From: Spirosoma sp. KCTC 42546 | GTDB lineage: Bacteria > Bacteroidota > Bacteroidia > Cytophagales > Spirosomataceae | Assembly: GCF_006965485.1 (NCBI RefSeq) | Contig: NZ_CP041360.1 | Location: 930,001-994,000, forward strand | Length of the DNA: 64,000 bases | Direction of reading: 5' to 3' | Part shown: positions 1 to 64,000 of the stretch, piece by piece | Layout: each line of letters starts with the position of its first letter | Numbering within the stretch: the first letter of the stretch is position 1 | Program-made: the position numbers and the translations under genes | Notes under the pieces: generated by a model | The model's database searches: none | Told to the model about the DNA's origin: nothing | The model's input: the letters and a program-made list of their open reading frames with translations, nothing else

Positions 1-472
1 CACCACCAGGGCGAGTAACGCGGTACATATCGGTCAAGCCTTTTAACAGGGTTTCGAAGTTGCGCACACCAAATGCAACGATGACAGCGTCGAAATCATT
101 GTCTGGCAGGGGCAATCCTTCTGAATCGCCCAGGCGCATTTCAATAATCTGATCGACGCCCCGCTTTTTCATCTTCTCGCGCCCAACGGATAACATGCCC
201 TCCGAAATATCCATACCAACGATTTTCTCGGGCTTGAGGGCTAGTGCCTCCAACGCGAAGTCGCCGGTGCCGGTAGCGATGTCGAGAATGCGTTTAGGGG
301 GCTTGGTGGCTGCCTTGCGGAGTTCACGAATGGCCCGTTTGCGCCAGAGAATATCAATGCCACCGCTTAGGACGTGATTTAACAAATCATATTTGGGCGA
401 AATACTATCGAACATCTCCGCGACCTGTTCGCGTTTGGAGGTGTCTTTATCTTTATAAGGAACAACGGACAT
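1..472 (-). CDS. menG: Demethylmenaquinone methyltransferase (MenG/UbiE), 3' end outside window
   Basis: The 5' 157 codons of a class I SAM-dependent methyltransferase; the rest lies beyond the window edge. The family methylates demethylmenaquinone in the last step of menaquinone synthesis, in the cytoplasm. The N-terminus (KREQVAEMFDSISPKYDLLN) is typical of UbiE/MenG. It is followed by the SAM-binding glycine motif ILDIATGTGDFA (about residues 64-75), the acidic loop GMDISEGML and VAFGVRNFE. The start ATG at 472 fits the family N-terminus. A TACCTTTG -7 box lies about 90 bp upstream. Menaquinone is the usual Bacteroidota quinone, so menG is more likely than a ubiquinone role. Confidence 0.93.
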   Translation of the reverse strand, partial: MSVVPYKDKDTSKREQVAEMFDSISPKYDLLNHVLSGGIDILWRKRAIRELRKAATKPPKRILDIATGTGDFALEALALKPEKIVGMDISEGMLSVGREKMKKRGVDQIIEMRLGDSEGLPLPDNDFDAVIVAFGVRNFETLLKGLTDMYRVTRPGG

Positions 473-476
473 TTTT

Positions 477-512
477 CAATGAGCGAATGAGTGAGCGAGT
501 GAAAGAGCGGTT
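477..512. repeat. Short GAGTGA/GAGCGA word repeat upstream of menG
   Basis: Variants of GAGCGA, GAGTGA and GAAAGAG follow one another in the menG leader. This is the same word family that builds the long hairpin near 30000. No opposing arm is evident here. Confidence 0.4.
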
Positions 513-562
513 GGCGCACCAGCGATTTATTGGCTCAGTAGTTTTCACTCTTTAATATAATA

Positions 563-570
563 CAAAGGTA
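563..570 (-). promoter_or_regulatory. Bacteroidota-type -7 box (TACCTTTG), probably for menG
   Basis: TACCTTTG reads on the minus strand about 90 bp upstream of the menG start, matching the Bacteroidota consensus TAnnTTTG. No clear TTG -33 element stands at the usual spacing, only CTG, so the call rests on the -7 box and the position. Confidence 0.4.
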
Positions 571-668
571 ATGCCATAACGGTACGTTTCAGGTGAAAGT
601 TTGTTAGTTCGGTGGGCAATGTGTAGTTTCGACTCAATGCTATTCTCTCATCTACAACTTGATTCGCT

Positions 669-1877
669 ATGCCCTCTTTCTTTTTTTTAACCTTACTGGC
701 GCTGAGTTCATTAGTGATTAGTAAGCCTGCTGAAGAAGACCCAATCACGAAAAAAGCTCAAAAAATTCACCAGCGCGTACTCACGCTCGATACCCATGCC
801 GATGCGCCCATTATGATGCAGAAGCCGGGTTTTGATGTGGGTACCTCGCACGATACCAAACGGGATCAGTCGCAGATTGACTTTCCACGGATGAAGAAGG
901 GTGGCATGGACGCTATGTTCTTTGCCGTCTATACCTCCCAAGGCCCCCGGACCGATTCGGGCCATGCCGAGGCCAAACGGAACGCCCTCAATCAATTCGA
1001 TCTGATTCACCAGGCGCTGAAAAAATACCCCGATCAGGCCGAACTAGCGACCTCACCAGCCGATGCGTATCGGATTCAGAAGTTGGGTAAGCGGGCCGTT
1101 TTTATCGGTATGGAAAATGGCTATCCAGTTGGCAAAGATTTGTCGATGCTGAAAACATACTACGACCTTGGCTGCCGATACATCACCCTGACCCACTTTG
1201 CCAATAACCTCATCGGCGATTCATCGACCGACCCGGATGGCCCGATCTATGGTGGCTTGAGCGAATTTGGGAAACAGGTCGTATCGGAAATGAACCGTCT
1301 TGGTATCCTGATCGACGTGTCGCACGTGGCAGATAGTACGTTCTACGATGCATTGGCCCTCTCAAAAGCCCCCGTTATTGCCTCGCATTCCAATTGCCGC
1401 GCCATCTGCGATTTTCCGCGGAACATGACTGATGATATGATTAAGGCCATTGCCGCTAAAGGTGGTGTGGTGCAGGTGAATTTTGTGAGCGATTATCTCA
1501 AAAAACCATCTGCTGAGCACCGGGCGGCCAAAACCAAAATCAGGATGGCGGGCGTAGGTAAAGTACTCTCGGCAGATATGAAAGCACGTCTGGAGGCCCA
1601 GAGCGATTCGGTAGCCAAAGCGTACGCGTCGGAGCGGGCCAGTTTATCAGATATTGTGGATCACATTGATCATATTGTTAAACTGACGAGCATCGACCAC
1701 GTAGGTATTGGTTCCGACTTCGATGGGGGCGGGGGCGTAAATGGTCTCGAAGACGTGAGCGAAATTGAGAACCTGACCGCCGAACTCGTTCGTCGGAAAT
1801 ACTCGGAAGCCGACATTGCCAAGATCTGGGGTGGTAATCTGCTACGGGTGCTGGGGCAGGCGAAGGTAGGGAATTAG
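669..1877 (+). CDS. Secreted membrane-type dipeptidase, peptidase family M19
   Basis: A 402-residue zinc dipeptidase of the renal dipeptidase (M19) family, which cleaves dipeptides and sometimes related amide bonds. A signal peptide (MPSFFFLTLLALSSLVIS) implies export to the periplasm or cell surface. Metal-site motifs are visible: DTHADAP near residue 42 (the H-x-D ligand pair), GMENGYP, LTHFANN, DVSHVADSTFYD, SHSNCRAICDFPRN and near the end GIGSDFDGG. Length fits the family. Neighbours diverge (menG upstream) or follow after about 95 bp of repeat-like spacer, so it may be monocistronic. Confidence 0.93.
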   Translation: MPSFFFLTLLALSSLVISKPAEEDPITKKAQKIHQRVLTLDTHADAPIMMQKPGFDVGTSHDTKRDQSQIDFPRMKKGGMDAMFFAVYTSQGPRTDSGHAEAKRNALNQFDLIHQALKKYPDQAELATSPADAYRIQKLGKRAVFIGMENGYPVGKDLSMLKTYYDLGCRYITLTHFANNLIGDSSTDPDGPIYGGLSEFGKQVVSEMNRLGILIDVSHVADSTFYDALALSKAPVIASHSNCRAICDFPRNMTDDMIKAIAAKGGVVQVNFVSDYLKKPSAEHRAAKTKIRMAGVGKVLSADMKARLEAQSDSVAKAYASERASLSDIVDHIDHIVKLTSIDHVGIGSDFDGGGGVNGLEDVSEIENLTAELVRRKYSEADIAKIWGGNLLRVLGQAKVGN

Positions 1878-1887
1878 TGGAATCGTG

Positions 1888-1968
1888 AAATAAGTGCAGT
1901 GGTTCATTTAGCGGAGCTGTTCCCTACTTCACTAATTTATTGACTCAACTAATTAACTACTCCACCAA
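1888..1968. repeat. Degenerate GTGAAATAAGTG-type spacer
   Basis: Words such as GTGAAATAAGTG on one side and CTTCACTAATTTATTGACTC on the other make a loose inverted repeat between the dipeptidase and the ABA4-like gene. It belongs to the same word family as the spacers at 23039, 40288, 52305 and 62640. Arms are imperfect. Confidence 0.4.
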
Positions 1969-1973
1969 TAACC

Positions 1974-2405
1974 ATGTCTCCCGAAGCTGTTTTTAGCCTG
2001 GCTAGTACGCTTGTTCTGCCACAGTGGTTGCTGATGATTTTTGCCCCGCGCTGGTTCGTGACGAAGTGGCTGATGAACTCATACCTGATTCCGGTATGTC
2101 TGGCTATCATCTACATTATTTATTTGTTTAGTGGCGGGCCGGTCGATTTTGCTGCTTTTGGTACGTTGGCGGGTGTTAAAGGGTTGTTTTCGAATGGGGG
2201 CGATGGCGTTATGCTGGCCGGATGGGTACATTACCTCGCCTTCGATTTAGTCGCTGGAACCGTTGTTGTGCGCGATTCGCAGGAGAAAGGCATCTCGCAC
2301 TGGTTCATTGTGATTCCCTTGTGTTTCTGTTTTATGCTCGGGCCCATTGGCTTGCTCTTGTACTGGCTCATTCGGGTAATTCGTACACGGCAACTATCTG
2401 TATAG
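1974..2405 (+). CDS. ABA4-like (DUF4281) integral membrane protein
   Basis: A 143-residue protein with four hydrophobic helices (about residues 5-25, 35-55, 80-95 and 110-135). The pattern WVHYLAFDLVAG, followed by a conserved-looking PLCFCFMLGPIGLLLY, matches the ABA4-like/DUF4281 family. In plants ABA4 is needed for neoxanthin formation from violaxanthin; the bacterial members have no agreed function. Eleven bases separate it from the next membrane-protein gene, so the two are probably one transcript. No carotenoid gene is visible beside it, so a pigment role here is only a suggestion. Confidence 0.8.
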   Translation: MSPEAVFSLASTLVLPQWLLMIFAPRWFVTKWLMNSYLIPVCLAIIYIIYLFSGGPVDFAAFGTLAGVKGLFSNGGDGVMLAGWVHYLAFDLVAGTVVVRDSQEKGISHWFIVIPLCFCFMLGPIGLLLYWLIRVIRTRQLSV

Positions 2406-2416
2406 AATCCATCATT

Positions 2417-3193
2417 ATGACAGCTGTCTTCTCTACGCTTCAGGTACGAAATATCATTCTGTATCAGCTAGGCTGGTGTTGCATGGCGGGGATGCTCGTT
2501 TGCGCCGTGCTGGCTCTCAGCACACAGACCCAGGTGCTGGGCATCAATGCGTATCTAAAACCTATGAAGTTTTTTGCTTCTACGGTTATTCTCTGCTGGA
2601 CAATGGCCTGGTATCTTGCAGAGCTCCCCCAAAAAGGAAGTGTGCGCGTCTACTCCTGGATGTTCGTTATCGTTTTTGTTGTTGAATTGGGCATTATTAT
2701 CTGGCAGGCCAGCCGAGGTAAGTTATCGCATTTTAATATTTCCACCCCAATAGATGGTCTTTTGTTTAGCCTGATGGGTGTGGCCATTACGGTATTTACT
2801 GGCTGGACAGCATACATCGGCTTCCTCTTTTTTCGGCTCGATACGACAACTAGTAGCCCAGCCTATTTGTGGGGTATCCGACTGGGCATTCTCCTCTTTG
2901 TCGTTTTTGCGTTCGAAGGATTTATGATGGCGGGCCGTCTGGCACACACGGTTGGCGCGCCTGATGGTGGGCCGGGTTTACCTGTACTCAATTGGAGTAC
3001 CCGCTTTGGCGACCTACGAGTTGCCCACTTTTTTGGAATGCATGCCTTGCAGTTAATTCCCCTATTTAGCTATTACATTGCCCGGCAACCGATCCATGTT
3101 ATCATCTTATCTGTTTTCTATTTTCTTTTGGTAACGTTCTTACTGATGCAGGCCTTAGCCAGTAAACCCTTACTGTCTACCCTGGGCAACTGA
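2417..3193 (+). CDS. Multi-pass membrane protein, unknown function
   Basis: I do not recognise the family. The 258-residue product has about seven hydrophobic helices and no soluble domain. An upstream in-frame extension exists, but it overlaps the ABA4-like gene in another frame and reads as non-coding. The ATG at 2417, 11 bases after that gene's stop, gives a hydrophobic N-terminus and is preferred. Charged clusters lie in short loops (RASRGKLSHFN, RPIHV-like C-terminal loop). Likely cotranscribed with the ABA4-like gene. It could be a small transporter, a sensor or an enzyme on a membrane substrate. Confidence 0.8.
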   Translation: MTAVFSTLQVRNIILYQLGWCCMAGMLVCAVLALSTQTQVLGINAYLKPMKFFASTVILCWTMAWYLAELPQKGSVRVYSWMFVIVFVVELGIIIWQASRGKLSHFNISTPIDGLLFSLMGVAITVFTGWTAYIGFLFFRLDTTTSSPAYLWGIRLGILLFVVFAFEGFMMAGRLAHTVGAPDGGPGLPVLNWSTRFGDLRVAHFFGMHALQLIPLFSYYIARQPIHVIILSVFYFLLVTFLLMQALASKPLLSTLGN

Positions 3194-3280
3194 CGGTAAA
3201 AAATCGACCTGCTCATCTTTACAGGGTAAAGGCCAATTCAGCGGCCTGTCAACGTCATACTCGATAACCTTGTTTCTCCG

Positions 3281-4588
3281 ATGAACCGTACCGATTTCTT
3301 GAAAACGTCTGCTCTGGCTGGGGCTACACTCATCACCGATCCAATTCAAGTTAGAGCATTCATTACTCGCCAACCGGCCAAGAAGTATCGCACGGCATTG
3401 GTAGGAACGGGCTGGTGGGGCGGTAATATCCTCCTAAATGCGGTGCAGGCTGGCGAGTCGAAAATCGTTGCGCTCTGCGATGTGGATACGCGGCAGCTTC
3501 AAAAAACCAGCGATGCCCTAAGCAAACTAACGTCCGATAAACCCAAGCTTTACCGCGACTACCGCGAAATGCTGGCCACCGAAAAGCCAGAAATTGTCAT
3601 TGTAGCCACCCCCGATCACTGGCACCCGCTTATTGCTATTGCGGCCATGCAGGCAGGAGCGCACGTATATGTAGAGAAACCAATCAGCCATACTATTAAT
3701 GAAGGGAAGGCAATGGTGAAAACTGCCCGACAAACCGGGAAGATCTGCCAGGTAGGTATGCACCGGCGAGTGTCGCCCCACAATGTGTCGGGCCGGGAGT
3801 TTATACAATCCGGGAAGGTTGGGAAGATTGGTATGGCGCGGGCATTTGTGCATTATGCTGGTGGCGCCGGTCAGCCTACGCCCGATGGGGAAGCACCTAA
3901 AGAAATGGATTGGAACATGTGGTGTGGTCCTGCTCCACTGCGAGCCTACAATCCGGCTATGCACCCCCGGAGCTGGCGTAATTTTTTAGACTATGCCAAT
4001 GGTACACTCGGCGATTGGGGTATTCACTGGATGGATCAGATTTTATGGGTAACGGAGCAAAATCACCCACGAAAAGTATACTCGACTGGTGGCCGGGCCA
4101 TCAAGAAAGATAGTACCGATGCTCCCGACCATCAGGTGGCAACCTTCGAATTCGACGACTTTACGGCCGTTTGGGAGCACCGGACATTTGGTGGCAACAT
4201 GGCTGAGAAAACACATCCACAGCAGGCCGTAGGCGTTTATTTCTACGGAACGGAAGGAACGTTCCACATGGGCTGGATGGACGGCTGGACGTTCTACCCA
4301 TCAGATCCTAAAAAACCAGTCGTTCATCAGGACCCTCAACTGGATAAACCCGATGATCAGAATATCGCCTTACTCTGGGCCAATTTCCTAAGTAGCATCA
4401 AATCCAACAAACTGCCCGTTTGCGACATCGAAATTGGACAGCGATCAACAAACATGGCGCTGCTTGGTATGCTGTCGCTGAAACTTGGCCGTAGTGTTGA
4501 GTGGGATGGTACGCAGATTCCAAATGATCCTGAAGCCAATAAGCTCCTGAGTCGGGCGTACCGGGGTGAATGGCAGTATCCGGTTTAA
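3281..4588 (+). CDS. Gfo/Idh/MocA-family oxidoreductase with export-type N-terminus
   Basis: A 435-residue NAD(P)-dependent oxidoreductase. The N-terminus MNRTDFLKTSALAGATL resembles the Tat-like leaders of secreted family members, but the twin arginine is not intact. Then come the Rossmann motif VGTGWWGGNIL (about residue 41), VIVATPDHWHPL and the hallmark EKPISHTINEGKAMV. NMWCGPAPLRAYN is typical of the Bacteroidota/Planctomycetes subgroup. Substrates are usually sugars, inositols or glycosides; none can be assigned here. The stop codon at 4586 lies in the same frame as the HicA-like remnant downstream. Confidence 0.9.
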   Translation: MNRTDFLKTSALAGATLITDPIQVRAFITRQPAKKYRTALVGTGWWGGNILLNAVQAGESKIVALCDVDTRQLQKTSDALSKLTSDKPKLYRDYREMLATEKPEIVIVATPDHWHPLIAIAAMQAGAHVYVEKPISHTINEGKAMVKTARQTGKICQVGMHRRVSPHNVSGREFIQSGKVGKIGMARAFVHYAGGAGQPTPDGEAPKEMDWNMWCGPAPLRAYNPAMHPRSWRNFLDYANGTLGDWGIHWMDQILWVTEQNHPRKVYSTGGRAIKKDSTDAPDHQVATFEFDDFTAVWEHRTFGGNMAEKTHPQQAVGVYFYGTEGTFHMGWMDGWTFYPSDPKKPVVHQDPQLDKPDDQNIALLWANFLSSIKSNKLPVCDIEIGQRSTNMALLGMLSLKLGRSVEWDGTQIPNDPEANKLLSRAYRGEWQYPV

Positions 4589-4600
4589 TACGGGCTTAGC

Positions 4601-4735
4601 TATCTTTGTACGCATCATTTGACAGTACCCAAACACAATCCCGTCAGCCTCGGCACATTGGATAAGATCTTGTCAGATGTTGCTGCTCATTTTGGTATAA
4701 GCCGCGAACAGGTAGTCAAACGTTTGTTTCGATGA
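4601..4735 (+). pseudogene. Remnant of a HicA-family toxin (C-terminal part)
   Basis: An in-frame stretch ending at TGA 4733-4735 reads HHLTVPKHNPVSLGTLDKIL and then an amphipathic tail with SREQVVKRLF. HHLTVPKHN followed by GTL and an I-L pair is the C-terminal signature of HicA mRNA-interferase toxins. The upstream half of the domain is missing: within about 30 codons one reaches the stop of the oxidoreductase, and no start codon serves it. No HicB antitoxin is seen. TATCTTTG at 4601-4608 matches a -7 box but may be chance. I read it as a 5'-truncated relic. Confidence 0.45.
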
Positions 4736-4786
4736 AGGAGCGAACGGCACCTATACCAGGAAAGTGTGATCGGACATTCGACCTAT

Positions 4787-5113
4787 TTACACTAACTCCA
4801 GCATGTAGCCCTTCCAGGCTGTTTTTTGCTCTGACTGTATATGGAAATCAATTCCCTGGTGAACCTCAGTTTGCTCTTCGGGGAGTTTGTGATGTCGTTT
4901 CCAATACGCATTTATGTACGCAATGGCGCTGGTAAACAGGCGTTGTGTATAAGCGGTCTTTTCATCGGTAGTCATAGTCCAGGCGTTATCAGAGCCGACT
5001 ATATGGATTTTCTGACGTATCAGGGAGTCATGCGTTTTATAGTAAAACAACACATCGGTCCCGTTTTTATCGGAGTTAGTGGGTACTGCAGTCGTAAAGG
5101 TGAGTATAGGCAT
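4787..5113 (-). CDS. Small protein of unknown function
   Basis: A 108-residue soluble reading frame with balanced, protein-like composition; the opposing plus frame over the same bases looks less natural. It has a mixed N-terminal part (FYYKTHDSLIRQKIHIVG) and a helical, charged C-terminal half (TQRLFTSAIAYINAYWKRHH). No signal peptide or membrane segment, and no family recognised. It stands alone between the HicA-like remnant and another small gene. No TAnnTTTG box was found upstream. Confidence 0.55.
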   Translation of the reverse strand: MPILTFTTAVPTNSDKNGTDVLFYYKTHDSLIRQKIHIVGSDNAWTMTTDEKTAYTQRLFTSAIAYINAYWKRHHKLPEEQTEVHQGIDFHIQSEQKTAWKGYMLELV

Positions 5114-5206
5114 TAGACGCTACGGAACGTTGGGTATGCCGGCAAGGTAGGTGTTTATTCGACAATTTCCGCCTGGTATCAGCGCCAGGCAAGCCCGTAA
5201 ATACCC

Positions 5207-5237
5207 AAGCCCGGCCATTTCGTGGCTGGGCTTTTTT
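5207..5237 (+). terminator. Hairpin with T-run, plus-strand orientation
   Basis: AAGCCCGGCC pairs with GGCTGGGCTT (one G-T pair) around a 7-base loop and runs into TTTTTT on the plus strand. The shape is an intrinsic terminator, yet no convincing plus-strand gene precedes it. A smaller hairpin, GCCTGG/CCAGGC, sits at 5171-5190. A plus-strand non-coding or antisense transcript over 4.6-5.2 kb would explain it. Confidence 0.5.
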
Positions 5238-5323
5238 GTTTGCCACCTATAATCAGGATAATGGCAAATCAAGAATTGAGCGTAGCGCGCTCAGCCGTAG
5301 TAGATAAGTCGGCCGATCAGGCG

Positions 5324-5626
5324 TTAATACGCTAACTCAAATAAATCTTCATCCGAAGTTGCTTCCGTTTGTCCCTGTTCTAGATTATCCAGAACAATTC
5401 GGGCAAAAGCCACTTTATCTGATTTTCGGTACTTATTGGGAGTCAACCTGCCCGAAGGCGCTTTAAAGTCTTGACTCACCTGTTGGCACATTGCCCACAA
5501 CTTCGGATTCATTCTGATTTTGTATTGCCGAATCGGTGTGTCCTCGGCAAACCAAAGATCGATGACGTTCTTTATCGATAACTTTACTATAGCACCCATA
5601 CTGTATGTATTGGTAAAAAAGGACAA
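5324..5626 (-). CDS. Small protein of unknown function
   Basis: A 100-residue basic protein with an acidic C-terminal tail (TSDEDLFELAY). The middle (MNPKLWAMCQQVSQDFKAPSGRL-like) suggests a small helical domain. There is no signal peptide or membrane segment, and no family is recognised. ATG at 5626 and ATG at 5599 (MGAIVKLSIKNV) are both possible starts. The 5626 start lies 4 bases from a long AT-only palindrome that could be an operator. A regulatory or DNA-associated role is possible but not shown. Confidence 0.55.
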   Translation of the reverse strand: MSFFTNTYSMGAIVKLSIKNVIDLWFAEDTPIRQYKIRMNPKLWAMCQQVSQDFKAPSGRLTPNKYRKSDKVAFARIVLDNLEQGQTEATSDEDLFELAY

Positions 5627-5630
5627 ATGT

Positions 5631-5662
5631 TTAATTATTTAATGATTAAATTAAATAATTAA
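5631..5662. promoter_or_regulatory. AT-only palindrome upstream of small gene, operator-like
   Basis: TTAATTATTTAA (5631-5642) is perfectly repeated in inverse at 5651-5662, with one more pair inside, giving 13-bp arms around a 6-base loop. It lies just upstream of the small minus-strand gene ending at 5324. A dimeric regulator site is the simplest reading; a chance AT-rich palindrome is the alternative. Confidence 0.35.
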
Positions 5663-5811
5663 TGAAAATATAATGCAAAACTCGCGCCAAGCCCTAATTT
5701 CCTCTCTCTATTAGTAAGCGGTACAACCTTGATTTTGTTGTGTTTATGACAATTTCTATCCCCTCTGACTTTGCATTTTATTGTTGGTAACCAAAAAAAA
5801 TATAGGTGTTA

Positions 5812-5861
5812 GTAAACGAGAACGCGATGCCAGTAGATACTGACATCGCGTTCTCGTTTAC
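5812..5861 (-). terminator. Very long stem-loop downstream of receiver gene
   Basis: GTAAACGAGAACGCGATG (5812-5829) is exactly mirrored at 5844-5861. After one C/A mismatch, CAGT/ACTG extends the stem to 23 positions with a 4-base loop. On the minus strand it follows the receiver gene stop at 5926 by about 65 bases and is followed about 13 bases later by a T-run (5793-5800). A terminator is likely, but the stem is much longer than termination needs. Confidence 0.5.
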
Positions 5862-5925
5862 GTTTTATGGAATTACTTGTCAAGGTTACATTAGGCAATA
5901 CTACAATCAGCACCCAGGCAGCTAA

Positions 5926-6339
5926 TTATACGCATTGGTCCAAATGCCAGGCTTTTCGAAGATGACGAACTGTTTGTCCTAGTAAATCCAGCGTGATGGG
6001 TTTAGTCAGGAATTCATTAGCGCCTAGTTCATACGCATACAATCGATCCGTTGCTTCACTGGAGGTTGTTAGAATTACGATTGGAGTGTGCGCATACCGC
6101 GAGCTATGGCGTAATACCTGCAAGGCTTCAAATCCGTTGAGCCGAGGCATGTTCAAGTCCAGGATAATTAAACACGGCTCCGATTTTAGTTGTGCCAAGT
6201 CCTCTAATAGGGCCAGCCCATCCACCGCAAAGACCAATTGACATTCAGGACTGTGCTGGGCAAAGGCGTATTGTAATAGTAGGCGGTCATCTTCATCATC
6301 ATCAGCAATAAAGACAGCGTGAGCCGGGTACGAATCCAT
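5926..6339 (-). CDS. Single-domain response regulator (CheY-like receiver)
   Basis: A 137-residue stand-alone receiver domain. Acidic pocket FIADDDEDDRL (about residues 10-20), phospho-acceptor Asp in LIILDLNMPRLNGFEAL (about residue 61), switch region VILTTSSEA and Lys in FLTKPIT are all present, so it should be phosphorylatable. There is no output domain, so it would act by protein contact, as in Rcp1-like or CheY-like regulators. No histidine kinase is nearby. A second, more divergent receiver gene lies in the opposite orientation 140 bp away. Confidence 0.9.
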   Translation of the reverse strand: MDSYPAHAVFIADDDEDDRLLLQYAFAQHSPECQLVFAVDGLALLEDLAQLKSEPCLIILDLNMPRLNGFEALQVLRHSSRYAHTPIVILTTSSEATDRLYAYELGANEFLTKPITLDLLGQTVRHLRKAWHLDQCV

Positions 6340-6479
6340 TAGCTAGTTGTTACGGAGAATGCGAATATACAACAATCAACCGACTACTGCCAGCGTCAAG
6401 ACAGGTCGATCAGTTTTATGGACTTAAACAATTGCTGGCTTATAGGTGTCTATACTTATTGCTTACAATCAGTTCAATA

Positions 6480-6896
6480 ATGATAGATACACCTACACCC
6501 TGGATTGCGCTACTGGATGATGATGAAGACGATTTTATGTTTTGGCAATACGGATTTGACAATTGGGCCAAGACAATATCCCTAAAATGGTTTGTGTCTG
6601 CCGAATCATTTCTTGGGGAGGCCGCCAAGGCTGCCAATAGGCCAACCGCTATCGTTTTGGATGGGGTTGTCCCTACTGACGATCAGGAAGCCTGGTTAAC
6701 AACTTTTCTGGGCCATGTGTGTTGCCAGAACATTCCTGTATTTATGTTGTCAGGCCAGTTCAATCAAGAGCAACAGCAACGTTTTCTGGCGCTAGGGGCC
6801 AGTGGCTATCTAGTGAAGCCAACCTCGTTCCAGGAACTTCAGGATATAATTCTGAAGGTAGTTGATAAGCAGGGGCCGCCAGTAGCCAGTCTCTGA
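6480..6896 (+). CDS. Divergent single-domain receiver protein
   Basis: A 138-residue receiver-like protein. The acidic pocket ALLDDDEDDFMFWQY and a matching Asp in AIVLDGVVPTDD are present, as is the Lys in YLVKPTS. The switch region is FMLSGQ, with Ser where Thr/Ser is usual. The helix after the phospho-acceptor lacks the usual M-P, so signalling may be altered. An in-frame start at 6432 exists, but the ATG at 6480 (MIDTPTPW) puts the first strand at the usual distance. It diverges from the neighbouring receiver gene; no kinase or output domain accompanies it. Confidence 0.8.
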   Translation: MIDTPTPWIALLDDDEDDFMFWQYGFDNWAKTISLKWFVSAESFLGEAAKAANRPTAIVLDGVVPTDDQEAWLTTFLGHVCCQNIPVFMLSGQFNQEQQQRFLALGASGYLVKPTSFQELQDIILKVVDKQGPPVASL

Positions 6897-7001
6897 GTGA
6901 ATCCCAGTTTGATCGTAAAGCGATAAACTATCCACTCTGTGAGGCCGGTAAGCTGATAGGCATTTGGTGCGACTAATAGTAGCTTTGCTGGCTATAAACA
7001 G

Positions 7002-7027
7002 CAATGCCGCTTCATGAAGCGGCATTG
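7002..7027. terminator. Perfect 26-bp palindrome between convergent genes
   Basis: CAATGCCGCTTCA is followed directly by its reverse complement at 7015-7027. It lies about 105 bp after the receiver gene and 26 bp before the end of the GH125 gene on the other strand, so it can serve as a two-way terminator. There is no long T-run. Confidence 0.5.
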
Positions 7028-7052
7028 TGAATAAGAGAGGGCCAGTTATTGG

Positions 7053-8465
7053 TTAGCTTAGCAAATGAGGTTTCGATTTATAGGTTTCCCATAAAAATTC
7101 ACCGAACAGGGTATTAGCCCAGGCAAACCATTTGCGGGTGAAGTTTGCTGCATCGTTTTTATGGAAGGATTCATGCATAAAACCGGTGCCTGCATGGCAA
7201 TTTTTTAGCAACGTAATGCACTCCCTTATCTCCTTTTCACTGGTACTGGTTAAGCCTCGGATAATAATACCTAACGGCCATATCATATCAATGCCCGCGT
7301 GTGGACCACCTATGCCTTCGCCAGCCTTGCCTTTAAAAAAGAAGGGGTTGTTTAACGATAGCAACATCTTCCGCGTAGTTTGATAAACAGGATCATTTAC
7401 TGGCATAGCATCCAGATACGGTAGGGCTAACAGACTGGGTACATTGGCGTCGTCCATCAAATTATAACTCCCATACCCGTTCACTTCATAGGCATATATC
7501 TTACCGTAGTCGCTGTGGTTAATAATGGCATGCCGCTTTAAAGCCGTTTCTACTTCAAGTGCAAGCGCATTGAGCTCGTTGACAGTAGCTTTATCACTGG
7601 CTATCTTGTCAATCATTTTTGCCGCTTGCCGAAGGCTTGTTACCGCAAAGAAATTGGATGGGACCAAAAACGAATAGACTGTGGCATCGTCACTTGGCCG
7701 GAAAGAGGAGCAGATCAATCCAACTGGTTTTACTGGGTATCCGTACCCATTCATGGGCACCCCATCTGTAGCCCAGGATGTTTTACGCTGAAAATGGTAC
7801 GGGCCGTTATTTTGCTTACGCTGCTGCTCTTTAAACGTTTTAAGCGTAAGCCCTATCGCCTGTTTCCATTGAGCGTCAAAGGGAGTGGTATCGCCCGTCA
7901 ACTGCCAGTACCGATGAGCCAGCCGAATGGGGTAACACAAGGAATCTATCTCCCATTTACGCTCATGCAACCCCGGTTTCATATCGGTTTCATCGGTTTT
8001 CCACTCACCCGTTTTGGTTGGGTCATCGTAAAAGGCATTGGCGTATGGATCCCGTAAAATGCAGGCTGTCTGCCGGTTTATTACGCCCGCAATGAGGTGC
8101 TGTAAGTCCTTATCCTTTTTGATGAAATTCAGATACGGCCACACCTGTGCGGTGCTATCCCGAAGCCACATGGCATCAATGTCGCCGGTAATAACGTAGG
8201 TATCAGGCTTGCTCCCTTTCGTATACGTGACGGTGGTATCCAGAGTATTGGGAAAGCAGTTGCCAAAAAGCCAGCCTAGTTCTTTATCCTTCACGGCCGA
8301 CTGAAACTCAAGGATCGTATCCTCTATAACCTTACTGCTGAACTTCCGCTGGTCTGGCGCAACGCGTACAACTGGAAGAGCAGGGTTGCCAAAGGTGGGT
8401 AGCTTGCTGAGCAGTAAGCCTGTACTTAGCACGGCTGATTTTTTTATAAAGGTACTTCTGTTCAT
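7053..8465 (-). CDS. Glycoside hydrolase family 125 (exo-alpha-1,6-mannosidase-like)
   Basis: A 470-residue protein matching the GH125 fold and motifs. GDIDAMWLRDSTAQVWPYL (about residues 90-110) is the characteristic substrate-loop segment. ERKWEIDSLCYPIRLAHRYW, SFRPSDDATVYSFLVPSN and GPHAGIDMIWPLGIIIRGLT follow in the expected order. GH125 enzymes release alpha-1,6-linked mannose. The ATG at 8465 gives a leader MNRSTFIKKSAVLSTGLLLS, suggesting export; an ATG nine codons earlier is less likely. No SusC/SusD pair is nearby, so it is not part of an obvious polysaccharide locus. A TACTTTTG box lies at 8507-8514. Confidence 0.9.
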   Translation of the reverse strand: MNRSTFIKKSAVLSTGLLLSKLPTFGNPALPVVRVAPDQRKFSSKVIEDTILEFQSAVKDKELGWLFGNCFPNTLDTTVTYTKGSKPDTYVITGDIDAMWLRDSTAQVWPYLNFIKKDKDLQHLIAGVINRQTACILRDPYANAFYDDPTKTGEWKTDETDMKPGLHERKWEIDSLCYPIRLAHRYWQLTGDTTPFDAQWKQAIGLTLKTFKEQQRKQNNGPYHFQRKTSWATDGVPMNGYGYPVKPVGLICSSFRPSDDATVYSFLVPSNFFAVTSLRQAAKMIDKIASDKATVNELNALALEVETALKRHAIINHSDYGKIYAYEVNGYGSYNLMDDANVPSLLALPYLDAMPVNDPVYQTTRKMLLSLNNPFFFKGKAGEGIGGPHAGIDMIWPLGIIIRGLTSTSEKEIRECITLLKNCHAGTGFMHESFHKNDAANFTRKWFAWANTLFGEFLWETYKSKPHLLS

Positions 8466-8652
8466 AAACACGATTGCATTACTAAATGACACGGGTCTAA
8501 CTCATTCAAAAGTATGTCAAAAAAGACCATTTCTAACCGAATTTTTGTAATCGAAGCCGCAAATTCCTACTTCATTTGCCACTAGCACGGAGTAGATTAG
8601 CCCGCAAACTGCCTACTAGGTCTGTATGGACTTGATACGCCTAAACCTTACT

Positions 8653-9648
8653 ATGAAACTCAGCTCACAACTAGTAATCATTTTTCTGCTCGTCAGTTCA
8701 TGGGTGGGCGCACAATCACAAAGCGATCGGTATAAATTGCCCGGAAAAGGCTTGAAACAGCACGATTTTTTATATGCTGGTGAGTGGGACATTCGCAAAC
8801 CGACTGCACAATCTATGTTCCTTATACGGGGTGGGAAAGTGGTTTGGCAGTACTCTGTACCCATGCGTACGGCCACCGGAGCTGTTCAGGAATTCGACGA
8901 TGCAACGCTGCTGTCCAATGGGAATATTGTTTATGCCTGCATGTCGGGAGCCGGGGTTATAACGCCTGAGAAAAACATTATCTGGCAATATGTATGCGCA
9001 CCAGGTACTGAAACCCATTCTTGCCAGCCAATTGGCAAGGATAGTGTTCTGATGGTATTGAATGGTACGGTTGGTAAGGTGATGATTTTTAATACAGCTA
9101 CCAATAAGTTGCTGAAAGAGTTGGTTATTCCAACGAAAGGTACCGGTTCACATTATCAATTTCGCCATGTGCGTATGACACCCGGCAAAAAGACTATCAT
9201 GGTAGGTCTTCTGACCGAAAAGAAGGTGGTTGAGCTTGATTGGGATGGCAAAGAGGTCTGGTCGGTTAATGCTTCTTCAGCCTGGTCTGCTATTCGGCTT
9301 CATAACGGAAATACCCTGATTTCTGGCGATGGCGAGGGGTACACTCGCGAAGTGAATCCAAAGGGAGAAACTGTGTGGGAATTTACCAGGGCCGATGCCC
9401 CTTTTAAAGTGGGCAATACACAAACCGCTAATCGCCTGGCCAACGGAAATACGGTGATATGTAGCTGGATTGCAGGCAATAACAATACCGCAGAATGGGC
9501 CGGCACAGTTCAGGTTTTTGAAGTTACACCTGCTAAACAGATTGTCTGGGCGCTGTCGTCCTGGGAAAATCCGGATTTAGGTCCTGCTACGTCCATTCAA
9601 TTACTGGACGAGCCCGGAAACCCGGACACAGGCGAGCAGCAACGATAA
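8653..9648 (+). CDS. Secreted beta-propeller-like protein (PQQ/arylsulfotransferase-like repeats)
   Basis: A 331-residue protein with signal peptide MKLSSQLVIIFLLVSSWVGAQ. Repeats carry the patterns LSNGNIVYA, LHNGNTLISG and LANGNTVICS, each followed by a W-x-(Y/F) strand (VVWQYS, IIWQYV, TVWEFT, IVWALS). This is the blade pattern of quinoprotein-like or arylsulfotransferase-like propellers. No catalytic His set is evident, so a binding or structural role is as likely as an enzyme. The ATG at 8653 is preferred over the ATG at 8626, which would put nine extra residues before the signal peptide. Confidence 0.75.
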   Translation: MKLSSQLVIIFLLVSSWVGAQSQSDRYKLPGKGLKQHDFLYAGEWDIRKPTAQSMFLIRGGKVVWQYSVPMRTATGAVQEFDDATLLSNGNIVYACMSGAGVITPEKNIIWQYVCAPGTETHSCQPIGKDSVLMVLNGTVGKVMIFNTATNKLLKELVIPTKGTGSHYQFRHVRMTPGKKTIMVGLLTEKKVVELDWDGKEVWSVNASSAWSAIRLHNGNTLISGDGEGYTREVNPKGETVWEFTRADAPFKVGNTQTANRLANGNTVICSWIAGNNNTAEWAGTVQVFEVTPAKQIVWALSSWENPDLGPATSIQLLDEPGNPDTGEQQR

Positions 9649-9729
9649 TAACCGCGGCTTGGGATGACGCGCTTTAACGCCCTAAATTAGGGGCAATTTA
9701 CTTATTCGTCGGCTACTCTTTTACCCTTC

Positions 9730-10404
9730 ATGCACCGTATTCTTGTCGCAAGCCTTCACCGGGCTACCCATGTTATCAATCTATTAATGAACTACCTGCG
9801 TTCTGTTCGGGAAAAGCAATTTGAACGAAAACTAAAGCGTACGGTTGGGTTTAGCTTTACATCGGATTGGGCTAGCCACAATTATGTCAATTGGGAAAAG
9901 TGGTTTACTGGTTATGGGCATCAGCCAAATCTTCGGGTACTGGAAATCGGTAGCTTTGAAGGTCGTTCAACAGTTTGGTTTCTGGAAAATGTGTTGACGC
10001 ACCCCAGTGCACAACTTGTTTGTGTTGACCCTATGCCCTGGCCAGTTAACCCGCCCCGCCCCCGGTTCATGCATAATATTCAGTTAACGGGCAAAGCCCA
10101 ACAGGTGACCCTTATTCAGGAGCGCTCTGAAATTGCCCTCACCAAATTACCGCCTGCCAGTTTCGACATTATTTACATTGACGGGGCTCACGATGCTATC
10201 AACGTACTTGCTGATGGTATGTACAGTTGGGAATTACTCAAGGTTGGGGGGCTTATGCTGTTTGATGATTATCTGTGGGAACCGGATAAGCCTGAATACC
10301 ATCGTTGCCAGCGGGCAATCGATTTACTGCTCAAACAGTTTGGCACCCGAAAAACACTGTTGCACCTGGATTACCAGGCTTTACTTCGAAAAGACGCCGA
10401 TTAA
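9730..10404 (+). CDS. Class I SAM-dependent methyltransferase (Methyltransf_24 type)
   Basis: A 224-residue protein. The SAM-binding motif is LRVLEIGSFEGRSTVWFLEN (about residues 60-79), followed by LVCVDPMPW, then FDIIYIDGAHDAINVLADGMYSWELLKVGG and LMLFDDYLW. The IDGAHDxxxVxxD pattern is typical of Methyltransf_24 enzymes, which often act on glycans or small molecules. The N-terminus is basic and slightly hydrophobic but not a clear signal peptide. An internal ATG at 9787 is an alternative start. The substrate cannot be inferred; a large gene-poor stretch follows. Confidence 0.85.
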   Translation: MHRILVASLHRATHVINLLMNYLRSVREKQFERKLKRTVGFSFTSDWASHNYVNWEKWFTGYGHQPNLRVLEIGSFEGRSTVWFLENVLTHPSAQLVCVDPMPWPVNPPRPRFMHNIQLTGKAQQVTLIQERSEIALTKLPPASFDIIYIDGAHDAINVLADGMYSWELLKVGGLMLFDDYLWEPDKPEYHRCQRAIDLLLKQFGTRKTLLHLDYQALLRKDAD

Positions 10405-11671
10405 TGAGGCCTCAAGCCAAACTCATACCAATTCAACCCCGGCACCATTGAACTCGAACAGCGAATCGAGAATATTAACCGCAGGAACGCTAGGTGTATG
10501 GTGCTGAAGGGCTACGACAACGGCTCTGGCGTGGGCGTTCCCATTGCAACTTACGCATCGGCGGCCACCATGTATGAAGTCGGATTCAATCATTTTTTTT
10601 GACAGAAAACGCCGGAATACGGGGGATTTAGTTGCCATACAGCCTCATGCATCGCCGTATGCGCGGGCGTTTCTGGACGGCCGACGATCCGAAGAGAATC
10701 CACTGAATTTTCGCCGAGAGTTGCGGCCCGGAGGAGGCTTGCCATCGTATCCGTATCCTCGTTGTAGGCCGTGGTTCTGGCAGATTCCCTGTACATCAAT
10801 GGCACTCACCGGCATGAGTGCCATTTACCAGGCTCGGTTCAGTAAATGCCTGATAAACCCGAGGAGACAAGTCCCGAAATTCAGTGCCTAAAACAACGTC
10901 GGGCAACGTTAGGCGGAAGCCTTCCGGCGCGTGAAGAAAACTGTTCGGCAATCATAACGCCTGAGCGGCATTCTTTGAAGAGTTTAAGTTGGGAACAGAT
11001 GGACGAGCCGTGTCGACCACGATGGTATTAGTGAAAATTACTACCAAACTCCTCAAAGAACCGCTGGTTGGCAAATACATTCGGTCAATAAGCGGGTGTT
11101 GTTCAACGAGGTTAAAACGTTTGCCAATGCAAAAATCCAGCAGCTCACTAACGGAAAGCCTAGGCAACTGCGCCCCCGCTACCAGATTTTGGGAAATTTG
11201 GCCCGATTCGTCGGCAGGAAATGACGGGTACTGCCATTCGGCCAGTCGAAATATGGTGGTTTCAGCCAGTACCTTCCTCTTGTTACTGTAGTAAGCTTAG
11301 AAAGCCTTTAGACGCATAATAGGCTCATAGCTGGGATTAAATCAGTTGGGGATCGGGTAAACAAACCAGCGATCAGTCATTGCGCTTGCCCGCTGTTTAT
11401 TGCCCATATCCTGATCAAGTACACTGATGGCACAACCCGCAGTGTGTATGGAGGTAAAGGTTACAAGGCTACCAAAGAACAACCCGGCTGAATGAATGCG
11501 GGTTTTAATGACGGCCGCTGGCAAACACCTTTAGTTGTGAAAGGCAGAGGATTTATCCCTATTCCCTCAAAGTAGCTTGACTTGCTAGGTTATTTGACTT
11601 TTCTGGCGATTATTGTCTGGAAAAGCGTCAGGAGAACCTATTCTTTTACTCAATCATACCAACCAGTGTAT
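10405..11671. other. 1.27 kb stretch without an intact gene; probable decayed coding DNA
   Basis: No reading frame here is long or coherent enough to call. Several minus-strand pieces are protein-like but broken by stops and frame changes. One runs from about 11300 to 10952 (containing [20 protein letters not shown] and later [20 protein letters not shown]). Another is at about 10930-10805 (LPDVVLGTEFRDLSPRVYQ), and others lie at 10805-10590 and 10638-10423. I could not name the parent family. A further minus fragment (11524-11342) ends RWFVYPIPN. I read the region as one or more degraded genes. Confidence 0.5.
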
Positions 11672-12580
11672 ATGCAAGCGGATAAGCGTATTAAACGGAG
11701 AGACTTTTTAACCTATACAACTGGCATATTGGCAGGATTGCCTACCTTTAATATACTAGGCCAACCGAGCAGTTCTGATGTGCCTGCCGCTGGCTTTACC
11801 TTGCCGCTGGGCGTTTGTACCTCCTACGATAAAGCGGGTTTGTTGAAAAGGCTGGGGTATTCGTTTGTCGAGGAAAGCGTAGGCCGTTTTTTGATTCCTG
11901 ATGAAGGAGGGGATGCCCAGTTTGAGAAGAACCGGTTGGCCCTTGCCGAAGAAACGTTTCCAGTGCGGTCATACATCTATTTTTTTCCGGGCAAGCTTAA
12001 GTCTGTAGGGCCAGACCTGCACCATGAGGCTATTTTGGCGCGGGCTGAGGTAGCGTTGAAACGGGCAAAAGAGTGCGGATCGAAAAATATCGTATTTGGC
12101 AGTGGGGGCTCTCGTGCTATTCCCGATGGGTTTGACCGGGCTACTGCCAAAGCGCAGCACATTGCCCTATGCCAGAAGATGGCCCCCCTTGCTGAAAAAT
12201 ATGGTGTCACCCTGGCAGTAGAGCCGCTTAACCGGAGCGAAACGAATTTTATCAATAGCCTGGCAGAGGGAGTAGAGATCATTCAGGCGGTTAATAACCC
12301 CTGGTTTAAACTTCAGTGCGACATTTACCATATGCTCAAAGACAACGAGAGCCCGGATGAGATTGTCAAGTATGGCCAGTACATAACCCACTGCCACATT
12401 GCCGAAAAACAAAAGCGGACAGCGCCCGGTGTAATGGGCGATGATTTCAGGCCCTATTTCCGCGCATTAAAAAAAATAAAGTATACCGGAGGCTTGTCGT
12501 TGGAGTGCGTCTGGACCGATTTTGACAGTGAAATTACACGAGGCATAGACGTCGTTAAAAAACAACTTAACGACGTTTGA
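11672..12580 (+). CDS. Sugar phosphate isomerase/epimerase-like TIM-barrel protein, export-type leader
   Basis: A 302-residue member of the xylose-isomerase-like TIM-barrel family (AP-endonuclease 2 fold). Motifs: FVEESVGRFLIPD near residue 65, KNIVFGSGGSRAIPDG, LAVEPLNRSETNFINS (metal Glu), LQCDIYHML (metal Asp/His), THCHIAEKQKRTAPG and LSLECVW. The ATG at 11672 starts MQADKRIKRRDFLTYTTG, a Tat-like leader (KRRDF) followed by a hydrophobic stretch, so periplasmic activity is possible. Exported members of this family are common in Bacteroidota beside Gfo/Idh/MocA oxidoreductases, one of which lies at 3281. The substrate is unknown. Confidence 0.88.
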   Translation: MQADKRIKRRDFLTYTTGILAGLPTFNILGQPSSSDVPAAGFTLPLGVCTSYDKAGLLKRLGYSFVEESVGRFLIPDEGGDAQFEKNRLALAEETFPVRSYIYFFPGKLKSVGPDLHHEAILARAEVALKRAKECGSKNIVFGSGGSRAIPDGFDRATAKAQHIALCQKMAPLAEKYGVTLAVEPLNRSETNFINSLAEGVEIIQAVNNPWFKLQCDIYHMLKDNESPDEIVKYGQYITHCHIAEKQKRTAPGVMGDDFRPYFRALKKIKYTGGLSLECVWTDFDSEITRGIDVVKKQLNDV

Positions 12581-12645
12581 GATGTCTTATATTCAGAACA
12601 TTTTTTTCGGTGTAACCCTACGGAAAACGACTCAGCGGCCATTGA

Positions 12646-14688
12646 CTAAAACTTCAGATTCTGGACCCGTACCGCATTTAGAATCGCCAGCATCGCTACA
12701 CCCACATCGGCAAAAACGGCCTCCCACATCGTGGCCAGTCCGCCCGCTCCCAGTACCAGCACAATGCCTTTGACCACTAAGGATAAGGTAATGTTTTGCC
12801 AGACAATCCGGCGGGTAGCCCGGCCAATTGCTACGGACATGGCAATTTTGGCCGGTTCGTCATTCTGAATAATGACATCAGCCGTCTCAATGGTCGCGTC
12901 GGAACCGAGCCCTCCCATTGCTATTCCCACATCGGCCAGCGCTACTACGGGGGCATCGTTGACCCCATCGCCAACGAAGGCCAGTTTTGATTTCGGATTA
13001 ACTGACAAATCCGCTTTGAGACGCTCGACCTGCGTCACTTTATCTTCGGGCAGTAAATCACCGTGCCATTCGTCCACACCGACTTGTTTAGCCACGGCTT
13101 CGACCACCGCCGACTTATCACCCGAGAGCATAACGGTATAGATACCATCTGCTTTTAGTCGTTTTACCGCTTCAGCCGCATCGGGCTTTACCTCATCGGC
13201 AATGGTGAAGTAACCCGAAAACTGGCCGTCCAGAGCCGCCATGACGATCGTGTAGGGTATCTGAGTCAACGCGTCATCAAACGAAACACTGAATTTCTGG
13301 AGCAGTTTGGCATTCCCTGCCAGCATCTCTTTCCCATCAACCCGACCTTTCAGGCCATGACCGGGAATTTCCTCTACGCCTTCGACTGAAATCGATTCAT
13401 ACCCTTTTTCCCCATCATGGACACGGCCGTTGTTGGCACGGGCATACGCCAGGAGTGCGGTGGCCACCGGATGGGTCGATTTACTTTCCAGGGCGGCAGT
13501 CAGCTGTGCTAGTTTATTGGCATCGATACCAACAGGTTTCACTTCCTGAACCGCAAAGACCCCTTTCGTTAACGTCCCGGTTTTATCCATCACAACGGTT
13601 TTGAGCTGGGTCACCAGATCCAAAAACACCGAGCCTTTAAACAAAATACCCTGCTTTGACCCCGCGCCTATGCCGCCAAAATACCCAAGCGGAATAGAGA
13701 TGACCAGAGCACATGGGCAACCGATCACTAAGAAGACCAGCCCCCGATAAAGCCAGTCCCGAAACTGATAGTCAGCCACGAAAAAATAGGGCACCAGGGT
13801 AATTAGCAAAGCCAATCCGCAGATGGCAGGCGTATAGATCTTCGCAAATCGGGCAATGAATTCCTGCGTCTGCGCCTTACGACCCGTTGCCTGTTGTACG
13901 AGTTTAAGAATGCGGGACAGCTTGGAATCCTGGTAAGGCGTTGTTACATCCATTTCGACCAGCGATTGCCGGTTGATCATCCCCGCCAGCACCGATTCGC
14001 CTTTTGCAATTGTCCGGGGCACACTTTCGCCCGTCAGGGCTGCGGTGTCGAACGTGCCGCTTTCCGAACGCATTGTACCATCCAGACCCACTTTTTCGCC
14101 CGGCTTCACCTGCACCACAGCACCAACAGCAACGGTAGCGGCCTTCACCGTCTGGGGCTTTCCGTTTTGCATGACCGTAACTTCATCAGGACGAACATCG
14201 AGCAAGGCTTTGATGGACCGACGCGCCCGAAGGACGGCCGCATCCTGAAACAATTCACCGATGGTATAAAATAGCATCACCGCTACGCCCTCGGGATACT
14301 CCCGAATGCCAAAGGCCCCCAGTGTAGCCACGCCCATCAAAAAGAATTCCGTGAACACATTGCCACTCACGATCCCTTTCCAGGCCCGTTTCAACACCGG
14401 CCAGCCGACTGGAAGGTAAGCGGCTATATACCCGATAAGGCGGACGGGGTCTTTGAACCAATCTGCGTATTTGTCCAGCACGATACCCATCAGTAGCCCC
14501 ACCAGACTGATGATGACGGGGGCATAGGTGCGTAACGTTTGTACGGGACCTGTTTTTCCTGGAGCAACGTCTGCAGCTGGAGTCGTCCCTTCTTCTAGTA
14601 GATCGACGTCGTCTTCGTGGTCATGGTCATGCCCGTCGTGCCGGTGCCGCTCCGGCGTACCGGCCGGACCGTTATGTTCATCTGCCAT
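12646..14688 (-). CDS. Heavy-metal P1B-type ATPase (Zn/Cd/Co type)
   Basis: A 680-residue metal-exporting ATPase. The N-terminus lacks an HMA domain but carries a His/Asp-rich stretch (HRHDGHDHDHEDD, about residues 14-26). Then follow the transmembrane helices, actuator TGES (about 219), GCPCALVIS in the ion channel (CPC about 324-326), DKTGTLTKG with the phosphorylated Asp at about 368, HP at about 406, and GDGVNDAP at about 573-580. The CPC core plus His-rich tail points to Zn2+/Cd2+/Co2+. The start at 14688 is 4 bp after the stop of the NicO-like gene; an earlier in-frame ATG would overlap that gene. Probably one operon. Confidence 0.92.
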   Translation of the reverse strand: MADEHNGPAGTPERHRHDGHDHDHEDDVDLLEEGTTPAADVAPGKTGPVQTLRTYAPVIISLVGLLMGIVLDKYADWFKDPVRLIGYIAAYLPVGWPVLKRAWKGIVSGNVFTEFFLMGVATLGAFGIREYPEGVAVMLFYTIGELFQDAAVLRARRSIKALLDVRPDEVTVMQNGKPQTVKAATVAVGAVVQVKPGEKVGLDGTMRSESGTFDTAALTGESVPRTIAKGESVLAGMINRQSLVEMDVTTPYQDSKLSRILKLVQQATGRKAQTQEFIARFAKIYTPAICGLALLITLVPYFFVADYQFRDWLYRGLVFLVIGCPCALVISIPLGYFGGIGAGSKQGILFKGSVFLDLVTQLKTVVMDKTGTLTKGVFAVQEVKPVGIDANKLAQLTAALESKSTHPVATALLAYARANNGRVHDGEKGYESISVEGVEEIPGHGLKGRVDGKEMLAGNAKLLQKFSVSFDDALTQIPYTIVMAALDGQFSGYFTIADEVKPDAAEAVKRLKADGIYTVMLSGDKSAVVEAVAKQVGVDEWHGDLLPEDKVTQVERLKADLSVNPKSKLAFVGDGVNDAPVVALADVGIAMGGLGSDATIETADVIIQNDEPAKIAMSVAIGRATRRIVWQNITLSLVVKGIVLVLGAGGLATMWEAVFADVGVAMLAILNAVRVQNLKF

Positions 14689-14692
14689 GTGT

Positions 14693-15313
14693 CTAGAGTT
14701 CAATAAAAAAAGTGAGAATGCCGAGACCAATCAAAATGCTCCCGGTAATGCGTTTTTCATAATGGTCGAGCCAGTGCCAATTTACACGGGCTAATCCCTG
14801 GTAGGAGAGGGCTGTCAACGCTACCATACAGGTAATTGTAACAAACGTGTACACGACAGCCAGCGTGGAGATGGCCCGCCAGCCAAGTGTACCGGCTGAG
14901 AAGAAGAATGTTTCAATTTCCAGGCAGGGCGAGAAGAGCATGGCCACCGATAAACTGGTGATAATGGTCGTTTTTGACCGTCCCTTTAATCCCTTTGGCA
15001 CATGCTCATGTGGCGCATTGGCGTCGTGCATGGCAAAGTAGATCAGCCCCATAAAGATCAATAACAGGGAGGCAATCAGGCGGGTCTGTTCTTCCAATCG
15101 TTCAGATACTTTAACCCCAATCGCTCCGATCAGCACGCCTAAGACCACGGTGCTAAGCGTATGGAAAAAGCCACTCAGGGCCACCACCCCCAGCGTTTCC
15201 CGTTCAGACCAGCTTTCAGCGCGGCCAATCAGCACTACCGGCAGCCAGTGGTTAGGAATAGCCGCATGAACCGATCCGAGTAAAACGCTGCCGATTATTA
15301 AGTTCCAAAGCAT
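14693..15313 (-). CDS. NicO/RcnA-like membrane protein, probable metal efflux partner
   Basis: A 206-residue protein with about six membrane helices. HAAIPNHW near residue 16 resembles the HX4DH metal motif of NicO/RcnA nickel-cobalt exporters, with Asn in place of Asp. A His-containing loop (HDANAPHEH) lies between helices 3 and 4. The ORF could start at 15454, but the promoter-like TTG/TATCTTTG pair at 15391-15423 lies inside that extension, and the ATG at 15313 starts directly with helix 1. It precedes the P-type ATPase by 4 bp, so a joint metal-resistance role is likely. Family assignment is moderate. Confidence 0.7.
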   Translation of the reverse strand: MLWNLIIGSVLLGSVHAAIPNHWLPVVLIGRAESWSERETLGVVALSGFFHTLSTVVLGVLIGAIGVKVSERLEEQTRLIASLLLIFMGLIYFAMHDANAPHEHVPKGLKGRSKTTIITSLSVAMLFSPCLEIETFFFSAGTLGWRAISTLAVVYTFVTITCMVALTALSYQGLARVNWHWLDHYEKRITGSILIGLGILTFFIEL

Positions 15314-15629
15314 CTGTTCGGGTTTATAGGCGCTCCTGCCTGCCTTATCAGACGGAAACAAATTGCCTCCAGTACTCGCCGAGAGGCTATCAAAGATACG
15401 ATCCGATTCCGGGAGCTGTGCAACCATATGAATGTTAACCCAAATGCTACGCATAAGTTACGGACTACTCTTCTTCTGTAAACAGATTGAGGAAATAAGC
15501 CTTTGGTATGGTACTTTCTAAAACTGTCCACTAGTTGGGAAACGCCCTATCTTGCTTTTGAGCTTGTTTTACACCCGGTTAGCGTATAATTTTAGTCACC
15601 TTCATGTTAAAAATCACTTCACTAGACAA
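15314..15629. other. Divergent intergenic region
   Basis: It separates the metal-efflux operon (minus) from the hydrolase-antiporter pair (plus). The only clear element is the minus-strand promoter at 15391-15423; no plus-strand TAnnTTTG box was found. No further gene is seen. Confidence 0.6.
15391..15423 (-). promoter_or_regulatory. Promoter of the NicO-like/P-type ATPase operon
   Basis: On the minus strand TTG (15423-15421), 22 bases, then TATCTTTG (15398-15391): a Bacteroidota -33/-7 pair with slightly long spacing, about 78 bp before the chosen start. Confidence 0.5.
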
Positions 15630-16706
15630 ATGAAACTACTTATGGTGTTCTGGATTGCTATCCTGATCAATCTATCGGGATATGCCCAGGCAAAATTTCC
15701 TGCCGGTACCGAATCCGATTACGCAATCAAAAACTTCAAATTTGAAACCGGCGACGTTCTTCCCCAGCTCACTATTCATTACACAACCCTGGGGCAGCCG
15801 GTAAAAGACGCAACTGGAACGGTGACCAATGCCCTCTTAATTATGCATGGCACAACCGGCAATGGCCGTGGGTTTCTGAACGGTTTGTTTGCCGGGAATT
15901 TATTTGGCCCCGGCCAACTGCTGGATGCTACCAAATACTATATCATACTGCCCGATGCGGTAGGGCATGGTAAGTCGAGCAAGCCAAGCAATGGATTACA
16001 CATGAAGTTCCCGCAATACACCTATGATGATATGGTTGCTGCCAATTATCAATTGCTCACCGAGCATTTAGGCGTCAATCATCTTCGCCTGATTTTAGGT
16101 ACCTCGATGGGAGCCATGCAGGCCTGGGTGTGGGGCTATACGTACCCTGATTTTATGGATGCTCTGATGCCGCTGGCGAGCCTTCCCGTAGAAATTGCGG
16201 GCCGAAATCGGATGATCCGCAAAATGGCCATCGATCTGATCAAACTGGACCCGGACTGGAAACAGGGGGAGTATATGGCACAGCCGAAGGTAGGCTTAAC
16301 GGGTGCCATATCGTCCCTGATTGTTATGACGAGCAGTCCGCTTCAAATGCAAAAAGGGTCACCTACCAAATCAAAGGCCGATTCTTCACTGGCGGTTCTG
16401 GAACAACGGTATTTTACTACCCTGGATGCGAATGATTTCATTTATCAGTTTGATGCCTCCCGAGATTATAACCCCGCTCCTTATCTGTCAAAAATAAAAG
16501 CGCCCGTATTTGCCATTAACTCCGCCGATGACCAGGTCAATCCGCCTGAACTCCAGCTCATGGAAAAGCACATCGGAAGCGTGAAACGGGGTCGCTACAT
16601 TCTGCTTCCTATATCGGACAAAACAACCGGACATGGCACCCATTCCAACCCGACCATCTGGGGCGGTTATCTTCAGGAATTATTGGCGCTGACGGCTAAC
16701 GAATAA
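15630..16706 (+). CDS. Secreted alpha/beta hydrolase, homoserine O-acetyltransferase (MetX)-like
   Basis: A 358-residue alpha/beta hydrolase with signal peptide MKLLMVFWIAILINLSGYAQA. The nucleophile elbow is GTSMGAMQAW, the acid lies in FAINSADDQVNPPE and the His in TGHGTHSNPTIWGG. Overall order matches the MetX-type acyltransferase family, but the export signal argues against methionine synthesis. A hydrolase on an external ester is more plausible. The ATG at 15630 is preferred because it starts the signal peptide; the earlier in-frame start adds a 26-residue extension without it. Only three bases separate its stop from the antiporter start. Confidence 0.85.
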   Translation: MKLLMVFWIAILINLSGYAQAKFPAGTESDYAIKNFKFETGDVLPQLTIHYTTLGQPVKDATGTVTNALLIMHGTTGNGRGFLNGLFAGNLFGPGQLLDATKYYIILPDAVGHGKSSKPSNGLHMKFPQYTYDDMVAANYQLLTEHLGVNHLRLILGTSMGAMQAWVWGYTYPDFMDALMPLASLPVEIAGRNRMIRKMAIDLIKLDPDWKQGEYMAQPKVGLTGAISSLIVMTSSPLQMQKGSPTKSKADSSLAVLEQRYFTTLDANDFIYQFDASRDYNPAPYLSKIKAPVFAINSADDQVNPPELQLMEKHIGSVKRGRYILLPISDKTTGHGTHSNPTIWGGYLQELLALTANE

Positions 16707-16709
16707 GAC

Positions 16710-18293
16710 ATGCACACCCTTTTGCCTTTTCTGCTCGCCATGATAGCCGCCATCGTGCTGCTGAATATGTGGGCCAACAAACTAAAAATTGCGTATCCGA
16801 TTCTGCTGGTTGTGGCTGGGTTGCTCGTTAGTTTTATTCCGGGACTGCCACAGGTACGAATCAATCCCGATCTTATCTTTTTTATTTTCCTGCCCCCACT
16901 CTTGTTTGAGGCTTCCTGGACGATCTCCTTCAAGGAGATGAAAAAATGGTGGCGTATCATTGGTAGTTTTGCCTTTCTGGTCGTGTTTTTTACCGCCTTG
17001 TCGGTCGCGGTAGTGGCTACCCAGTTCATTCCAGGCTTTACCATTGCGCTAGGTTTTTTATTGGGAGGAATCATCTCCCCGCCCGATGCGGTAAGTACAG
17101 GAGCCATCACCAAATTTGTCAAAATCCCCAAAGCTACGTCGGCTATTCTGGAAGGAGAAAGCCTGCTCAACGATGCATCCTCGCTAATCATTTTCCGGTT
17201 CGCCCTGATCGCTGTGGGTACCGGTCAGTTCATCTGGCAGCAGGCGGCTCTGAGTTTTGTCTGGATGGTGCTGGGGGGGGCGGGTATTGGCTTGCTGCTG
17301 GCCTGGATTTTTGTTCAGGCGCATAAACGCCTGCCTCTTGAGGCCCAATCAGCGATAGCCCTGACGCTCATTGAGCCCTATTTTATGTATTGGGTAGCCG
17401 AGCAGCTTCATTGCTCGGGCGTGCTGGCGGTAGTGAGTGGTGGCTTGTTTATGTCGACCAGGCGGCTGGTTTTTCTAAACAGTGCCAGCCGTATTCAGAG
17501 CTTTAGTGTTTGGGAAAGTTTTGTGTTCATCTTAAATGGTATTGTCTTTCTGATCATTGGTCTGGAGCTTCCCGAAATTGTGGAAGGGCTGCGCGCTAAA
17601 GGTATTCCGCTGGGAACCGCCATTGGCTATGGGGTATTGGCAACAGGGGTGTTAATTGCTGCCCGAATCATCAGTTCGTATGCGGCCTTACTGGCTACGT
17701 TTATCTTTCGCCCTGGCGTAATTCCTCGTGCCCGATCCAATAGACGGCGTTGGCTGATGCCCCTGCTGCTGGGTTGGACAGGTATGCGGGGTGTGGTGTC
17801 GCTGGCTGCGGCTTTAGCGATACCGATTACCTTAGAGAATGGTGTAGATTTTCCACAGAGGAACCTCATTCTGTTTATTACGTTTGTTGTGATCCTGCTT
17901 ACTCTGCTGGTACAGGGACTTACGCTCCCTTATTTAATAGCAAGGTCGAAGTTGTTTGAGGGCATAATCGAAGAGGAGTCCGAAGAATTGACCAGGCAAA
18001 AAATGAAGCAGGGCTTGAAACAACACGTCTACCAGTTTCTGAAAAACAACTATGAAAGCGAGCTGACGGGCTACGCTGGCATGGAGAAATTCATCAAGCA
18101 ATGGGAAGAGCGGGCCAAAGCCACCGACGATAGCTGGATGACCGAAAAGACAAAACTAATTTTTGTGGAAGTGCTGGAAAGCCAACGCCAATACCTAACC
18201 GAGCTCAATAAAGATCCGAAGATTGACGAAGATATTATCCGTCAACAGTTATATCAAATCGATCTGGAAGAAGAACGGTTGAAGATTATTTAA
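16710..18293 (+). CDS. CPA1-family Na+/H+ antiporter (NhaP-like)
   Basis: A 527-residue antiporter with about 12-13 membrane helices and a cytoplasmic C-terminal helical domain (about residues 415-527, rich in Glu, Lys and Arg). GGIISPPDAVSTGAI and GESLLNDASSLI carry the membrane-embedded acidic residues of the CPA1 transport site; RGVVSLAAALAIP is the conserved later helix. It exchanges Na+ or K+ for H+ across the inner membrane. It is coupled to the preceding hydrolase gene by a 3-base gap. An 18-bp perfect inverted repeat begins within its stop codon. Confidence 0.93.
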   Translation: MHTLLPFLLAMIAAIVLLNMWANKLKIAYPILLVVAGLLVSFIPGLPQVRINPDLIFFIFLPPLLFEASWTISFKEMKKWWRIIGSFAFLVVFFTALSVAVVATQFIPGFTIALGFLLGGIISPPDAVSTGAITKFVKIPKATSAILEGESLLNDASSLIIFRFALIAVGTGQFIWQQAALSFVWMVLGGAGIGLLLAWIFVQAHKRLPLEAQSAIALTLIEPYFMYWVAEQLHCSGVLAVVSGGLFMSTRRLVFLNSASRIQSFSVWESFVFILNGIVFLIIGLELPEIVEGLRAKGIPLGTAIGYGVLATGVLIAARIISSYAALLATFIFRPGVIPRARSNRRRWLMPLLLGWTGMRGVVSLAAALAIPITLENGVDFPQRNLILFITFVVILLTLLVQGLTLPYLIARSKLFEGIIEEESEELTRQKMKQGLKQHVYQFLKNNYESELTGYAGMEKFIKQWEERAKATDDSWMTEKTKLIFVEVLESQRQYLTELNKDPKIDEDIIRQQLYQIDLEEERLKII

Positions 18294-18344
18294 TTCTCAC
18301 AAAAAAATGGTGATTGCACAATTCAGCATTTTTTTGTGAGAATT
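18292..18344. terminator. Perfect 18-bp inverted repeat starting in the antiporter stop codon
   Basis: AATTCTCACAAAAAAATG (18292-18309) is exactly mirrored at 18327-18344 around a 17-base loop. It shares two bases with the TAA stop. The A-run/T-run inside the arms would give a weak-topped stem. The likely role is 3'-end formation for the antiporter transcript. Confidence 0.5.
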
Positions 18345-18465
18345 TGACATCACGACAGACATCCCGTATCGGAGCGAAAAGCCAATCAAACACGTTAGGA
18401 CCGTAAACGTACGCTATCAGCTAAATAAAGGTGGTTAAAAGATAGTCTTCGTTCGTGTCCAACGC

Positions 18466-18594
18466 TTACTCGCTTTCCTCCTGACTAGCCCGTTCCACCG
18501 TTTCTACAAACTCCTCCGTAGAAACGGTATGTATGTACGGATCGTCGACGTCTTCCTCCGAATCAGGTATATTCTCTGGATTAGCTAAACTCAT
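18466..18594 (-). CDS. Very small acidic protein, 42 residues
   Basis: An ORF of 43 codons starting MSLANPENIPDSEEDVDDPY and ending in ASQEESE. About one third of residues are Asp or Glu; there is no membrane segment. Composition and codon use look coding, but there is no recognised family, and no promoter box was found. It lies alone in the 450-bp gap between the antiporter and the DUF1810 gene. It could be a small antagonist or chaperone-like peptide, or a chance ORF. Confidence 0.4.
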   Translation of the reverse strand: MSLANPENIPDSEEDVDDPYIHTVSTEEFVETVERASQEESE

Positions 18595-18742
18595 GGAGCC
18601 GGAGTTAAAAGTCATAAGACAAGGGTGAAGGACTTGAACCGCTAGGCCTTACCAAATCAACTCGATTTACGGAAGTCCTATACTTTTCCAGTTATAGAAC
18701 GAATATACGAGTCTGTAAATAGAAATGGTTTTTTGTTGTTAA

Positions 18743-19183
18743 CTAACTGGTTGAGGAGCTGTTTTTGACAATTGCCAGGGTTCGTTGATCCGGTATGCCG
18801 TTAAAATACTTACCTAAGACCGCTTGAAAAACAGGATCTGTCTGATCCAGGAGGCTAAAAAGGGTCATACTGGAGTGTAATTTCAAATCGTCTGGATTGC
18901 CCAGAATTTGATTGGCCGATTTTCCCTCAATCTGAAGCATTGCGTTGGCTATTTCAACCAAACGGTTTCCTAGTATTGGATGCTCTAAGTAGTCGCGGGC
19001 TTCCTGAATGTCGTTAATGGCGTAGAATCGGGCGGTTTCACTAACGCCTAATCCGGCAATCTGGGGGAAAATATACCACATCCAGTGGGTCTGCTTTCGC
19101 CCGTTCCTGATTTCGGCTAAGGCTCTGGAATAGTTGGTATCCTGAGCGTCTAAAAAGCGCTTTAGGGAATGATCTGTTTTCAT
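18743..19183 (-). CDS. DUF1810 family protein
   Basis: A 146-residue cytoplasmic protein that matches the DUF1810 pattern: RFLDAQDTNYSRALAEIRNG, then KQTHWMWYIFPQIAGLG near residue 35, YLEHPILGNRL and DDLKLHSSMTLFS. The family is common in bacteria and its function is not established. The ATG at 19183 (MKTDHSLKRFLDAQ) is chosen because the family N-terminus lies just after it; the ATG at 19225 adds 14 unlikely residues. It is probably transcribed alone. Confidence 0.88.
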   Translation of the reverse strand: MKTDHSLKRFLDAQDTNYSRALAEIRNGRKQTHWMWYIFPQIAGLGVSETARFYAINDIQEARDYLEHPILGNRLVEIANAMLQIEGKSANQILGNPDDLKLHSSMTLFSLLDQTDPVFQAVLGKYFNGIPDQRTLAIVKNSSSTS

Positions 19184-19284
19184 TGACGTTTGAGTCGGGA
19201 AACAAAGTAGCCTTCGTCCGAACATCCTCTTAACTGGCGAACGTGGCTAGTTGTTAGCTATCCCCTTCACTAATGAAGGGACAT

Positions 19285-20277
19285 TCACTGGTTTAAGGTA
19301 GTTAAGAACCTTTCTGGATAGCGTGTCCCTGACACGACTCCGGCGGGCAGGATTGCTTCAATGGTTTGTAAGTCTTCCCCGGTGAGTTGCACGTTTTCGG
19401 ATGCCATGTTTTCTTCTAGGTGATTGATGCGTTTGGAGCCGGGGATGGTAATTAGATCGTCGCCCTGGGCCAGCACCCACGCAATTGCTAACTGGGCTGG
19501 CGTACACCCTTTTTCGGCGGCCAGCGTTCTGACCTTTTCGACCAGCTCAAGATTTTTGTAAAAGTTCTCACCCTGGTAGCGTGGCATGTGTATACGGCTG
19601 TCTTTGAGATCGTCGGGCGTTCTGATTTCTCCGCTTAGAAAACCCCGGCTTAGCGGGGCATAGGCCACCAGACCGATACCCAATTCGCGAATGGTGGGAA
19701 GGACTTCCGCTTCGATATCGCGAGTCCAGAGTGAGTACTCTATCTGTAGTGCAGTGATAGGATGCACACCAGCCGCCTTGCGGATAGAAGCTGCGGATGC
19801 TTCAGAGAGACCAATGTAACGAATCACACCTTTTTCTACCAGATCATCCAGGGCACCAACCGTGTCTTCAATAGGCACATTGGCATCTACCCGTGCAGGG
19901 GTATATAGATCAATGTAATCCGTTTTAAGGCGTTGGAGACTGTAAAAAACAGCGTTGCGAAGGTAATCAGGACGGCCAGTTACCGAACCTGGACCCATGG
20001 ATTTGTTAGGCCCGGCAGTAACCAACTGACCGGTTTTTACCGAGAGGAAGGCTTGATTACGTTTGCCTTTGATAGCCTGAGCAATTAGCTCTTCATTGTG
20101 GCCTGTACGGTAGTAATCGGCAGTATCTAAAAAGTTGTGTCCGAGTTCAAGAGCTCGTTCAATAGTGGCGATGGATTCTGTATCGTCGGATTGTCCGTAG
20201 GCACCCGACATGCCCATACAGCCTAAACCAATTGCCGATACCAGGGGCCCATTTGTTCCTAGTTTTCTGTTCATCAT
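19285..20277 (-). CDS. Aldo/keto reductase
   Basis: A 330-residue NADPH-dependent aldo/keto reductase of the YajO/AKR13-like group. [23 protein letters not shown] opens the barrel. NFLDTADYY (active-site Asp and Tyr), FLSVKTG (Lys) and the [13 protein letters not shown] strand follow; the last has TPAR where many members have H-x-x-[16 protein letters not shown] and [15 protein letters not shown] are the cofactor-side motifs. The missing His in the TPARVD strand may alter catalysis. An AraC-type regulator gene lies 63 bp upstream in the same direction and may control it. Confidence 0.9.
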
Positions 20278-20340
20278 TTGTGTATTCAGTAGGAGAGCAA
20301 AGGTCTGGGGAACCGCAGAAAAGGAGCCGGATAAATCGTA

Positions 20341-21198
20341 TTAGTTCCCGGACAAATCCTGAATGAAGGTGGCAATTGTTTGGCCAGTTACTTTTTTAAA
20401 CAAACGTGAGAAGTAGTCAGGATCGTTGAAACCCAGGTCGTAGGCTAGCTCCTTGATAGAGCTTTCAGCATAGTAGAGACGACGTTTTGCTTCCAGTATG
20501 AGCCGGTTGGTGATGAATTCTTTAGGAGAAAGGCCGGAGTAGTGTTTAACTATGGAGTATAAACTGTTGGTGTTGAGGGCGAGTTTTTTTGCAATTTCAT
20601 GGACGGTGGTATGATCGGTGAGGTTGTTTTCTACAAACAGTTTGAAACGAATGTACTGGGAAAGTTTGTCGTCTGCTGGACTTTTGGCCGTGGAAAAATA
20701 AGCGGTATTGATTTCGGTCAACAGGCTATTGAGGTGGGCCAGAATAAGCTCAGGATCGGTATCCACCGCGCTTAATAAGTCGAGCAGTATGTCAAAGATA
20801 GAGTTGAGCCGGGCAGCAGCCGATGACGTGAATTGTATTTTTTGATTGTTGAATGGATTAATGAGGAAGGGATACTGTTTGGGCAATAGAGCAAGACAAT
20901 TTTCATCAAAACCCAGCTTGAAATAATCGGTGCCTTTATTGGTTACCGGGAGTCGGTGGATTTGGTGAGGCAGGATGAATAAGAGCTCGTTGTTATTTAT
21001 ATCGAATTGCTGGAGATCAACGCCATGCTGAGTGCGGCCTTCCCGCATAAAAAGGAAAAAGTAGTATGGTTTTCGTTGGGTAAGGCCGTATTGATCCGCG
21101 ATTTCGGGAGGAAGATGGCCGAATGTAGGCGAGATAAGCCGGATAGAGAGCTTGTGGTTTTGTTTATAGAGATTAAAAAACGATTCGCTGGCTTGCAT
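20341..21198 (-). CDS. AraC-family transcriptional regulator
   Basis: A 285-residue regulator. The N-terminal two thirds form a cupin-like sensing domain (LQQFDINNNELLFILPHQIHRLPV). The C-terminal HTH pair is clear: TTVHEIAKKLALNTNSLYSIVKHYSGLSP, then SIKELAYDLGFNDPDYFSRLFKKVTGQTI at the end. AraC members of this type usually activate a neighbouring gene; the aldo/keto reductase downstream is the obvious candidate. No operator repeat is evident upstream. Confidence 0.92.
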   Translation of the reverse strand: MQASESFFNLYKQNHKLSIRLISPTFGHLPPEIADQYGLTQRKPYYFFLFMREGRTQHGVDLQQFDINNNELLFILPHQIHRLPVTNKGTDYFKLGFDENCLALLPKQYPFLINPFNNQKIQFTSSAAARLNSIFDILLDLLSAVDTDPELILAHLNSLLTEINTAYFSTAKSPADDKLSQYIRFKLFVENNLTDHTTVHEIAKKLALNTNSLYSIVKHYSGLSPKEFITNRLILEAKRRLYYAESSIKELAYDLGFNDPDYFSRLFKKVTGQTIATFIQDLSGN

Positions 21199-21562
21199 AG
21201 GGTAAAACTAGCGAAAATAGTAGCTGAGGATCGAGGAGCGATGAAGTCCGAATAACTCTTTTATGGCTTTAAAGGCCTTGAGCTGGCTTTGTGCGGTACA
21301 CACTAAGGCAATTATGGGCCAAGCCAAGTTGTGTGCCGATATTGGGATATTTATCCAGAATGATGATAAAACGTGCAGGAGCAGGATTGTCGGGTTATTC
21401 GAACCTTCCAGTTTTTAGGTTGTTCTACTACTCGTTTGACACTTTTCCTGGTCGATTACTAGTTGTAGGGTTGGACTAAGAAGTGGCAGCTAACTCTCAA
21501 AATGTAGTACTATTAATTGAAAAAGCCGCTTACCATTTCTGCTAAGCGGCTGATTATCAATG
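21199..21562. other. Gap between AraC gene and tRNA, no gene seen
   Basis: Apart from the tRNA terminator at 21519-21551, I see no convincing coding frame or repeat. A 62-codon plus-strand frame (21291-21479) has low-quality composition. Confidence 0.6.
21519..21551 (-). terminator. Intrinsic terminator of the tRNA transcript
   Basis: On the minus strand AGCCGCTTA pairs with TAAGCGGCT around a 10-base loop and is followed by TTTTT. It starts 11 bp after the tRNA 3' end. Confidence 0.85.
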
Positions 21563-21636
21563 TGGGCCAGGTAGGGCTCGAACCTACGACTTACTGATTA
21601 TGAGTCAGGCACTCTAACCAACTGAGTTACAAGCCC
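21563..21636 (-). tRNA. tRNA with anticodon CAT (Met; Ile2 not excluded)
   Basis: A 74-nt cloverleaf on the minus strand: acceptor GGGCTTG/CTGGCCC with one mismatch and one wobble, D-arm with GTTGGTTAGAG, anticodon loop CTCATAA on a TGACT-like stem, T-arm GTAGG-TTCGAGC-CCTAC, discriminator A. CCA is not encoded. The first pair is G-C and no initiator features are evident, so elongator Met fits; a CAT tRNA read as Ile after lysidine modification cannot be excluded by eye. A terminator follows and a -7 box lies upstream. Confidence 0.9.
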
Positions 21637-21667
21637 GTTGCTGATTGATTGCTCAGATTCAGCGATG

Positions 21668-21675
21668 CAAATTTA
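21668..21675 (-). promoter_or_regulatory. -7 box (TAAATTTG) of the tRNA gene
   Basis: TAAATTTG on the minus strand ends 31 bp before the tRNA 5' end and matches TAnnTTTG. The -33 element is unclear. Confidence 0.45.
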
Positions 21676-21769
21676 CGGATTTTTTTGACAGAATGGCAGA
21701 ATTGACCGGATTTTTGGTCTATTATCTCATCAATTCATACCCATAATCCGGCTGTAATCCTATCTGAAC

Positions 21770-21777
21770 TATCTTTG
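21770..21777 (+). promoter_or_regulatory. -7 box (TATCTTTG) four bases before the HD-hydrolase ATG
   Basis: TATCTTTG ends 4 bases before ATG 21782. With the usual -7 placement, transcription would start at or beside the A of ATG, implying a leaderless mRNA. No TTG stands at 19-21 bases upstream. Confidence 0.5.
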
Positions 21778-21781
21778 CTTG

Positions 21782-23038
21782 ATGGCAACGCCGAACAAGA
21801 AGAAGATCCTGAATGACCCTGTTTATGGGTTTATTACCATACCAACTGAGTTGCTCTTCGATTTAGTCGAGCATCCCTACTTTCAGCGACTCCGTCGGAT
21901 TAAGCAACTGGGTTTGTCGGAATACGTTTATCCAGGGGCGCTGCATACACGCTTTCACCATGCGCTGGGTGCTATGCACCTGATGGGGCAGGCAATGAGT
22001 ACCCTCCAAAGCAAAGGTCATGCAATTACCAGCGAGGAATGCGAAGCGGCACAGATTGCTATTCTGTTGCATGACGTTGGGCATGGGCCATTTTCGCATG
22101 TATTGGAATGCTGTTTACTGGATAACGTGCCACACGAACAGATATCGCTGATGCTCATGCATGACCTTAATCGGCAATTTGGAGGAGCATTGTCGCTGGC
22201 TATCCAAATGTTTGAGGGAACGTACAAAAGGCCGTTTTTCCATCAGCTCATTTCGAGCCAGTTAGATATGGATCGGATGGATTACCTCAACCGCGACGGG
22301 TACTATACGGGGGTAGCTGAAGGGGCCATTGGAGCCGAGCGTATTATTAAAATGCTGGATTTGGTCGACGATCAGTTAGTTGTGGAGGCTAAAGGCATTC
22401 TGAGTGTCGAAAATTTCCTGAACGCCAGACGACTGATGTACTGGCAGGTTTATTTGCACAAGACCTCAATTTGCTGCGAGTCGATGCTGATTCAGATTTT
22501 GCGACGGGCACGCTTTCTAAGCCGTCAGGCGAGTGGCGAGCCAGTCTTTGCTTCCGATGCGTTCCGGATGTTTCTATGCGAGAGTATATCACTAACTGAT
22601 TTTCAGACAAACCATATTTATCTTGATGCCTTCACCAAATTAGATGATTTCGACATTTGGACCTGTATTAAGGAGGGCGCTTCGCACTCGGACCCGGTGT
22701 TGTCCATGCTTTGCCAGATGTTACTTGATCGGAAGTTATTTAAAATCATGCTGTCGACGGAGCCGTTCGCGGGTGAGTTGTTAACCCAGCTCGAAAGTCA
22801 ATTGCGACAGACAGGAATGCCCGATGACTGGCTTTCGTATTTTCTGGTGGAAGGCCAGGCAACAAATGCGGCTTACCTCCCCTCAGGCGATCGTATTGCT
22901 ATTAAATTAAAATCAGGGAAAGTGATTGACATTGCCGATGCATCGGATCTGTCAAATATCCAGGTACTCACCAATATTGTTCGTCGATATTACGTTTGCT
23001 GGGCAAGGAATTTGGTTTTTAGTAAAGGAGTAAAGTAG
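21782..23038 (+). CDS. HD-domain phosphohydrolase (dNTPase/SAMHD1-like)
   Basis: A 418-residue HD-superfamily hydrolase. HTRFHHALGAMHLM (about residues 60-73), ILLHDVGHGPFSH (HD pair) and SSQLDMDRMDYLNRDGYYTGV (final Asp) form the metal-binding H...HD...D set. Relatives act on dNTPs or nucleotide-like substrates. The start is ATG at 21782; a TTG just before it is not needed. Gene order HD hydrolase, lpxD, lpxC-fabZ, lpxA is, from memory, common in Bacteroidota, but a link to lipid A is not shown. Confidence 0.9.
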   Translation: MATPNKKKILNDPVYGFITIPTELLFDLVEHPYFQRLRRIKQLGLSEYVYPGALHTRFHHALGAMHLMGQAMSTLQSKGHAITSEECEAAQIAILLHDVGHGPFSHVLECCLLDNVPHEQISLMLMHDLNRQFGGALSLAIQMFEGTYKRPFFHQLISSQLDMDRMDYLNRDGYYTGVAEGAIGAERIIKMLDLVDDQLVVEAKGILSVENFLNARRLMYWQVYLHKTSICCESMLIQILRRARFLSRQASGEPVFASDAFRMFLCESISLTDFQTNHIYLDAFTKLDDFDIWTCIKEGASHSDPVLSMLCQMLLDRKLFKIMLSTEPFAGELLTQLESQLRQTGMPDDWLSYFLVEGQATNAAYLPSGDRIAIKLKSGKVIDIADASDLSNIQVLTNIVRRYYVCWARNLVFSKGVK

Positions 23039-23165
23039 GTGGAGTGAGTGAAGTAAGTGAAATGGGTGGAGTATATTAAGGGAGTAGCGTACATATTCTG
23101 GGGTTGACTCACTCAACCAACTCCACTTATTTCTCCAACTCCATTCACTCTACCTACTTCACTTG
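23039..23165. repeat. GTGAGTGAAGTAAG-word inverted repeat
   Basis: The first half holds GGAGTGAGTGAAGTAAGTG and GGGTGGAG; the second half holds complementary words ACTCACTCAACCAACTCCAC and CACTCTACCTACTTCACT. The two halves form a long imperfect hairpin in the HD hydrolase-lpxD spacer. Confidence 0.6.
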
Positions 23166-23260
23166 CAGAACAAATTGCGGAAAAGTGCAATTTGTTAGCT
23201 ACCTTAGCGGCCTTATTTCCCGCTAATAATGGGTGTTTTGCGACGGCAGTCATAAAATAT

Positions 23261-24289
23261 ATGAAGTTTACAGTTAAGCAGATCGCTACACTGCTTGGGG
23301 GCGAAGTTGCCGGAAACGATGCGCTGACAATCACCGGATTAGCTAAAATTGAAGAGGGAAAGCCAGGCGATATATCGTTTCTGTCTAACCTCAAATATGA
23401 ATCACATCTGTACACCACTCAGGTATCAGCTGTGATTGTTGATCGGTCGTTTGAACCTAAAAAGCCGGTTTCGCCTGCATTGATATTTGTAGAAAATTCC
23501 TACTCCGCTTTTACGCAACTGCTGGAAGAATACCATAAGCAATTAATTTTTGCCCGAGTTGGTATTGAACAACCATCGTATATCGGCGACGGTAGTCAGG
23601 TGGGTGAGCAGATTTATCGGGGTGCGTTTTCCTATATTGGCCGTAACTGCCAGATTGGAGAGAGTGTAAAAATATACCCTCACGCTTACATTGGCAACAA
23701 TGTTCGTATTGGTGATAATACCATTATTCATCCGGGCGTGCGGATTCTGGATAACTGTATTATCGGCCAATACTGTGTTATCCACCCTAATGCGGTGATC
23801 GGTAGCGAAGGGTTTGGGTTTGCTCCACAGTCAGACGGTACCTACAAAACAATTCCGCAGTTGGGTAATGTTATTCTGGAAGATTATGTAAACATTGGCT
23901 CTGGAACTACAGTGGATTGTGCCACTATGGGTTCAACGATTATCCGGCGAGGAGCTAAACTGGATAATCTGATCCAGATTGGTCATAATGTTGAGATTGG
24001 TAAAAACACCGTTATTGCTGCTCAAACGGGCATATCAGGCTCTACCAAACTGGGTGATAATTGTGTTATTGCCGGTCAGGTTGGATTTGCCGGTCACCTC
24101 AGCATTGCCAATGGTACAAAAGTTGGCGCGCAGTCGGGAGTAGGGAAAAGTATTGACGAGGAGGGTACAGCCATTAATAGTTCGCCCGCTTTTGGTTTGA
24201 AAGAAAGTATGCGGTCATTGGCTGTGTTTCGGCGTTTACCAGAGCTGGATCAACGGATAACAAAGTTGGAGAAGAAAAACGAAAAATAG
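23261..24289 (+). CDS. lpxD: UDP-3-O-acylglucosamine N-acyltransferase (LpxD)
   Basis: A 342-residue left-handed beta-helix acyltransferase. LpxD adds the N-linked 3-hydroxyacyl chain in the third step of lipid A synthesis, using acyl-ACP in the cytoplasm. An N-terminal uridine-binding domain (MKFTVKQIATLLGGEVAGND) is followed by many hexapeptide repeats (IGRNCQIGESVKIYPHAYIG and onward), the catalytic His in IQIGHNVEIGKN, and a C-terminal helical tail (RSLAVFRRLPELDQRI). The ATG at 23261 is the family start; the longer frame runs into spacer. lpxC-fabZ and lpxA follow. Confidence 0.96.
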   Translation: MKFTVKQIATLLGGEVAGNDALTITGLAKIEEGKPGDISFLSNLKYESHLYTTQVSAVIVDRSFEPKKPVSPALIFVENSYSAFTQLLEEYHKQLIFARVGIEQPSYIGDGSQVGEQIYRGAFSYIGRNCQIGESVKIYPHAYIGNNVRIGDNTIIHPGVRILDNCIIGQYCVIHPNAVIGSEGFGFAPQSDGTYKTIPQLGNVILEDYVNIGSGTTVDCATMGSTIIRRGAKLDNLIQIGHNVEIGKNTVIAAQTGISGSTKLGDNCVIAGQVGFAGHLSIANGTKVGAQSGVGKSIDEEGTAINSSPAFGLKESMRSLAVFRRLPELDQRITKLEKKNEK

Positions 24290-24360
24290 TTTACGGTTTA
24301 CGATTTACGGTTTACGGTTGGCTGACGCGCCAGTTCTTCCCGCGTTAGCCAACCGTAAAC
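24290..24360. repeat. GTTTACG tandem words ending in a 20-bp stem-loop
   Basis: Four tandem copies of (G/A)TTTACG begin at 24290. The last continues into GTTTACGGTTGGCTGACGCG (24310-24329), matched by its inverse at 24341-24360 with a single mismatch, around an 11-base loop. It sits inside the lpx operon between lpxD and lpxC-fabZ. Confidence 0.7.
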
Positions 24361-24406
24361 TGAAAACTGAAAACTGTAAATCGCGCCGGCGATCCGGTGA
24401 AAACGA

Positions 24407-25801
24407 ATGAATACCAAACAACAGACCATTCAGAAAGCCATTTCGGTATCGGGGGTAGGTCTCCATACGGGCGTTCAGGCAACGATGACGTTTTTGCCAG
24501 CGCCAACGAATCACGGATATAAATTCCAGCGAGTCGACCTGCCGGGGCAACCCATTGTGGATGCCGATGTAGACAACGTTGTGGATCTCTCCCGGGGAAC
24601 AACCATTGAGCAAAGTGGTGCCCGGATTCATACGGTTGAACACACACTGGCCGCACTGGTTGGTTTGCAGTTAGACAACGTCCTGATTCAGTTAGATGGC
24701 CCTGAGCCTCCAATTATGGATGGTTCATCTATTCAGTTTATCGATGCCCTGCGCGATGCCGGTATTGAGGAACAGAATGCCACCCGGAATTACTTCGAGG
24801 TGAGCGAATACGTTCACTATCGCCTTCCTGAAAAAGATATCGAACTGGCTGCGTTGCCCTTGAACGATTACCGGATAACGGTGATGGTTGATTACAACTC
24901 GCGGGTTATTAGTAGTCAACACGCATATCTGAACGACATTAGTCAGTTTCCTGAACAGATCGCTAACTGTCGGACGTTCGTATTTCTGCATGAGCTGGAA
25001 GCGCTGTATAAGCAGAACCTCATTAAAGGGGGAGACCTTACCAATGCTATCGTTATTGTAGATCGCGATGTGCAGGATGGAGAGCTGGATTATCTGGCCG
25101 ATTTGCTTCACAAGCCCAAGGTGAGTGTGAACAAACAGGAGGGTATTCTGAACAATATCAAGCTGCATTACCCAAATGAGATGGCCCGCCATAAACTGCT
25201 TGACGTAGTAGGTGATCTGGCGTTGATTGGTCGGCCTATCAAGGCGCAAATCCTGGCTGCCCGGCCTGGGCACGCGGCTAACGTAGCCTTTGCCAAAAAG
25301 ATTAAGAAACTCATTCAAAAAAATGCGGCCAATCAGGTGCCGCAGTACGACCCGATGCAACCACCGGTACTGGATATAAATCGGATCTCGCAGTTACTGC
25401 CTCACCGCTATCCGTTTCAAATGATTGATAAAATCATTGCCCTGGACGAAAATAGCGTGGTGGGTATCAAGAATGTGACCATGAATGAGCCGTTTTTTCC
25501 GGGGCATTTCCCTGGCAATCCGGTTATGCCAGGTGTCATGCAGCTTGAAGCTATGGCACAAACGGGTGGAATTCTGGTACTTAGCACCGTGCCCGACCCT
25601 GAAAACTATTGGCCATTTTTGGTAGGCATTGAGAATTGCCGATTCCGGCGCAACGTTTTGCCTGGCGATACCGTAATATTTAGATGTGAGTTTACCTCCC
25701 CTATGAAGCGCGGTATCGTTAAAATGCAGGGCCGCGGCTACGTTGCGAACCAACTGGTATGCGAAGCTGATATGATTGCCAGTCTGGTTAAAAAGAAATA
25801 G
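24407..25801 (+). CDS. lpxC/fabZ: Bifunctional LpxC-FabZ (deacetylase plus 3-hydroxyacyl-ACP dehydratase)
   Basis: A 464-residue fusion. Residues 1-305 are LpxC, the committed zinc deacetylase of lipid A synthesis: HTVEH (75-79), then HKLLD (H262, D266), then the catalytic His near 289 (RPGHAANV). Residues 320-464 are FabZ, the fatty-acid-cycle dehydratase: LLPHRYPFQMID and FFPGHFPGNPVMPGVMQLEA with the active His and Glu. The fusion is a known Bacteroidota arrangement and couples use of 3-hydroxyacyl-ACP by lipid A and by phospholipid synthesis. lpxD and lpxA flank it. Confidence 0.97.
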   Translation: MNTKQQTIQKAISVSGVGLHTGVQATMTFLPAPTNHGYKFQRVDLPGQPIVDADVDNVVDLSRGTTIEQSGARIHTVEHTLAALVGLQLDNVLIQLDGPEPPIMDGSSIQFIDALRDAGIEEQNATRNYFEVSEYVHYRLPEKDIELAALPLNDYRITVMVDYNSRVISSQHAYLNDISQFPEQIANCRTFVFLHELEALYKQNLIKGGDLTNAIVIVDRDVQDGELDYLADLLHKPKVSVNKQEGILNNIKLHYPNEMARHKLLDVVGDLALIGRPIKAQILAARPGHAANVAFAKKIKKLIQKNAANQVPQYDPMQPPVLDINRISQLLPHRYPFQMIDKIIALDENSVVGIKNVTMNEPFFPGHFPGNPVMPGVMQLEAMAQTGGILVLSTVPDPENYWPFLVGIENCRFRRNVLPGDTVIFRCEFTSPMKRGIVKMQGRGYVANQLVCEADMIASLVKKK

Positions 25802-25849
25802 TCACTAATGGGCATTTCTGTCATTCAGTTGCCATTCATCGTAGCAATA

Positions 25850-25889
25850 AATGACTATTAATGACTACTAATGACCATCAATGACGAAA
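25850..25889 (+). repeat. Four tandem 10-bp repeats (AATGACTAnT type)
   Basis: AATGACTATT, AATGACTACT, AATGACCATC and AATGACGAAA follow with an exact 10-base period just before the lpxA start. Upstream GTCATT words (25820-25826) offer an inverse partner. Confidence 0.7.
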
Positions 25890-25894
25890 TTATA

Positions 25895-26689
25895 ATGATT
25901 CAACCATTAGCCTATATTCACCCTGAAGCGAAAATTGCGCAGAATGTGGTGATCGAACCGTTTGCCATTATTCACAAAGACGTTGAGATTGCCGAAGGGT
26001 CATGGATTGGTTCGCATGCGGTTATTAATGAGGGTGCCCGCATTGGCCGAAACTGTAAGATTTATCCGGGTGCCGTTATTTCATCGACTCCGCAGGATTT
26101 AAAATTCAATAACGAATATACCCGGACGTATATCGGCGATAATACGACGATTCGTGAATATGCGACCATCAGCCGAGGTACGGAAGAACATTGGAAAACC
26201 GAAATCGGGTCGAACTGCCTGATTATGGCCTACGCCCACGTGGCCCACGATTGCCGAATCGGTAATCATTGCATCATTACCAACAATGTGCAAATGGCTG
26301 GTCACGTTCACATGGGTAACTGGGCTATTATTGGTGGATCAAGTTCGGTGCTTCAGTTCACGCGTATCGGTGCTCATGTCATGATTTCCGGTGGTTCATT
26401 AGTGCGTAAAGATGTGCCCCCCTTTACAAAAGCCGCCCGCGAACCTCTTTCCTATACGGGTATTAACTCGATTGGATTACGTCGGCGGGGATACGATAAC
26501 GATAAGATCAATCAGATTCAGGAGATCTACCGCTATATCTACATGCGCGGTTTGAACAATGCCGATGCCCTAACACAAATTGAACTGGAATTACCACCGT
26601 CCGATGAACGGGACGAAATTGTCAATTTCATTCGCTCGTCGGAGCGTGGTATTATGAAAGGTCCGACTTCTCACGGAGAGCGGGAATAA
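25895..26689 (+). CDS. lpxA: Acyl-ACP-UDP-N-acetylglucosamine O-acyltransferase (LpxA)
   Basis: A 264-residue left-handed beta-helix enzyme that performs the first lipid A step, O-acylation of UDP-GlcNAc. Hexapeptide repeats run from MIQPLAYIHPEAKIAQNVVI. The catalytic His lies in MAYAHVAHDCRIGNHC; the C-terminal part carries helices with RRGYDNDKINQIQEIYRYIY. ATG 25895 fits the family start; an ATG at 25871 lies inside the tandem repeat and is less likely. It completes the lpxD, lpxC-fabZ, lpxA set. Confidence 0.96.
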   Translation: MIQPLAYIHPEAKIAQNVVIEPFAIIHKDVEIAEGSWIGSHAVINEGARIGRNCKIYPGAVISSTPQDLKFNNEYTRTYIGDNTTIREYATISRGTEEHWKTEIGSNCLIMAYAHVAHDCRIGNHCIITNNVQMAGHVHMGNWAIIGGSSSVLQFTRIGAHVMISGGSLVRKDVPPFTKAAREPLSYTGINSIGLRRRGYDNDKINQIQEIYRYIYMRGLNNADALTQIELELPPSDERDEIVNFIRSSERGIMKGPTSHGERE

Positions 26690-26700
26690 AGGTGATGAAG

Positions 26701-26794
26701 GTTAATGGATAATGCATAATGGCTAATGAACAATGCCTACCTCGTGTAACATTATTCATTGGCCATTGTGCATTAGCCATTAATAGTTATCCAT
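26701..26794. repeat. TAATGG-word inverted repeat
   Basis: GGATAATGCATAATGGCTAATG is answered by CATTAGCC, ATTAATAG and TTATCC words, giving a long imperfect hairpin in the 107-bp spacer between lpxA and the ABC ATPase. Confidence 0.6.
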
Positions 26795-26796
26795 TT

Positions 26797-27429
26797 ATGA
26801 ACATAGTTGCTGAGCAGTTAGGCAAGAAATATCGGAAGGAGTGGATTTTTCGGCGCGTTAACCTGACGCTCACCGCCGGAACGAGTTATACGTTCGTAGG
26901 GCCGAATGGGAGCGGCAAGTCTACGCTCCTGCAACTACTGGCTGGGAGTTTACCTATTACAGAAGGCAAATTAACCTATCAACAACAGGGCGTTACTGTT
27001 GACCCCGATAACTGGTTCCGTCAGATCAGTATAGCCGCTCCGTACCTGGAACTGGTTGAGGAGTTAACGTTAAACGAATTGCTCACGTTTCACCAAACTT
27101 TTAAGCCATTTAAAGCGGGGTTAACGGCTAGCCTGATTGCCGATCAGCTTCTATTGACCCACGCCCGGCACAAAGAAATCAAGTACTTTTCGTCGGGAAT
27201 GAAGCAGCGGGTTAAACTCGGTCTGGCGTTTTTTTCTGATTCTCCCATTGTCATCCTCGATGAACCTACATCCAATCTCGACCGACAAGGAACGGACTGG
27301 TATCAGGAGCAAATACAACAACTGATCAGTCCCTCTAATCAATCTCCCCAACTGCTGCTCATCGGCTCCAACCAACCCGAAGAATACGATTTCTGTTCCA
27401 ACGTGATTGACATCACGCAATGGAAATGA
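26797..27429 (+). CDS. ABC transporter ATP-binding protein
   Basis: A 210-residue ABC ATPase. Walker A GPNGSGKST near residue 37, a Q-loop region (FRQISIAAPYLEL), signature FSSGMKQRVKLG and Walker B IVILDEPTSNLD are present. No partner permease gene is adjacent on this strand, so it may serve a membrane protein encoded elsewhere. The ATG at 26797 begins the domain; the earlier in-frame start encodes repeat spacer. Being downstream of lpxA it may be cotranscribed with the lpx genes. Confidence 0.9.
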   Translation: MNIVAEQLGKKYRKEWIFRRVNLTLTAGTSYTFVGPNGSGKSTLLQLLAGSLPITEGKLTYQQQGVTVDPDNWFRQISIAAPYLELVEELTLNELLTFHQTFKPFKAGLTASLIADQLLLTHARHKEIKYFSSGMKQRVKLGLAFFSDSPIVILDEPTSNLDRQGTDWYQEQIQQLISPSNQSPQLLLIGSNQPEEYDFCSNVIDITQWK

Positions 27430-27437
27430 ACCAGCAA

Positions 27438-29957
27438 TTATCCTTCTGCCCGCAATACGTCTAATGGCGGTCTTGTCAGCACTTCACGACTGTTGAATAC
27501 GCCAATTAGAACGGTCAATGCGGTAACCACAAGTAGAACAACGAGCAAGGGGATGGCGTCTGGTCGATAGGGAACTTCGAACACAAATTGGGCTAATGTC
27601 CAAGTGCCAACAATTGACAGTAAAATACCCGACAAGGCTGATAATAGACCCAGCAAGCCATATTCGACAACGGTAATGCTCAAAATCTGCTCCCGGCTGG
27701 CCCCCAATGTTCGGAGTAGAACGCTTTCGCGCAGGCGCTGGTATTTACTGATAACAACCGAACTGGCCAGTACTAACAGGCCCGTCAGGATACTGAATAG
27801 GGCCATAAACTGGATCACAAACGAAATTTGCGCCAGGATTTCATCAACCGTTTTCAGGATCAAGCCAAGGTCGATTGCCGATACGTTTGGAAACCGACTG
27901 ACCAGACCCCGCTGCAGTACAGCCGAGGTTTTGTTATCCGGTACCCGCGTCATCAGCACATGGAACTGCGGAGCCTGTTCCAACACCCCCGATGGAAAAA
28001 CGACCAGAAAATTGGTCTGAACCCGGTTCCATTCCACCTCGCGCGTGCCGCCCACAATGGTTTGAATAGGGGCACCCTGGACATTAAAGTTGAGCGTGTC
28101 GCCGAGTTTGAGGTGCATCCGATCAAAGAAGTCTTTTTCCATGGATACGTAAACGTTGCCATCGGCCTGATATGGCGCTTTTCCGGATGTCAGCTTCTCC
28201 GAGGAAATTAGTGAATCACGGTAGGTAACCCGGTATTCACGGGTAAATGCCCACTTCGGCGTTTTTTGAGCGGTATCTTTCCGAATAACCTCGCCGGTTT
28301 TTCCATTGATGTCTGACAGGCGCATTGTTACAATGGGTGCTTCCTGTAAAATAGGTAGTTTTTGCCCGGTCACTAACGCACGTACGCCCTTAATTTGCTC
28401 ATTCTGAATATCGAACAAGACCATATTGGGCTGCTTGCCACTCCCCGACAACTCAACCCGACCCAATAGTAAGCCCTGAGTGAGATAGAGGGTTGCAATC
28501 AGAAATGCCCCCAGACCTATAGACGTTACCAGGATCAACGTTTGATTATTAGGCCGATAGAGGTTCGCTAAACTCTGCCGCCATACGTAACTCCACGACG
28601 TTGGGAAGAACCGGCGCACCAGCCAGATTAGCGCTAAACCAAGGGCCGTCAGAATACCAAAGGCTACAGTCAGCCCGGCTGTAAAGCCAATGGCCAGCAT
28701 TAGATTTCGCGTTTGTAAATAGGCAAACCCAACAATGAAACCGAGAACAAGTAAATAAACCAGCCATCGCAATGGGTCCCGACCACTTAGATCATCTTCG
28801 TAAGAGCTACGCAGTGTTCGTAATGGCGAAACATTCCGAATGGCTAATAAGGGCAGCAACGAGAACAGGACTGAAATCAGCAGACCTGTGCCAATACCTC
28901 CCAGAATGGCCGACCCCGATAAGGCTGTTTCGACCGTGATCGGGAGGAAATTGCCAAACACGCGAGGCAATACTAATTGGACCACAGACCCGACCAGAGC
29001 ACCAATCGTAGCACCAATCAAACCCATGAGGGCGGTTTGAAGTAAATAGATCAGGAATGCCTGCCGCCCACTGGCGCCGAGCGTTCGCAGGATGGCTACC
29101 GACGTTACCTTTTCTTTCACATACAACTGCACGGCGCTGGCTACACCCACACACCCGAGTAACAAGGCAACAAAGGCGACCAGACTCAGATATTTTGTGA
29201 GGTCGGCAAAAGAGCGTCCAGTTTGTTTTTTGCGTCCGTCGACGGTATCGTAATTAACGCCTTCCTTATCCAGACGGGCCGAAATCGTTTTTATGAATTT
29301 CTCAACATCCGTTCCCGGCGTAAACTGGTAGTAGTATTTGTACGCTACCCGGCTGCCTCGCTGCAGCAGACCTGTATTAACCAGAAATTGGTTCGGGACA
29401 AAGACGGTGGGCGCTACCGTAGCAGCAATGGCGGCCTGCCCCGGTGTTTTGGTAACGCGTCCCGCAATCAGGAACGACAGGTTGCCTACTTTTATAGAGT
29501 CGCCGGGTTGAGCGCCTAGCTGTACCAAAAGTCCATCGTCAACTAAGGCAACGCGGCTGGCGGCTTGTCGGAAGGTTTGAATAGCGGACGTGGGTTGTAC
29601 CTCCCAGGTTCCGTAATACGGAAAATTACCCTGCAATCCTTTCACCTGCGCCAGGCGGACACCCCCGGTTTTAGGGATGGATACCAGTGAGGCAAACGAA
29701 ACCTCATAGGCTCGGTCGCGGCCGGTTGTTTTGAGTAACTGCTGTGTTTTAGGCGAAGGAGCACGCGACCACGAGAGAGTGAGGTCGGCTCCCAGAAGCT
29801 CGCGAGCCTGATCGTCGATGCTACGAGCGAGGTTATCACCAAACGAATTGATAGCAACCAATGCTGCAATGCCGAGCACAATGGCCGACATAAACAGAAG
29901 TAGGCGTTGACGACTCCGGCGACTATCGCGCCAAGCCATTCGGAAGAGCCAGGACAT
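27438..29957 (-). CDS. FtsX-like ABC permease (YbbP type)
   Basis: An 839-residue permease with two FtsX-like modules: an N-terminal helix, a large periplasmic domain, then three helices near residues 250-400, a second linker, and a C-terminal set with another large domain. The final part VSKYQRLRESVLLRTLGASREQ holds the typical FtsX turn. Together with the ATPase just upstream it should form a YbbA/YbbP-like extractor or exporter. The longer frame begins in the repeat and translates it into His/Phe-rich residues; ATG 29957 (MSWLFRMAWRDSRR) is the natural start. Confidence 0.92.
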   Translation of the reverse strand: MSWLFRMAWRDSRRSRQRLLLFMSAIVLGIAALVAINSFGDNLARSIDDQARELLGADLTLSWSRAPSPKTQQLLKTTGRDRAYEVSFASLVSIPKTGGVRLAQVKGLQGNFPYYGTWEVQPTSAIQTFRQAASRVALVDDGLLVQLGAQPGDSIKVGNLSFLIAGRVTKTPGQAAIAATVAPTVFVPNQFLVNTGLLQRGSRVAYKYYYQFTPGTDVEKFIKTISARLDKEGVNYDTVDGRKKQTGRSFADLTKYLSLVAFVALLLGCVGVASAVQLYVKEKVTSVAILRTLGASGRQAFLIYLLQTALMGLIGATIGALVGSVVQLVLPRVFGNFLPITVETALSGSAILGGIGTGLLISVLFSLLPLLAIRNVSPLRTLRSSYEDDLSGRDPLRWLVYLLVLGFIVGFAYLQTRNLMLAIGFTAGLTVAFGILTALGLALIWLVRRFFPTSWSYVWRQSLANLYRPNNQTLILVTSIGLGAFLIATLYLTQGLLLGRVELSGSGKQPNMVLFDIQNEQIKGVRALVTGQKLPILQEAPIVTMRLSDINGKTGEVIRKDTAQKTPKWAFTREYRVTYRDSLISSEKLTSGKAPYQADGNVYVSMEKDFFDRMHLKLGDTLNFNVQGAPIQTIVGGTREVEWNRVQTNFLVVFPSGVLEQAPQFHVLMTRVPDNKTSAVLQRGLVSRFPNVSAIDLGLILKTVDEILAQISFVIQFMALFSILTGLLVLASSVVISKYQRLRESVLLRTLGASREQILSITVVEYGLLGLLSALSGILLSIVGTWTLAQFVFEVPYRPDAIPLLVVLLVVTALTVLIGVFNSREVLTRPPLDVLRAEG

Positions 29958-30052
29958 GCTTAAAGAGTGAAAGAGTGAATGTGCGAAAGAGTGAAAAGCG
30001 AAATGGAGAGTAATCACTCTTTCACTCTTTCACTCTTTCGCCCTTTCGCTCT
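29958..30052. repeat. GAAAGAGTGA-word hairpin spanning the ATPase-permease junction
   Basis: AAAGAGTGAAAGAGTGAA on the left faces TCACTCTTTCACTCTTTC on the right, giving a long G-A/C-T hairpin with inner variants. The right part continues beyond the ATPase stop at 30022, so the last codons of that gene (KERKGERVKE) are made of the repeat. Confidence 0.7.
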
Positions 30053-30723
30053 TTGGTGTCTGAGATAACCGTACCACCCTTAATGCGAATAATGCGCTGG
30101 GTGCGGGCAGCTAATTCCATATCGTGGGTTACGAGAACGAGGGTAGTGCCCGCTTCTCGGTTGAGTTCAAAAAGCAGGTCCACAACCGTTGCGCTGGTAT
30201 CAGCATCGAGGTTACCGGTTGGTTCATCGGCGAAGAGCAGTTTAGGGCGGTTAGCAAAAGCCCGCGCCAGCGAAACACGTTGCTGTTCACCCCCCGAAAG
30301 CTGGGTAGGGTAGTGGTGTCCGCGCTGACCTAATCCCACGCGCTCAAGCAGGGCCTGTGCAGCTTTAGCGGCTCCTTTTTCGCCCCGAAGCTCCAGTGGT
30401 ACCATCACGTTTTCGAGTGCAGTAAGGGTAGGAAGCAACTGGAAGTTCTGGAAGATAAACCCAACATGCTGGTTTCGAATGGCCGCACGCTGGTCTTCAT
30501 TGAGTGTATCCAGCCGGATATCGTTCAGATAGACACTGCCCGACGAAGCCCGGTCCAGACCCGCGCATAATCCCAGCAGGGTAGTCTTGCCACTGCCCGA
30601 TGGTCCCACAATGGAGAAGGTATCGCCCGGTTCCAGGGTGAAGTTCACGCTATGCAGCACGGTTAGGTCGCGGCCCCCGCTTGAATAGGTTTTGGTGAGA
30701 TTTTCGACGCGCAGAATACTCAT
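30022..30723 (-). CDS. ABC ATPase, LolD/YbbA-like
   Basis: A 233-residue ATPase of the MacB/LolD group. Walker A GPSGSGKTTLLG (about residue 39), FIFQNFQLLPTLTALENVMVP (Q-loop and LolD-like stretch), signature LSGGEQQRVSLARA and Walker B LLFADEPTGNLD. It lies directly upstream of the FtsX-like permease on the same strand and pairs with it. The C-terminal ten residues (KERKGERVKE) are encoded by the intergenic repeat and are probably not part of the fold. Confidence 0.93.
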   Translation of the reverse strand: MSILRVENLTKTYSSGGRDLTVLHSVNFTLEPGDTFSIVGPSGSGKTTLLGLCAGLDRASSGSVYLNDIRLDTLNEDQRAAIRNQHVGFIFQNFQLLPTLTALENVMVPLELRGEKGAAKAAQALLERVGLGQRGHHYPTQLSGGEQQRVSLARAFANRPKLLFADEPTGNLDADTSATVVDLLFELNREAGTTLVLVTHDMELAARTQRIIRIKGGTVISDTKERKGERVKE

Positions 30724-30736
30724 GGAAAAATCGTTT

Positions 30737-30808
30737 TAACGCAAAGACGCAAGGGAAGGTAAGGTTCGCAAATTATTCTTAGCGTACTTTGCGTTCTTTG
30801 CGTTTAAG
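30737..30808. repeat. AACGCAAAGACGC-word inverted repeat
   Basis: AACGCAAAGACGCAAGG on the left faces TTTGCGTTCTTTGCGTTT on the right, between the divergent LolD-like and arylesterase genes. The arms are imperfect. Confidence 0.6.
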
Positions 30809-30830
30809 TTATCTAACCGATGCAAAACCA

Positions 30831-31544
30831 ATGAAGTTCTGCCAGAATCGCCAAACGTTCTATTCTGTGATAAGCGGCCTATTGATGCTCCTAACGGTCT
30901 GGGGGTGTGGCTCATCCGATACGAAAACAAATTCATCCACTACCAATGCCCCGGCAACCCAACCGGATTCTAAATCAGCCACCGCATCTAAAAAACAAAT
31001 CGTGCTGTTTTACGGCAATAGCCTGACGGCAGGCTACGGTGTGGAACCATCGCAGGCTTTTCCAGCCCTGGTAGGGCAGAAAATCGACTCCGCTGGATTG
31101 AACTATACCGTTGTCAATGCTGGCCTGAGTGGCGAAACGACAGCCGGTGGAAAAAGCCGGATTAGTTGGGTGATGCGCCAACCCGTTGCGGTATTTGTGT
31201 TGGAACTGGGCGGTAATGATGGCCTTCGGGGACTTCCGCTGGCTGCTACCCGGCAAAATCTGCAAGCCATTATAGATACGGTTCGACTGAAAAGCCCGCA
31301 GGCTACTATCGTGCTGGCCGGTATGCAGATTCCACCCAATATGGGGACGTCCTACACCAAAGAGTTTCGGGGATTATTCAAGGAGTTAGCAGATAAAAAC
31401 AGAGCTGTTCTGATTCCGTTCCTGCTCGAAAACGTGGGCGGTATTCCTAAACTAAATCAGCCTGACGGCATCCACCCAACCCCCGCCGGGCATAAAATCG
31501 TAGCCAATACCGTGTGGGAAGTGCTGAGGCCTATTCTGAAATGA
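30831..31544 (+). CDS. SGNH/GDSL-family arylesterase lipoprotein (TesA-like)
   Basis: A 237-residue esterase. A lipobox-like LLTVWGC ends the leader, so it is probably a lipoprotein; a Ser/Thr/Pro-rich linker follows. The SGNH blocks are FYGNSLTAGYGVEPSQAF (Ser nucleophile), GLSGETTAGG (Gly), ELGGNDGLRG (Asn) and DGIHPTPAGH (Asp, His). Relatives hydrolyse arylesters, thioesters or lysophospholipids. ATG 30831 is chosen because it begins the lipoprotein leader. The TGA stop falls inside a perfect palindrome shared with the convergent tamA-like gene. Confidence 0.92.
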   Translation: MKFCQNRQTFYSVISGLLMLLTVWGCGSSDTKTNSSTTNAPATQPDSKSATASKKQIVLFYGNSLTAGYGVEPSQAFPALVGQKIDSAGLNYTVVNAGLSGETTAGGKSRISWVMRQPVAVFVLELGGNDGLRGLPLAATRQNLQAIIDTVRLKSPQATIVLAGMQIPPNMGTSYTKEFRGLFKELADKNRAVLIPFLLENVGGIPKLNQPDGIHPTPAGHKIVANTVWEVLRPILK

Positions 31545-31621
31545 GTTTAAACACAGAGACACGGGGAACACAGAGAAAAGCAAAAAGCTCTGTGTTCCCC
31601 GTGTCTCTGTGTTTAAACTCA
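31542..31621. terminator. 34-bp perfect palindrome carrying both stop codons
   Basis: TGAGTTTAAACACAGAGACA and 14 more bases (31542-31575) are exactly mirrored at 31588-31621, with a 12-base loop. The outer TGA is the stop of the arylesterase, and the mirror TCA is the TGA stop of the tamA-like gene on the other strand. A two-way terminator is the simplest role. Confidence 0.75.
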
Positions 31622-34051
31622 AAATGGATAGCCTACCCCAATATTGAATACCAGATTCTCTTTTCGCCATTGCTTGCTGCCAAAGGCCATTTTATCCACA
31701 ATCCACTCACTGCCGTCGGTCTTGTAAGGTTTACGTAAGGGGGTTGCCAGATCGAGCCGGATCAGGAAATAGGATAGGTCGATACGGATACCGACGCCGG
31801 TACCAATGGCAATCTGTTTCAGGAAGTCGCTCGAAAATTTGGCTTCCGGCCCAAACGTATCGACGTCTGAATACGACCAGACGTTACCCGCATCAACGAA
31901 GATAGCGCCCTCAATAAATTTATTGAATTTCGCTCGAATTTCGGTGTTGGCTTCAAGCTTAACGTCGCCACCACCATCCTGAAACAAAGGCACATTCCGA
32001 ATCGTATCGCGGGTGAACAAACCGGGGCCAATGGCGCGCGGACGGAATGCCCGAATACTATTGCTACCCCCAACAAAATACTGCTTGGTAAATGGTAATG
32101 ACCTGCCTTGCGAATTGCCATAGGTGAAGCCAACCCCAGCAAACAGGCGGTTAGCCCAGGTTATGCTGGGTGCCAGTCGCCGATAATACCGCATATCGGC
32201 ATCAATCCGAAAATACTGCGCATACGGCACGCCAAAAATGCCATTCCGGTCATCTGTCTCCAAGGGTTTGCGGAAAATTAAGCTGGCTAGATTACCTGCG
32301 ATTTCAGCATTACCCGTAAAGCGGAAGGTGTTAGGTGAATTCGACCGGGCTGGTGAATTGTAACTAAACGTGTACAGGCTACTCAGAATAAGCTGATCGG
32401 ATTTAAAAACAGTATTGGTGTATTGTCGCTTGACAATATCAGCTACTGCCGTGTCTGTTAAAATTTCATAGACCCGGTCAGTAACCTGGTTCAGCGGCAC
32501 ATACACGTAGTTGATATTGAATGGCTGAAAGACGTGTTCAACCTGCTGATTCTGTCGCCAGGCATACCCAAATGTTGTTTGCGCTGAATTGATTCGGTAC
32601 AACCCGCCCCGCAGGATGGTTTGATAGCCGATCGTCGCGTTGGTTTTGGGCAATGCCTGCCGCTGGTCATATCGGAACCGGAAGGGAGCTACCAGCCGTG
32701 GGAAACTTAAGATCGCGTCGGTTCCGAAGCGGTAATTCGTTACGCCTTCGCCAACATCACCCACTTGAAATTCAATCCCTGCATTCGCATTAATGGTCAA
32801 TAATTCCGCCCGTTTAAGGGCGTTGCGGTTGCGCCAGCTTACCACCACCTGCGTACCATTGAAGTTGTTGGAGCGAGAGGTACCATCTAATTCGACCCGC
32901 ATGGATTTTTCGGGGTAGGGTGTCAGGTAGTAGCGTACATCCAGCACGGCGGAGTCGCCCTGTTGATCGGGTTCGAAGCGGTTACGAACAAACTTGAACG
33001 CGCCCACATTGATGAATCGGGAGAGCGTAAGATCCTGCATTCGGCTACTGTAGCGTTTACCCGGCAGTACCGTTACAATGTCGCGGAATAGTTTCGGATT
33101 GAACCGGCGTGTAGAATCGACAACCTGAAACTGATCTTCTGTTTCGTAGGCCTTTCGTTGATTCGTATCGTTTCGGGCCGTAGAGAGCGTGTAATTCGGG
33201 AAAATAAACACATTTCGAATCGAATACGGTATGCTGGCCGCATCGGGTATTTCGGGTTTGATTGCAAAAATGAGTTTCGTACGGTGAGCTACCGAATCAT
33301 TATCGGCCAGTACGGCTATATAATCGGGCAGGAAGTAATAGAAGCCGCGCTGCTTGATGGATTGGCTGATTCGTTCCCGTTCTAATTTGATATTATCGAA
33401 TAAGTATGGATCACCTTTCTTGATAACTGTTCGTCGTAATGAAGCACGAAGTGCCTTACGGACGGGAGTTGAGTCGACCAGAAATGCTACGGAGTCAATA
33501 TAAAAGCGGGGTTTTACGTCAACATCATAAACGCCCCTCGCTTTGTAGCCCTCTTCCTTTAGCTTCCCCGTTGCATCCGATCCAAAATAGCCAGAATTCT
33601 GTAACGTAGCCTTGAAAATAGGGATGTTAGATGTGAGGGCCTTCGCACTGGCGAATACGGGTTCTTCGCCAAATTTCTTTCGAAACCAGGCCCGAAACCC
33701 ATTCTTTTTGGGTTCGCCAAATAGATAGTATAAGCCAACTTTGTAGGGGTAACCAAAGAGCTGTTTAACTGGGCGAGGCCGACCTAATTCTGTTAGTTGC
33801 GTTTGTATTGATTTCTGATCGCTGGCCGAAATAGTTGAATCCGCATGGATAACTACGTCTGTACCCATGTACAAGCGTTCGTTAGCAGGCAGGTGTTTGG
33901 CAATGTTACAGGCGTTGAGTAAGCAGACGATCAGGCAGAGGGCAAGAGGCAGGGGGCGCGGAGCAAAGAGTAGAGTCGTTTTTCTGCCCTTTTGTAGCGA
34001 GGCAGAAGACGAGGTAAGCAAAGAAAAATGGCTTTTTAACAAATTCTTCAT
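31619..34051 (-). CDS. BamA/TamA-family outer membrane protein, lipoprotein-type (TamL-like)
   Basis: An 810-residue protein: leader with a possible lipobox (LLNAC about residues 44-48), POTRA-like repeats in the first half, and a C-terminal Omp85 beta-barrel ending in a hydrophobic strand (NIGVGYPF). The conserved barrel motif FFVGGSNSIRAFRPR-like stretch is present as QYFVGGSNSIRAFRPRAIGP near residue 670. With TamB directly upstream it should form the TAM complex, which moves lipids or proteins to the outer membrane. Lipid-modified TamA versions (TamL) are a Bacteroidota feature. The leader includes low-complexity residues from a GGCAGGGGG-like stretch. Confidence 0.85.
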   Translation of the reverse strand: MKNLLKSHFSLLTSSSASLQKGRKTTLLFAPRPLPLALCLIVCLLNACNIAKHLPANERLYMGTDVVIHADSTISASDQKSIQTQLTELGRPRPVKQLFGYPYKVGLYYLFGEPKKNGFRAWFRKKFGEEPVFASAKALTSNIPIFKATLQNSGYFGSDATGKLKEEGYKARGVYDVDVKPRFYIDSVAFLVDSTPVRKALRASLRRTVIKKGDPYLFDNIKLERERISQSIKQRGFYYFLPDYIAVLADNDSVAHRTKLIFAIKPEIPDAASIPYSIRNVFIFPNYTLSTARNDTNQRKAYETEDQFQVVDSTRRFNPKLFRDIVTVLPGKRYSSRMQDLTLSRFINVGAFKFVRNRFEPDQQGDSAVLDVRYYLTPYPEKSMRVELDGTSRSNNFNGTQVVVSWRNRNALKRAELLTINANAGIEFQVGDVGEGVTNYRFGTDAILSFPRLVAPFRFRYDQRQALPKTNATIGYQTILRGGLYRINSAQTTFGYAWRQNQQVEHVFQPFNINYVYVPLNQVTDRVYEILTDTAVADIVKRQYTNTVFKSDQLILSSLYTFSYNSPARSNSPNTFRFTGNAEIAGNLASLIFRKPLETDDRNGIFGVPYAQYFRIDADMRYYRRLAPSITWANRLFAGVGFTYGNSQGRSLPFTKQYFVGGSNSIRAFRPRAIGPGLFTRDTIRNVPLFQDGGGDVKLEANTEIRAKFNKFIEGAIFVDAGNVWSYSDVDTFGPEAKFSSDFLKQIAIGTGVGIRIDLSYFLIRLDLATPLRKPYKTDGSEWIVDKMAFGSKQWRKENLVFNIGVGYPF

Positions 34052-34057
34052 AACGGA

Positions 34058-37000
34058 TCAATTCGCTGAGGGAGTACCGGGCGACCGGCGTAAAATGTCT
34101 GCCAGTGTGTTATAATCCACGGTAATAATAAACCCAACTCCTGTTTCAATAATGTATCCATCCAGTACTGCCTGATAGTCATTGCGCCGGTATGCTCTAA
34201 GCACATATCGACCGTCGCGCGTAACGTTGTAGTTAGCAGATACGTTGTCGAATACCTGGTTCTGACTGGGTGTGGCTGCGCTGGCCGAATTGTCCAGAAT
34301 GAAGTTTTTGCCTACCGAAACCGTGACCCTGCCAGATAGAAAACTCCGGGATAGGCCCACGTTCAAGTCGGTACGGCTGCCGTTGGTGGTACCACCCGTA
34401 TTGGCGCTACCTGCCTGCGACAAGAGATTAAAGTCTACATCAAACCCTTTTAGCACATTCGATGCCAGCCGCCCTAACTGATCAGACAGGAGTTTACTAA
34501 CACTACCAAGGGCTATATTTTTCGCCTGGGTATCCAGCCCGCCATTGTCCGAACCCGAGAAGAAATCCGATGTGTTTTCGGGTAGGAAGCGGTTGAGAAT
34601 CAAGAGTGCGAATACCTGTTTGTTGATTTGTGACTGATCCTGACGTAAGGTTTTTAACTTCGCTTCAATGTTGTTACCCAGTTCACTATTGGATGCATCT
34701 GAATTATTTTCGACTTCTGGCAAACGAATATCAAAGTCTAGTTTCGGAGCGGCTAAGTTGTTGCTTATACCTAAAGCTACTTCGAATGGCAGTTTGCGTT
34801 TAAGGCCTGCTGCGTCCGTGGTTGTCATCTCGCTACCGACTAAATCGCCGGGGGGGACCGAAACTTTGTAGATGGCGGTCATATTGATATCGGCTTTGAG
34901 GGGATCGCCCGTGAAGTTGATATAACCGCCCTTCTGGATCTCAAACTGCCGTTTCAATACCTGATAGGTCAGTGAATAAGAACCCTCAGTCACTTCGTAG
35001 CGGCCCAATACGGTCACCTGACCAGAGGCATTGACCCCCACATTAAGCTGTGCATTACCCCGTACCCGCAGGTTATCGCCATTAAGCTCATCCACGACGA
35101 TGGTTAACTCCGATTTCTCATCCGCTTCGAGGTCGAGGGAAATCGTCGAATTGGTGAGTTGATCGAAGGCGAGTCTGGGTGTTTTTAAACTGTCTGGTTT
35201 CGGTTTGTATAGATACTTGGTCAGTACCAGTGAGTCCTTGTGATTGATAAACGTAACGATCTTGTTAGACTCATCCGCATTTAATGACTGGTCGGGCAGG
35301 ACCATCGATATTTTGCTATCCTCATCAAGTCGAATGGTACCATTGACCGAAGGACTGCTTCCTGTTCCTTTGATCCGTAGATCCGAGGTAATCGAGGCCT
35401 GTCCGTAGGCATAGTCATTGTCTTTCCGAGCGGCATTCAACACCTGAAAATGATCCGCCCGAACGCGTAGATTATAGGCTACATCTGGTAAGTTTTTAAG
35501 AACAACGGTTCCATCAGTTGTGAGGATACGGCCCTTTTCATCTCGTAACTTAAATGAATTCAGCGTAATCGTCTGGCCCGAGAATGCGAGTTTCTCCTGA
35601 TCAATATGGTAGGTTGCATTCAGTTGCTTGATGTTAAACGCCACCGAGTCGAAGGCCACGCTACCGTCCATGACGGGATTGTCAATCGCGCCCGCTACCG
35701 TGAAATCACCAACAAGCTGACCCTTTGCCTGGCGCAGTTCACCAAAGCTGAAGGCTTCAATGGTGCGGGCATCTAATCGGTTCAACTTAATAGCCAGATC
35801 AAGCGCTTGTTTGGCGTTCTCTGGGTTATAAAAACCTGTTACGGTTGCGTCATTGTAAGGTCCTGACAGGGCTGTGTTGACGTTGATTCGGCCATCCGAG
35901 CTATTATTAAAGCGGGCGGTTAGGTTACCGATAGGCTTACTCATCACCTTCAGGCTATCCACATAGATCGACCCGATGAAGGCGAGACTACTTGTCGTAC
36001 TCATGTAATCGCGCACAACAATGGTACCGTTCAGTTGTCCGCTGGCCAGAGTCGTATCCTGATTGGCCAATCGTGCCAGATTAGCCAGCTCAATGGATCG
36101 GGCCGTTACCCGAATGGGTGCGTTGCCATACTGTTCTGTATTGTTTATTTCAAGTGATTGCTGACCTGTTGCAATGCGTATATTATTGATCAGTACGCCA
36201 TCTTTACCATATTGGGCGAAGCCAGCAGTATCAGTTTGCCAGCGTTCGTAATTGGTAAGCAATCCATTGGGGGCAAATTTGAAGCGGTAGCTAGAGTCAA
36301 CAACACTCAATGTGCCCGCAAGACCATGAAGATCCTGATTGATGGAGTCTTTATTGACAATGGCAAATCGGAACTGGTTATTGGCGGCTACCCCATTTAG
36401 ATCCGTTTGCCGGATGTTCATGCCGTTATATAACACCCCATCAATTTGCCCATCAACTTTCAATTGATTGTTAGCTCCTCTCAGCGCAAATGTGCTCCCT
36501 TTTAACGTCGTAGTGTCGTACACAACAACACCTGTGCGCAAGGTAGCCGATAGGGTTGTATCGCGACTATTGTCCAGATAAGCGTCAAACCGGACGGTAT
36601 CCAGACGGGTTAAATCAGGGACAAAGGCCTGAAATAATGGATTCTGATACGCTTTTAGCGATAGTGTAAAGGCGTGTGGTGGCGGAATTCTCTTGTAGGC
36701 CAACGAAGGCAAAGCGATATACTGACTGATTTCACCCGCAATGATGTCGTAGAGTTGTGCGTAATTAAACTGCCCGTTCAGTTTGAGCTGAGCACCTGGC
36801 AATCGGGCAACTACGTTTTTTGTGTTCCCATTCGCGGCTAATCGGGCGTAGAGCGAATCAATGGGATAGCTCTTCCCATTCAGACTCAACACGGCGTCAC
36901 TCGCCGAAACGGTGCCGACGGGTTTGGCCGGATCGGTAGAAGCCATGTCGAGGATAATCTTTCCTTTGAGTGAGAGCGGGTCTTTATACAGTTTTAGTTT

Positions 37001-39121
37001 TTGCAGGTTTAATTCCTGAATAACCGTTTCGCCAACCACACTCGGAAATTCGCCTTTCAATCCGACTTTCGTATCAATCGTTAGGTTCGCATTGGGATCG
37101 TTAAGGGCACCGGTTAGGTTCAGTAACCCATTGGCTAATCGACCTTTTGCATCCAGATTCTGGTACGTATAGCCGTTCAAATCGGCTGATTGTATGGCTA
37201 GATCAAAATTAGTTGTCAGCGTTTTTACGTCGATACCGCGCCCATCAACGGTGGCCCGGCCGGTTATTTTACCAATGGTACCCGTTTGCTTGAGCCACTT
37301 GCCCGCATCGAACTCATTGAGCTTAAGCGTTCCTTTATAGGTTTGATTTTTACCCGAAACAAAGCCCGCCAATCGTCCATCGAAATCTGCTGTACCCCAT
37401 TCGGTATTTACTTTCGTATTTAAAATAAGGTCATTCAACTGACCATTAATTTTTCCGGTCAGTTTTATAGAAGGTGGTAACGCAATGGATGAGGGAATGG
37501 ACCCTTTGGGAGCCAGCTTGTTAATATCGGCCAGGCTGGTGGTTGCTTCCTGCACCGTCATGGCTACACCTAAATGGTCAGGATCGGTTACATTTGTCAG
37601 CTTACCACTGGCCCGGACTCTCGTGCCGGAGAGCATGGTCAGTTCAACACGCGGCAGATTCAGCGCAGCCAGTGTACCCACGACCTGAGCGTTGGCTTTG
37701 AACACGCCCCCTTTGTTCCCTGCAAAGGGGGGCGTATCGGCTAACGAAGGTGCCAGTTGAAGCACGTCATCTACCGATAGGCGACTGTCGCGAAGATTTA
37801 CCCGAACGTTCACTCGCTTGGCAAAACGCGGGTTGCTCAACTGAGCGAGCGAATCGTAACGGAGTACCAACTGATCCCGAAGGAGGGTGGTTGGGGTTTG
37901 AATATAGAGCTTAGTCAGCGTAGTAGTCGTATCTGTGTAGAGCAGATTTCCGTCAAGTTGCTGAAGTACAAAGCCACTGGTTGCCCGGAAACGACCATTG
38001 CGGAGCTGTCCGCTAATGCGTTGGCCACGCTTGCCTAAATCCTGATAAACCAGAAAGCGCCCGTCGATACCCAGATTTCGTAAATCGAGGTGCCCATAAT
38101 CCAGTCCCTGTTTCTGCCGAGGTGCTGTTTCGTCATCGTACCGAATGCGGTTGTTAGCAAACCGAACATTGGTGACTTTTGCTTGCCATCCTGGGGAAGC
38201 GGAAGTCGTAGCTGTTGGAGCCGTAACGGTTGGCTTTTTAGTCGGCTTAGTTAAAATGGCAGCAACATCTGCATTGGTAAGATTGAGGGATTTGATACCA
38301 ATTTTTTCGCCCTCCAAGTATAAATAATCCGACTCCATGGCCAATTGCTCGGCACTACCCTGCGTTTTGAAATCGGCGGTTTCAACCCGAATGTCCCACT
38401 TGGCATGATTGATCTGCCATTTTCCAAGAGCAAGATCAAGTGTATCGCCGGGTTTACTGGGTGTACCTGGTGGCGTAGGCAAGCCTTCGTACAGGCGCGT
38501 ATACACGTTCAGTCCGTTGGCTGTTACGTTCGATAAATGGTATTGGGATTTGTTTACGTCAGTCTTGTCGAATGTGGCCCGAAGGCTATCCAGGTAGGCG
38601 TTTACATCAGCTCCTGTTACATCATCTTTATACTTAATCCGAACATCCCGAAGCGCAATCCCCGTCAACTTAATGGCCATTGGCGTCGATACAGTGTCGG
38701 AGGGTTCGGGGGCGGTACCTGTATCAAACGCGTCGAGGATATACTGAAAGTTAAACGCAGTGTCGGGTAACGTTCGGGTGACGTTCAGGCGAATATGCTC
38801 CAGCTCAATCTGATTCAGGGCAACTCGGTTGTTCAGCAAGCCCCACATATCGAGGTCCACTCGCATGCGGCCACCATTTAAAAGTGTATCGCCCTTAGGT
38901 GTTTTAAAGAAAACATCTTCTAACTCAATCCAGTCGGGAATCGAGTATGTAACGCGACCGATGTGAAAGGGCGATTGAAGTTTTTTGGCGAGGTAGGAGT
39001 TCACCTGCTTCGTTACGAACTGCTGACCCCAGGGTGTAGTTGCCACAAGCACCACGAATCCCCCCAGCAGCAGAACGAGCGCAAGGATACCAAGAAGGAC
39101 ACGAACGATCAGTTTCGCCAC
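34058..39121 (-). CDS. tamB: Translocation and assembly module protein TamB (DUF490)
   Basis: A 1687-residue protein with one N-terminal membrane anchor (MAKLIVRVLLGILALVLLLG) and a very long beta-rich body typical of TamB/AsmA-like bridge proteins. The C-terminal DUF490 region (roughly residues 1200-1600) includes GRYEVTEGSYSLTYQVLKRQ and FNLLSQAG. TamB spans the periplasm as a groove between inner and outer membrane. The tamA-like gene follows after 6 bp. A TTG/TAGCTTTG promoter pair lies about 105 bp upstream. Length is within the wide range of Bacteroidota TamB. Confidence 0.92.
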   Translation of the reverse strand: MAKLIVRVLLGILALVLLLGGFVVLVATTPWGQQFVTKQVNSYLAKKLQSPFHIGRVTYSIPDWIELEDVFFKTPKGDTLLNGGRMRVDLDMWGLLNNRVALNQIELEHIRLNVTRTLPDTAFNFQYILDAFDTGTAPEPSDTVSTPMAIKLTGIALRDVRIKYKDDVTGADVNAYLDSLRATFDKTDVNKSQYHLSNVTANGLNVYTRLYEGLPTPPGTPSKPGDTLDLALGKWQINHAKWDIRVETADFKTQGSAEQLAMESDYLYLEGEKIGIKSLNLTNADVAAILTKPTKKPTVTAPTATTSASPGWQAKVTNVRFANNRIRYDDETAPRQKQGLDYGHLDLRNLGIDGRFLVYQDLGKRGQRISGQLRNGRFRATSGFVLQQLDGNLLYTDTTTTLTKLYIQTPTTLLRDQLVLRYDSLAQLSNPRFAKRVNVRVNLRDSRLSVDDVLQLAPSLADTPPFAGNKGGVFKANAQVVGTLAALNLPRVELTMLSGTRVRASGKLTNVTDPDHLGVAMTVQEATTSLADINKLAPKGSIPSSIALPPSIKLTGKINGQLNDLILNTKVNTEWGTADFDGRLAGFVSGKNQTYKGTLKLNEFDAGKWLKQTGTIGKITGRATVDGRGIDVKTLTTNFDLAIQSADLNGYTYQNLDAKGRLANGLLNLTGALNDPNANLTIDTKVGLKGEFPSVVGETVIQELNLQKLKLYKDPLSLKGKIILDMASTDPAKPVGTVSASDAVLSLNGKSYPIDSLYARLAANGNTKNVVARLPGAQLKLNGQFNYAQLYDIIAGEISQYIALPSLAYKRIPPPHAFTLSLKAYQNPLFQAFVPDLTRLDTVRFDAYLDNSRDTTLSATLRTGVVVYDTTTLKGSTFALRGANNQLKVDGQIDGVLYNGMNIRQTDLNGVAANNQFRFAIVNKDSINQDLHGLAGTLSVVDSSYRFKFAPNGLLTNYERWQTDTAGFAQYGKDGVLINNIRIATGQQSLEINNTEQYGNAPIRVTARSIELANLARLANQDTTLASGQLNGTIVVRDYMSTTSSLAFIGSIYVDSLKVMSKPIGNLTARFNNSSDGRINVNTALSGPYNDATVTGFYNPENAKQALDLAIKLNRLDARTIEAFSFGELRQAKGQLVGDFTVAGAIDNPVMDGSVAFDSVAFNIKQLNATYHIDQEKLAFSGQTITLNSFKLRDEKGRILTTDGTVVLKNLPDVAYNLRVRADHFQVLNAARKDNDYAYGQASITSDLRIKGTGSSPSVNGTIRLDEDSKISMVLPDQSLNADESNKIVTFINHKDSLVLTKYLYKPKPDSLKTPRLAFDQLTNSTISLDLEADEKSELTIVVDELNGDNLRVRGNAQLNVGVNASGQVTVLGRYEVTEGSYSLTYQVLKRQFEIQKGGYINFTGDPLKADINMTAIYKVSVPPGDLVGSEMTTTDAAGLKRKLPFEVALGISNNLAAPKLDFDIRLPEVENNSDASNSELGNNIEAKLKTLRQDQSQINKQVFALLILNRFLPENTSDFFSGSDNGGLDTQAKNIALGSVSKLLSDQLGRLASNVLKGFDVDFNLLSQAGSANTGGTTNGSRTDLNVGLSRSFLSGRVTVSVGKNFILDNSASAATPSQNQVFDNVSANYNVTRDGRYVLRAYRRNDYQAVLDGYIIETGVGFIITVDYNTLADILRRSPGTPSAN

Positions 39122-39229
39122 AATAAATTAAGTTTTCCGGTTGGCTGGAAACCGGTTTAGCGTTGTATAGAGATAACAAGGTTTCCTTTCATAACTCGTC
39201 TGGAAGGAAATATGTTAAGCAGATAATGT

Positions 39230-39261
39230 CAAAGCTACTAAATGTCCAGAAACATCTACAA
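39230..39261 (-). promoter_or_regulatory. Promoter of tamB-tamA
   Basis: On the minus strand TTG (39261-39259), 21 bases, then TAGCTTTG (39237-39230): a good TTG-N21-TAnnTTTG pair about 108 bp before tamB. Confidence 0.6.
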
Positions 39262-39419
39262 TTTTTCAAATTGAGCAGCCTGGCTAACAAGTTTAAAAGC
39301 TCTTTAGTCTATACGCGCTTTGCCGTACTATTGTTGCTATACGCTAATCATTGGCATCAACCAATCGTCTAATCAGCTAACCTTTTGTAAGGTGCAAGGA
39401 CTCTTTCTTGAACAAGTTG

Positions 39420-39450
39420 TTGCAGACACGGGGTGAAGGGGGTAATTTTG
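39420..39450 (+). promoter_or_regulatory. Promoter of terC
   Basis: TTG (39420-39422), 20 bases, then TAATTTTG (39443-39450), 20 bp before the TerC ATG: a good match to the Bacteroidota pattern. Confidence 0.65.
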
Positions 39451-39470
39451 GGCTTCACTTCGGTTCAACC

Positions 39471-40280
39471 ATGAGCAACCTCTTTACTGCTGAATCCATT
39501 ATCAGTTTATTAACCCTGACATTTTTGGAAATTGTCCTGGGTATCGATAATATCATTTTTATTTCCATCGCGGCCAATAAGCTTGCCAGGAAAGACCAGC
39601 CTAAGGCCCGGAATATTGGTCTGGCTTTGGCCATGGCCTTTCGACTCGTACTCTTGCTGGGAATTTCGGTAGTTATATCACTCAGCAAACCGTTTACGCA
39701 CATTGACGCTGGCTGGTTTAAAGCAGCCTTTACAGGGCAGAGCCTGATTTTGTTTGGTGGGGGATTATTCCTGCTCTACAAAGCCACCTCCGAAATTCAC
39801 CACAAACTGGAAGGGGGCGACCATGAGGAAACGGGTAGTGTGAAAAGCAAAACGACCGTTTCGAGCGTGGTTACGCAAATTGCTATCACCAATATCGTTT
39901 TCTCGATCGACTCTATCCTGACGGCAATTGGCTTAACGCAGAACGTAGCCATTATGATGATTGCGGTAATCTTATCTATCCTAATCATGATGTTCTTTGC
40001 CGGGCCCGTCGGTAAATTCGTAAATGACCACCCCACGATTCAAATGCTTGGGCTGACGTTCCTGATTATGATTGGTTTTATGCTGGTAGCTGAGGGAGCC
40101 CACCTGTCGGAAGTTGTCATCTTCGACCAGGAAGTGGGTAGCGTACCCAAAGGTTATCTCTATTTTGCGATCGCGTTCTCACTCCTGGTCGAATTCCTGA
40201 ACATTCGCCTGCGTAAAAAACAGAAACCTGTTAAGCTGCATTCCTACGAAGGCCAACCCGATCAGGATGGAATGATCTAA
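39471..40280 (+). CDS. TerC-family integral membrane protein
   Basis: A 269-residue membrane protein of the TerC family, linked to tellurite resistance and metal homeostasis, with manganese export or metalation of exocytoplasmic enzymes proposed for homologues. EIVLGIDNIIFISI (Asp in membrane) and the later ITNIVFSIDSILTAIGL carry the repeated acidic motif of TerC. A His/Asp-rich cytoplasmic loop (HHKLEGGDHEE) lies between helices. The ATG at 39471 follows the promoter and starts the first helix; the longer frame would extend across the promoter itself. Length fits. Confidence 0.92.
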   Translation: MSNLFTAESIISLLTLTFLEIVLGIDNIIFISIAANKLARKDQPKARNIGLALAMAFRLVLLLGISVVISLSKPFTHIDAGWFKAAFTGQSLILFGGGLFLLYKATSEIHHKLEGGDHEETGSVKSKTTVSSVVTQIAITNIVFSIDSILTAIGLTQNVAIMMIAVILSILIMMFFAGPVGKFVNDHPTIQMLGLTFLIMIGFMLVAEGAHLSEVVIFDQEVGSVPKGYLYFAIAFSLLVEFLNIRLRKKQKPVKLHSYEGQPDQDGMI

Positions 40281-40287
40281 TTTTGGC

Positions 40288-40384
40288 GATTCGTTGAGTG
40301 GGTGAAGTAAGTGCAGTCGGTTTTAGTGACCATACTTACTTTACCCACTTCCCCTAATCCACTACTTCACTCACTTCACGAATC
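40288..40384. repeat. GTGAAGTAAGTG-word inverted repeat
   Basis: GATTCGTTGAGTGGGTGAAG on the left is answered by CTACTTCACTCACTTCACGAATC-type words on the right, with an inner TACTTACTTTACCCACTTCC. The hairpin is imperfect, lies between terC and nuoN, and ends 6 bp before the nuoN start. Confidence 0.6.
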
Positions 40385-40390
40385 CCTGAT

Positions 40391-41908
40391 TTGTCCTTAA
40401 CCGATCAATTACACGACATTATCAATAGCCTCGGCGGTTTTGGACCGGAGGTGTGGTTGTCGGCGTCTTTTTGTGTGCTGCTGGTAGCCGAACTGGTATT
40501 CGTTCGGGTCATGCCGATGCTCAGGGTTCGTAAATGGTTGGCTGGATTAAGTGTTGGGATCGTCTTGGTTGCTGGCGTTTGGGTTGTGCTAGCGCCTACG
40601 CGAGGGTACCTATTCATGCATCTGCTGTTTGTTGATAATCAGGCTATTTTTAGCCAGGTTGTTATTGCGTTGAGTGCAGCAGTTGTCCTGCTGTACGAAG
40701 CGTTCACACCATCGGAGCAACTGGGTAGCCGACCGAAATTGCCCCTGGAATGGTACTCATTACTCGTGGCTATGACGCTTGGTTTGTTTGTGATGACTCT
40801 ATCAGTCAACATGCTAAGCATTTACCTGAGCATTGAGCTGGTTTCCATCTGTTCCTATCTACTAACAGCGCTCACCGCCGATCGTAAGGCATCTGAAGGC
40901 GGGATTAAGTATCTCCTGTTTGGGGCGATCAGTTCAGCGATCATGCTGTACGGTATGTCGTTACTCTATGGTATGACCGGCACGCTTGATCTTACCGCTG
41001 ATGTGTTTGGTGCAGAACTCGCCCGGCAAGATACAGCTGTGGCTACAGTAGCTATTCTGCTAACGGGAGCCGGATTGTTTTTTAAGCTGGCTGGTGTTCC
41101 CTTCCACGTCTGGACCCCCGATGCGTACGAAGCCGCTCCAGTACCCGTGGCGGCCTTCTTTTCGATTGGGCCCAAAGCAGCTGCTGTACTAGTTCTGATG
41201 CGGATTGTAACGGCCCTGCCGCAGGAATCGTCTTTTGGTGGTGCTACGGCGAGTTCATTACAAACGCCATTGGCTATACTGGCGCTGGCTGGTATTTTGA
41301 TTGGTAATCTGTCCGCCCTTCGTCAAACCGATGCGAAACGACTATTAGCTTACTCAACGATTGCCCATGCTGGCTTTTTGCTAGTGGGCGTTGTGGCCAT
41401 GAATCAGGCTGGCTTTGAAGCCGTGTTGTTCTATGTTGGCACCTACCTGTTTATTTCGCTGGCCGCTTTCTTCCTGGTCGATTTGCTGGCTCGCAGTAAT
41501 GGCAGCGATTTAACAATTAGCAGCTTTGCGGGATTGGGCACCAAACAGCCTTTATTGTCGGTAGCACTGACGGTAGTTATGCTTGCCCTAACGGGTTTAC
41601 CGCCAACGGTTGGTTTCACCGCTAAACTCCTGTCATTCTCTGCGCTTTACGATGCTTATCAACATACAGGGAATGCCTGGTTACTGGCCTTGTTTGTGCT
41701 TGGCCTGCTGAATGCGTTGATTTCATTGGTCTATTATCTTAAAATTCCTTTCCTTCTCTTTTTTCGGCCGATGGCTTCCCGATCTGAGCCTCAGTTAGCT
41801 CTTCCAGTACCCAAAGTTGCTGCCTGGCTGGCTGTTGGATTAGTCATGCCCATAATCGCTTTATTTCTGAAACCAGAGCTTCTTTTACATTGGTTGGTGA
41901 ACTGGTAA
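40391..41908 (+). CDS. nuoN: NADH-quinone oxidoreductase subunit N
   Basis: A 505-residue antiporter-like subunit of respiratory complex I, with about 13-14 helices. The Lys/His-bearing proton path motifs are visible in SIELVSICSYLLTAL (Glu), KYLLFGAISSAIMLYGMSLLYG, GLFFKLAGVPFHVWTPDAYEAAP and AKRLLAYSTIAHAGFLLVG. The only start codon between the in-frame TAA at 40355 and the N-terminal family region is TTG 40391, so translation probably begins at TTG. No other nuo genes accompany it; the rest of complex I must be elsewhere or beyond the window. Confidence 0.93.
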   Translation: MSLTDQLHDIINSLGGFGPEVWLSASFCVLLVAELVFVRVMPMLRVRKWLAGLSVGIVLVAGVWVVLAPTRGYLFMHLLFVDNQAIFSQVVIALSAAVVLLYEAFTPSEQLGSRPKLPLEWYSLLVAMTLGLFVMTLSVNMLSIYLSIELVSICSYLLTALTADRKASEGGIKYLLFGAISSAIMLYGMSLLYGMTGTLDLTADVFGAELARQDTAVATVAILLTGAGLFFKLAGVPFHVWTPDAYEAAPVPVAAFFSIGPKAAAVLVLMRIVTALPQESSFGGATASSLQTPLAILALAGILIGNLSALRQTDAKRLLAYSTIAHAGFLLVGVVAMNQAGFEAVLFYVGTYLFISLAAFFLVDLLARSNGSDLTISSFAGLGTKQPLLSVALTVVMLALTGLPPTVGFTAKLLSFSALYDAYQHTGNAWLLALFVLGLLNALISLVYYLKIPFLLFFRPMASRSEPQLALPVPKVAAWLAVGLVMPIIALFLKPELLLHWLVNW

Positions 41909-41997
41909 CTAACCTCCATTAGATCAAATGAACCTGTCGACGTTCAGAAAAGGGTACTTTTTTCGTTTCTTTGCTCCTCAATACGTTTTCTGTGCCT

Positions 41998-42993
41998 ATG
42001 AATCCGGTCCTGGATATGACCCTCGATGAACTGTTTGATCAGTTCGATAAACTCCGCGTTCTGATTATTGGGGATGTTATGCTCGACTCCTATGTATGGG
42101 GGCGCGTTGAGCGGATTTCGCCCGAAGCACCCGTTCCAGTCGTAACGGTTGATCGGCGGGAGTTGCGCTTGGGTGGCGCGGGTAACGTATTGCTAAATGT
42201 ACAGGCACTCGGTGCTGAAGCAATTATTTGCTCAATTATCGGTACCGATGGGCCGGGTGATCAACTTCAACAGGAACTCTGCGACCGGGAGCTAAACTGC
42301 GATGGTCTGATCCGAAGTGCTGACCGAATTACAACGATCAAAGAGCGGATTATTGCCGGTTCGCAGCAGGTAGTACGTGTGGATACTGAAACCGACAAAT
42401 ATATCACGTCTGCCGAACGGGCGCAGTTAATTGCAAAGGCAAAAGAGCTGATTCCAACCTGCCACGTCGTTATTTTTGAAGACTATGACAAAGGTGTTCT
42501 GAGCAAAGAAGCCATTGCCGAAATCACCGACTTTGCCAATGAACAGGGCGTTCCAACCGTGGTTGATCCGAAGAAACGCAACTTCCTGTCTTATAAGAAT
42601 ACCACGCTTTTCAAGCCAAATTTGAAGGAGTTGCGTGAGGGGCTAAAAGTTGAATTCGACGTAGACAACGCTGATGAGTTTCAGGCAGTTGTTACGCAAT
42701 TGAAGGAAACGCTAAATCTGAAAGGTGCGCTTATCACTCTCTCGGAACGTGGCGCTTTTATTGACTATAATGGCGAGGCACTGAAACTCCCGGCCCACGT
42801 TCGTAAGATTGCCGACGTATCGGGTGCGGGCGATACTGTCATTAGCATCGCTGCCTGCTGCGTTGCGCTGAAACAATCACCGAGCATTATTGCGGGCTTG
42901 TCGAATCTCGGCGGGGGGCTAGTGTGTGAATCGGTTGGCGTAGTGCCAATTGATAAGGCACTGCTAAAAGAAGAAGCGAAAGAGCATTTATAA
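41998..42993 (+). CDS. hldA: D-glycero-beta-D-manno-heptose-7-phosphate kinase (HldA/RfaE domain I)
   Basis: A 331-residue PfkB-family kinase. It phosphorylates D-glycero-D-manno-heptose 7-phosphate at C1 on the way to ADP-heptose for LPS core. VLIIGDVMLDSYVWGRVERISPEAPVPV is the RfaE start; GGAGNVLLNVQALGA, EDYDKGVLS and the catalytic VSGAGDTVISI motif follow. The nucleotidyltransferase domain of bifunctional HldE is absent, so an HldC must be encoded elsewhere. ATG 41998 is chosen over a TTG at 41971, which would add unrelated residues. Confidence 0.9.
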   Translation: MNPVLDMTLDELFDQFDKLRVLIIGDVMLDSYVWGRVERISPEAPVPVVTVDRRELRLGGAGNVLLNVQALGAEAIICSIIGTDGPGDQLQQELCDRELNCDGLIRSADRITTIKERIIAGSQQVVRVDTETDKYITSAERAQLIAKAKELIPTCHVVIFEDYDKGVLSKEAIAEITDFANEQGVPTVVDPKKRNFLSYKNTTLFKPNLKELREGLKVEFDVDNADEFQAVVTQLKETLNLKGALITLSERGAFIDYNGEALKLPAHVRKIADVSGAGDTVISIAACCVALKQSPSIIAGLSNLGGGLVCESVGVVPIDKALLKEEAKEHL

Positions 42994-43030
42994 GATGGTC
43001 GAACTGGTGGTGCTGCCTCCCTTATCTGTG

Positions 43031-43146
43031 GTGCCGGGTTCTAAAACCTGGCACGAGTAGGTTTCTCAAAACCTGCTCGTGCCAGTTACTTGTCAGCAAT
43101 AGTTAGGTTTTGAGAAACCTAACGTGGCAGGTTTTAGAACCTGCCA
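43031..43146. repeat. Array of four palindromes with AGGTTTnnnnAAACCT core
   Basis: Four hairpin units stand in series between convergent hldA and hemE: 43031-43054 (GTGCC arms, TAA loop), 43050-43083 (GGCACGAGTAGGTTT with one mismatch), 43103-43122 (TTAGGTTT/AAACCTAA) and 43125-43146 (TGGCAGGTT/AACCTGCCA). They share the core AGGTTT...AAACCT. Confidence 0.75.
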
Positions 43147-43187
43147 TCACGGAATCACGGAATGAGGGATTCGGAAGAGATTTGACC

Positions 43188-44216
43188 TCACAGAATTGAA
43201 AACTCCTTCACCGCATCCACAAAGCACCTTGCTTTGCCGGGGTCAGTATCGGGATAAATGCCGTGGCCAAGATTGGCAATATAATGCTGGTGGCCAAATG
43301 AACTGAGCATCTGCTTTACTTCTGCCCGAATCTGGGAAAAATCAGCGTAGAGAACGCAAGGGTCCAGGTTGCCCTGCAAGACCCGGTCTGGAATCAACTG
43401 TCGTGATTCGTGCGGGTCCATGTTCCAGTCAAGACCGACAACATCGCAGCTCAACTGCCCAATTTCGTGCCGGGCGAAGAAAGCACCTTTGGCAAAAACC
43501 GTTACGGGTACATCACTGATCAGATCGCATATTTGTTTGATATAGGGGAGCGAGAATGTACGGTATTGTTCTGGGGACAGTATACCGGCCCACGAATCGA
43601 ACAACTGGATGAGATCGGCTCCGGCGCGTATCTGCGCCTGCAAATAGGCAATGGTACTATCCGTAATTTGCTGAAGCAGTGCATGGGCAAAATCAGGATC
43701 GGTGTAGAGTAGTTTCTTGGCTACCGAGAAGGTTTTTGAGCCTTTACCTTCGGTCATGTAGCAGAAAATGGTGAACGGCGCACCGGCAAACCCAATCAGG
43801 GGTACCCGGTTGTTCAGCTCTTTTTTAGTGAGCTTAATGGCGTCCAGTACATAACCCAGATCACTTTCGGCGTCGGCTACGCGCAGTCGGCTCAGGTCAG
43901 CCATGTTGCGAACCGTGGTTGGGAAAACCGGTCCACGACTTTCGATCATTTCATAGGGAAGCCCCATTGCTTCGGGTACTACCAGAATATCGGAGAAAAT
44001 AATAGCGGCATCCACATCGAACGCATCGACGGGCTGAATAGTCACTTCAGCTGCTAATTCGGGCGTTTTTGCCAGGGTTATGAAACTGCCAGCCTGCTCC
44101 CGAACTGCCCGGTATTGGGGTAACACGCGTCCGGCCTGGCGCATCATCCACACAGGTACACGCTCGGTCAATTCGCCCCGTGCTGTGCGGAGCAGCAAAT
44201 CATTTTGTAAAGTCAT
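43188..44216 (-). CDS. hemE: Uroporphyrinogen decarboxylase (HemE)
   Basis: A 342-residue cytosolic enzyme that converts uroporphyrinogen III to coproporphyrinogen III in haem synthesis. [16 protein letters not shown] near residue 20 carries the conserved Arg pair. [12 protein letters not shown] follows with the key Asp, then [23 protein letters not shown] and [12 protein letters not shown]. Length fits. ATG 44216 has a TATCTTTG box ending 4 bases upstream, suggesting a leaderless transcript. Confidence 0.96.
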
Positions 44217-44220
44217 GGTG

Positions 44221-44228
44221 CAAAGATA
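44221..44228 (-). promoter_or_regulatory. -7 box (TATCTTTG) four bases before hemE ATG
   Basis: TATCTTTG on the minus strand ends 4 bases before ATG 44216, the same spacing as at 21770 and 50294. No TTG -33 is evident. Confidence 0.5.
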
Positions 44229-44302
44229 GGCTTGAAAAGAAGATCTTAATTGCTCAGTTGTATTGATGATTGCTCTTTAAGATTAAATAGCTTAGATTTC
44301 AC

Positions 44303-44327
44303 AATATTTCAAAATTTGGGAAATATT
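44303..44327. promoter_or_regulatory. Operator-like inverted repeat upstream of fic
   Basis: AATATTTC (44303-44310) and GAAATATT (44320-44327) are perfect inverses, 9 bases apart, 10 bp before the Fic start codon. The Fic protein carries its own C-terminal HTH, so self-regulation at this site is possible. Confidence 0.35.
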
Positions 44328-44337
44328 ATGAAATAAT

Positions 44338-45675
44338 ATGGGAAAGATAGAGGTTCCACCCGCTAATAAACCATATGAGGTCTATTTTCAGAACTTTATA
44401 GAAAAAGGGTTATTGGGCCTACATGCTGATTTATATAAAAAAGGGATTATTCGAAAAATAAATGACGATTATTTGTATTGGAGTGAAGTAAAATATAGAG
44501 TACCTACAGAATATAAGGATGTGCTTACACCTATTGACTTATGGTCCGTTGTAAAAGAGAATCGTTCGCATGACCGACGCTACATTGAGCTGGCCAACCA
44601 TGGGTTTTATTTTACAAAGACAGATTCACTTGAGCAACAGCTCCATGAGTTCGATTTACACTTGGCAGGAGCTCTTGGTGAACAGGAAACGGCGACTAGC
44701 GAAGTGGATAAGCACCACTATCTCATTGGTTCCATTATGGAAGAGTCTATCGCGTCGAGCCAGATTGAAGGTGCTGTTACATCGAGGTTAGTCGCTAAAG
44801 AAATGCTTCGGAAGAATCGTGCACCACGAAATACTTCGGAACGAATGATCGTCAATAATTACTCAACCATACAACACATTGTTAAAACAAAAAAGGAGCC
44901 TCTGACTGAAGCAGGTCTACTAAGATTACATCAGTTAATTACTGAAGATACTTTAGAGAAACCCAACGAATCAGGCCAATTGAGGCAAAACGACGACATT
45001 TATGTAGTTGATGCCATTAATGGGGATGTCGTTCATGCACCACCTACTCATAAGTCTCTGCCAGCATTTGTTGGCGAGTTATGCCACTTTTTTAATGATG
45101 AGACGCCCGATTTTTTTATCCATCCGGTTGTAAAAGCAAGCATTATCCATTTCCTGATTGGCTATTTTCATCCATTTTCCGATGGAAACGGACGAACGGC
45201 ACGAGCCTTATTTTATTGGTATCTCCTGCGTAAGGGCTATTGGTTGACGGAGTATTTATCTATTTCCCGAATTATTATGCAGTCAAGAGCACAGTATTAT
45301 AGGGCCTTCCAATATACTGAAGCCGATGAAAATGATCTAACTTACTTTGTTCTCTATCAGGTAAAAACGCTTAGCAGGGCGTACGATGAACTAAAGAAAT
45401 ATATTGACCAGAAAAACCAGGAAAAACGCCAATTACTAGCCTTACAGCGTACTGAAAAATTGCCGCCCCGTCAGGCGCAGATAGTGGAGTGGGTACGACA
45501 GAATCCAAGCGGTACGGTGTCTATTAAGGAAATTGAGACACGGCTCGGTATATCCAATCAAACCGCTCGAAATGATATCCGGGCTTTGGTAAAAGTGGGG
45601 TTTCTTGAGGAACTGCCCATTAATGGAAAAGAGAGACATTATATACAGGGCGAACGTTTGACCGGCAAATCGTAG
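44338..45675 (+). CDS. Fic-domain protein with internal inhibitory motif and C-terminal HTH
   Basis: A 445-residue Fic/DOC protein, expected to transfer AMP (or another nucleotide) to a target protein. N-terminal Fic_N region, inhibitory motif SSQIEG (residues 140-145, matching S/T-x-x-x-E-G/N), Fic active motif HPFSDGNGRTAR (278-289) with catalytic His, and a C-terminal winged HTH (VSIKEIETRLGISNQTARNDIRAL). The inhibitory helix comes before the Fic core in the same chain, so it is a self-restrained class II type. The first third is AT-richer than its neighbours, a hint of transfer. The glycosyltransferase gene follows after 21 bp. Confidence 0.92.
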   Translation: MGKIEVPPANKPYEVYFQNFIEKGLLGLHADLYKKGIIRKINDDYLYWSEVKYRVPTEYKDVLTPIDLWSVVKENRSHDRRYIELANHGFYFTKTDSLEQQLHEFDLHLAGALGEQETATSEVDKHHYLIGSIMEESIASSQIEGAVTSRLVAKEMLRKNRAPRNTSERMIVNNYSTIQHIVKTKKEPLTEAGLLRLHQLITEDTLEKPNESGQLRQNDDIYVVDAINGDVVHAPPTHKSLPAFVGELCHFFNDETPDFFIHPVVKASIIHFLIGYFHPFSDGNGRTARALFYWYLLRKGYWLTEYLSISRIIMQSRAQYYRAFQYTEADENDLTYFVLYQVKTLSRAYDELKKYIDQKNQEKRQLLALQRTEKLPPRQAQIVEWVRQNPSGTVSIKEIETRLGISNQTARNDIRALVKVGFLEELPINGKERHYIQGERLTGKS

Positions 45676-45680
45676 TTTTG
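45673..45680 (+). promoter_or_regulatory. -7 box (TAGTTTTG) ahead of glycosyltransferase
   Basis: TAGTTTTG overlaps the Fic stop codon and ends 16 bases before the GT ATG. The -33 element is unclear. Confidence 0.35.
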
Positions 45681-45696
45681 TGCTTTACACATAGCT

Positions 45697-46800
45697 ATGC
45701 CTTCTCTCTTTATCGATGCCGAACGTTTACGTGATCTCAACAGTGGGTTAGGTCAGGTGTGTTTACATTTGGGGCACGAACTCGTTCGCCGGCGCCCTGA
45801 CAGTCGCGACGGCGAACCCTGGAACCTTACGTTTCTGGTACCAAGAGGAAAATCAGGCGTTTTTGGCGATTCGGTATCCTATATTGAAGCATCCTGGCGA
45901 CGTAAGATTTGGATTCCCGGCCAATATGACGTTTGGCACTGTTTACATCAGGACTCTGTTTATTTACCACGTCGGTCTCAGTCGGCAAAACTAATGCTGA
46001 CGATTTATGACCTGAATTTCCTGGAACGGGCTGATTATTCAGAAGCTAAAAAAGCCCGACGAATTGCCCATCTTCAGCGGAAAATCAATCGTGCATCGTT
46101 GCTCACTGCTGGTTCAGCTTTTACGGCGTCGGTGGTTAAGGAACATCTGCATGTTCCTAAAACATTGCCTTTGAAGGTCGTTTATACGGGCGTAGCTGTC
46201 AACCCAAACAACACACCCGTCGATTTGCCTGCAGGCTCCCCGATTGCCCAATTCACTCAATCATCTTTCTTTCTCTTCGTCGGCGTTATTCATCCAAAGA
46301 AGAACGTGCATACGCTTCTTCCACTACTTGAAGCCTTTCCTGATTATCGGCTCGTTCTGGCCGGTCCCGACCGCCATTCGTATGCGCAACACATCCGCGA
46401 ACAGGCCGAGAAACTCGGTGTGGCCGATCGGTTGTTGATGACTGGCGCAGTCGATGAAGCCACTAAATTGTGGCTCTACGCCCATTGTGAAGCATTTTTA
46501 TTCCCATCATTGACGGAGGGGTTTGGACTACCCGTTGCCGAAGCTATGACATTCGGTAAACCCGTATTTACCTCGAAGCTAACGAGCCTGCCCGAAGTAG
46601 GTGGCAAAGAAGCCTATTATTTTGAAAATTTCGAGCCGGAGAGCATGGCTAAAATTGTGCACGATGGGCTACACGACTTTGGCCAAAACCCATTGCGTGA
46701 AGATCGCCTACGCCGACGAGCCGCCGGTTTCAGTTGGCCAAGTGTGGCGAAAGAGTACTGGAAATTGTATGAGGAGTTAATCGGATTATCCCCTATTTAG
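45697..46800 (+). CDS. Glycosyltransferase, GT4/GT1-type fold
   Basis: A 367-residue glycosyltransferase. The N-terminal domain has SGLGQVCLHLG near residue 16, the usual glycine loop. The C-terminal domain holds FLFVGVIHPKKNVHTLLPLLEAF, LVLAGPDRHSYAQHIRE and the donor-binding FPSLTEGFGLPVAEAMTFGKPV with its E-x7-E motif. There are no membrane segments; it acts in the cytoplasm on an unknown sugar acceptor. The next gene follows after 4 bases and may be cotranscribed, though its function is unrelated. Confidence 0.9.
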   Translation: MPSLFIDAERLRDLNSGLGQVCLHLGHELVRRRPDSRDGEPWNLTFLVPRGKSGVFGDSVSYIEASWRRKIWIPGQYDVWHCLHQDSVYLPRRSQSAKLMLTIYDLNFLERADYSEAKKARRIAHLQRKINRASLLTAGSAFTASVVKEHLHVPKTLPLKVVYTGVAVNPNNTPVDLPAGSPIAQFTQSSFFLFVGVIHPKKNVHTLLPLLEAFPDYRLVLAGPDRHSYAQHIREQAEKLGVADRLLMTGAVDEATKLWLYAHCEAFLFPSLTEGFGLPVAEAMTFGKPVFTSKLTSLPEVGGKEAYYFENFEPESMAKIVHDGLHDFGQNPLREDRLRRRAAGFSWPSVAKEYWKLYEELIGLSPI

Positions 46801-46804
46801 CGAT

Positions 46805-47800
46805 ATGACAACAGAATTTCAATGCCTACAGGTTTCAGAAACTGAACCGAAGCAATTTAACCTGGCGATTACCACAAAGCATATCGACGAATTACCTGCA
46901 GGCGATGTCCTGATTCGGATTTGGTATTCATCGCTCAATTATAAAGACGCGTTATCGGCTTCGGGGAACAGGGGTGTTACCCGGAATTATCCGCATACGC
47001 CGGGTATTGATGCCGCTGGCATTGTCGAAGAGTCGACAGATGAGCGCTGGAAAGCTGGTGATCAGGTGATTGTGACGGGTTTTGACCTGGGCATGAATAC
47101 CAGTGGAGGCTTTTCGCAGTACATACGAGTTCCGGGCAACTGGATCGTGAAACTTCCGGATGGAATGACTCTCCGCGAAAGCATGATGTATGGAACGGCG
47201 GGCTTCACGGCTGGATTATCGGTACAGGCGCTGATCAAAAATGGGATTACGCCAGAGAAAGGCCCTATTGTGGTAACCGGCGCAACGGGTGGCGTCGGTT
47301 CGGTAGCCGTGGCAATTTTAGCGCAGTTAGGCTATGCTGTTAGCGCGGTGAGTTCAAAGGAATCTGCAAACGATTTTCTAACCGCATTAGGCGCAACCGA
47401 ACTGATTCCGCGCTCCGATATGGAAGACCAAACGGGTAAAATACTGCTTAAACAACGCTTTGCCGGAGCAGTCGACACAGTGGGTGGTTTGGTGCTGGCA
47501 ACGGTACTCAAAAGTCTGAACTATGGTGGCGTGGCCACCTGTTGCGGTATGGTCAACGGGGGCGAATTACCTACTACCGTATTTCCGTTTATTCTACGTG
47601 GCGTTCAGCTTGCAGGTATTGATTCGGTGGAGCATCCCATCGATCAGCGACCTTCACTCTGGGAATTGCTGGCCACCGACTGGAAGCCTGCTGGCCTGGA
47701 AAGCCTGGTTCACGAACTAAGTTTAGCTGAGGTTCCCGACGCCATTCAAACCATACTCCAGGGTAAAATGCAGGGTAGGGTAGTGATCAGGGTTGATTGA
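46805..47800 (+). CDS. YhdH/YhfP-type quinone oxidoreductase (acryloyl-CoA reductase-like)
   Basis: A 331-residue MDR-family reductase close to E. coli YhdH/AcuI, which uses NADPH to reduce acryloyl-CoA. SLNYKDALSASGNRGVTRNYPHTPGIDAAG is the family opening. VTGATGGVGSVAVAIL is the Rossmann motif and GAVDTVGG plus TTVFPFILRGVQLAGIDSVE follow. The zinc ligands of true alcohol dehydrogenases are missing, as expected. It starts 4 bases after the glycosyltransferase stop. Confidence 0.9.
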   Translation: MTTEFQCLQVSETEPKQFNLAITTKHIDELPAGDVLIRIWYSSLNYKDALSASGNRGVTRNYPHTPGIDAAGIVEESTDERWKAGDQVIVTGFDLGMNTSGGFSQYIRVPGNWIVKLPDGMTLRESMMYGTAGFTAGLSVQALIKNGITPEKGPIVVTGATGGVGSVAVAILAQLGYAVSAVSSKESANDFLTALGATELIPRSDMEDQTGKILLKQRFAGAVDTVGGLVLATVLKSLNYGGVATCCGMVNGGELPTTVFPFILRGVQLAGIDSVEHPIDQRPSLWELLATDWKPAGLESLVHELSLAEVPDAIQTILQGKMQGRVVIRVD

Positions 47801-47833
47801 TATGGCTTCTGAATGAATCGCGTCATGGTTAGG

Positions 47834-48526
47834 CTATATTTTTATGCGTTTTTTGCGACCGTTGAGCAGAAACTGCCGCAGTGCTATTGCAATGGCGATG
47901 TAGTAAATCAGGCAAAGTGTTTCTAATAATGTGTTTAAGAGTAAGATTGAATTGCTGGATAATCCCAAAGAATACGTTGGAAACAGGTACTTGTTTGCCA
48001 GTAGTAAGGATAAGCTAAGAATATAAGCACTGATGTATAAGGTGGAGTTTGGTTGTAAACTTGCAGCGTTGACCTCATTCCTATTCTGGTAGAAAAAGAT
48101 AATACTCCTTAACAGATTGCCGAATACTGAACTTGTTACAAATAGAAATCCCGCTCCTAAGGCTGACTCGACGGTTTCCTGCTGCCCCAGGTAAATATTT
48201 AGGATAATCAAGACGATAAACGCCCCCAACCCTATAAACCAGCGCGAACCATACATAAATGATCGAATCAGTTGCCACTCCATCAAACTAAGTTGTAGTG
48301 CTTTCTGCCTCTGATATTCCTCCTCCATTTTCAACAATCCTTTCCTTCCACCAAATCCTGAATGGAGTTCCAGAATGGCTGTGTCGAAAGCCATTCCCTT
48401 ATCAAGACGGTCTTCTATGCCTACTGCGTAATGGTCAGTTAGTTCCGCAATTAGGTCGTTGTTGAGCAGCCAGTTTTCCTTGCGCAGGTGGTTGTCTATG
48501 GCGGTAAGTTGGGCGGGAGTGAGCAT
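47834..48526 (-). CDS. PadR-operon membrane protein, third paralogue (HAAS-like N-terminus)
   Basis: A 230-residue protein: N-terminal soluble helical module (MLTPAQLTAIDNHLRKENWL, then DLIAELTDHYAVGIEDRLDKGM) followed by about five membrane helices. The module resembles HAAS/DUF1700-like domains found with PadR regulators. The ATG at 48526 is preferred because it aligns with the N-termini of the other two paralogues; an ATG nine codons earlier extends into the upstream spacer. It is the last gene of the operon running from the PadR gene. The DNA around its start is nearly identical to that of the first paralogue at 49942, so the set arose by duplication. Confidence 0.8.
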   Translation of the reverse strand: MLTPAQLTAIDNHLRKENWLLNNDLIAELTDHYAVGIEDRLDKGMAFDTAILELHSGFGGRKGLLKMEEEYQRQKALQLSLMEWQLIRSFMYGSRWFIGLGAFIVLIILNIYLGQQETVESALGAGFLFVTSSVFGNLLRSIIFFYQNRNEVNAASLQPNSTLYISAYILSLSLLLANKYLFPTYSLGLSSNSILLLNTLLETLCLIYYIAIAIALRQFLLNGRKKRIKI

Positions 48527-48559
48527 GGTAGGTACTTGAATTATGAATGGCAAATTAGA

Positions 48560-49267
48560 TTAAGCGTTAGCAAAACCTTGAGCAGACTGTTTATGATAAA
48601 GCTCAGCGTAAGTAAGCGTGTACATGATGGCAACAAACGCGAGGGCGGCAGATAAACCGGTATGCCACTCGAACAGATAAGGGTGATTCATTACGGAGTT
48701 TGCACCGTCAAAAAAGAATGACCCCACGAGTATAGGTAGTTGAATGACAACTAAATAAATGTAGTTGCCGTATCGGGCTTGCCGGTAAACGACTTCGCGA
48801 CGAAGGGAAGTCAATAGGGTTTGTTTTCGTATTCGTTTATGCCAAAACAGACGTAGTTCGCTGGGGATAAATAACAGATAGGGTGCAAATACACATACGA
48901 AAAACACCGCAGACAGCATACCCGGCGATAATGCTTTGGCAGTTGAATAGGCCAACAGACCTACTAATAACGTCGTTATAAGTGTGGGCCAGCGAAAATA
49001 ACAGCGTACGATGCCCCAGTGCTGAATCTGTAACTGATGAAGCAATAGTTTTTTATACCGTTCCTGAATGTGTAGAATGCCCGGCCCGCTTCCTAACTCA
49101 AGCCAGGCTTTTCGACTGGCTTCGGCAAAAGAATAATTCTCACCCATCCATTTTTCTGTCAGGCTTGCATAATGATCGAGTAATTCATCCATAACCTCAC
49201 TATAGGTAATGTTGGCTAAATCCAGTAGATCGTGACGAAGTAGGCGAAGTTGGTCGAGGGTGAGCAT
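48560..49267 (-). CDS. PadR-operon membrane protein, second paralogue
   Basis: A 235-residue protein of the same plan: MLTLDQLRLLRHDLLDLANI, DELLDHYASLTEKWMGENYS and GSGPGILHIQERYKK match the N-terminal module of its two neighbours at lower identity, then four or five membrane helices follow. ATG 49267 lies 3 bases after the stop of the first paralogue, so translation is probably coupled. Function unknown; the pair pattern suggests a membrane sensor or a partner of a permease controlled by PadR. Confidence 0.78.
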   Translation of the reverse strand: MLTLDQLRLLRHDLLDLANITYSEVMDELLDHYASLTEKWMGENYSFAEASRKAWLELGSGPGILHIQERYKKLLLHQLQIQHWGIVRCYFRWPTLITTLLVGLLAYSTAKALSPGMLSAVFFVCVFAPYLLFIPSELRLFWHKRIRKQTLLTSLRREVVYRQARYGNYIYLVVIQLPILVGSFFFDGANSVMNHPYLFEWHTGLSAALAFVAIMYTLTYAELYHKQSAQGFANA

Positions 49268-49270
49268 GGG

Positions 49271-49942
49271 TTAGTTGGCTAAAGCCTTGGAGCGACGAGG
49301 CTGAATCAGAACAAAATCGATAATAACCGTCCAGACAAATAGATACACGAAAACAATGGTTGTTTGGTAAGGTATTGAATAGGTTGAAATTGCCCGGATA
49401 GTGGTGCTTCCCCAGAAAAAATTAAGTATGTTCAATAAATTGATCGCAAGAATATACCTGTAGAAAACATCCCAAAACGGTTTCATCGACTGCCTGTTTC
49501 CAGCTACGTATGAATAGCCATTTCGCATAAAGAAGGCAATTATGGGTAAGCTCGAAATACTCACCAAAGAAATGTTGACCCAATCCATCCAATCGTTGAT
49601 GAGCCCTTCTGTTGTAGACCAATAGGCTGTGCCCAGCAGTAATAAGGTTAAACTCAACCGGGGAGGTCTAAAATAACTCCCAATTAATTGTCTTAACTGC
49701 CTGGCTATAATTGGGGTATGGTTTCTTTTTTTCTCCTCTTCCATATCAAGTAGTCCCGCACGCCCACCGAAATTTTGATGAATTTCACGCAGCGCAACAT
49801 CAAAAGCCATCCCCTACGCTAGTTTCTCGTCAATGCTGTTGATGTAATGGTCGGTGAGTTCAGTAATCAGGTCTTCATTGAGCAACCAGTTTTCCTTTCG
49901 CAGGTGATTGTCTATGGCGGAGAGTTGGATGGGAGTGAGCAT
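49271..49942 (-). pseudogene. PadR-operon membrane protein, first paralogue, interrupted by amber codon
   Basis: From ATG 49942 the frame reads MLTPIQLSAIDNHLRKENWL and onward, almost identical to the third paralogue. After 42 codons it meets TAG at 49816-49814 exactly where the paralogue has the Lys of LDKGMAFD. The frame then continues GMAFDVALREIHQNFGG to 49271 without further damage, with about four membrane helices. One base change (AAG to TAG) explains it. Either a recent pseudogene, a base error, or stop read-through; restart at the ATG 49810 is possible but would lose most of the soluble module. Confidence 0.8.
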
Positions 49943-49944
49943 AA

Positions 49945-50289
49945 TTAAATACTAGGTTTCAATTTCAATACCAGATTTAGATTCTCCAGAAACGAGGCTA
50001 ATTCAGCGATGCGTCCGGCGGCTTCGGTATGGCCGGTTTTGGTAAGTGAGTAGTACTTGCGGGCGCGGCCATCCACAATTTGCGTTTCGGTGGAGAGTAA
50101 ACCTTCGGCTTCGAGTTTGTGCAGCGCGGGGTAAAGGGCGCCTTCGGTAATAGCCATTTCGCCTGCTGTCAGGTCTTTCACTTTCTGCGTAATCTCGTAG
50201 CCGTACATCTTCTCACGGTCTTCGAGCAACCGCAAAATCATGACCGACAGGCTACCTTTCAGTAAAGAGGAGTTATTGGGTGCGTTCAT
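49945..50289 (-). CDS. PadR-family transcriptional regulator
   Basis: A 114-residue winged-helix regulator. SLLKGSLSVMILRLLEDREKMYGYEI, then ITEGALYPALHKLEAEGLLSTE and the wing residues RARKYYSLTKTG are the PadR hallmark. The C-terminal helix serves dimerisation. It heads an operon with three related membrane-protein genes; the next start follows 2 bases after its stop. A strong promoter with -7 box ends 4 bases before its ATG, so it may be leaderless and autoregulated. Confidence 0.93.
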   Translation of the reverse strand: MNAPNNSSLLKGSLSVMILRLLEDREKMYGYEITQKVKDLTAGEMAITEGALYPALHKLEAEGLLSTETQIVDGRARKYYSLTKTGHTEAAGRIAELASFLENLNLVLKLKPSI

Positions 50290-50293
50290 ACCT

Positions 50294-50325
50294 CAAACGT
50301 ACAAAAGAAATCTACATACATACAA
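50294..50325 (-). promoter_or_regulatory. Promoter of the PadR operon
   Basis: On the minus strand TTG (50325-50323), 21 bases, TACGTTTG (50301-50294), then 4 bases to ATG 50289. The spacer holds the TGTATGTATGTAGA word, a possible PadR site. Confidence 0.6.
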
Positions 50326-50452
50326 GTCTTAGGTATTAAATCTGAACCTGGATTTTTATGATTTATTTGATTGCCCTGATTTTGTTTACCTAGAAAGGTG
50401 AGTGATAAAAATCATAGTCAGTCAGACTAATCATAAAAATCCCGGTTCAGAC

Positions 50453-50460
50453 TACCTTTG
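50453..50460 (+). promoter_or_regulatory. -7 box (TACCTTTG) ahead of MsbA-like gene
   Basis: TACCTTTG ends 7 bases before ATG 50468 and supports that start. The -33 element is not evident. Confidence 0.45.
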
Positions 50461-50467
50461 CAGAATA

Positions 50468-52300
50468 ATGAAAACGTACCTTCGATTACTCTCGTTTGCC
50501 AAACCACTAGGACGATTTCTGACGCCGTTCGTACTGACGTCGTTACTGTCCAGCGTATTTGGCGTGTTGAATTTTACATTGCTCATTCCGCTGCTCAGTA
50601 TCCTGTTCGATAAGGTCGATGCCAAACAAATGCAGGAATTTCTAAGCCAGCCAGCTCCTTCGTTGACGACCGGTCCTACCGAATTTTTTAGATACTATTT
50701 TGCACAAGTATTTCAGGAGTACGGTAAAGTAGGGGCGCTGCAGTTCGTTTGCTTCGTCATAATTCTGTCGGTACTTCTAAATAATTTATTTAAATACCTT
50801 TCCGTTAGGCAGTTAGAGTCTTTTAAAGCCCGGATGGTCGCGAAACTGCGTGAAGCCGTATTTGCAAAAACGCTCCAATTACACCTCGGTTTTTTCTCGA
50901 ATGAGCGAAAAGGAAACCTGATTTCCCGTACCACCACCGATGTACAGGAAGTTGAAAACTCCATTGCCAATACACTCTCGGCAGCCTCCAAGGAGGTGTT
51001 TTTGTTGATTGGTTATATCATTGCGCTGCTCAGTATTTCGGCCAAACTGACCTTGTTCGCTATCCTGGTGATTCCGGTTTCGGGTGTGTTTATTGCCACC
51101 CTTGTTCGGCGAATGAAACGCGACGCGCAGGAGGGGCAACAACGATTAAGCGGCCTGGTGAGCCTGCTGGATGAAACCTTCGGTGGTATGCGTGTGGTGA
51201 AAGGATTCGTAGCCGAAGGCTTTATTTTGGATAAATTCCGTCGTGAGAATGAAGGGTATCGGGATGCCATTCGCTCGCTGGCCAACCGGCGGGAACTGGC
51301 ATCTCCGTTCTCGGAAGTGGTAGGTGTAGCGGTTGTGGCTAGTATTTTATTCTACGGTGGATCGCTGGTATTAAGTGGACAGTCGGAGCTGACAGCGTCT
51401 GAATTCATTGCTTACATCGCTATTTTCTCCCAGGTAACACGTCCGGCAAAAGACATTTCCAATGCATTTAGCGGATCACAGCGGGGACTGGCTTCGGGAG
51501 AACGCGTACTGGAGTTGATTGACACGCCACCCGCCATTCAGGATAAGCCGAACGCGGTAACACTCGCCAGTTTCAGTGACCGGATTTCGGTGAAGAACGT
51601 ATCCTTTGCCTACAATGCCGATACCCCCGTTTTGCGTGGCATCAGCTTTGATCTGCCCAAGGGAAAAACCATTGCGCTGGTGGGCTCGTCGGGTGGTGGT
51701 AAGTCGACAATCGCCGATCTGGTGCCTCGGTTTTATGACCCAACTTCTGGCCAACTCCTGATTGATGGTGTGGATTTGCGCGATTGTACCATGACTTCAC
51801 TACGTTCGCAAATGGGTATTGTCACGCAGGAAAGTATTCTGTTCAACGATACGATTTTCAACAATATCGCCTTTGGCAGCGTAGCGACTGAAGCGCAGGT
51901 TATGGAAGCAGCCCGCATTGCCAATGCCCATGACTTTATTATAGCACAGTCGGATGGTTATCAGACCATTATTGGCGACCGAGGGGGAAAGCTGTCGGGC
52001 GGTCAACGGCAGCGGATCAGCATTGCCCGAGCTATTCTGAAAAATCCCCCGATTTTGATTCTGGATGAAGCCACATCGGCTCTCGATACGGAATCCGAAA
52101 AACTGGTTCAGGAAGCACTAACCCGCTTAATGGCTAATCGTACAACTCTCGTAATCGCCCACCGACTCAGCACGATTCAACATGCCGATGAGATTCTGGT
52201 CGTGAATCAGGGTCGTATTGTGGAACGCGGTCGGCACGATGAATTGCTGACGCTGGATGAAGGGTTCTACCGGAAATTGAGTACGATGCAAAGTGTTTAG
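50468..52300 (+). CDS. MsbA-like ABC exporter (fused permease and ATPase)
   Basis: A 610-residue half-transporter. Six helices in the first 330 residues (ABC_membrane type I fold), then an ATPase domain: Walker A VGSSGGGKST, Q-loop MGIVTQESILF, signature KLSGGQRQRISIARAI, Walker B PILILDEATSALD and H-loop VIAHRLSTI. As a homodimer it would flip lipid A-core or other lipids; drug export is the alternative. ATG 50468 follows a -7 box and begins the family N-terminus; the earlier GTG extension crosses that box. It converges on the SAM-transferase operon. Confidence 0.9.
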   Translation: MKTYLRLLSFAKPLGRFLTPFVLTSLLSSVFGVLNFTLLIPLLSILFDKVDAKQMQEFLSQPAPSLTTGPTEFFRYYFAQVFQEYGKVGALQFVCFVIILSVLLNNLFKYLSVRQLESFKARMVAKLREAVFAKTLQLHLGFFSNERKGNLISRTTTDVQEVENSIANTLSAASKEVFLLIGYIIALLSISAKLTLFAILVIPVSGVFIATLVRRMKRDAQEGQQRLSGLVSLLDETFGGMRVVKGFVAEGFILDKFRRENEGYRDAIRSLANRRELASPFSEVVGVAVVASILFYGGSLVLSGQSELTASEFIAYIAIFSQVTRPAKDISNAFSGSQRGLASGERVLELIDTPPAIQDKPNAVTLASFSDRISVKNVSFAYNADTPVLRGISFDLPKGKTIALVGSSGGGKSTIADLVPRFYDPTSGQLLIDGVDLRDCTMTSLRSQMGIVTQESILFNDTIFNNIAFGSVATEAQVMEAARIANAHDFIIAQSDGYQTIIGDRGGKLSGGQRQRISIARAILKNPPILILDEATSALDTESEKLVQEALTRLMANRTTLVIAHRLSTIQHADEILVVNQGRIVERGRHDELLTLDEGFYRKLSTMQSV

Positions 52301-52304
52301 TAGA

Positions 52305-52425
52305 GTTGGTAATAAGTTGACTGAGTGGAGTAAGGTCATTATATGAAGCTGGATTCTTCAATAACAACCTGGTTAAATCTGGCTTGACTCACTCCACCTA
52401 TTTCACTGACTCCACTAGTTACTAC
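52305..52425. repeat. GACTGAGTGGAG-word inverted repeat
   Basis: TTGACTGAGTGGAGTAAGG on the left is answered by TGACTCACTCCACC and TGACTCCACT on the right, between convergent genes. The right part runs into the end of the SAM-transferase gene. Confidence 0.55.
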
Positions 52426-53314
52426 TCACAACTATTGTCCATTCTGGCCCACTAAATACTTTATAGGTCTCCGAAAAACTGCCCTGATTAACCGCAACCG
52501 AAAAGTTCATCAGGCTATTGATATACGCCATATCCTCGCCGATGGCAACCTCGCCAAACGTATTTACCCAACGAACGGATTTGTCGTAGAGGAGCTTATC
52601 GTTTTGGTAAATCTGAACATGAAGGGGGGCTCCCGGTTTCACACCGAGTTGCTCAATCATAGCCTTAGGGATATTGCTCCAGACGTTCCCGTACTGAATA
52701 TCGAGTATGGGGATATTCCCCTTTACAATTCTACCCTTGTATTCTGCTTTCTGGTACGGTAATCGAACCACTTCATTTGGCAACTTCGCGCCAACCTGTT
52801 CAAAGGTAATGGTGCGCGAAGCCAGTCGGGCTGCGGTGTAGGCATATACATCCCGTCCGTGGAAGGTATAGGATTCATTTGAGTTTTTTCGCCGATTAAT
52901 CGCTTCGTTAATTTGCCGGACTTGACTGATACCTAGTTGCTCGGCTACTAACGTGAGGGTACCATTGTCGGGCGTAACGATGTAATGTCCGGATTTTGTG
53001 AGCAGTACAACCGAGTGACGATCTGTACCCACGCCCGGATCGCAAACTGATACAAAAACGGTTCCTTTTGGATAGTAAGGCGCTGTTTGGTAGAGCCTAT
53101 AGGCCGCTTCCCAAATGTTGTAGGCCGGAATCTCGTGTGTGAGATCAAACAATTTGAGCGTTGGTGATACGCCCAGCGCTACGCCTTTCATCGCCGATAC
53201 TGCCCCATCTTTCAGGCCAAAATCGGACTGAAAGACGACAATGCCATTCTGAGCCTGAACCAGTTGCTGAGTAGTTAAGAAAAAGAAGAGGATAAACCCG
53301 TAGATAATACGCAT
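52415..53314 (-). CDS. Exported SAM hydroxide adenosyltransferase-like protein (DUF62 family)
   Basis: A 299-residue protein. Signal peptide MRIIYGFILFFFLTTQQLVQA, then the family motifs VVFQSDFGLKDGAVSAMKG (Asp near residue 30), FDLTHEIPAYNIWEAAYRL, VFVSVCDPGVGTDRH, YIVTPDNGTLTLVAE and SYTFHGRDVYAY. The family hydrolyses S-adenosylmethionine to adenosine and methionine with hydroxide as attacker. Export is odd, because SAM is cytoplasmic. ATG 53314 starts the signal peptide; an earlier ATG would overlap the rhodopsin stop. It follows the rhodopsin gene by about 32 bp on the same strand, so they may be one unit. Confidence 0.88.
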   Translation of the reverse strand: MRIIYGFILFFFLTTQQLVQAQNGIVVFQSDFGLKDGAVSAMKGVALGVSPTLKLFDLTHEIPAYNIWEAAYRLYQTAPYYPKGTVFVSVCDPGVGTDRHSVVLLTKSGHYIVTPDNGTLTLVAEQLGISQVRQINEAINRRKNSNESYTFHGRDVYAYTAARLASRTITFEQVGAKLPNEVVRLPYQKAEYKGRIVKGNIPILDIQYGNVWSNIPKAMIEQLGVKPGAPLHVQIYQNDKLLYDKSVRWVNTFGEVAIGEDMAYINSLMNFSVAVNQGSFSETYKVFSGPEWTIVVSSN

Positions 53315-53346
53315 AAGGCCAGATTTTGGAAGTTGGAATGAAGGAC

Positions 53347-54171
53347 TTACAAATTGATAGTCCACCGATTCATATTCACTAAATAAATAATCATTCCTAT
53401 ACCAATCAAACTCACTACGTCGGCAAGCGTAAACGCAAGGTGAATCCAGTTAAAATCAATAGGGGTAAGGCTCAGGAAATAGCCAATGAAATAAATTGCC
53501 CAGGCTCCCGCTATTATCTGGGCCGATAGTCGGAAAGCTGGATGCGCCTGTCCACCGAATTCTTTCCAGAGTCGGTTTAGTGTGAAGAGGATCGAGACAT
53601 AGTCGATCAGGGCAATAAGTCCCCAGACTAATTTGGGTACAAGCTGAATTTCGTTGTCGAATGACAGCTGCTCGTGACCGATATAGCTGGCAAACACCAT
53701 GAATAGCGTGGCCATCAGTAGACCCGCTATTTGTCGTTTGTGAGCGCTAACCTGAATGCGAAGTAAGTTGAGTAATTGAAATAGCAGTAAGGGCGTAGTA
53801 ATAAACCAGGCCATGTAACGATACTGTCCAATAGCATTATACGACTCCCGAATAAGCGTCTGTCGATCATTCGGATCGCTCACAGTAGCTATTTCTGACA
53901 GTGTATTGTAGTAATAGGTCTGAATCAGGTAATAGGTAAGGCCTGCTACAGCGACACTAATAATAGTCAAACTAGAAATCGTGCTATAGACCGGGCTTTC
54001 CTGAGCTGGGCCAGTCATTCTTGGCGAAACCAGTGCGAAGATGAACATGCCTAAAAAGGCAAACATAGCTACGATCAGGAAAAAATACGTAACCATGGGT
54101 AAAAGACCAACAGTGCCTGCCGTTGGAATAAATGAATCGGCAACTTCCATAAAAACAGAAATGGTAGGCAT
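53347..54171 (-). CDS. Microbial rhodopsin homologue lacking the retinal-binding lysine
   Basis: A 274-residue seven-helix protein. Helix C reads QYRYMAWFITTPLLLFQLL, the R-Y-x-x-W and T-T-P-L-L-L signature of type 1 rhodopsins, but the proton-acceptor Asp (bacteriorhodopsin D85) is Ala and D96 is Gln. Helix F is WAIYFIGY, with W and Y kept and the Pro replaced by Phe. Helix G reads FTLADVVSLIGIGMIIY: the Asp (D212) is kept but Leu (TTG, 53409-53407) replaces the Schiff-base Lys. It cannot bind retinal covalently in the usual way. ATG 54171 lies in the loop of a perfect hairpin; ATG 54150 (MEVADSFIP) is the alternative. A DUF305 lipoprotein gene is upstream and a SAM-transferase gene downstream. 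Confidence 0.85.
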   Translation of the reverse strand: MPTISVFMEVADSFIPTAGTVGLLPMVTYFFLIVAMFAFLGMFIFALVSPRMTGPAQESPVYSTISSLTIISVAVAGLTYYLIQTYYYNTLSEIATVSDPNDRQTLIRESYNAIGQYRYMAWFITTPLLLFQLLNLLRIQVSAHKRQIAGLLMATLFMVFASYIGHEQLSFDNEIQLVPKLVWGLIALIDYVSILFTLNRLWKEFGGQAHPAFRLSAQIIAGAWAIYFIGYFLSLTPIDFNWIHLAFTLADVVSLIGIGMIIYLVNMNRWTINL

Positions 54172-54188
54172 GAATATACCTACCATTT
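54159..54188. promoter_or_regulatory. Perfect 10-bp inverted repeat around the rhodopsin start codon
   Basis: AAATGGTAGG (54159-54168) is exactly mirrored at 54179-54188 with a 10-base loop. On the minus strand the ATG at 54171 lies in the loop, so mRNA folding or a bound protein could gate translation. Confidence 0.45.
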
Positions 54189-54213
54189 TTAAACGCACCG
54201 CATAACCACTCGT

Positions 54214-54858
54214 TTATTTAGGCATTGCCTTAATTTGAGTCATTTCCACCTTCGATTTGTCAATCAACTGCTGGGCATAGGTCCGCAGCGTAGCGTTTTT
54301 TCCGTATTGCAGGTAGGTTGTAGCCAGGTCAATTGCATCCTGACGATGATCGAGCAATAAGGTTGAAAAGTTCTTATCCAGATTGCCCGTCAATTTATCG
54401 CTGGAACCTGTTTGCTGCAATTTCAGGCTCATGGCTTCAATATTGCGGCTTTGTTGCTGGGAAAAAGCCTGGACGGGGCGCGTTGGCTTGAGCTGACGGA
54501 GCGTTCCATCGAGCATAGTCACATCCGAATCGGTAGTTGTCAGCAGCGTTTTGGCCATTTTGGTTAGTGCTGTATCTTTCCCGCTCTGGATTTCCTGTTT
54601 CAGTAGATTCTGGGCACCTTGTGCATGAAGTTTAGCTTGAAAAGCATAATCAAAGTCCGGGTCGCCCGTTGGTACCAGCTTCTTTATTTGGGTAACCGTC
54701 TGCTGCAAAGGGACAAGAAGCGTTGTTTTAGCCGGATCGTTGGTAGTAGAAGTGGCTGCGGTTGTGCCGGTTGTTGCCTGGGCACAGGCCGCTAGCGAAC
54801 CACTGGACAAGAGGGCGGCAATAGCCCAGATTGATAAATTGGATTGGAGCGTTTTCAT
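54214..54858 (-). CDS. DUF305-type lipoprotein
   Basis: A 214-residue protein with lipoprotein leader ending SGSLAAC (lipobox L-A-A-C about residues 21-24) and a Thr/Ala-rich linker. The rest is helical and matches the DUF305 pattern twice: DPDFDYAFQAKLHAQGAQNLL near residue 65 and a later FSTLLLDHRQDAIDLATTYL near residue 170. DUF305 proteins are ferritin-like bundles, often with metal or copper context; the usual H-H pair is weakened here (KLHAQG, LDHRQD), so metal binding is uncertain. ATG 54858 starts the leader. It is the first gene of the DUF305-rhodopsin-SAM-transferase run. Confidence 0.8.
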   Translation of the reverse strand: MKTLQSNLSIWAIAALLSSGSLAACAQATTGTTAATSTTNDPAKTTLLVPLQQTVTQIKKLVPTGDPDFDYAFQAKLHAQGAQNLLKQEIQSGKDTALTKMAKTLLTTTDSDVTMLDGTLRQLKPTRPVQAFSQQQSRNIEAMSLKLQQTGSSDKLTGNLDKNFSTLLLDHRQDAIDLATTYLQYGKNATLRTYAQQLIDKSKVEMTQIKAMPK

Positions 54859-54986
54859 TGTGTGTACTGAGTTCATGGAATACGTTTCGCCGGTAAAGTA
54901 ACTGGCTTATACTCTAAAGACAAGAATTAGGCCAGAAGGTTTAGTGGATGTGGCTTAGTGGCAGAGAGATAAGCTGATTCTACCCA

Positions 54987-55018
54987 ATAAAAGAAGGGAC
55001 CGAATTTCGGTCCCTTCT
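54987..55018 (-). terminator. Terminator of the EEP nuclease operon
   Basis: AGAAGGGACCGAA (54992-55004) is mirrored at 55006-55018. On the minus strand the stem is followed by TTTTATT. It sits about 25 bp after the stop of the 140-residue gene. Confidence 0.75.
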
Positions 55019-55042
55019 GGAAGTATCATTGTTAGATCGTGA

Positions 55043-55465
55043 TTATTCGGCAAGGCTTTGGGATAGGAGGGAGGAAATGATACGGGTGTTATCTGGGTCG
55101 TTAAATACAGTAGAAAGTGATTTTATAAATTCTTCCTCATTCTTAGCTTCCATAGGAATTCCCAAGGTGAAACTGTCGCCATCCTCTTCATTAAAAATCT
55201 CAATACCCGATACGACTGTGACCGGGTAGTAGCCGATAATCTTGTGCCTTACTGAAAAAAGCATATAGCGGTAATTGTTTATAGCAGGGGCTACTATATA
55301 AAAATGTTGTATTATTTGTTCATTGCCTGCCTGAACAGTTTCTACCTCCGCTGAAAGTACGTTATTGGTTTTTTTCATTAAATATCCGGCCTGCTCCTTC
55401 AAGATAGCTTTTGGGCTTTTCGTTTTATCAATGGTAAATTCAGGCCACAGGTTTTGCGTTTCCAT
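55043..55465 (-). CDS. Small protein of unknown function, partner of EEP nuclease
   Basis: A 140-residue soluble protein with alternating beta and helix character (HFYIVAPAINNYRYMLFSVRHKIIGYYPVTVV in the middle, longer than shown as a core strand set) and an acidic C-terminal helix (EEFIKSLSTVFNDPD). I do not recognise the family. It follows the nuclease gene by 5 bases and shares its terminator, so the two should be expressed together. An inhibitor, cofactor or immunity role for the nuclease would fit, but nothing in the sequence proves it. Confidence 0.75.
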   Translation of the reverse strand: METQNLWPEFTIDKTKSPKAILKEQAGYLMKKTNNVLSAEVETVQAGNEQIIQHFYIVAPAINNYRYMLFSVRHKIIGYYPVTVVSGIEIFNEEDGDSFTLGIPMEAKNEEEFIKSLSTVFNDPDNTRIISSLLSQSLAE

Positions 55466-55470
55466 ATTTC

Positions 55471-56292
55471 TTAAAATTTCAGCGTAAAGAACAATGGCAA
55501 ATGATCAGAGTAAGAATTCTGATCAGGTGTATTTCGTGTTGTTATCAGTGAAGTTACACCATCAGTCTGAATAATCTCTAAACTACCTTTTACAAAATTA
55601 GTCACCAGGCTAGGCCGTATCAATACCTGATCAAATACGTTCCATTCGTAACAAATGTGTTCAGCATGTTTGTAATAATACGTGCCGGAAACATCCTTAT
55701 TCAGATCACCAAACAAACTCCAGGTTGGATTATAAAAGTAGGGGTATTCGCGTGTTTGTACGGTTCGGGAGCCACGGCTGGCTACTTCACTCGACATAGT
55801 ACCGTGAAAGCCGTTGGCCTTAATCATCCCTGTCTCGAATGGATTCATGTTGAAATCACCAAGTACGATATGGCGGTCAATACGAGCTCTATTTTCTACC
55901 CTAAGAAGCTGATCCGCGGCTAATGATGCCGCTTCATTCTGGCTTTCTGACGTAAAATTTCCTTTATCAACTAAATGAAGGCCTGTTAGTAGAAAATCTT
56001 CACCAGTTGGCAGATGTACATGTCGGGTTGTACGTCGATGATCTTCTTCAATTGGTACAATCGAATCGTAATGAAACTTGGTAATGATTGTAATCTTTTT
56101 GCACTGAGATAAGGGATGATTATGAAAGTAATAAGGCCCATGTGTATTCAGTGCCTGAATAAGTCGAACGGAACTAGCTGGATTCTCAGCTAGTATCAGA
56201 ATATCAACGGCTTTACTATGTGCGAGATTGGCAATCTGGGTAGTCAGATATTTCTTTTGAACATTCCAGAACAACACATTAAGTAATGACAT
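55471..56292 (-). CDS. Endonuclease/exonuclease/phosphatase (EEP) family protein
   Basis: A 273-residue Mg-dependent EEP-fold hydrolase. FWNVQKK near residue 8 (Asn), ILILAENPASS (Glu), LLTGLHLVD, HIVLGDFNMNPFETGM (Asp, Asn) and SYSDHLPLFF (Asp, His at the end) are the five catalytic motifs in order. There is no signal peptide, so DNA, RNA or a phospho-compound in the cytoplasm is the likely target. It is the first gene of a two-gene operon. The codon pattern is somewhat AT-richer than flanking genes. Defence or housekeeping roles cannot be told apart. Confidence 0.88.
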   Translation of the reverse strand: MSLLNVLFWNVQKKYLTTQIANLAHSKAVDILILAENPASSVRLIQALNTHGPYYFHNHPLSQCKKITIITKFHYDSIVPIEEDHRRTTRHVHLPTGEDFLLTGLHLVDKGNFTSESQNEAASLAADQLLRVENRARIDRHIVLGDFNMNPFETGMIKANGFHGTMSSEVASRGSRTVQTREYPYFYNPTWSLFGDLNKDVSGTYYYKHAEHICYEWNVFDQVLIRPSLVTNFVKGSLEIIQTDGVTSLITTRNTPDQNSYSDHLPLFFTLKF

Positions 56293-56301
56293 ACTCTAAC
56301 G

Positions 56302-56335
56302 AAAAAAAGCCCGGTACATAAAAGTGCACCGGGCT
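56302..56335 (-). terminator. Intrinsic terminator of murA
   Basis: On the minus strand GAGCCCGGTGCAC pairs with GTACCGGGC and is followed by TTTTTTT, 20 bp after the murA stop. Confidence 0.85.
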
Positions 56336-56355
56336 CAAAAGTAATTGCTTTTTGG

Positions 56356-57663
56356 TTACAACCGAATAATCTCCGCGCCGATGGCATTCAACCGCGTATC
56401 GATGTGTTGGTAACCCCGGTCAATTTGCTCGATACTGTCGATAATGCTGGTTCCCTTGGCCGACATGGCTGCAATGAGCAACGCAACCCCTGCCCGAATA
56501 TCCGGCGACGACATGCGGATTCCTTTTAGAGGAACCTGCCGGTTTAGACCGACTACGGTAGCGCGGTGTGGATCGCAGAGAATGATCTGAGCGCCCATGT
56601 CGATCAGTTTATCCACAAAGAATAGCCGACTTTCAAACATTTTCTGGTGGATAAGTAAGGTTCCCTGCGCCTGAATGGCGGTTACGAGAACAATGCTCAA
56701 TAAATCGGGGGTGAAGCCGGGCCAGGGGGCATCCGCCACGGTCATCATGCCGCCATCCAGAAAACTCTCGATCTGGTAGTGCTCCTGAGCCGGAACATAA
56801 ATATCATCACCCCGAAACTCCATCTGAATACCCAGCCGTTTGAACTGGTCAGGAATGAGACCCAATTCAGGAATCCGGCAGTTTTTAATCGTAATCTCCG
56901 ACTGAGTCATGGCCGCTAAGCCAATGAACGAGCCAATTTCGATCATGTCGGGCAACATCGTATGCTCAGTCCCCTTCAATTCCGTAACGCCTTCGATCGT
57001 GAGCAGGTTAGAGCCTACTCCGGTGATTTTCGCACCCATCGAATTCAGCATTTTACTCAGCTGCTGAAGATAGGGTTCGCAGGCAGCGTTGTAAATTGTT
57101 GTGATCCCTTCAGCCATCACAGCCGCCATCAGTATATTAGCCGTGCCGGTTACTGATGCTTCGTCGAGGAGCATATAGGTACCACGCAAGTTGCTGGCGT
57201 CAACCTGGTAATAGCCCCCGTCATTAGCGTCATAATTGAACTGAGCACCCAGTTTCTCGAAGCCTAAAAAGTGCGTATCTAACCGCCGACGACCAATTTT
57301 ATCACCACCGGGGCGAGGAATACGCCCTTTTTTGAATCGGGCCAGCATAGGGCCGAGTAACATAACCGATCCGCGAAGAGCGGCTGCCTTACGTTTATAC
57401 GTGTCGGATTCCAAGTAGTCCAGATTAACATCGCTGGCCTGAAAACGATACGAACTTTCACCAATTTTGGTTACCCAAACGCCCAGGTCTCCCAGCAAAT
57501 CAATAAGCTGGTTGACATCTCGGATGCCGGGAATATTATGAATGATAACAGGTTCTTTCGTGAGTAATACGGCGCAGAGGATTTGCAGCGCTTCGTTTTT
57601 TGCTCCCTGCGGAATGAGTTCGCCTTTGAGCTTGCGCCCACCTGTAATTTGAAAAGATGCCAT
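56356..57663 (-). CDS. murA: UDP-N-acetylglucosamine 1-carboxyvinyltransferase with Asp at the fosfomycin site
   Basis: A 435-residue MurA, which transfers enolpyruvate to UDP-GlcNAc in the first committed step of peptidoglycan. QGAKNEALQILCAVLLT near residue 19 (Lys, Asn), RGSVMLLGPMLARF near 97, the active loop PRPGGDKIGRRRLDTHFLG, and SSPDIRAGVALLIAAM near the end are clear. The loop Cys that fosfomycin alkylates is Asp121 (codon GAT, 57303-57301), as in other naturally resistant MurAs. Length fits the family. A terminator follows; a repeat hairpin separates it from the DUF4290 gene. Confidence 0.95.
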   Translation of the reverse strand: MASFQITGGRKLKGELIPQGAKNEALQILCAVLLTKEPVIIHNIPGIRDVNQLIDLLGDLGVWVTKIGESSYRFQASDVNLDYLESDTYKRKAAALRGSVMLLGPMLARFKKGRIPRPGGDKIGRRRLDTHFLGFEKLGAQFNYDANDGGYYQVDASNLRGTYMLLDEASVTGTANILMAAVMAEGITTIYNAACEPYLQQLSKMLNSMGAKITGVGSNLLTIEGVTELKGTEHTMLPDMIEIGSFIGLAAMTQSEITIKNCRIPELGLIPDQFKRLGIQMEFRGDDIYVPAQEHYQIESFLDGGMMTVADAPWPGFTPDLLSIVLVTAIQAQGTLLIHQKMFESRLFFVDKLIDMGAQIILCDPHRATVVGLNRQVPLKGIRMSSPDIRAGVALLIAAMSAKGTSIIDSIEQIDRGYQHIDTRLNAIGAEIIRL

Positions 57664-57692
57664 TCGTAGAATTGTGAATGATGAATTATGAC

Positions 57693-57765
57693 CGGGTCGC
57701 CGGTGCGATGATGAATGATGCTGATTACATCTGTGCTCATCATTTACAATCGCACCGGCGACCCG
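57693..57765. repeat. 17-bp inverted repeat with CGGGTCGCCGGTGCGAT arms
   Basis: CGGGTCGCCGGTGCGAT (57693-57709) is exactly mirrored at 57749-57765. Surrounding GATGAAT/ATTCATC-like words make a longer imperfect hairpin. A close relative of the right arm (ATCGCGCCGGCGATCCGG) appears at 24379-24396 before lpxC-fabZ. Confidence 0.7.
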
Positions 57766-57780
57766 ATCACCATTAAAAAT

Positions 57781-58644
57781 TTATCGTCTCCGACGTGGGC
57801 CGTCTGATCCACCGTCGCGATCGTTCCGATTCCGGTCGTTGTTCCGATTTGGCCCGCCTGGTCCACCATTTCGGTTGCCGAAATTACGTTGACCTCCGTC
57901 ACGCGATCCTCCATCGCGGTTTGGCCGCCCTCCCTGATTCGATCCCGATCCGCCATCGCGTGGTCCACCATCCCGGTTATTCCGATTACCGAAATTACTA
58001 CGCTGCTGGCCACCATCGCGGTTTGGTCGTCCCTGGTTCGATCCTGATCCACCATCCCGGTTTCGATCGTTGCGGTAAGCATTACCTCCGATTCGCTGGG
58101 GTTGGTCGCCTGTACGTTCGCGGGGAGTAGCTTCAACCAAACCTTCTTCCCGAATAAGCTTGATATCATCGTAGAGCTTACCGTTCGAGAGTTCGATCAG
58201 GCTCTGGTAAATAGTTTCGTCTTCAACGGATTCTTTATTCCAGGCCTGATAAAACGTACGCATCAGGCGTGTCAGGTAAGAAACAAAGGCACGCCTTTCC
58301 TCAGGCTCTTCCAGCGAGACAGCCTTAGCGATCAATAAATCTACATTGCGGCCAAAATGTTTAAATTTCAGATGGTGCGTGTTGTAGGGAACCCGCTGGG
58401 GCTTTTTGCCTAGTGCTTCTTCGGATGGGGGCGGATATGGGCTATCAACATCCAGTGTGAAACCAGACATAATGTACAGGTCATCCCACAATTTATTGTA
58501 GTAATCCTGACCGTCTTTCATGTTGGGGTGAATTTGCCGCATCAATTCGATCAGGATATGCGCATAACGAGTGCGTTTTTCCCGATCTTCGATGTTGACC
58601 ATGTTGTCAACCAACTTTTGGATACTACTGCCGTATTCTTTCAA
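57781..58644 (-). CDS. DUF4290 protein with Asn/Arg/Gly-rich tail
   Basis: A 287-residue protein. Residues 1-190 match the DUF4290 family, an almost wholly Bacteroidota group of unknown role: YGSSIQKLVDNM, YAHILIELMRQIHPNM, HLKFKHFGRNVDLLI and TRLMRTFYQAWN. The last 95 residues are disordered repeats of NRDGG, GSGSNQG and RNF/FGNRN, like RGG tails of RNA-binding proteins. The C-terminal tail suggests RNA or nucleoid contact. A perfect TTG-N19-TACTTTTG promoter lies 25-60 bp upstream. It is transcribed towards murA. Confidence 0.88.
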   Translation of the reverse strand: MKEYGSSIQKLVDNMVNIEDREKRTRYAHILIELMRQIHPNMKDGQDYYNKLWDDLYIMSGFTLDVDSPYPPPSEEALGKKPQRVPYNTHHLKFKHFGRNVDLLIAKAVSLEEPEERRAFVSYLTRLMRTFYQAWNKESVEDETIYQSLIELSNGKLYDDIKLIREEGLVEATPRERTGDQPQRIGGNAYRNDRNRDGGSGSNQGRPNRDGGQQRSNFGNRNNRDGGPRDGGSGSNQGGRPNRDGGSRDGGQRNFGNRNGGPGGPNRNNDRNRNDRDGGSDGPRRRR

Positions 58645-58672
58645 GTCCTTATCGGATTCGTGTTATATAAAA

Positions 58673-58702
58673 CAAAAGTACAAAGAAAGGAGCAAGGGGC
58701 AA
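58673..58702 (-). promoter_or_regulatory. Consensus promoter of the DUF4290 gene
   Basis: TTG (58702-58700), exactly 19 bases, TACTTTTG (58680-58673) on the minus strand: the best -33/-7 pair found in the window, 28 bp before the ATG at 58644. Confidence 0.7.
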
Positions 58703-58777
58703 GGAGCACGGAGTAGGCTACAGAGAGTTGTTAGGTAGATTATGTTATTTTTGCACCCTGCCCGTGCACCCTGCTCC
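58686..58777. repeat. GGAGCAAGGGGCAAGG-word inverted repeat
   Basis: GGAGCAAGGGGCAAGGAGC on the left is answered by GCACCCTGCCCGTGCACC and CTGCTCC on the right, between the DUF4290 and MATE genes. It overlaps the -33 end of the DUF4290 promoter. Confidence 0.5.
58746..58753 (+). promoter_or_regulatory. -7 box (TATTTTTG) of MATE gene
   Basis: TATTTTTG ends 24 bases before ATG 58778. A TTG lies 15 bases upstream, shorter than usual. Confidence 0.4.
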
Positions 58778-60154
58778 ATGCTAACGAACTTCCGCACCGA
58801 ACTTTCCGATACCATTCGATTGAGCGTACCCATTATTATTGCTCAGTTAGGGGTGGTGCTGATGGGAGTTACCGATAACCTGTTTGTTGGCCGGCTGCTA
58901 GGCGCTGTTCCCTTAGGCGCTGCTGGTCTTGCCAACTCACTTTCCTTCCTGATGTCGAGTATTGGCGTCGGTGGCCTGACGGTAGTAGCAGCACTGGTTT
59001 CTAAAGCTTATCATCAGAACGATCCAGCTGGCGTCAATCGATTGTTTCGGGCGGGTCTTCGGGTAGCTATACTACTTAGTATTGTACTGGGCGGACTATC
59101 GGTAGTACTAGCGTTTAACTTTGGCTTATTTGGCCAAACAGCGGAAGTAACTCGACTGACACGCAATTTTATGTTTATCCTGAGCGCTTCTCTGCTACCA
59201 CTCATGGTGTTCGTAGCAGCACGACAGCTCTGCGACGGGTTGCGTTATCCACGTGTGGCCATGGCCATTACGCTTTCTGCCCTGCTGATCAATGCTCTGT
59301 TTAATTATATACTTATTAAAGGAATAGGACCTTTCCCAGAACTGGGCCTTATGGGGTCGGCGTCGGCTACGTTGTTGTCCAGGATATTTATGGCGGGGGC
59401 TATGCTGCTGTACATCTACCGGGCGCCCCGGTTCAGTATCTACTTAACGGCTGCTTTTCGTTCATTACCGACGACCGATGAAGTCTGGCAAATTCTGCGA
59501 TTGGGTATTCCTGGTGGCCTTACGTTTTTCTTCGAGGTCGCCACGTTTGCGCTGGCAGTCGTCATTGTTGGCTGGCTTGGCGAAGACCGCCTGGCGGCTC
59601 ACCAGATTGCTATCAATATGGCGTCGGTTACATATATGATGGCAACAGGCATTTCATCGGCGGCTGCCATTCGGGTAAGTGCTGCGGTAGGGCGTGGGAG
59701 CCGCGAGGGTGCATGGCGGGCAGGTGTAGCGGCCTTTATGCTTTCGATTAGTTTTATGGGTGTAATGGCGTTAGTATTTCTAACCGCGAACGATTGGTTG
59801 GTAACGCTCTACATTCGGGACAACCCAGCTGTCATGAAGATTGCAGCCTCGTTAGTTATTGTAGCGGGTGTCTTTCAACTGTCCGATGGAGTACAGGTTG
59901 TTGCCTTGGGAAGTTTACGCGGTTTATCCGATGTAAATATTCCGACGCTGATCACCTTGTTCTCTTACTGGATCGTGGCTTTGCCCTTAAGCTATGTACT
60001 GGCTTTCCCGTTTGGGATGGATGCCATTGGGGTCTGGATTGGCTTACTGGCTGGCCTGACTATTGCCGCTGTTCTATCAACGTGGCGGTTTTTTCGGCGT
60101 GTTAGTCGGGCTGATTTATCGCTTACCAGTGTTCCGGAATCGCTGAGCCACTAG
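58778..60154 (+). CDS. MATE-family multidrug/cation efflux transporter
   Basis: A 458-residue transporter with twelve helices in two six-helix halves. TIRLSVPIIIAQLGVVLMGVTDNLFVG opens the first half and IPGGLTFFFEVATFALAVVIVGWLG the second; both hold the typical Gln/Asp positions. MATE proteins expel cationic drugs or metabolites against Na+ or H+. ATG 58778 is chosen because it begins the first helix; an earlier in-frame ATG extends into the repeat. The substrate is unknown. Confidence 0.92.
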   Translation: MLTNFRTELSDTIRLSVPIIIAQLGVVLMGVTDNLFVGRLLGAVPLGAAGLANSLSFLMSSIGVGGLTVVAALVSKAYHQNDPAGVNRLFRAGLRVAILLSIVLGGLSVVLAFNFGLFGQTAEVTRLTRNFMFILSASLLPLMVFVAARQLCDGLRYPRVAMAITLSALLINALFNYILIKGIGPFPELGLMGSASATLLSRIFMAGAMLLYIYRAPRFSIYLTAAFRSLPTTDEVWQILRLGIPGGLTFFFEVATFALAVVIVGWLGEDRLAAHQIAINMASVTYMMATGISSAAAIRVSAAVGRGSREGAWRAGVAAFMLSISFMGVMALVFLTANDWLVTLYIRDNPAVMKIAASLVIVAGVFQLSDGVQVVALGSLRGLSDVNIPTLITLFSYWIVALPLSYVLAFPFGMDAIGVWIGLLAGLTIAAVLSTWRFFRRVSRADLSLTSVPESLSH

Positions 60155-60197
60155 GTTTATTGTCTGGATACTGTTGCTCACGTTCTCGCTTGTCGGC

Positions 60198-60437
60198 TTA
60201 CTTCATCCCCTCCAGCATGTCAGCGCGTGTTGGTCGGTCAGGCGCTAGTTCGTAGGCAATTCCTTCCCGGTCGAGGTAGTCCATGAACAGGGAATAGCTA
60301 TCCTTCTCAACGGTAAATACATACCAGTTTTCGTACGGTTCGTTGAAGTGCTCAACTTCGGTTAGCGATGCACGTTTTTGCAACTCCTGATATTGGCTTC
60401 TTTCGAGACTACTTTGTTTGATAAGGAAATACCACAC
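60198..60437 (-). CDS. Small protein of unknown function
   Basis: A 79-residue soluble protein beginning MWYFLIKQSSLERSQYQELQ, with a strand-helix-strand pattern (ENWYVFTVEKDSYSLFMDYLDREGIAY) that resembles a small ACT- or ferredoxin-like half domain. There is no signal peptide or known family. Composition and frame look genuine. It is separated from the protease gene by a terminator and may be alone. Confidence 0.65.
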   Translation of the reverse strand: MWYFLIKQSSLERSQYQELQKRASLTEVEHFNEPYENWYVFTVEKDSYSLFMDYLDREGIAYELAPDRPTRADMLEGMK

Positions 60438-60466
60438 GTAATGATTTTTGATTTACGATTTAGTAG

Positions 60467-60502
60467 AAAACCCCGCGTAACAATTTGCTACACGGGGTTT
60501 TA
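60467..60502 (-). terminator. Terminator of the Prc protease gene
   Basis: AAAACCCCGTGTAG and TTACGCGGGGTTTT form a strong stem on the minus strand, 24 bp after the protease stop. T-runs flank both sides. Confidence 0.75.
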
Positions 60503-60525
60503 TGCCAATCAACTGTAGGCAGGGA

Positions 60526-62616
60526 TTATTTATTCACGGCCAGAATATAATCTGCCAGCACGAGACCTGCTTCGTTTAGATAAAGGTCTTTTTTCTTCTT
60601 AGGCGCGTTTGGCGAGGGCGTCCCTGTTTCGTCAACCGGGGCCGATGCCTGCGATACTTTATTGGCAGCTGCCCGTTTCCGTTCGGCTTCCTCACGCTCT
60701 TTTCGCCGTTTCGACTCCTGCAAGGAAACAACCGTGTTCTCCTTAGCTTTCTTGAAGTCGGCCAAATCCTGCGCCAGTTGTTTCAGTTCAGGATCTGACT
60801 TAAGCCGTTGGTCGAAGCGATCCCGCAGACGACTCAGAATCTTATCGTCGAGCCCACGAGACTGTTCATAGCGAGTCGAATTGATCTGATCCCAGGGCAA
60901 GGCACTTGGCTGTGAGCTTTCGCCATACTCTTCGGCTGAGAAAGCCGACGGAAACTGAACATCCGGCGTTACGCCCTTATGCTGTGTGCTACTGCCATTG
61001 ATGCGATAGAACTTCTGAATCGTCATTTTTACCTGACCAACTTTCTCCGGTTCTTTCGGTAACCATTGGTTAAGGTCGATCAAGGTTTGGACGGTTCCTT
61101 TCCCAAAGGTTTGACCACCAACGATAATGCCACGTTTGTAATCCTGAATAGCAGCGGCAAAGATCTCCGATGCCGATGCACTGAAGCGATTAACGAGAAC
61201 AGCCAGCGGACCGTCGTAGGTTACAGATGGATCTGGATCGGTATATACTTCAGTTTCGCCAGTTGATTCGCGCACCTGAACAACAGGTCCTTTCGGAATA
61301 AACAGGCCTGTGAGGTTGATGGCCTCGGTCAGTGAGCCACCCCCATCATCACGAAGGTCAATAACAATACCAGCTACTTTTTCGGCTTTCAGGGAGTCAA
61401 TGAATTTTTTTACATCACTCGTCGTGCTACTAAACCCTTCTTCGCGCTTACGGGCACCCTCAAAATCGCGATAGAACATCGGGATATTGATAACGCCAAT
61501 TTTAAAGGTCTTGCCATTATCGGTCACTTCAATGACCTCTTTTTTAGCGCGTTGTTCTTCCAGTTTAATTTTCTCCCGCACTAACCGAATTTCTTTGGGG
61601 GGAGCGCCTGCCAGCGCATTGGGCGAAACAATCTGAATACGAACTACCGTGCCTTTAGGTCCTTTGATAAGCTTGACAACCTCATCAACCTGCCAGTTCA
61701 TGGTGTTTACCATAGCGCCATTATCGCCCTGGGCAACTCCCGCAATTTTATCGTTTACCTTTATCAGGTTGCTTTTGAAAGCTGGTCCACCGGGTAACAC
61801 ACTCGTTATTTTAATGTATTCACCATCTTCCTGAAGCATTGCTCCAATACCCTCCAGCGACTGGCTCATTTCCTGATTGAACCGATCTGCATTCGTAGGC
61901 GAAAAATAATTGGTGTGCGGGTCAAGCGCTTCCGCAAATGAGTTCATGTAAATCTGAAACACATCGGCACTCTTGATCCGGCCATAAGCCTTATCGAGGT
62001 TTGCGTAGCGCTGTGTCATGGTAGCGGCAACGGCACTATCTTTCCGGTTACCCAGCTTAAGCTCCAGCGCCTGATTTTTCAGGATCTTACGCCACAGATC
62101 ATTTTGCTCTTCTACGGTTTTAGGCCACGCAGCTTTCTCCCGATCGGTATTGAAACTTTCATCTTCAGTGAAGGTGAACGGCTTCTTGATCTGATCTTTA
62201 ATAAATTCGCTGCGTTCCTGAAAGCGTTTACGGAAAACGTTGTACAGGTCATAAGCAGCCGTCAGGTCACCATTAACGAGTGCGTCGTCAATTTGGTAAC
62301 GATACTTCTCAAAAGCCGCTACATCCGATGCGAGCAGATACGTTTTATTACCATCCACTTCTTTAAGGTAATTATCCCATACGACTGACGAGAGCGAATC
62401 GTTGAGTTTTACCTTACGGTAGTGATAAGTCGTCAGCAATTTAGCGACCAGCGTCTCTACTTTCTCCTGCGAGATAGAAGGTTTCAGGTCATCAATTGTG
62501 GACGACGTCGGCAATGTATGCAGCGACGAAACGTCGCCTGTAGCACCATTCGAGGGCGAATCCGGCTGAAAACTCAGCATCAGCACGGGCAATAGGGTTA
62601 CCAGATACTTTTTCAT
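60526..62616 (-). CDS. prc: Carboxy-terminal processing protease (Prc/tail-specific protease)
   Basis: A 696-residue S41 peptidase. Leader (MKKYLVTLLPVLMLSF), long helical N-terminal region (residues 60-230), PDZ domain with GIGAMLQEDGEYIKITSVLPGGPA, and protease domain with GIVIDLRDDGGGSLTEAI, VNRFSASASEIFAAAIQDY (catalytic Ser) and GGQTFGKGTVQ (Lys). The C-terminal DUF3340-type helical region ends with EERKR-like low complexity. It trims or degrades periplasmic proteins from their C-termini. No partner gene lies nearby; the FKBP gene is upstream on the same strand. Confidence 0.92.
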   Translation of the reverse strand: MKKYLVTLLPVLMLSFQPDSPSNGATGDVSSLHTLPTSSTIDDLKPSISQEKVETLVAKLLTTYHYRKVKLNDSLSSVVWDNYLKEVDGNKTYLLASDVAAFEKYRYQIDDALVNGDLTAAYDLYNVFRKRFQERSEFIKDQIKKPFTFTEDESFNTDREKAAWPKTVEEQNDLWRKILKNQALELKLGNRKDSAVAATMTQRYANLDKAYGRIKSADVFQIYMNSFAEALDPHTNYFSPTNADRFNQEMSQSLEGIGAMLQEDGEYIKITSVLPGGPAFKSNLIKVNDKIAGVAQGDNGAMVNTMNWQVDEVVKLIKGPKGTVVRIQIVSPNALAGAPPKEIRLVREKIKLEEQRAKKEVIEVTDNGKTFKIGVINIPMFYRDFEGARKREEGFSSTTSDVKKFIDSLKAEKVAGIVIDLRDDGGGSLTEAINLTGLFIPKGPVVQVRESTGETEVYTDPDPSVTYDGPLAVLVNRFSASASEIFAAAIQDYKRGIIVGGQTFGKGTVQTLIDLNQWLPKEPEKVGQVKMTIQKFYRINGSSTQHKGVTPDVQFPSAFSAEEYGESSQPSALPWDQINSTRYEQSRGLDDKILSRLRDRFDQRLKSDPELKQLAQDLADFKKAKENTVVSLQESKRRKEREEAERKRAAANKVSQASAPVDETGTPSPNAPKKKKDLYLNEAGLVLADYILAVNK

Positions 62617-62639
62617 CTATATTACCCAGGTTATGATTA

Positions 62640-62755
62640 GTCACTTGGTGAAGTAAGTGAAATAGGTAAAGTAAGTAGAACAGGTCAACTCACTTTCACT
62701 TACTACACTTAATTTACTCACTACACTTACTTCACCTAATTTACCTACTTCACTG
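62640..62755. repeat. GAAGTAAGTGAAATAGG-word inverted repeat
   Basis: GTGAAGTAAGTGAAATAGGT and AAGTAAGTAG on the left face ACTTACTACACTTAATTTACTC and CTTACTTCACCTAATTTACC on the right, between prc and FKBP. The right end runs into the FKBP stop. Confidence 0.65.
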
Positions 62756-63523
62756 CTTTACTATATCAAGCAACTCAACATCGAACACTAATGTTGAGCC
62801 AGGTTTAATATCGGCACCGGCAGCCCGGTCGCCATACGCTAAATCAGACGGGATGTACAGCTTCCATTTTGAGCCTACTGGCATCAGTTGGAGAGCTTCT
62901 GTCCAGCCTTTAATCACTTCTGTAACACCAAATTCAGCGGGTTGGCCACGTTCTACAGAACTATCAAATACTTTTCCGTCGATCAACCGACCTGTATAGT
63001 GTACCTTAACACGATCTGTGGCCGTTGGTTTGGCACCCGTGCCTTCTTTTTCAATAGAATACTGCAAACCACTGGCTGTAGTCACTACACCAGCCTTCGT
63101 TTTGTTTTCTGCCAGAAACGCACTGCCAATTTTCTTGTTTTCAGCAGATGCCTTCATGCCTTCGGCATTGCGGCTAGCCATTTGCTTCTGCATGAAATTG
63201 TTCATTACCTGGCCACACTGTGCCTGCGTCAGCTGGGTTGATTGGCCTGAAAGAGCATCTTCAAGACCGCGCATCAATAAGGCGTTGTTGAGATCAGATA
63301 TGCCTTGTTGCTTTAGATTCTGGGCCATAAATACCCCGATACTATAGCTAACTGAATCTTGGGTAGAGACTATTTTGGTTCCCGATGTTGCGGGTTTAGC
63401 GGTTGTAGCTGGTTTAGCTGAAACAGACTTTTTAACAGCAGGCTTCTTAACTTGTGCAGTCGCGGAACCGGCGACAAAAACGGCCGACGCAATACCGGCC
63501 AGCATCCATTGATTAAACTTCAT
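62750..63523 (-). CDS. Periplasmic FKBP-type peptidyl-prolyl isomerase
   Basis: A 257-residue protein: signal peptide MKFNQWMLAGIASAVFVAGS, Lys/Ala/Pro-rich linker, FKBP N-terminal dimer domain (YSIGVFMAQNLKQQGI, about residues 55-140) and C-terminal FKBP domain with VKVHYTGRLIDGKVFDSSVERG, VIKGWTEALQLMPVGSKWKLYIPSDLAYG and LVFDVELLDI. It helps fold exported proteins in the periplasm. ATG 63523 begins the signal peptide; the longer frame adds ten unlikely residues. It is encoded upstream of prc on the same strand. Confidence 0.93.
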   Translation of the reverse strand: MKFNQWMLAGIASAVFVAGSATAQVKKPAVKKSVSAKPATTAKPATSGTKIVSTQDSVSYSIGVFMAQNLKQQGISDLNNALLMRGLEDALSGQSTQLTQAQCGQVMNNFMQKQMASRNAEGMKASAENKKIGSAFLAENKTKAGVVTTASGLQYSIEKEGTGAKPTATDRVKVHYTGRLIDGKVFDSSVERGQPAEFGVTEVIKGWTEALQLMPVGSKWKLYIPSDLAYGDRAAGADIKPGSTLVFDVELLDIVKQ

Positions 63524-63898
63524 GCGAAAATGAAACGGGATGTATGTAAACAAAAGGTGATACTACTGAAACGTGAAGGAATAGGATAAAAGTTTAGTTA
63601 TGGGTTGGTTAGCCTAAAAAATAATTAGTCAATCACTTCCTGATCCAATGCTAATTCTATTCCGGATTAAGGTATTAAAAGTAGTTGAAAATTTGGCTGA
63701 TGTCAATTTTGATTGGGTAAAGTACCGTTAATTTGGATGAACGGTTTAGGTTGGTTACCCAATGGTTAATTAATTAAGCCTATTATATCGGAAAAGTCTA
63801 ACATTCAGCTATTGATTCTGTGTTTCATCGCATTTTTATTAAATTTTAGTCGTACCTTTGCGCCCGAAAAATCAACATTAAAATCTCATTATACACAT
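63524..63898. other. Divergent intergenic region between FKBP and atpA
   Basis: A 375-bp AT-rich stretch. Only the atpA -7 box at 63853-63860 stands out; no gene or long inverted repeat was found. Confidence 0.6.
63853..63860 (+). promoter_or_regulatory. -7 box (TACCTTTG) of atpA
   Basis: TACCTTTG ends 38 bases before the atpA ATG. The -33 region is T-rich but has no TTG at 19-21 bases. Confidence 0.45.
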
Positions 63899-64000
63899 AT
63901 GGAATCCGTAAGACCCGACGAGATATCAGCCATTCTGCGCCAGCAACTGGCCGGAACCCAAACCGAGGCTGAACTCGAAGAAGTCGGTACGGTGCTGCAA
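63899..64000 (+). CDS. atpA: ATP synthase F1 subunit alpha, 5' end only
   Basis: The first 34 codons of AtpA: MESVRPDEISAILRQQLAG then TQTEAELEEVGTVLQ, the conserved N-terminal region of the alpha subunit. The rest lies beyond the window. The gene starts its own transcription unit: FKBP diverges upstream and no atpH or other ATP synthase gene precedes it. Confidence 0.9.
   Translation, partial: MESVRPDEISAILRQQLAGTQTEAELEEVGTVLQ

Follow-up and report, generated by a model that had tools for sequence, protein, structure and literature searches.

A lysine-less rhodopsin homologue of Spirosoma and the repeated loss of the Schiff-base lysine among its relatives

The window, which is the whole 64,000-nucleotide stretch of the Spirosoma sp. 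KCTC 42546 genome that was analysed, encodes on its reverse strand a microbial rhodopsin homologue without the lysine to which retinal is attached (Table 1). The listing of open reading frames and the translation show a frame open from GTG 54198 or ATG 54171 to the stop at 53347, in line with the earlier note on this DNA, which had described an intact rather than a broken gene. Residue numbers follow the longer frame throughout. The protein matches the Pfam family Bac_rhodopsin (PF01036) over residues 36–274 with 62.3 bits (cut-off 24.6). Its AlphaFold2 model (mean pLDDT 91.9, pTM 0.88) contains seven main helices, of which B and C are long, with 35 and 37 residues, and the predicted fold matches solved microbial rhodopsins in Foldseek and VIA-align comparisons. 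The best solved structure in a profile search was the Exiguobacterium rhodopsin chain 4hyj (3.4e-25), followed by CryoR2 and then by Gloeobacter rhodopsin (6nwd), psXR, and others including xanthorhodopsin. Every row shown from the searches of PDB sequences, 50 in one search and separately 60 of the 135 in the profile search, was a microbial rhodopsin and none belonged to another seven-helix family, which bears out the family assignment made in the earlier note. The profile cut-off for type 1 rhodopsins is passed and the seven-helix fold is present, while the Schiff-base lysine in helix G is absent. The window protein is a rhodopsin by descent, and not a retinal Schiff-base rhodopsin by function.

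Table 1. Features of the rhodopsin locus, in coordinates of the window; residues are numbered in the 283-residue frame, bR denotes bacteriorhodopsin, and row sets are described in the text.
Feature	Position	Strand	Basis and remarks
Lys-less microbial rhodopsin	53347..54171	(-)	274 aa from ATG 54171, 283 aa from GTG 54198; ORF, PF01036, AlphaFold2
Leu264 (TTG), bR K216 Schiff-base column	53407..53409	(-)	Translation, PDB alignments, alignment of relatives
Asp260, bR D212 column	53419..53421	(-)	Asp in 57/57 Lys-less rows examined
F-G periplasmic loop, residues 244-252, DFNWI (DFNWIH)	53443..53469	(-)	Strongly conserved
Phe237, bR P186 column	53488..53490	(-)	Pro in 18/28 sister Lys-bearing and 7/57 Lys-less rows
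Gly193, bR W138 column	53620..53622	(-)	Gly in 54/57 Lys-less rows
D-E periplasmic loop, residues 176-189, EQLSFDNEIQ	53632..53673	(-)	Strongly conserved
Gln141, bR D96 proton-donor column	53776..53778	(-)	Alignment; Gln also in 28 sister Lys-bearing rows
Ala130 (GCC), bR D85 counterion column	53809..53811	(-)	Translation, alignment of relatives
B-C periplasmic hairpin, residues 96-124	53827..53913	(-)	Strongly conserved; helices B and C long in model
DUF305-family protein, lipobox-like LAAC31 (by eye)	54214..54876	(-)	Directly upstream, same strand; PF03713 2.5e-14; possible operon partner
SAM hydroxide adenosyltransferase-family ORF	52415..53365	(-)	Downstream; PF01887/PF20257; cluster 7, 14/35 loci; context only

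Alignments to PDB sequences place Leu264 opposite the Schiff-base lysine, four residues past D260, the equivalent of D212, so that the columns of bR D85, D96, D212 and K216 hold Ala130, Gln141, Asp260 and Leu264. The codons TTG at 53409-53407 and GCC at 53811-53809 lie exactly where the earlier note had located the replacements of the retinal lysine and of D85, and the motifs that it had listed for helices C, F and G (R-Y-x-x-W, T-T-P-L-L-L, W, Y and L-A-D) are all present as R127-Y128, W131, T134-T135-P136-L-L-L, W233, Y236 and L-A-D260. A proton pump of the xanthorhodopsin type has the D85 counterion and a carboxylate at D96, and both are absent. Because glutamine at the D96 column is common to the sister lysine-bearing rows, it is uninformative about the loss of the lysine. 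At the W138 column, the window protein has the glycine of the carotenoid fenestration in xanthorhodopsins, a feature expected of a carotenoid-antenna rhodopsin. The only lysines of the window protein are residues 4, 154, 189 and 212, of which the last three are near helix ends in the AlphaFold2 model. None lies in the membrane-core ranges used; therefore, a substitute Schiff base is unlikely. Another lysine within the membrane-core range does occur in 13 of the 58 lysine-less relatives, at scattered positions, which would speak for a misaligned lysine or for another seven-helix family. The window protein has no such lysine, and this explanation, already refuted, has a negligible probability.

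Relatives were collected by a homologue search, of which the best 120 of 209 matches were taken; where a species was named, they came from Spirosoma and a few from Hymenobacter. Before tree building, two short rows (P0008 and P0104) were removed and the set was enlarged by 16 more copies from genomes. Among the genome loci, L077 (the interrupted S. telluris gene) was excluded, 17 with a core identical to listed proteins were merged, and L088 gave no match. The group of the window protein, called the S-clade here, comprises 135 rows, many of them metagenome proteins. It was treed together with four outgroup rows (139 rows in total) without columns 130 and 264, and a hand-picked subset of 71 rows gave a second, careful tree.

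The lysine at the K216 column is present in 77 S-clade rows and absent from 58. The nearest relative among those listed (named Spirosoma migulaei by its source) is 97% identical to the window protein and also lacks it, which together with the 58 rows rules out chance or a sequencing slip. The lysine-less rows carry Gln (14), Leu (13, the residue of the window protein), Ile (12), Val (9), Tyr (5), Cys (2), Ser, Met or His (1 each). Such variety is a pattern that would be expected after loss of constraint. The best 139-row tree requires at least eight changes between presence and absence of the lysine, five of them forced by starred branches. If the lysine is never regained, it was lost ten times on this tree and eight times on the 71-row tree; a single lysine-less clade is rejected for the 71-row set (p-AU 1.7e-51), and one lysine-less clade by itself contains 36 rows. 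The repeated loss suggests that the protein was retained for a task in which light no longer plays its usual part. A single scan of named GTDB genomes covered nine Spirosoma and six Hymenobacter loci, and within it the loss is seen in Spirosoma only: all six Hymenobacter S-clade proteins have the lysine, and outside Spirosoma the column was examined in a retrieved subset of the rhodopsins. A deep lysine-bearing branch of the S-clade (L053, L061 and L068, from genomes G194, G200 and G206) has Thr at the D96 column, a shared helix G Cys and the same DUF305 neighbour as the window gene.

The counterion is coupled to the lysine. An acidic residue occupies the D85 column in 77/77 lysine-bearing but only 1/58 lysine-less S-clade rows. 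The exception, P0033, combines Asp at this column with Gln at the lysine column, and is the intermediate predicted by an order of events in which the lysine is lost first and the counterion second, if the acid serves only to balance the protonated Schiff base. This comparative evidence suggests that a protonated Schiff base exists in the lysine-bearing relatives and is missing from the lysine-less ones. However, a phylogenetic sign test of the link had too few pairs, five, giving p 0.06-0.125, and a strict rule was rejected, since two of six Hymenobacter relatives have the lysine together with Ser. These two proteins, L114 and L116, would use an unusual counterion.

The binding pocket was compared between 57 lysine-less rows (L078_G214 was left out) and the 28 sister lysine-bearing rows. 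The columns of K216, D85, P186, T142 and a few others have changed, and the remainder are kept, including W131 (55 lysine-less rows), Y236 (55), Y240 (56), D260 (57) and Gly193 (54). R127 is found in all 121 rows of a further set, and W233 is commoner in the lysine-less (51/57) than in the sister rows (10/28). Retinal-contact columns appeared relaxed in the lysine-less rows when all 77 lysine-bearing rows were used for comparison (P 0.009), but relative to the sister rows the 19 pocket columns other than 130 and 264 are not relaxed beyond matched membrane columns (P 0.77), and pocket relaxation was rejected. There is no sign of a plugged pocket in the summed residue volume at 21 contact positions, which is 3053 cubic angstroms in the sister and 3090 in the lysine-less rows; volume rises similarly in control membrane columns. 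The lack of relaxation, the kept W131, Y236, Y240, D260 and R127, and the frequency of W233 argue against an empty pocket in a light-blind protein, which is part of the explanation that we prefer below.

The aromatic cage and the fenestration glycine would instead suit a pocket that holds a chromophore or another hydrophobic ligand non-covalently, such as a fenestration carotenoid, an apocarotenoid or scavenged retinal, and the protein would then be a ligand or light sensor of new chemistry. Phytoene synthase-family genes and strong matches to the lycopene cyclase family each occur in 35/36 Spirosoma genomes; that of the window has strong matches to both, and G206 has only weak ones to the cyclase family. 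The structural matches of the window protein include the zeaxanthin-bound Kin4B8 and NM-R1. Against such a ligand, the counterion and mostly also P186 have been lost, many different residues fill the lysine position and therefore provide no new specific contact there, and packing may be the reason why the cage residues persist. We regard a non-covalent ligand, which the earlier note had offered in the form of retinal or another hydrophobic ligand, as possible but doubtful: the cage speaks for it, and the lost counterion and the variable lysine position against it.

The genome of the window (G000) is a single contig of 8.66 Mb with one PF01036 match, and thus no second rhodopsin was found. Profile searches of this genome found neither Blh (PF15461), the same model matching in 72/222 genomes, nor the RPE65 family (PF03055). 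Among the 36 Spirosoma genomes, PF15461 (Blh-type) was matched in 10 and PF03055 (RPE65-type) in six. An S-clade gene was found in 29 of the 36: 16 have only lysine-bearing genes, 12 only lysine-less ones, and G197 has both. There is no other PF01036 match in 11 of the 13 genomes with a lysine-less gene; the remaining two, G197 and G211, possess a second rhodopsin. Blh or RPE65 occurs in one of these 13 genomes vs eight of the 16 with lysine only (Fisher p 0.02, uncorrected for kinship). The one is G211, in which a xanthorhodopsin-type gene lies beside Blh. The absence of Blh as a simple cause of lysine loss was rejected, because eight of the 16 lysine-only genomes also show neither enzyme, which likewise counts against the loss of retinal as the trigger. 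Since half of the lysine-only genomes are in this state, a retinal-forming enzyme of unknown type or scavenged retinal may be available in these genomes. Two RPE65-family genes, G194:C7:271578-273938 and G204:C1:4040347-4042706, adjoin rhodopsins with an N-D-Q motif set, which presumably indicates a sodium-pump-like protein, and are an apparent alternative to Blh for retinal in Spirosoma. One S. oryzae rhodopsin with the NDQ motif is mentioned in a passage of PMC7979833.

The earlier note had also considered that the protein might act as a light-independent partner. A partner subunit that assembles with and tunes another, retinal-binding rhodopsin has been proposed, in a passage of PMC10308929, for betaproteobacterial rhodopsins without the lysine that stand in tandem with proteorhodopsin, and G197 and G211 would have the second rhodopsin that it requires. 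In the genome of the window the single PF01036 match contradicts a partner, as does the lack of another match in most of the lysine-less genomes, making this role very improbable.

Pairwise dN/dS values (Nei-Gojobori) of the rhodopsin are 0.10-0.23 in six lysine-less pairs and 0.04-0.34 in ten lysine-bearing pairs, and in comparable pairs both neighbours, MurA-like and DUF305, fall below the rhodopsin. Judged by these ratios, the lysine-less gene is under purifying selection, which is looser than that on its neighbours. The looser selection could reflect a gene in decay, with the opsin disappearing after the loss of retinal. In 7/36 Spirosoma genomes, including G205 and G209 with their incomplete assemblies, no S-clade rhodopsin was found. 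These seven have a DUF305 gene, in most cases within a similar set of neighbours, and next to it there is no match to a rhodopsin; such absences would be expected of a gene that is being discarded. The lysine-less rhodopsin of Spirosoma telluris (L103; G213:C1:3904368-3905027) is interrupted by an in-frame TAA, due to decay or an assembly error, and the interruption would also fit. However, the low dN/dS in all six lysine-less pairs, the open reading frame in 12 of the 13 Spirosoma genomes with a lysine-less gene, and the 36 rows within one lysine-less clade make decay an unlikely explanation.

The conservation of the lysine-less proteins is concentrated on the periplasmic side, with the sidedness of regions taken from the topology of known rhodopsins. 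In the 58 lysine-less rows, the column information is 3.32 bits for periplasmic, 2.32 for membrane and 1.77 for cytoplasmic regions, and the identity within these rows is 72%, 51% and 24%, respectively. The order is the same in the 77 lysine-bearing rows of the S-clade (2.98, 2.60 and 2.05 bits). In 42 xanthorhodopsin-type rows, the values are 3.32 bits for membrane, 2.91 for cytoplasmic (30/36 columns scored) and 2.45 for periplasmic regions (41/71 columns scored); 12 locus ids were left out of this control, namely rhodopsins of the NDQ and other unusual types and two partial genes, with some genes represented twice. The sets differ in breadth, and it is the order within a set that counts, not the levels. 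The periplasmic focus thus appears to be the reverse of that in ordinary pumps and unusual; to our knowledge, the known or proposed transducers of rhodopsins act within the membrane or at its cytoplasmic face. Because the lysine-bearing S-clade shares the focus, it preceded the loss of the lysine. Relative to the sister lysine-bearing rows, the lysine-less rows show slightly lower conservation of the periplasmic regions (-0.09 to -0.25 bits), a smaller loss than that of most membrane regions (0.13 to 0.51 bits for the helices). The shared order and the slight decrease argue against a periplasmic role gained together with lysine loss. Many conservation gains of the lysine-less rows shrank under the sister control, and the largest that are left include W233, W251, M35, S179, R209, D108 and T114.

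A possible partner of the periplasmic face is encoded directly upstream. The DUF305 protein scores 54.1 bits against PF03713 (cut-off 27) and 64 bits against the CopM model NF049983, which is under its 90-bit cut-off. The motif M..HH..M, which we assume to be the Met/His copper-binding motif of DUF305/CopM, reads L..HR..L in the window protein by eye. A DUF305-family gene stands upstream on the same strand in 29/35 S-clade loci. It is 9-81 bases from the rhodopsin in 28 of them, whereas the interrupted copy of S. telluris lies 323 bases away, and the lipobox-like Cys is among the columns conserved in at least 95% of the 29. The S-clade loci lie in two wider settings, one with EPSP-synthase-family (MurA-like) and ABC transporter genes and the other with MATE and carboxylase-like genes (the carboxylase by eye). 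DUF305 relatives are present in 36/36 Spirosoma genomes. Since these include the seven in which no S-clade rhodopsin was found, where orthology was assigned solely from best matches and gene neighbours, the DUF305 gene has a life of its own, and its status as an obligate partner is weakened. Twelve lysine-bearing relatives without the DUF305 neighbour also share much of the periplasmic face, with 48% periplasmic and 43% membrane identity to the lysine-less rows, which further counts against the partnership.

Two other parts of the neighbourhood are noted. The downstream ORF 52415-53365 starts like a signal peptide by eye, which would place an enzyme of the SAM-splitting type outside the cytoplasm; as listed, it overlaps the end of the rhodopsin gene, and an internal ATG is the likelier start. 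At 47834-50289, a PadR-family regulator is accompanied by tandem related membrane-protein-like ORFs (two were scanned, with no Pfam match), and among the 35 loci compared, 12 and 13 have the same clusters nearby.

Based on the relatives, genomes and conservation described above, a history of the window protein can be proposed. The gene may have persisted in Spirosoma after home-made retinal was lost. With retinal no longer bound, the lysine would have drifted to many residues, and the counterion would have followed. The seven-transmembrane scaffold would have survived by virtue of another function of its periplasmic face, most likely the docking of a partner in the periplasm; the leading candidate for this partner is the lipoprotein-like DUF305 protein, encoded in the same direction. 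We assign a probability of about 0.5 to the explanation that the window protein descends from a retinal protein and is now maintained as a light-blind scaffold that acts on the periplasmic side. It accounts for the repeated loss of the lysine, its non-fixed replacement, the loss of the counterion, the low dN/dS, the lone opsin in 11/13 genomes and the scarcity of Blh and RPE65 in genomes with a lysine-less gene, and is consistent with the periplasmic columns being the most conserved and with the upstream DUF305 gene recurring in two wider contexts. The loss of the lysine, counterion and D96-type acid, together with the proposed history, implies that the protein should show no Schiff-base absorption of visible light and no pumping activity. 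The earlier note was right about the family, the frame and the missing lysine, and its three functions fare differently; a light-independent role is the best supported, given the counterion lost with the lysine and the lack of a Blh or RPE65 match in the genome. We further speculate, with little confidence, that an opsin was converted many times in one genus, mostly at the same locus, to a seven-transmembrane receptor or scaffold that has no Schiff base and uses its periplasmic face for signalling, may be gated by a non-covalent carotenoid-like ligand in the aromatic cage, and may work with the exported DUF305 protein.

For the role of lysine-less rhodopsins, Spirosoma supplies a natural series: lysine-bearing and lysine-less sisters in the same neighbourhood, one intermediate that has kept the counterion, rhodopsin-free neighbourhoods in other species, and lone lysine-less opsins in genomes with no match to a known retinal-forming gene. 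The series avoids the customary ambiguity caused by an adjacent proteorhodopsin and makes a light-independent function directly testable, in bacteria that are not known to be harmful. Automatic "bacteriorhodopsin" labels, as carried by P0004 and P0010, which both lack the lysine, can mislead on phototrophy.

Microbial rhodopsins without the retinal-binding lysine are already known as Rh-noK (Yamauchi et al. 2019, as cited in passages of PMC7714340 and PMC10308929), and the window protein, a type 1 homologue with K216 replaced, is a repeatedly evolved variant of them. According to PMC7714340, about 600 of 5,558 known rhodopsin genes are lysine-less, and passages of both papers place some Rh-noK genes in tandem with proteorhodopsin and retinal genes. 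The tandem is reported for some and is not strictly defining; the window gene, in contrast, is the only rhodopsin found in its genome, with no Blh or RPE65 match and hence no tandem. The Spirosoma group also differs in that the loss was repeated among close relatives and the counterion was lost too. In freshwater subclades of flotillin-associated rhodopsins (FArhodopsins), for which a passage of PMC10308929 proposes retinal-less or blind roles, Q, T, L and R replace the lysine, and both groups thus show several replacements. However, a flotillin neighbour is characteristic of FArhodopsins, and no member of the flotillin family was matched among the 11 neighbouring proteins scanned at the window locus (48560-60154); solved FArhodopsins score 54-56 bits against the S-clade, compared with 79-92 bits for xanthorhodopsin-type proteins. 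The xanthorhodopsin, Gloeobacter and Exiguobacterium group is among the nearest solved relatives by profile and shares the fenestration glycine, but the window protein lacks K216, D85 and the carboxylate donor, its order of conservation is inverted, and its mean periplasmic identity to four xanthorhodopsin-type rows from the same bacterial family is 15%. CryoR2 is the top Foldseek match, and CryoRhodopsins resemble the window protein in having a conserved neighbour, read as a transducer in a passage of PMC12227055; there, however, CryoRhodopsins bind retinal and the putative transducer is cytoplasmic, whereas the conserved face of the window protein is periplasmic and its neighbour looks exported. 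The fungal opsin-related proteins (ORPs) are lysine-less relatives of rhodopsins with light-independent roles (H+-ATPase regulation, chaperone; a passage of PMC7714340), but they are eukaryotic and are set beside the window protein by description only. As far as the literature searched extends, what is new in the Spirosoma group is the group itself, the repeated loss of the lysine, the coupled loss of the counterion with an intermediate, the lone status of the opsin in genomes with no match to a known retinal gene, and the conservation turned towards the periplasm.
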